Shown piece after piece: positions 1-11,496 of a stretch of DNA of 11,496 nucleotides (positions within the stretch are counted from its first letter, which is position 1; each line of letters starts with the position of its first letter). The notes under the pieces were generated by a model. That model ran no database searches, was not told where the DNA came from, and worked only from the letters and a program-made list of their open reading frames with translations. The position numbers and the translations under genes were made by a program. The stretch is from Lachnospiraceae bacterium UBA4292. GTDB lineage: Bacteria; Bacillota; Clostridia; Lachnospirales; Lachnospiraceae. The stretch spans positions 1-11,496 of the forward strand of contig DGVE01000176.1 in assembly GCA_002395865.1 (NCBI GenBank), written 5' to 3'.

Positions 1-748
1 GTGGACGATAAAGGCGCTCGAGGCAGGCAGGCACGTGCTGTGCGAGAAGGCATTTTCCGTAAATGAGTGTGAGGCGCGCGAGATGATAAGGGTCTCCCGG
101 GAGAAGGGACTGCTGCTTGCGGAGGCCATTTGGACCAGATACATGCCCTCGCGATCCATGATCAGCGAGATCATCGGAAGCGGCGTGATAGGAGAGCTGA
201 AGACGGTCTCGGCGAATCTGGGTTACAGGATAAGCCAGGTAAAGAGGCTCATTGCCCCTGAGCTGGCGGGCGGCTGCCTCCTGGATCTTACCGTGTATCC
301 TCTGAACTTTGCGAGCATGGTGTGGGGGGATGACATAAAAAGAATCGCCGCGAACTGTGTGTACACCGACACGGGAGTGGACGGGCAGGACAGCGTCATG
401 ATCGAGTACAACGACGGACGCATGGCGAGCCTGTTCACCACGATGTACGGGCTCACTGACAGGAGGGGCATAATATACGGAACAAAGGGACGTATAGAGG
501 TCCAAAACATCAATAATCCCGAGAAGATCACGGTGTATTCACAGGGCACTGAAGCTTACGACGTCAGGGAATATTCAGTTCCTCCACAGATCACAGGATA
601 TGAGTACGAGGTCCTGGCCTGCAAAAGGGCGATAGAGGATGGAAGGACGGAATGTGTTGAGATGCCGCACAGCCAGACCATAGAGATCATGCGGCAAATG
701 GATGAGATCCGCTCACAGTTCGGGATACGGTATCCCATGGAGAGATAA
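1..748 (+). CDS. Gfo/Idh/MocA-family NAD(P)-dependent oxidoreductase, 3' part (5' end outside window)
   Basis: The reading frame is open from base 2 to a TAA at 746-748. The gene enters from the left, so the N-terminal Rossmann half that binds NAD(P) is missing. What remains starts within the family's conserved segment EAGRHVLCEKAFSVN, where Glu-Lys is the signature pair and Lys is the usual catalytic lysine; most members have EKP, here it is EKA. It is followed by EAIWTRYMP, typical of the dihydrodiol-dehydrogenase-like subgroup, and by GGCLLDLTVYPLNFA, corresponding to the conserved D-x-G-x-Y region with Thr in place of Gly. The C-terminal half is the usual alpha/beta substrate-binding domain. 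Family assignment is firm. The substrate, probably a sugar or polyol derivative, cannot be read from the sequence. An internal ATG at base 35 would give 237 residues but is not a real start, because the family motif begins before it. The gene ends just before a strong terminator. Confidence 0.9.
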   Translation, partial: WTIKALEAGRHVLCEKAFSVNECEAREMIRVSREKGLLLAEAIWTRYMPSRSMISEIIGSGVIGELKTVSANLGYRISQVKRLIAPELAGGCLLDLTVYPLNFASMVWGDDIKRIAANCVYTDTGVDGQDSVMIEYNDGRMASLFTTMYGLTDRRGIIYGTKGRIEVQNINNPEKITVYSQGTEAYDVREYSVPPQITGYEYEVLACKRAIEDGRTECVEMPHSQTIEIMRQMDEIRSQFGIRYPMER

Positions 749-790
749 AACAGCATCCCGCCCCGAGAGGGGGCGGGATGTCGTGTTTTT
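747..790. terminator. Bidirectional rho-independent terminator between convergent genes
   Basis: A perfect 11-bp GC-rich stem pairs CATCCCGCCCC (754-764) with GGGGCGGGATG (770-780) around a 5-nt loop, GAGAG. On the plus strand the stem is followed by TCGTG and a T5 run at 786-790. On the minus strand it is followed by CTG and T4 (747-750 read in reverse). It starts 5 bases after the stop of the oxidoreductase and lies 21 bases beyond the stop of the leftward dehydrogenase, so it can end both transcripts. Confidence 0.9.
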
Positions 791-801
791 ATACCCCCGC
801 T

Positions 802-1974
802 TTACATGGATTCGTAAATCTTTCTGCAATCCTCTTCATCCAGTCTTACGAAGCCCTGGATATAGCCGCTCCTGCCGTTACCGTGGCAGAGCACATTTAC
901 AAGTGTGGGAATGTCCTCCTTCTTCGCTCCGAGCTCCTCAAAGGTAACAGGCATGCCTATGGACTTCAGGAAGTTTTTAAGCGCCTCGATACCCGCAAGC
1001 GCGGTCTTTTCGGGATGAGCGAAATCCATATCACAGCCCCATACCCTTACGGCAACCTGAGCGAAACGCATCACATCGTGATTCATGACGTATTTGAATA
1101 CCGCGGGCATGGTCACGGCGAGTCCCGCGCCGTGAGCGCAGTCGTAGAGAGCGGAGAGCTCGTGCTCTATGTTGTGGCTGTTCCAGTCCTGGCTTCTTCC
1201 GACACCAACCGCGTTGTTGTGAGCCATCATTCCGGCCCACATTATGTTGGCGCGCGCGTCGTAATTATCCGGATCGGCTATAACGCGGGGAGCCTCGTGC
1301 TTCATCGTGAGCATCAGGGCCTCGATGAGTCTGTCGGTAACCTCGACCTCAGTCGTGTTGGTAAGATATCTCTCATACAGATGCGCTATGATATCGGTAG
1401 CGCCTGCAGCAGTCTGGTAGGGCGGGAGAGTCTGTGTGAGGGCAGGGTTTAATATGGAGAATTTAGGCCTCAGTGCGTCGCCGCTGGCGCCGCGCTTTAA
1501 CATGCCCTCCTCTTTCGTGATGACAGAATCGGGGCTGCCCTCGCTTCCTGCAGCCGCTATCGTGAGGACCGTACCTAAGGGCAGAGCCTCGCTGATGCGC
1601 CTGCCGCAGTAGAAGTCCCAGAAGTCGCCGTCATAGAGAGTTCCGGCAGCTACCGCCTTGGAACTGTCTATGACGCTTCCGCCGCCCACGGCGAGTATGA
1701 AATCGACCTTTTCTGCGCGGCAGAGCTCGATGCCTTCATAGACCAGTCCGCTTCTGGGATTCGGTTTAACACCGCCGAGCTCCACATAGCTTATACCGTT
1801 CTTGTCGAGTGAGGCCCTCACTCTGTCCAAAAGTCCTGAGCGCTTAGCGCTGCCTCCTCCGTAGTGGATGAGAACGCGGCTGCCGCCGAAGCGCTTCACG
1901 CAGGCTCCGACCTTGCTCTCAGCGTCCTTGCCGAATACGAAACAGGTGGGTGAATAGAAAGAAAAATTATCCAT
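802..1974 (-). CDS. Iron-containing alcohol dehydrogenase, NAD(P)H-dependent butanol dehydrogenase (BdhA/YqhD-like)
   Basis: This 390-residue protein has the normal length for group III (iron-dependent) alcohol dehydrogenases, which interconvert aldehydes or ketones and alcohols in the cytoplasm. The N-terminal Rossmann-like half carries YGGGSAKRSG (38-47) and the nucleotide-binding GGGSVIDSSKAVA (97-109). The helical C-terminal half carries all four expected metal ligands: Asp194 and His198 (GATDIIAH), His267 (SHNIEHELS) and His281 (CAHGAGLA); the 4-residue and 14-residue spacings match FucO and BdhA. The start is ATG at 1974-1972, preceded by AAAGGA (1987-1982) with a 7-nt spacer. It is a single gene with its own promoter (2090-2118) and a structured leader. 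A fermentative or aldehyde-detoxifying role is inferred from the family; substrate and cofactor preference are not visible. Intact, with no frameshift seen. Confidence 0.95.
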   Translation of the reverse strand: MDNFSFYSPTCFVFGKDAESKVGACVKRFGGSRVLIHYGGGSAKRSGLLDRVRASLDKNGISYVELGGVKPNPRSGLVYEGIELCRAEKVDFILAVGGGSVIDSSKAVAAGTLYDGDFWDFYCGRRISEALPLGTVLTIAAAGSEGSPDSVITKEEGMLKRGASGDALRPKFSILNPALTQTLPPYQTAAGATDIIAHLYERYLTNTTEVEVTDRLIEALMLTMKHEAPRVIADPDNYDARANIMWAGMMAHNNAVGVGRSQDWNSHNIEHELSALYDCAHGAGLAVTMPAVFKYVMNHDVMRFAQVAVRVWGCDMDFAHPEKTALAGIEALKNFLKSIGMPVTFEELGAKKEDIPTLVNVLCHGNGRSGYIQGFVRLDEEDCRKIYESM

Positions 1975-2031
1975 TTTCGGATCCTTTCGCAGGCGCGTGG
2001 CGGGTACTGATGTGCCTGCCGTATCAGTACC
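1975..2031 (-). promoter_or_regulatory. Structured 5' leader of the alcohol dehydrogenase: predicted H-type pseudoknot abutting the RBS
   Basis: Read on the minus strand, a perfect 9-bp stem pairs GGTACTGAT (2031-2023) with ATCAGTACC (2011-2003). The 11-nt loop is ACGGCAGGCAC. Its GCAGGC (2019-2014) is complementary to GCCTGC (1994-1989), which sits 8 nt beyond the stem and directly before the Shine-Dalgarno AAAGGA (1987-1982). This would form a pseudoknot of 9 bp plus 6 bp, five of those six being G-C pairs, next to the ribosome binding site. No U-run follows, so it is not a terminator. GCAGGCAC, the 17-nt gap, GCCTGCG and the 13 nt to the ATG are nearly repeated in the leader of the adhesin gene. 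Pairings are seen in sequence; a regulatory role is inferred. An alternative is a DNA operator dyad, with arm centres 20 bp apart. Confidence 0.5.
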
Positions 2032-2089
2032 GGGGGGATATCATCGTTTAATGACATTGGTCTTCTTTTATGACAGCTTTTATAACTCA

Positions 2090-2118
2090 AGCATACAATG
2101 GCTATTGATGGATGTCAA
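2090..2118 (-). promoter_or_regulatory. Sigma-70/A-type promoter for the alcohol dehydrogenase
   Basis: On the minus strand, TTGACA (2118-2113) is a perfect -35 and TATGCT (2095-2090) is a good -10, separated by exactly 17 bp. Transcription would start near 2083, giving a leader of about 109 nt before the ATG at 1974. Confidence 0.75.
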
Positions 2119-2133
2119 TACAAAGTCACGGCC

Positions 2134-2150
2134 TTGATTTAGATAATCAA
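2134..2150. repeat. Short inverted repeat, possible operator
   Basis: TTGATT (2134-2139) and AATCAA (2145-2150) form a 6-bp dyad with a 5-nt centre. It lies in the AT-rich spacer just upstream of the -35 of the rightward operon and about 16 bp upstream of the dehydrogenase -35. A regulator site between the divergent promoters is possible, but AT-rich dyads of this size arise by chance. Confidence 0.25.
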
Positions 2151-2154
2151 TAAG

Positions 2155-2183
2155 TTGTAAAAAAAACTGAAGTATGGTATCAT
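2155..2183 (+). promoter_or_regulatory. Candidate sigma-70/A-type promoter for the radical SAM-vWA-MoxR operon
   Basis: TTGTAA (2155-2160, 4 of 6 matches to TTGACA) and TATCAT (2178-2183, 4 of 6 matches to TATAAT) are separated by 17 bp containing an A6 run. The start would fall near 2190, giving a leader of about 88 nt before the ATG at 2278. It is divergent from the dehydrogenase promoter 37 bp away, so both may share regulation. Confidence 0.5.
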
Positions 2184-2227
2184 CGCTTCAACAGACATCC
2201 TGTAAATCATAAATGACGAACAATTGT

Positions 2228-2254
2228 GTACTGCACCCGCGGTCGGGAGAGTAC
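2228..2254 (+). promoter_or_regulatory. Hairpin in the leader of the radical SAM gene
   Basis: GTACT (2228-2232) pairs with AGTAC (2250-2254), and inside it CCCG (2236-2239) pairs with CGGG (2244-2247) around a 4-nt loop. The two stems are joined by a small internal loop. It sits 23 nt upstream of the ATG at 2278. No U-run follows, so it is not a terminator. It differs from the pseudoknot leaders of the two flanking genes. A role is unproven, and it would lie in coding sequence if the TTG at 2224 were the true start. Confidence 0.3.
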
Positions 2255-2277
2255 GTCCGGCAGCAGAGAACGAAAAG

Positions 2278-3216
2278 ATGATCGAAAAAACCACAGACCT
2301 TACCATATTCGGTAAGACCATACCTGTTAAGAATTATATCTGCTCGAAAAACGGCTGTCCGTATACGCTCAAGAAGCCGCCTGTCAGGATACAGCTGTCG
2401 GTGTGTCCGACGTATATGTGCGGAGCAAACTGCAGGTTCTGCTCGGCTTCGGGGAGCAGGAGAGAGGGGTATCTGGATCTGAAGGCGCTCGAGAGGACGC
2501 TGATAGAGATGAAGAGGACGGATTCGCTTCGCGGGATAGGGATAACCGGCGGGGAGCCTTTCACGGATGTGGGGCTTCTGAACGAGATCGTGCAGATGAT
2601 ATTCGATGTATTAGGCCTGGGGGTGCAGCTGAGTATCAATACGAACGGCACCGGACTTAAGGATATCCACAGGATAAAGAGACTGGAGTTCGTCGATACG
2701 ATACATATAAGCAGGCACCATTATGATGACGCGCGAAATGACGCGTATTTCTGGGTGAAGACGGCGGATACGCGGCTTATAAAGGAGACAGTAGAGAGCG
2801 TGTACGATCCGAGGCTCTTCGTGTTCAACTGCCTGCTGCTTGCGGACGGGATAGGTACGAAGGAGGAGATGGTCAGGTTTCTGGACTTTACCGCGCACAC
2901 CGGTGTCCCCAAAGCGGCTTTCGTCACGCCCATGGTGGTTAATGAATACACGAAAAAGAACCGTGTGTCGTACCTGGAGCTTTTTGACAGGGGGGACGAC
3001 AGATTTCTGTTCACGAAGGAATTTGCGGATTATGATAACTGCAGATGCACAGACGGGGTATATGTTTCGCCGGAAGGAAAGCTGGTGGAGTTCTACGGCA
3101 GGGAGACTGCGTATGGTTGCTGCGACTATGTGAGAGGGCTGGTGCTCGGAGCCGACGGTGTGCTTCGGACGGGATTTTCGGAGGATGCGCAGGTAATAGC
3201 CGACTGCAACGGCTGA
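2278..3216 (+). CDS. Radical SAM domain protein of unknown specificity
   Basis: The 312-residue protein from the ATG at 2278 carries the radical SAM cluster motif CGANCRFC (Cys48, Cys52, Cys55), which binds the 4Fe-4S cluster that cleaves S-adenosylmethionine. It also has the SAM-binding GGEP at 91-94 (GIGITGGEPFTD) and a beta strand with SINTNGTG near 119-126, as expected for the partial TIM barrel. The C-terminal part has NCRCTDGVYVSPEGKL (Cys255, Cys257) and a Cys281-Cys282 pair. That arrangement recalls the C-terminal cluster region of MoaA- or SPASM-type enzymes but does not match a standard SPASM pattern. It is first in the operon, 22 nt before the next gene. Start choice: an in-frame TTG at 2224 would add 18 residues, but neither start has a strong Shine-Dalgarno site, and the added residues look unlike a conserved N-terminus. 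Substrate is unknown; protein or peptide modification is a guess from context. Confidence 0.88.
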   Translation: MIEKTTDLTIFGKTIPVKNYICSKNGCPYTLKKPPVRIQLSVCPTYMCGANCRFCSASGSRREGYLDLKALERTLIEMKRTDSLRGIGITGGEPFTDVGLLNEIVQMIFDVLGLGVQLSINTNGTGLKDIHRIKRLEFVDTIHISRHHYDDARNDAYFWVKTADTRLIKETVESVYDPRLFVFNCLLLADGIGTKEEMVRFLDFTAHTGVPKAAFVTPMVVNEYTKKNRVSYLELFDRGDDRFLFTKEFADYDNCRCTDGVYVSPEGKLVEFYGRETAYGCCDYVRGLVLGADGVLRTGFSEDAQVIADCNG

Positions 3217-3238
3217 TGGATCAAAAGGGTGACAGTAT

Positions 3239-3517
3239 ATGACTAAACAGGAATTAAATGCATTTATAGACAGGATAATAGCGAGCGGCAACAGAGTGAA
3301 TGTCAGGGCTTCTCTGGAGGAACTGAAAAACATTCTGGAGAAAAACGCTACTCCCCCGGAGCTCATCGAATATATGGATGCGCTCATAGTGGCGGACAGG
3401 GAGATGGCGGCTCTCGGTAAGTCAAAGCATGGCGCGCCCACGACTGAGGCGGAGCTTGCGAAGGCGATACGCGAGGGTCGTGAGAGAAAAGAGCGAGAGG
3501 ACGCATACAGGTGCTGA
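3239..3517 (+). CDS. Small charged protein of unknown function (92 aa)
   Basis: I recognise no family. The protein is hydrophilic and predicted mostly helical, with a Glu/Lys/Arg-rich C-terminal third (ELAKAIREGRERKERED) that could form a coiled coil. It has no signal peptide or membrane segment. Its only cysteine is the last residue. AGGG at 3226-3229 precedes the ATG by about 9 nt. It lies 22 nt after the radical SAM gene and overlaps the next frame, so co-translation is likely. A partner, adaptor or substrate of the radical SAM enzyme or of the MoxR/vWA pair are all possible; nothing in the sequence decides between them. Confidence 0.7.
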   Translation: MTKQELNAFIDRIIASGNRVNVRASLEELKNILEKNATPPELIEYMDALIVADREMAALGKSKHGAPTTEAELAKAIREGRERKEREDAYRC

Positions 3518-4548
3518 TGGACAGTTTTATCAATGAAAAATACACCATACTCGACGGGACTCTACTCGCACTGAACGATTTAAACAGGGAGCTTTTTATT
3601 CCGGCCACGGTGGGAGGCCACAGGATACACAGGGTCGGCTCCGGAGTGAACTGCGCGAAGGATCTGTGGAGGATAAGCTTCGCCGAGGGCATTACCCACA
3701 TAGGCAGGGAGGTCTTTGGAGCTGCCGAGAACATAAACGAGATCTTGCTTCCTGCCACTTTGAAGGAGATAGATGAGTGGAATATCGCTGCCTCCGCGAG
3801 GGAGGAGGGAAGACTTAAGATCACACTGAAAAGGACTTTTAACAGCGCAGATGAGCTGGACGAGATAATGGCTTCGAGCCTGATGACAGATCAAGACAGA
3901 TATATACTCACGAGCCATGCGAATGATCCGAGGTTTTTGAATGTGCTCCGCGGACTTTCCCTCACAACGAACGGTCTGAGGCAGGCCGCTGTGATCGACA
4001 GGAGAATGAACGGGCTGTACAGAGCGGATGCGCAGGGCAGGACCATGGATCAGATGCCTTTTGTCGGACGAAGGGAAAAAATACCCGTGGGCCGGGGGGA
4101 TAACGAGAACACCTTCAGAAGGGCCATGGTGAAGCAGCTGCTGAAAGAGGACGGCGTATATCATATCGACGGTGAGAGCGAGTCATTTCACGAGACGGAG
4201 ATCATGAAGAACCAGTCATTCGGGCCGGGGCATGTGGCACTGCTGACTTTTTATGGCAGGGAGATACAGACCAACAACGAAACATGGACCATTCCTTTTC
4301 ATGTGAGCATGGGGACCTACTATTATCCGGAGCTTGTGAAGGTGGTGTTAAAGGGCAGGAATCATTACATATACCGGCAGATATCTCTGGCGACAGGCGC
4401 GAGGTCGCTCGGGGACAGAGGTGAAAGGCCGTTTTACATCAGGGAGTGCCGCACAGAGGTGTATGATGAAAACGGTGATCCTCTGAACGATATCGCGACG
4501 GCAAAAGCGGTATTTGCCAAGTACAAGCTCACGGCTATGCTCAGATAG
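3511..4548 (+). CDS. BspA-type leucine-rich-repeat protein with an unrecognised C-terminal domain
   Basis: The protein is 345 residues from the GTG at 3511, or 343 from the ATG at 3517. Residues about 25-90 have the LRR_5/BspA look: FIPATVGGHRIHRVG, then ISFAEGITHIGREVFG, then INEILLPATLKEID, alternating short strands with the Phe/Ile-glycine-x-x-Phe pattern. Residues 110-345 match nothing I recognise. They include an RRAMVKQLLKEDGVYHIDG stretch and a strand-rich end rich in Tyr and aromatic residues. There is no signal peptide, unlike most BspA-like LRR proteins, so it is probably cytoplasmic. Start: AGAGGA (3496-3501) is 9 nt from the GTG, whereas the ATG overlaps the preceding TGA (TGATG), suiting translational coupling; both are possible. 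In the operon it could recognise a target for the MoxR/vWA machine, but this is inference. Confidence 0.8.
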   Translation: MLMDSFINEKYTILDGTLLALNDLNRELFIPATVGGHRIHRVGSGVNCAKDLWRISFAEGITHIGREVFGAAENINEILLPATLKEIDEWNIAASAREEGRLKITLKRTFNSADELDEIMASSLMTDQDRYILTSHANDPRFLNVLRGLSLTTNGLRQAAVIDRRMNGLYRADAQGRTMDQMPFVGRREKIPVGRGDNENTFRRAMVKQLLKEDGVYHIDGESESFHETEIMKNQSFGPGHVALLTFYGREIQTNNETWTIPFHVSMGTYYYPELVKVVLKGRNHYIYRQISLATGARSLGDRGERPFYIRECRTEVYDENGDPLNDIATAKAVFAKYKLTAMLR

Positions 4549-4564
4549 CGCGGATGATACCAGA

Positions 4565-5800
4565 ATGAATATCAGAGAACTATTGAATTTTGAAAAGAAT
4601 ATATATGAGCGCGATGCCGAGAGGATACAGCAGGGGCTTTTGAAGTTCAAGATGGATCTTCTGAAGCTGTACCCCTTCTACGGCGATATCGTCATGAGGA
4701 TACCCGTCATAGAGGACGCGACCGTGGCTACCGCTCAGACCGACGGCAGGAGTATCCGGTACAACCCGAGGTTTTTGAAGAAAATGAACGAGGGACAGAG
4801 GAACTACGTCCTTATGCACGAGGTGTTCCATGTGCTCTTCCTGCACTGGAAGAGAGTGGCGGGGCGTGATCAGAGGTTGTGGAACGTCGCCTGCGACCTC
4901 GTCGTGAACGGGACCATCGACAATATCCACTGGAAGACCTACGGCAAAAAGGATATAGAGATCGAGAGACCGCCCGAGGGCTGCTTTTACCCGGGAAGAT
5001 ATATGGGAGACCCTGTGGAGGAGATCTATGCCGGACTGTTAAAGGAGAACAAAGGCGGTGGCGGCGGGGGAACGATACGATTTAACGGAAAGCCTGTGTA
5101 CGTGCGGCCCGATCTGAAGGAGCCCGAGGTGCTCACACCGGAGGAGACTCAGGTCATTGAAGCGCAGATAAAGACCATGATAAACGACGCCATCAAAAAG
5201 CGCGGACTCGGTGCCTCGTATATGATACCGGAGCAGCTTCTCAAGATAACTCAGACCAGGAAGCTCCCGTGGCATAAGCTGCTGTTTGAGTTTTTGTCCA
5301 TGCGCGAGACGGATGAGAGCTCATATTATACACCCGAGAGGAAGTACATACACATGGGTATGATAGTCCCCGGGACCGCAAGGAGCGAGGACGAGCTGGG
5401 GGAGATATGGGCTTTTGTGGATTCGTCCGGTTCCATTGGCAGTAACGAGCTGAAGCAGTTCATGACCCAGCTCTACAGGATCGCGAAGGAATTTCACTGC
5501 ATCTTCCATATCGCCTTCTGGGACACGAAGGTCACGGACGTCTATAAAAATGTGACCGACAGGGAGAAGATACTCAAGTGCGCGCCGCGGCATTCGGGCG
5601 GCACGGATATCAACTGCGTCTACCGCTATATAAGGGAAGAGAAACTGAAGCCCGCGGTCATGATCATTCTGACGGACGGATATTTCGGAGAGGTCACGGA
5701 AAATGTCGGAAGTCTCAGAAAGAAGACGATACTCGTGGTGAGCGAGGATGGCGCAAGATTTGACAACAATAACAAGGTAGGGAGACTGGCGCAGCTGTAG
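4565..5800 (+). CDS. Zinc-metallopeptidase-like/von Willebrand factor A protein (DUF2201, CoxE-like vWA)
   Basis: This 411-residue protein joins two parts seen together in DUF2201-type proteins. The N-terminal half has LMHEVFHVLFLHW with an HExxH zinc-peptidase motif (His85, Glu86, His89), followed by NVACDLVVNG (Asp111, Asn115), the family's usual second motif. After a glycine-rich linker (K163 then six Gly) and a helical stretch, the C-terminal vWA domain has the MIDAS sequence DSSGS (286-290), a threonine-aspartate in GGTD (345-348) and ILTDGYF (368-374). All MIDAS elements look intact, so metal and ligand binding is plausible. Whether the HExxH half cuts protein or is a structural relic is unknown for this family. 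The start is ATG at 4565; an upstream in-frame TTG at 4514 would overlap the LRR gene. The Shine-Dalgarno site is weak. It lies 16 nt after the LRR gene and 32 nt before the MoxR ATPase, its expected partner. Confidence 0.9.
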   Translation: MNIRELLNFEKNIYERDAERIQQGLLKFKMDLLKLYPFYGDIVMRIPVIEDATVATAQTDGRSIRYNPRFLKKMNEGQRNYVLMHEVFHVLFLHWKRVAGRDQRLWNVACDLVVNGTIDNIHWKTYGKKDIEIERPPEGCFYPGRYMGDPVEEIYAGLLKENKGGGGGGTIRFNGKPVYVRPDLKEPEVLTPEETQVIEAQIKTMINDAIKKRGLGASYMIPEQLLKITQTRKLPWHKLLFEFLSMRETDESSYYTPERKYIHMGMIVPGTARSEDELGEIWAFVDSSGSIGSNELKQFMTQLYRIAKEFHCIFHIAFWDTKVTDVYKNVTDREKILKCAPRHSGGTDINCVYRYIREEKLKPAVMIILTDGYFGEVTENVGSLRKKTILVVSEDGARFDNNNKVGRLAQL

Positions 5801-5832
5801 GTTGGTTTGATGGCTGCGTCCGGGAAAAGGAT

Positions 5833-6924
5833 ATGAATCTGAGAACATTTAGGGAATGTGTTGAATTTAATATACAGCACGGTATAAAGCACTCGATACT
5901 GGGGCTCGGCGCTCCGGGCGTTGGAAAGTCGCAGATAATAAAGCAGATAGGCAAAAAGTTCGGCTACAAGGTAATTGACCTGAGGCTGGCGCAGATGTCT
6001 GAGGTGGAGATCGGCGGTCTCATCTATCCGAATGAGGACCACACGAAGACCCGCTGGCTCTCGCCCGAGGTGCTGCCGGACGAGGAGAGGGACGGTAAGA
6101 ACACGATACTGCTTCTCGATGAGATAACCTCCTGCTCGAAGCGCGTGCAGGTGGCGGCTTATCAGCTTATACTCGACAGGAGGGTGGGGCAGTACAAGCT
6201 TCCGGAGGGCACTTATGTCATAGGACTCGGAAACCGCGAGGACGACGACGGAGTGTACATAAGGCTGGCCGGCCCGCTGGCAGACCGCTTCGAGATACAT
6301 TATATCGATGTGGATTACGCGATATGGAAGCAGGATTTCGCGATTCCGTTTAATATCCACCCGTTTGTCTTAAGGTATCTGAGCTTTAAGCCGCAGGCAC
6401 TCCACACACAGACGAACGATCCCGACAGCATGGTGTTCGCGACGCCCAGATCGTGGGAGAGAGTCAGCGATATTTTAAAATGCTGCGACGATCTGGAGAA
6501 CCCGGTGGTGGTGGCCAAGATCGCGGGCAATATCGGAACCGTCGAGACATCACAGTTCGTGAGATTCTTAAAGGATGACAGAAGCCTGGTGAGCGCGGAG
6601 GACTTCATAGAGGGCAGGATGAAGGCACCGACGGATCCTTCTGAGACGGCCATCCTGATCAATGCTCTCGTGGAGAAGGCGTCGTTTCTGCGCGGAGTAT
6701 CGTCAGTAGATGAGCTGAGTCCACAGCAGAGGACACTTACCTCGAAGATCATATCCGCCATGTTCAGGCTCTCAACGCCGGAGAGCACGGTGGTAGGCCT
6801 CAGAGATATGCTGGAGATCAACAGATATGTCGTTAGAAAGGTGTTCCTTGAGAACGATGACGAGAAGGCCATGGAGTTCATTTCAAAGAACAAGTATATG
6901 CTCGGGCTGACGGAGAACAGATAA
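5833..6924 (+). CDS. MoxR-type AAA+ ATPase
   Basis: The 363-residue protein has a Walker A motif GAPGVGKS (26-33), a Walker B motif ILLLDE (92-97), sensor 1 in GLGNRED (Asn134) and the MoxR-like PLADRFEIHYID (148-159) with the arginine expected at the ring interface. MoxR ATPases form hexameric rings and work with vWA-domain proteins as chaperone-like machines that insert metals or remodel protein complexes. The gene directly downstream of a vWA/metallopeptidase gene fits this pairing. The start is ATG at 5833, with GGGA at 5822-5825 and AAAGGA at 5826-5831 upstream; the latter is very close to the start. The C-terminal half (about 175-363) is helical and less conserved; KFISKNKYMLGL-like helices end the protein. 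The target of this machine is not known. Confidence 0.93.
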   Translation: MNLRTFRECVEFNIQHGIKHSILGLGAPGVGKSQIIKQIGKKFGYKVIDLRLAQMSEVEIGGLIYPNEDHTKTRWLSPEVLPDEERDGKNTILLLDEITSCSKRVQVAAYQLILDRRVGQYKLPEGTYVIGLGNREDDDGVYIRLAGPLADRFEIHYIDVDYAIWKQDFAIPFNIHPFVLRYLSFKPQALHTQTNDPDSMVFATPRSWERVSDILKCCDDLENPVVVAKIAGNIGTVETSQFVRFLKDDRSLVSAEDFIEGRMKAPTDPSETAILINALVEKASFLRGVSSVDELSPQQRTLTSKIISAMFRLSTPESTVVGLRDMLEINRYVVRKVFLENDDEKAMEFISKNKYMLGLTENR

Positions 6925-6953
6925 GCGGCAGCACAGATATAGGAGAAAGAATT

Positions 6954-7424
6954 ATGTCATTATACAGTGTAATAAAGAGAGTATTCAAAAGCGGAGAGCC
7001 TGATGAGGAAGAGGCGAAGGCGGAGAAGATAGGAAGAGTGGAAAGTCTGGAGAGCTTTCTTCTGGTGGAAAGCGGAATGAGAGGCTCAGAGGAGTATGAG
7101 ATCACGATGGAGGGCGAGAGGGCTGTCGTGAGGAGATACAGAATCCGCTATTTGGGCAGCGATACCGAGAGAATACCTGACGGTCAGGGCAGTGTGGACT
7201 CTGCAGCCGCTCTCGAGAAGCTAAACAGCTTCAGGCTCGGCTCATGGAATGGATTTCATGGTCCTCACCCCAGATTTGTCAGAGATGGAATCATGTTCAG
7301 GCTGGAAGCTCAGGTGAACGGCGGCCGGACACTAAGAGCCGACGGAAGTGAAAATTTTCCCTCCGGTTACACAGAGCTGAAGAGCTGGATATATGCCATC
7401 CTTCGAAATAATGAAAACGATTAA
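6954..7424 (+). CDS. Protein of unknown function, last gene of the operon (156 aa)
   Basis: I do not recognise this protein. It starts at ATG 6954 after a clear AGGAG (6941-6945) with an 8-nt spacer, 29 nt after the MoxR gene. The first 45 residues are charged and probably helical (PDEEEAKAEKIGRVESLESF). The rest alternates short strands (YEITMEGERAVVRRYRIRY) and has a tryptophan/histidine/proline segment, GSWNGFHGPHPRFVRDG, that looks conserved rather than random. There is no signal peptide or transmembrane helix. Position suggests an accessory to the MoxR/vWA pair. No convincing terminator follows it. Confidence 0.75.
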   Translation: MSLYSVIKRVFKSGEPDEEEAKAEKIGRVESLESFLLVESGMRGSEEYEITMEGERAVVRRYRIRYLGSDTERIPDGQGSVDSAAALEKLNSFRLGSWNGFHGPHPRFVRDGIMFRLEAQVNGGRTLRADGSENFPSGYTELKSWIYAILRNNEND

Positions 7425-7530
7425 GAGGATTGTACGCGATAAAAAACACATTGTCCATTTTTTAACATTACATTTGCGCATTTTTCGACGATTTTGCGAA
7501 ATACTAGTTTATAGATTTTTAATACAATTA
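7425..7530. other. AT-rich intergenic stretch, no gene seen
   Basis: The stretch between the operon end and the adhesin promoter is AT-rich with A6 and T6 runs (about 7442-7447 and 7459-7464). These could form only a weak A-U hairpin. There is no GC-rich stem followed by T's, so I see no factor-independent terminator for the upstream operon. An open frame from 7393 to 7608 crosses this stretch but lacks a ribosome site and codon character. Confidence 0.5.
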
Positions 7531-7559
7531 TTGACATTTGACCTCCCCCCAGTTAGAAT
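7531..7559 (+). promoter_or_regulatory. Near-consensus sigma-70/A promoter of the adhesin gene
   Basis: TTGACA (7531-7536) is a perfect -35 and TAGAAT (7554-7559) is 5 of 6 to the -10 consensus, with a 17-bp spacer. Start would be near 7566, giving a leader of about 135 nt. The spacer contains a C6 run, part of an inverted repeat described separately. Confidence 0.8.
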
Positions 7560-7585
7560 CAAGACAGATTTTAAAGTGGGGGGAG
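7543..7585. repeat. Perfect 9-bp inverted repeat bracketing the -10 of the adhesin promoter
   Basis: CTCCCCCCA (7543-7551), in the -35/-10 spacer, and TGGGGGGAG (7577-7585), about 12-20 nt into the predicted transcript, are exact reverse complements 25 bp apart. Arm centres are 34 bp apart. Because the left arm lies upstream of the predicted start, the pair cannot be an RNA hairpin of this transcript. A two-site operator is the simplest reading. It could fold in read-through RNA from the operon upstream. Confidence 0.6.
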
Positions 7586-7615
7586 TATTCTGCCCTTTTA
7601 TAGGATAAAAGTATA

Positions 7616-7640
7616 AAGTCTGAAGGAATATATAAGACTT
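7616..7640 (+). promoter_or_regulatory. Hairpin in the adhesin leader, upstream of the pseudoknot
   Basis: AAGTCT (7616-7621) pairs with AGACTT (7635-7640) around a 13-nt A/G/U-rich loop that contains GAAGGA. It ends 2 nt before the pseudoknot stem. Stability is modest; it may be part of the same structured leader. Confidence 0.35.
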
Positions 7641-7642
7641 CG

Positions 7643-7700
7643 TCGGTGTCGCTGCAGGCACGGCACCGATAGGCAACATGCCTGCGGTAGGGTAATACAG
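7643..7700 (+). promoter_or_regulatory. Structured adhesin leader: predicted H-type pseudoknot with a competing hairpin at the RBS
   Basis: TCGGTGTCG (7643-7651) pairs with CGGCACCGA (7661-7669), 9 bp including one G-U. The 9-nt loop CTGCAGGCA holds GCAGGCA (7654-7660), exactly complementary to TGCCTGC (7679-7685), giving a second stem of 7 bp. The 9-nt linker TAGGCAACA contains a second AGGCA (7671-7675) that can instead pair with the same TGCCT (7679-7683) as a 5-bp hairpin with a 3-nt loop, so two states compete for one strand. The Shine-Dalgarno TAGGG (7688-7692) follows at once, and the ATG is at 7701. Loop, 3' strand and spacings match the leader of the alcohol dehydrogenase. Pairings are seen; ligand and function are unknown. 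Confidence 0.55.
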
Positions 7701-10700
7701 ATGACAACAAAGAGAAGTCACAACAGTATCTTCAGAAGGGCTACTTCGTTCGTTCTGTCAGCTGCCATGGTGCTCAGCTCCATGACTGTTTCGATAGCTG
7801 AGGGGGAGAGTACCTTCAGTGTTCCGAAGGAACAGGATTCTGCCAGTGCGATCAATTTTGAGACGATCCTCGGCGGAGCTGTGGACTACGGTATCGTGGC
7901 TGATAAAATCATCCAGAATTCGCACATGGAGACTACATTCGCGACGCATGAGTTCGTGAACAACGAAAGCAACAACGATGTGGATTTTGTTCACGATAAA
8001 GAGATTCATTTCATAATCGGAAGTCTCGGACTTGATGATTCGGGTAATCCCTCGGTTGTAAGACTTGGTAATACGTTTGCCAGCTCGATCTTTATTGAGG
8101 CACCATCAGAAGTGTTTGACGGGTTCGACGGGGTGGCACACAATATCTCCGGGAAGAAAAATGGCAATTTTCTTTTTATGGGTAACCTTGATGAATCGGG
8201 TAAGCCCATAGTCCGCGCGATTAATGAGGATGCCGGGGCCAACGTGACCAGACTTATCAATAAGATAAGTGATGAGGGTGAGTGGTCTGACAGACTATCT
8301 GCCAAGGCTACATCCGACGAATACAAACTCGGCTCTGATCATATCACAGATAATAGCGGCTACACCACCATTGATGTGGACAGTCCTGAGTTTGAGAACA
8401 AGGTCGTGTACATCGATATGGATGCAGACCTTCTCAGAAGCTGGAACAAAACAAACGGTATCACTATCAAGAAGCGTTCTTCGACTATTGTCGTATTTAA
8501 TGTTGAGGATGATGTGGTCAATGATGTTTACGGTGAAAACGGGGCATTGCAGACAGACAAGTTTAAAGTCCTCACAAACGGCGAGACGATCGTTTCGGTA
8601 TCGAATATAAGCGGAAATCTTTCACCTTACGATGAGAGCACCGTCGGGGCTGTCGGCGTGGACAGCGAGCTGTGCCAGAAGATCATATTCAACATACGTA
8701 CGGATAATGATGTAATACTCGGCAAGATGGCCGGAACCATACTTGTTCCTTATTCTAACTACGTGACGCTGAATAATGGTAATATTTCGGGATGGCTTGT
8801 CGCAAAGGGAACCGTTGAAGTGGCTGTGGAATTCCACTACCTGTACCAGGGAGGAAGCACGGACAGCTATGGTCAGATGCATTTTGCGGCTCATAAGAAC
8901 TTTACCTATAAATATGCGGACAAGAACAGCGTTGAAGAGGACTCCAGTGTGTATATGAAGGAGGGTCAGTATGACTTTATCTATCAGGAGTACAGCGATG
9001 CGGACTATACCGTGCCTATTGGAGCTGCGCAGCTCAGAGCGGTAAAATCCACTAATTTTGTGATCTTCCCCACTAACTCCTTCTACTGTGACGATGCCCA
9101 TGCCTCAGATCCTCACTTTGTGGCTAAGGACACAAATAAAGACTTTTATTTCAGGATCACCGAGAGTCAGGTCAAGAAGACTGACGGTATCGAGAATTCC
9201 GACGGTTATATAAATATCGTTTTGAACGTTGACGTAGATAAAGAGGGAAACTTTAATTATACAGTCTCGTCCAAAACAGTTACAGGCAATAACATCACAT
9301 ATGCGACAAATGAAAATGTGACCATGTCGGGCGTTCAGTTCGACCTCGGCGCCTTCTACAACCGTATCAAGGATGATGAGGTTGTGTTCAGAAAAGAGGA
9401 TGCAAACGGTAACCTGATCTCAGGGGCAAGGCTTCGCATCACAAGAAAGGACGGACGGAGGTTTACAAGCTACGGCTGGGGTGATCCCAGAAACCTCACC
9501 GCATATCAGAACGGTGTCACACAGGTCGGTAACAACTGGATAGGAAGCCAGGACGATCAGGATCCCGGCATGCAGATGAATCAGGGAAGAGGAACCTACG
9601 GCTCCTTCTCATTTGTGACCTCTGATTCGTTTGCAACTATCGTAAAGGGCCTTGACAGGGGCGTGACCTACATACTCACAGAGGCAGATACTCCCCAGGG
9701 ATATTCCACATCCTCACCCATTGAGTTTACGATCGATGAGGAGGGAAGGGTAAAGAGCCGCAATGCAAATGCCAACACCATCACCATGGTGGATGATAAG
9801 CCCTATGAGGTGAACATCAGCAAGTCACTTCTCGGCGGCGGCAATGAGATAAGCGGCGCGACTCTTACTCTTACAAATAACGACAGAAAGAGTCTTGAGA
9901 GCGTAACTGTCACCAGAAACAATACTGCACTCAATTCTTCAAATAACAGCGGATTTACTCAGTCGGGCAGCAGCATCAGCTTTACCACCGGCGGCGGTAC
10001 CTTTACTAAATTCGGAAATCTCCCGGAGGGAACCTATACCCTTACCGAGACGGCTGCTCCGAACGGCTTTGACGTTACTTCCTCCATAAAATTTACAGTA
10101 ACTCATGATGGAGCGATAGTTCTTGAAGGCAACGTTGCGGCCGATCAGGGCAAGGTTGAAGGCAGAACTGTCACGATGTTTGACAAAGCCATCGCGAAGT
10201 TTGCCAAGGTCGATGCTTCCACGTACAACAAGCTTGAAGGGGCAGTTTTTGCTATTTATAGTGTGACGGATTCTGAAACACCTGTTGCCACATTTACCAG
10301 CAATCAATGGCAGGCTACATCTGTCAGCCTCGGTAAGGGTGATTACAGGCTGGTGGAGACGGCGCCGCCTACCGGATATAAGCTTCCCGAGAGTGATATT
10401 ATATTCTCCATCAACGCTGAGGGTAAGCTTGTTATCGATGGCAGCGTTATCGATGACAATACATACTCTGTTCCCAATACGTTTTCGGAAGATACATATA
10501 CGGGCGAGTTTAAGATCGTGAAGATGGACAGCGTTACCGGACTGAAGGTCGCAAATCCCGCAGGACTTAAGCTTTCTCTCTCAGGACCTGATGGCTATTA
10601 TCGCGAATTCGAGAATGCATCGGAATTCACAGTGGATTCTGTTTCCAGAGTGGGAACCTATACTTTGAAGGAGGATAGTACTCCTTCAGGATATACGTAC

Positions 10701-11496
10701 AGCTTTCCCGCGGACGGAATAAAGTTCAGTGTAAGCTTTGATACCGACGGGAATCTCGTACTCTCCAAGGTGACTTCTTCCGATCTGTATTTGATCGAGA
10801 CAGATGACACTACTAAGATCTGCACGCTCAAAGTCTACAACAAGCCTGAAACCTTTGATATAAAGGTGAACAAGTTTGAGAACGTTGGCTGGGACAATCC
10901 GATAAGCGGTGCCACTATGGAGATCAGCTATACGAATGCCGAAGGCCAGAAGGTGGTCGTTGAGACTTGGGTAAGTGATGGAAATTGGAAGGAGATAAAA
11001 GGTCTAAGCAAGTCTATAGTATATACCATTTCAGAAATCAGTGCGCCTTCCGGCTATAAGAAGCTTTCGACATCCGTTCAGGTGAGGGCATCTTCCAATT
11101 GGCCGTATTATGATCTTGTGGGTACGGTCGATCCAGCAGTTGCAAAGTTCGTCGACTGGCAGGGTATATTTATATACAATCAAAAGAATGATACACCCGG
11201 ACCTCAAAACGGTACCATCATTCTCAAGAAGACCATTAACGGTGAGCTCACTGAGGAGGAGAAGAGCGGCCTTCTGAAGTTCACTATAACTACGGATGAC
11301 AACGGTACGACCAAGTATCTGAAGCGTGACGGTTCGCTTACGACGGATGCGACAGAGGGTACTATCACTCTGGCGTCTACTGATTACGACAGCACAAACG
11401 ATGAGTATGTCATAACTCTGTCGAAAGTACCAAATGGTTCATATACCGTAACCGAGACTACGCAGTCACCGGACGGCAAGTCCATGACTGTAAAAT
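7701..11496 (+). CDS. Large secreted SpaA/Cna-B repeat adhesin with choice-of-anchor-A-like head (3' end outside window)
   Basis: The frame is open for 1265 codons from ATG 7701 (TAGGG, 8-nt spacer) to the window end. Residues 1-33 are a signal peptide: basic start KRSHNSIFRR, hydrophobic core, cleavage likely after SIA. Residues about 52-380 resemble the choice-of-anchor-A/adhesive head: ILGGAVDYGIVAD near 56, then GTILVPYSNYV and NGNISGWLVAK before EFHYLYQ near 377. Residues 380-555 are unassigned. From about 560, SpaA/Cna-B-like domains follow. Candidate isopeptide Lys/Glu/acceptor sets are K565/E661/D698 or D699, K708/E783/D828, K836/E886/N926, K941/E991/N1047 and K1058/E1112/N1160. A sixth, less typical domain starts at the TPGPQNG linker near 1165, with E1252. 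Such self-crosslinked domains stiffen surface stalks. A C-terminal LPXTG-type anchor, if present, lies beyond the window. Ligand is unknown. Confidence 0.92.
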   Translation, partial: MTTKRSHNSIFRRATSFVLSAAMVLSSMTVSIAEGESTFSVPKEQDSASAINFETILGGAVDYGIVADKIIQNSHMETTFATHEFVNNESNNDVDFVHDKEIHFIIGSLGLDDSGNPSVVRLGNTFASSIFIEAPSEVFDGFDGVAHNISGKKNGNFLFMGNLDESGKPIVRAINEDAGANVTRLINKISDEGEWSDRLSAKATSDEYKLGSDHITDNSGYTTIDVDSPEFENKVVYIDMDADLLRSWNKTNGITIKKRSSTIVVFNVEDDVVNDVYGENGALQTDKFKVLTNGETIVSVSNISGNLSPYDESTVGAVGVDSELCQKIIFNIRTDNDVILGKMAGTILVPYSNYVTLNNGNISGWLVAKGTVEVAVEFHYLYQGGSTDSYGQMHFAAHKNFTYKYADKNSVEEDSSVYMKEGQYDFIYQEYSDADYTVPIGAAQLRAVKSTNFVIFPTNSFYCDDAHASDPHFVAKDTNKDFYFRITESQVKKTDGIENSDGYINIVLNVDVDKEGNFNYTVSSKTVTGNNITYATNENVTMSGVQFDLGAFYNRIKDDEVVFRKEDANGNLISGARLRITRKDGRRFTSYGWGDPRNLTAYQNGVTQVGNNWIGSQDDQDPGMQMNQGRGTYGSFSFVTSDSFATIVKGLDRGVTYILTEADTPQGYSTSSPIEFTIDEEGRVKSRNANANTITMVDDKPYEVNISKSLLGGGNEISGATLTLTNNDRKSLESVTVTRNNTALNSSNNSGFTQSGSSISFTTGGGTFTKFGNLPEGTYTLTETAAPNGFDVTSSIKFTVTHDGAIVLEGNVAADQGKVEGRTVTMFDKAIAKFAKVDASTYNKLEGAVFAIYSVTDSETPVATFTSNQWQATSVSLGKGDYRLVETAPPTGYKLPESDIIFSINAEGKLVIDGSVIDDNTYSVPNTFSEDTYTGEFKIVKMDSVTGLKVANPAGLKLSLSGPDGYYREFENASEFTVDSVSRVGTYTLKEDSTPSGYTYSFPADGIKFSVSFDTDGNLVLSKVTSSDLYLIETDDTTKICTLKVYNKPETFDIKVNKFENVGWDNPISGATMEISYTNAEGQKVVVETWVSDGNWKEIKGLSKSIVYTISEISAPSGYKKLSTSVQVRASSNWPYYDLVGTVDPAVAKFVDWQGIFIYNQKNDTPGPQNGTIILKKTINGELTEEEKSGLLKFTITTDDNGTTKYLKRDGSLTTDATEGTITLASTDYDSTNDEYVITLSKVPNGSYTVTETTQSPDGKSMTVK

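Follow-up and report, generated by a model that had tools for sequence, protein, structure and literature searches.

The two pseudoknot-type leaders of the window, the 11,496-nucleotide stretch of DNA analysed here, appear to be copies of a mobile, non-coding element of about 90 nt that is patchily distributed in the Lachnospiraceae. We propose, with moderate confidence, that a small mobile element inserts between the Shine–Dalgarno (SD) sequence and the start codon, brings a weak SD of its own, and folds as a pseudoknot. The proposal is built on the structure of the copies, their sense orientation, their position, and their presence or absence at orthologous loci, all of which are observed. 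The genes entered would be unrelated to one another, and in each the element would lie in the sense orientation between the gene's own SD and its start codon. Its transcript is predicted to fold into a 5′ hairpin, P0, then an H-type pseudoknot made of stems P1 and P2, followed by a short SD and the start codon. We suggest that the pseudoknot is the translation-permissive form, and therefore that an insertion would leave the host gene unsilenced. Any factor stabilising or opening P2 could then tune translation.

The window leaders and their relatives in the same genome

A first-pass annotation of the window had described a pseudoknot-type leader preceding two unrelated genes, and its letters and positions were confirmed on the sequence for both copies. 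That is, the loop of the P1 hairpin pairs, as P2, with a strand just 5′ of the SD (Table 1). P0 is weak in both window copies; the score for the adhesin copy, 8.5, is modest, as a score of 8 is reached by 58 of 208 control windows.

Table 1. Coordinates of the two leaders in the window and of the genes that follow them.
Feature	Position	Strand	Details
P0 hairpin, adhesin copy	7616..7640	+	AAGTCT 7616-7621 pairs with AGACTT 7635-7640
P1 stem, adhesin copy	7643..7669	+	TCGGTGTCG 7643-7651 pairs with CGGCACCGA 7661-7669; 9 bp, one G-U
L1, adhesin copy	7652-7653	+	CT
P2 5′ strand GCAGGCA, adhesin copy	7654..7660	+	within P1 loop
L3 TAGGCAACA, adhesin copy	7670..7678	+	spans P1 to P2; family version often ..CACCA
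P2 3′ strand TGCCTGC, adhesin copy	7679..7685	+	7 bp with 7654-7660
SD-like AGGG, adhesin copy	7689..7692	+	in spacer
SpaA-repeat (pilin/adhesin-like) protein, downstream gene	7701..11496	+	ATG 7701; continues past window end; Pfam
P1 stem, alcohol dehydrogenase copy	2003..2031	-	GGTACTGAT (2031-2023) pairs with ATCAGTACC (2011-2003); 9 bp, perfect
P2 5′ strand GCAGGC(A), alcohol dehydrogenase copy	2013..2019	-	pairing part 2019-2014
P2 3′ strand GCCTGC, alcohol dehydrogenase copy	1989..1994	-	6 bp with 2019-2014
L3, alcohol dehydrogenase copy	2002-1995	-	
SD AAGG, alcohol dehydrogenase copy	1983..1986	-	
Iron-containing alcohol dehydrogenase (Fe-ADH), downstream gene	802..1974	-	ATG 1974; Pfam

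Two other features of the window were recorded. At 7540-7590, 5′ of the adhesin gene, an inverted repeat, CTCCCCCC...GGGGGGAG, overlaps a promoter-like TTGACA-17-TAGAAT and may be an operator; two promoter-like sites were found versus 0.9 expected. At 4514-6924 lies an operon-like pair, named by reading the sequence, of a metallopeptidase/VWA-like protein and a MoxR-type AAA ATPase; another MoxR-like gene of the same genome stands behind a copy of the element (L045).

The genome of the window, which is fragmentary (231 contigs, 71.67% complete), was searched on both strands with the pattern GCAGGCA-N8..32-GCCTGC, the backward pattern serving as control. The pattern gave 20 forward and 19 reverse matches at 23 places, most of them counted on both strands, versus 1 and 2 for the control. 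It follows that the element is commoner than chance. For the first set, 22 of the 23 places were read (C167 was outside this first reading), and 17 had P1 and a start codon; five matches without P1 (C24, C47, C76, C77, and C108) were dropped. In the alignment of the 17 copies with hairpin and start codon, A1, double changes occur in 9 of 11 P1 pairs, and covariation is 0.313 versus 0.105 in shuffles; P2 was hardly free to vary because the search pattern had fixed it.

A covariance model, R1, searched against the same genome with a cut-off of E 1e-3, gave 30 matches, of which 28 lie directly 5′ of a start codon in the sense orientation. A script placed the start codon no more than 18 nt past the end of the match in 26 of the 30, and two were added by eye: L060, whose start codon is TTG, and L059 (ScpA), in which an extra hairpin precedes the ATG. 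The remaining two matches, L056 and L057, belong to a variant that lacks the 5′ strand of P2 and are embedded in longer palindromes. At both places (G000:C198:20292-20355 and C12:13740-13803), a related P0–P1 module occupies the middle of a long imperfect palindrome; terminator-like hairpins are present, and an ORF is not evident. Such a module could be a gene for a non-coding RNA, or else a parent of the element. Separately, L053, L054, and L059 carry an extra hairpin in L3 (GTAC...TTCG...GTAC), which may be a nested repeat.

Pairing, the carried SD, and the start codon

The family was examined in alignment A3, which holds 53 copies from 9 genomes aligned to R1. It leaves out the variants L175, L178, and L182, the insert copies L053, L054, and L059, as well as L044, L060, L056, L057, L153, L154, and L155; a looser alignment run took in 8 reverse-strand matches. 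P1 and P2 were parsed in each copy by a generic script without fixed letters, although the searches that had yielded the copies included P2 in their pattern or model. Paired cells make up 92.1% of A3 versus 78.6% of shuffled alignments, and covariation is 0.395 versus 0.148.

P1 is 9–11 bp long, 11 bp in most copies, and its sequence varies freely. Double-sided changes occur at 11 of 11 pairs, in 3 to 23 sequences each, in an alignment that was fitted to P1 and so favours it. For P2, which the model structure did not include, double changes are found at four of seven pairs, in one sequence each. The compensatory changes in stem 2 thus come from single sequences: L047 (GCAGACA/TGTCTGC), which is among the matches newly added by the covariance model, L173 (ACAGGC/GCCTGT), and L181. 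The covariation-like support that had been claimed for the outer stems from the two window leaders is borne out for P1 in the family. P0 often abuts the 5′ side of P1, though it is not clear in every copy; its score is at least 10 in 30 of 53 copies versus 27 of 208 control windows. In all three helixes G-U pairs outnumber A-C oppositions (41 versus 25 in P1, 16 versus 2 in P0, and 9 versus 3 in P2), a mild sense-strand bias. In G245, the variant leaders L175, L178, and L182 have the hairpins and a GATGCCTGCGGCATAGTG end, but their P1 loop lacks the P2 5′ strand; L175 and L178 have AAGGAGA inside the P0 loop.

A short SD (AAGG) lies about 4 nt past P2, and in 32 of 52 copies the start codon stands 15 nt from P2; the value for L048 is a misparse, and this copy is set aside in the SD counts. 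Because the carried SD (AGGTA) could base-pair with the 3′ strand of P2 (TGCCT), P2 and an SD-occluding hairpin are mutually exclusive. When L3, the P2 3′ strand, and the spacer are folded locally, two or all three of the AGG bases become paired in 32 of 37 AGG-bearing copies, with a mean z of −1.2 versus shuffled spacers. The P2 duplex is the stronger of the two in 49 of 51 copies when the costs of the pseudoknot loops are ignored, and it follows that the pseudoknot should normally free the SD. The element thus has a pseudoknot strand that is also able to pair with the ribosome-binding site, as in an ON-switch of the timP type, and the pseudoknot probably frees the carried SD as it does there. 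The SD-hiding hairpin, P3, was not retained as a conserved helix: none of its eight inner pairs, which were scored, shows significant covariation, and P3 is kept only as the complementarity between the P2 3′ strand and the SD.

In about 10 of 51 copies almost no SD is left, and therefore a simple SD switch cannot cover all copies. It is tempting to go further and propose that the element is a cassette for start sites, its sense insertion aimed at the last bases before start codons, with a pseudoknot that replaces the ribosome-binding site and sustains initiation even once the native SD and the carried one have both been eroded, as may be seen before the MoxR gene (L045), before a response regulator gene (L049), and at L055. 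We hold this bolder version to be a tentative one, with the balance against it. If it is true, bacteria would have a mobile element of a new kind and a signal for initiation that does not depend on an SD.

These same copies, L045, L049, and L055, which keep the structure with almost no SD, would also fit a regulator acting in trans, that is, an RNA-binding protein, a small RNA, or the ribosome recognising P2 and L3, the element having spread by selection for global control. P2 is far more conserved than P1: it is about 7 bp long and nearly fixed as GCAGGCA/TGCCTGC, with six of the seven pairs identical in at least 49 of 53 sequences, and L3 often reads CACCA. The constancy of P2 is, however, in part a matter of ascertainment, since both the search pattern and the model contain P2, and a global regulon is hard to reconcile with 53 downstream proteins that include no homologs common to different genomes. 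We consider a regulator of this kind unlikely.

Filled and empty sites in the Lachnospiraceae

The first-pass annotation had proposed searching relatives for the motif, and further examples upstream of genes were found with covariance-model and pattern searches, patchily within the Lachnospiraceae. Matches with E of at most 1 occur in 31 of 41 genomes (40 relatives and the window's own), those below 1e-3 solely in the window's own genome, G000, and in G001. Within their genus, copies are present in these two of four genomes, and G001 has six. A sample of 397 genomes of the family contained 10 with matches at E 1e-4; after the sequences had been read, G000, G163, G245, G273, G282, and G352 were kept, and G143, G246, G299, and G410, whose matches are without P1/P2 or a start codon, were dropped. 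Further carriers are G041 and G042, goat-omasum and sheep-rumen Lachnospiraceae records (RGIG2862 and RGIG6836, metagenome assemblies), and G426, of the genus of G163. In a sample of 391 genomes of the class, the two with matches, G000 and G282, are both Lachnospiraceae. The absences in the family and class samples are soft because 12 candidates were scored per genome. A pattern scan of genome contigs (14 N) gave 33 stretches, with L137 (E 5.7e-22) and L139 (1.8e-17) as clear copies; L142, from a Treponema record (E 3.3e-4), and L118 (E 0.0035) were not accepted by eye.

A blastn search with one typical copy against phage and plasmid collections gave no match. Pattern scans of viral contigs gave 1, 14, and 0 stretches, and model R2 run over the 15 viral loci gave three matches with E of at most 1: L283 (E 0.014), and L288 and L292 (E 0.11), whose matches cover P1 and its loop alone. 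L283 lies on a GC-rich viral contig (IMGVR_UViG_3300045996_000160, 2693-2616, minus strand) and has a 9-bp P1 whose loop, GCAGGCA, pairs with a downstream TGCCTGC; it departs from the family in its 8-nt L1, its spacer of about 34 nt to the next ATG, and the lack of a visible SD. It may be a chance match or a distant cousin and is not counted as a copy.

Comparison of orthologous sites reveals the presence and absence that mark a MITE-like mobile repeat. In the empty HPRT sites of G422, G420, G425, and G423, the end of the upstream gene contains GGAGG and is followed, after 7–10 nt, by the ATG. The filled site in G163 has the same upstream end and reads GGAGGAG-element-ATG, the upstream reading frame stopping at a TGA within P0. 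At a second junction, before a glutamine amidotransferase-like gene, the upstream frame has the same stop in P0. At L161 and L170 the stop codon of the upstream gene lies inside the inserted element (the frame ends KV-stop in P0).

Reading by eye found no element in 33 upstream regions of relatives of the same genus, for 11 genes of G000 and two of G001, a few of which may be paralogs; they mostly show an ordinary SD. Nor was one found in 18 relative regions for three genes of G163. With the cut-off at E 1, R2 matched just one of these 51 loci, and that with E 0.25. Parsimony suggests that the element was gained at filled sites rather than lost from empty ones, presumably through some agent of transposition. 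On unsystematic inspection no transposase, terminal inverted repeat, or target duplication was noticed, the ends of the element being placed to within a few bases. An SD-like stretch stands just 5′ of a strong P0 in 9 of 19 copies versus 13 of 95 control windows (p = 0.002, ranging from 0.002 to 0.10 across nine pairs of cut-offs); this signal is missing in many other copies.

There are four near-identical copies in G163 and a single copy in G426, whereas in their genus 11 of 13 genomes are without the element. Over the family, mean likeness between copies hardly differs within a genome (0.568) and across genomes (0.561). Of the 53 copies, 18 have their nearest neighbour in their own genome versus 11.6 expected, and shuffles reach up to 23. 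This comparison speaks against a simple burst model.

The presence or absence at orthologous loci, the patchy distribution, and the near-identical copies of G163 would also be expected of selfish DNA alone. Elements that are IS200/IS605-like or REP-like transpose as single-stranded DNA with hairpins. The hairpins here might likewise serve single-stranded DNA transposition, with the site before the start codon being the sole tolerated place or the target, and with no function of the RNA. But strongly diverged copies retain P1 pairing through compensatory changes, and the excess of G-U over A-C in P1, P0, and P2 points, mildly, to the sense-strand RNA, which makes selfish DNA alone rather improbable.

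The downstream genes are a random-looking set. Pfam searches with ten of the proteins gave Fe-ADH, the SpaA-repeat protein, CDP-alcohol phosphatidyltransferase, a response regulator, CodY, ThiC, phosphoglucose isomerase, guanylate kinase, MoaC, and S18; HPRT, EF-G-like, MoxR, RidA, FeoB, ScpA, CdaA, YitT, and others are names from reading the sequences. In an all-vs-all blastp search of the 53 downstream proteins from 9 genomes (E 1e-5), the sole pair is two response regulators, both of G000, and no homologs are common to different genomes. The only shared host gene met with is YitT, common to two species of one genus, G163 and G426, the latter not among the nine. A common regulon is rejected on the want of shared downstream homologs together with the relatives' upstream regions, 51 in all, that are without the element, and for these reasons co-regulation is unsupported. 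The earlier idea that the leader co-controls surface adhesion and alcohol metabolism is likewise unsupported, same-genus relatives being without the leader; what stands of the proposed cis-regulatory RNA class is a structured class with no Rfam match and a pseudoknot beside the ribosome-binding site.

Rfam 15 gave no match at either window leader up to E 5 (four chance-level matches lie elsewhere in the window), and over 20 element loci, up to E 1, its only matches, a TPP fragment and one to trpB, lie outside the element. In the preQ1 and SAM-II translational riboswitches, P2 of an H-type pseudoknot takes in the SD or lies directly against it. A ligand-sensing translational riboswitch class, as first suggested for the leaders, would share with these a pseudoknot adjoining the SD, its P2 covariation coming from single sequences, and a conserved P2 and L3, but we consider it very doubtful given that the element differs from them in having no Rfam match, no metabolic theme, no conserved gene association or consistent link to the genes of one pathway or ligand among the 53 downstream proteins and the relatives' loci, and relatives without the element.

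Related systems and significance

We return to the reading we prefer, a mobile pseudoknot set between the native SD and the start codon. Structured inserts with which translation must cope are known. A hairpin lies between the SD and ATG of T4 gene 25, and the byp elements of yeast mitochondria are mobile bypassing elements inside coding sequence. The T4 hairpin differs from the element in being single and fixed; byp, also mobile, differs in lying within coding sequence. We know of no small interspersed repeat that is confined, in sense, to the SD–ATG gap, that has its own SD, or that is pseudoknotted.

The closest parallel for the proposed ON role of the pseudoknot is the timP mRNA of the type I toxin–antitoxin system timPR. 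Its pseudoknot, which is 7 bp long and has covariation in its favour, forms in competition with a structure that masks the ribosome-binding site, and it is needed for translation (PMC11228461). As in the element, a pseudoknot is set against an RBS-hiding fold, and in timP the pseudoknot form is the translated one. In contrast, timP is a single gene conserved in enterobacteria, in which two stem-loops interact and the antitoxin RNA TimR inhibits, and in the available part of the report it is not described as mobile (PMC11228461). The IGR IRES, likewise a pseudoknotted RNA, is reported to drive translation in E. coli; it differs from the element in being a viral triple pseudoknot (PMC9458429). 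As for mobility, BOX/RUP, ERIC, Correia, and other MITEs resemble the element in being short, multi-copy, intergenic, and folded when transcribed. They can alter the expression of neighbours, and Correia elements, again like the element, are often directly upstream of genes (PMC3049150; PMC10969869).

Among the titles listed in a literature search on this type of leader and on repeats before start codons, none describes such an element. Short interspersed repeats that fold have been described, as have pseudoknot leaders, but their union in the SD–ATG gap, in sense and with its own SD, is not one we know. If the proposal is correct, a transposable RNA structure rewires translation start sites in a family of gut and rumen bacteria, and a gene gains in one step a ready-made, perhaps tunable, ribosome-binding site. 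The element would also offer a natural system for studying how initiation proceeds on structured leaders whose SD is weak or missing, and it would be a new source of species-specific differences in expression in the Lachnospiraceae.
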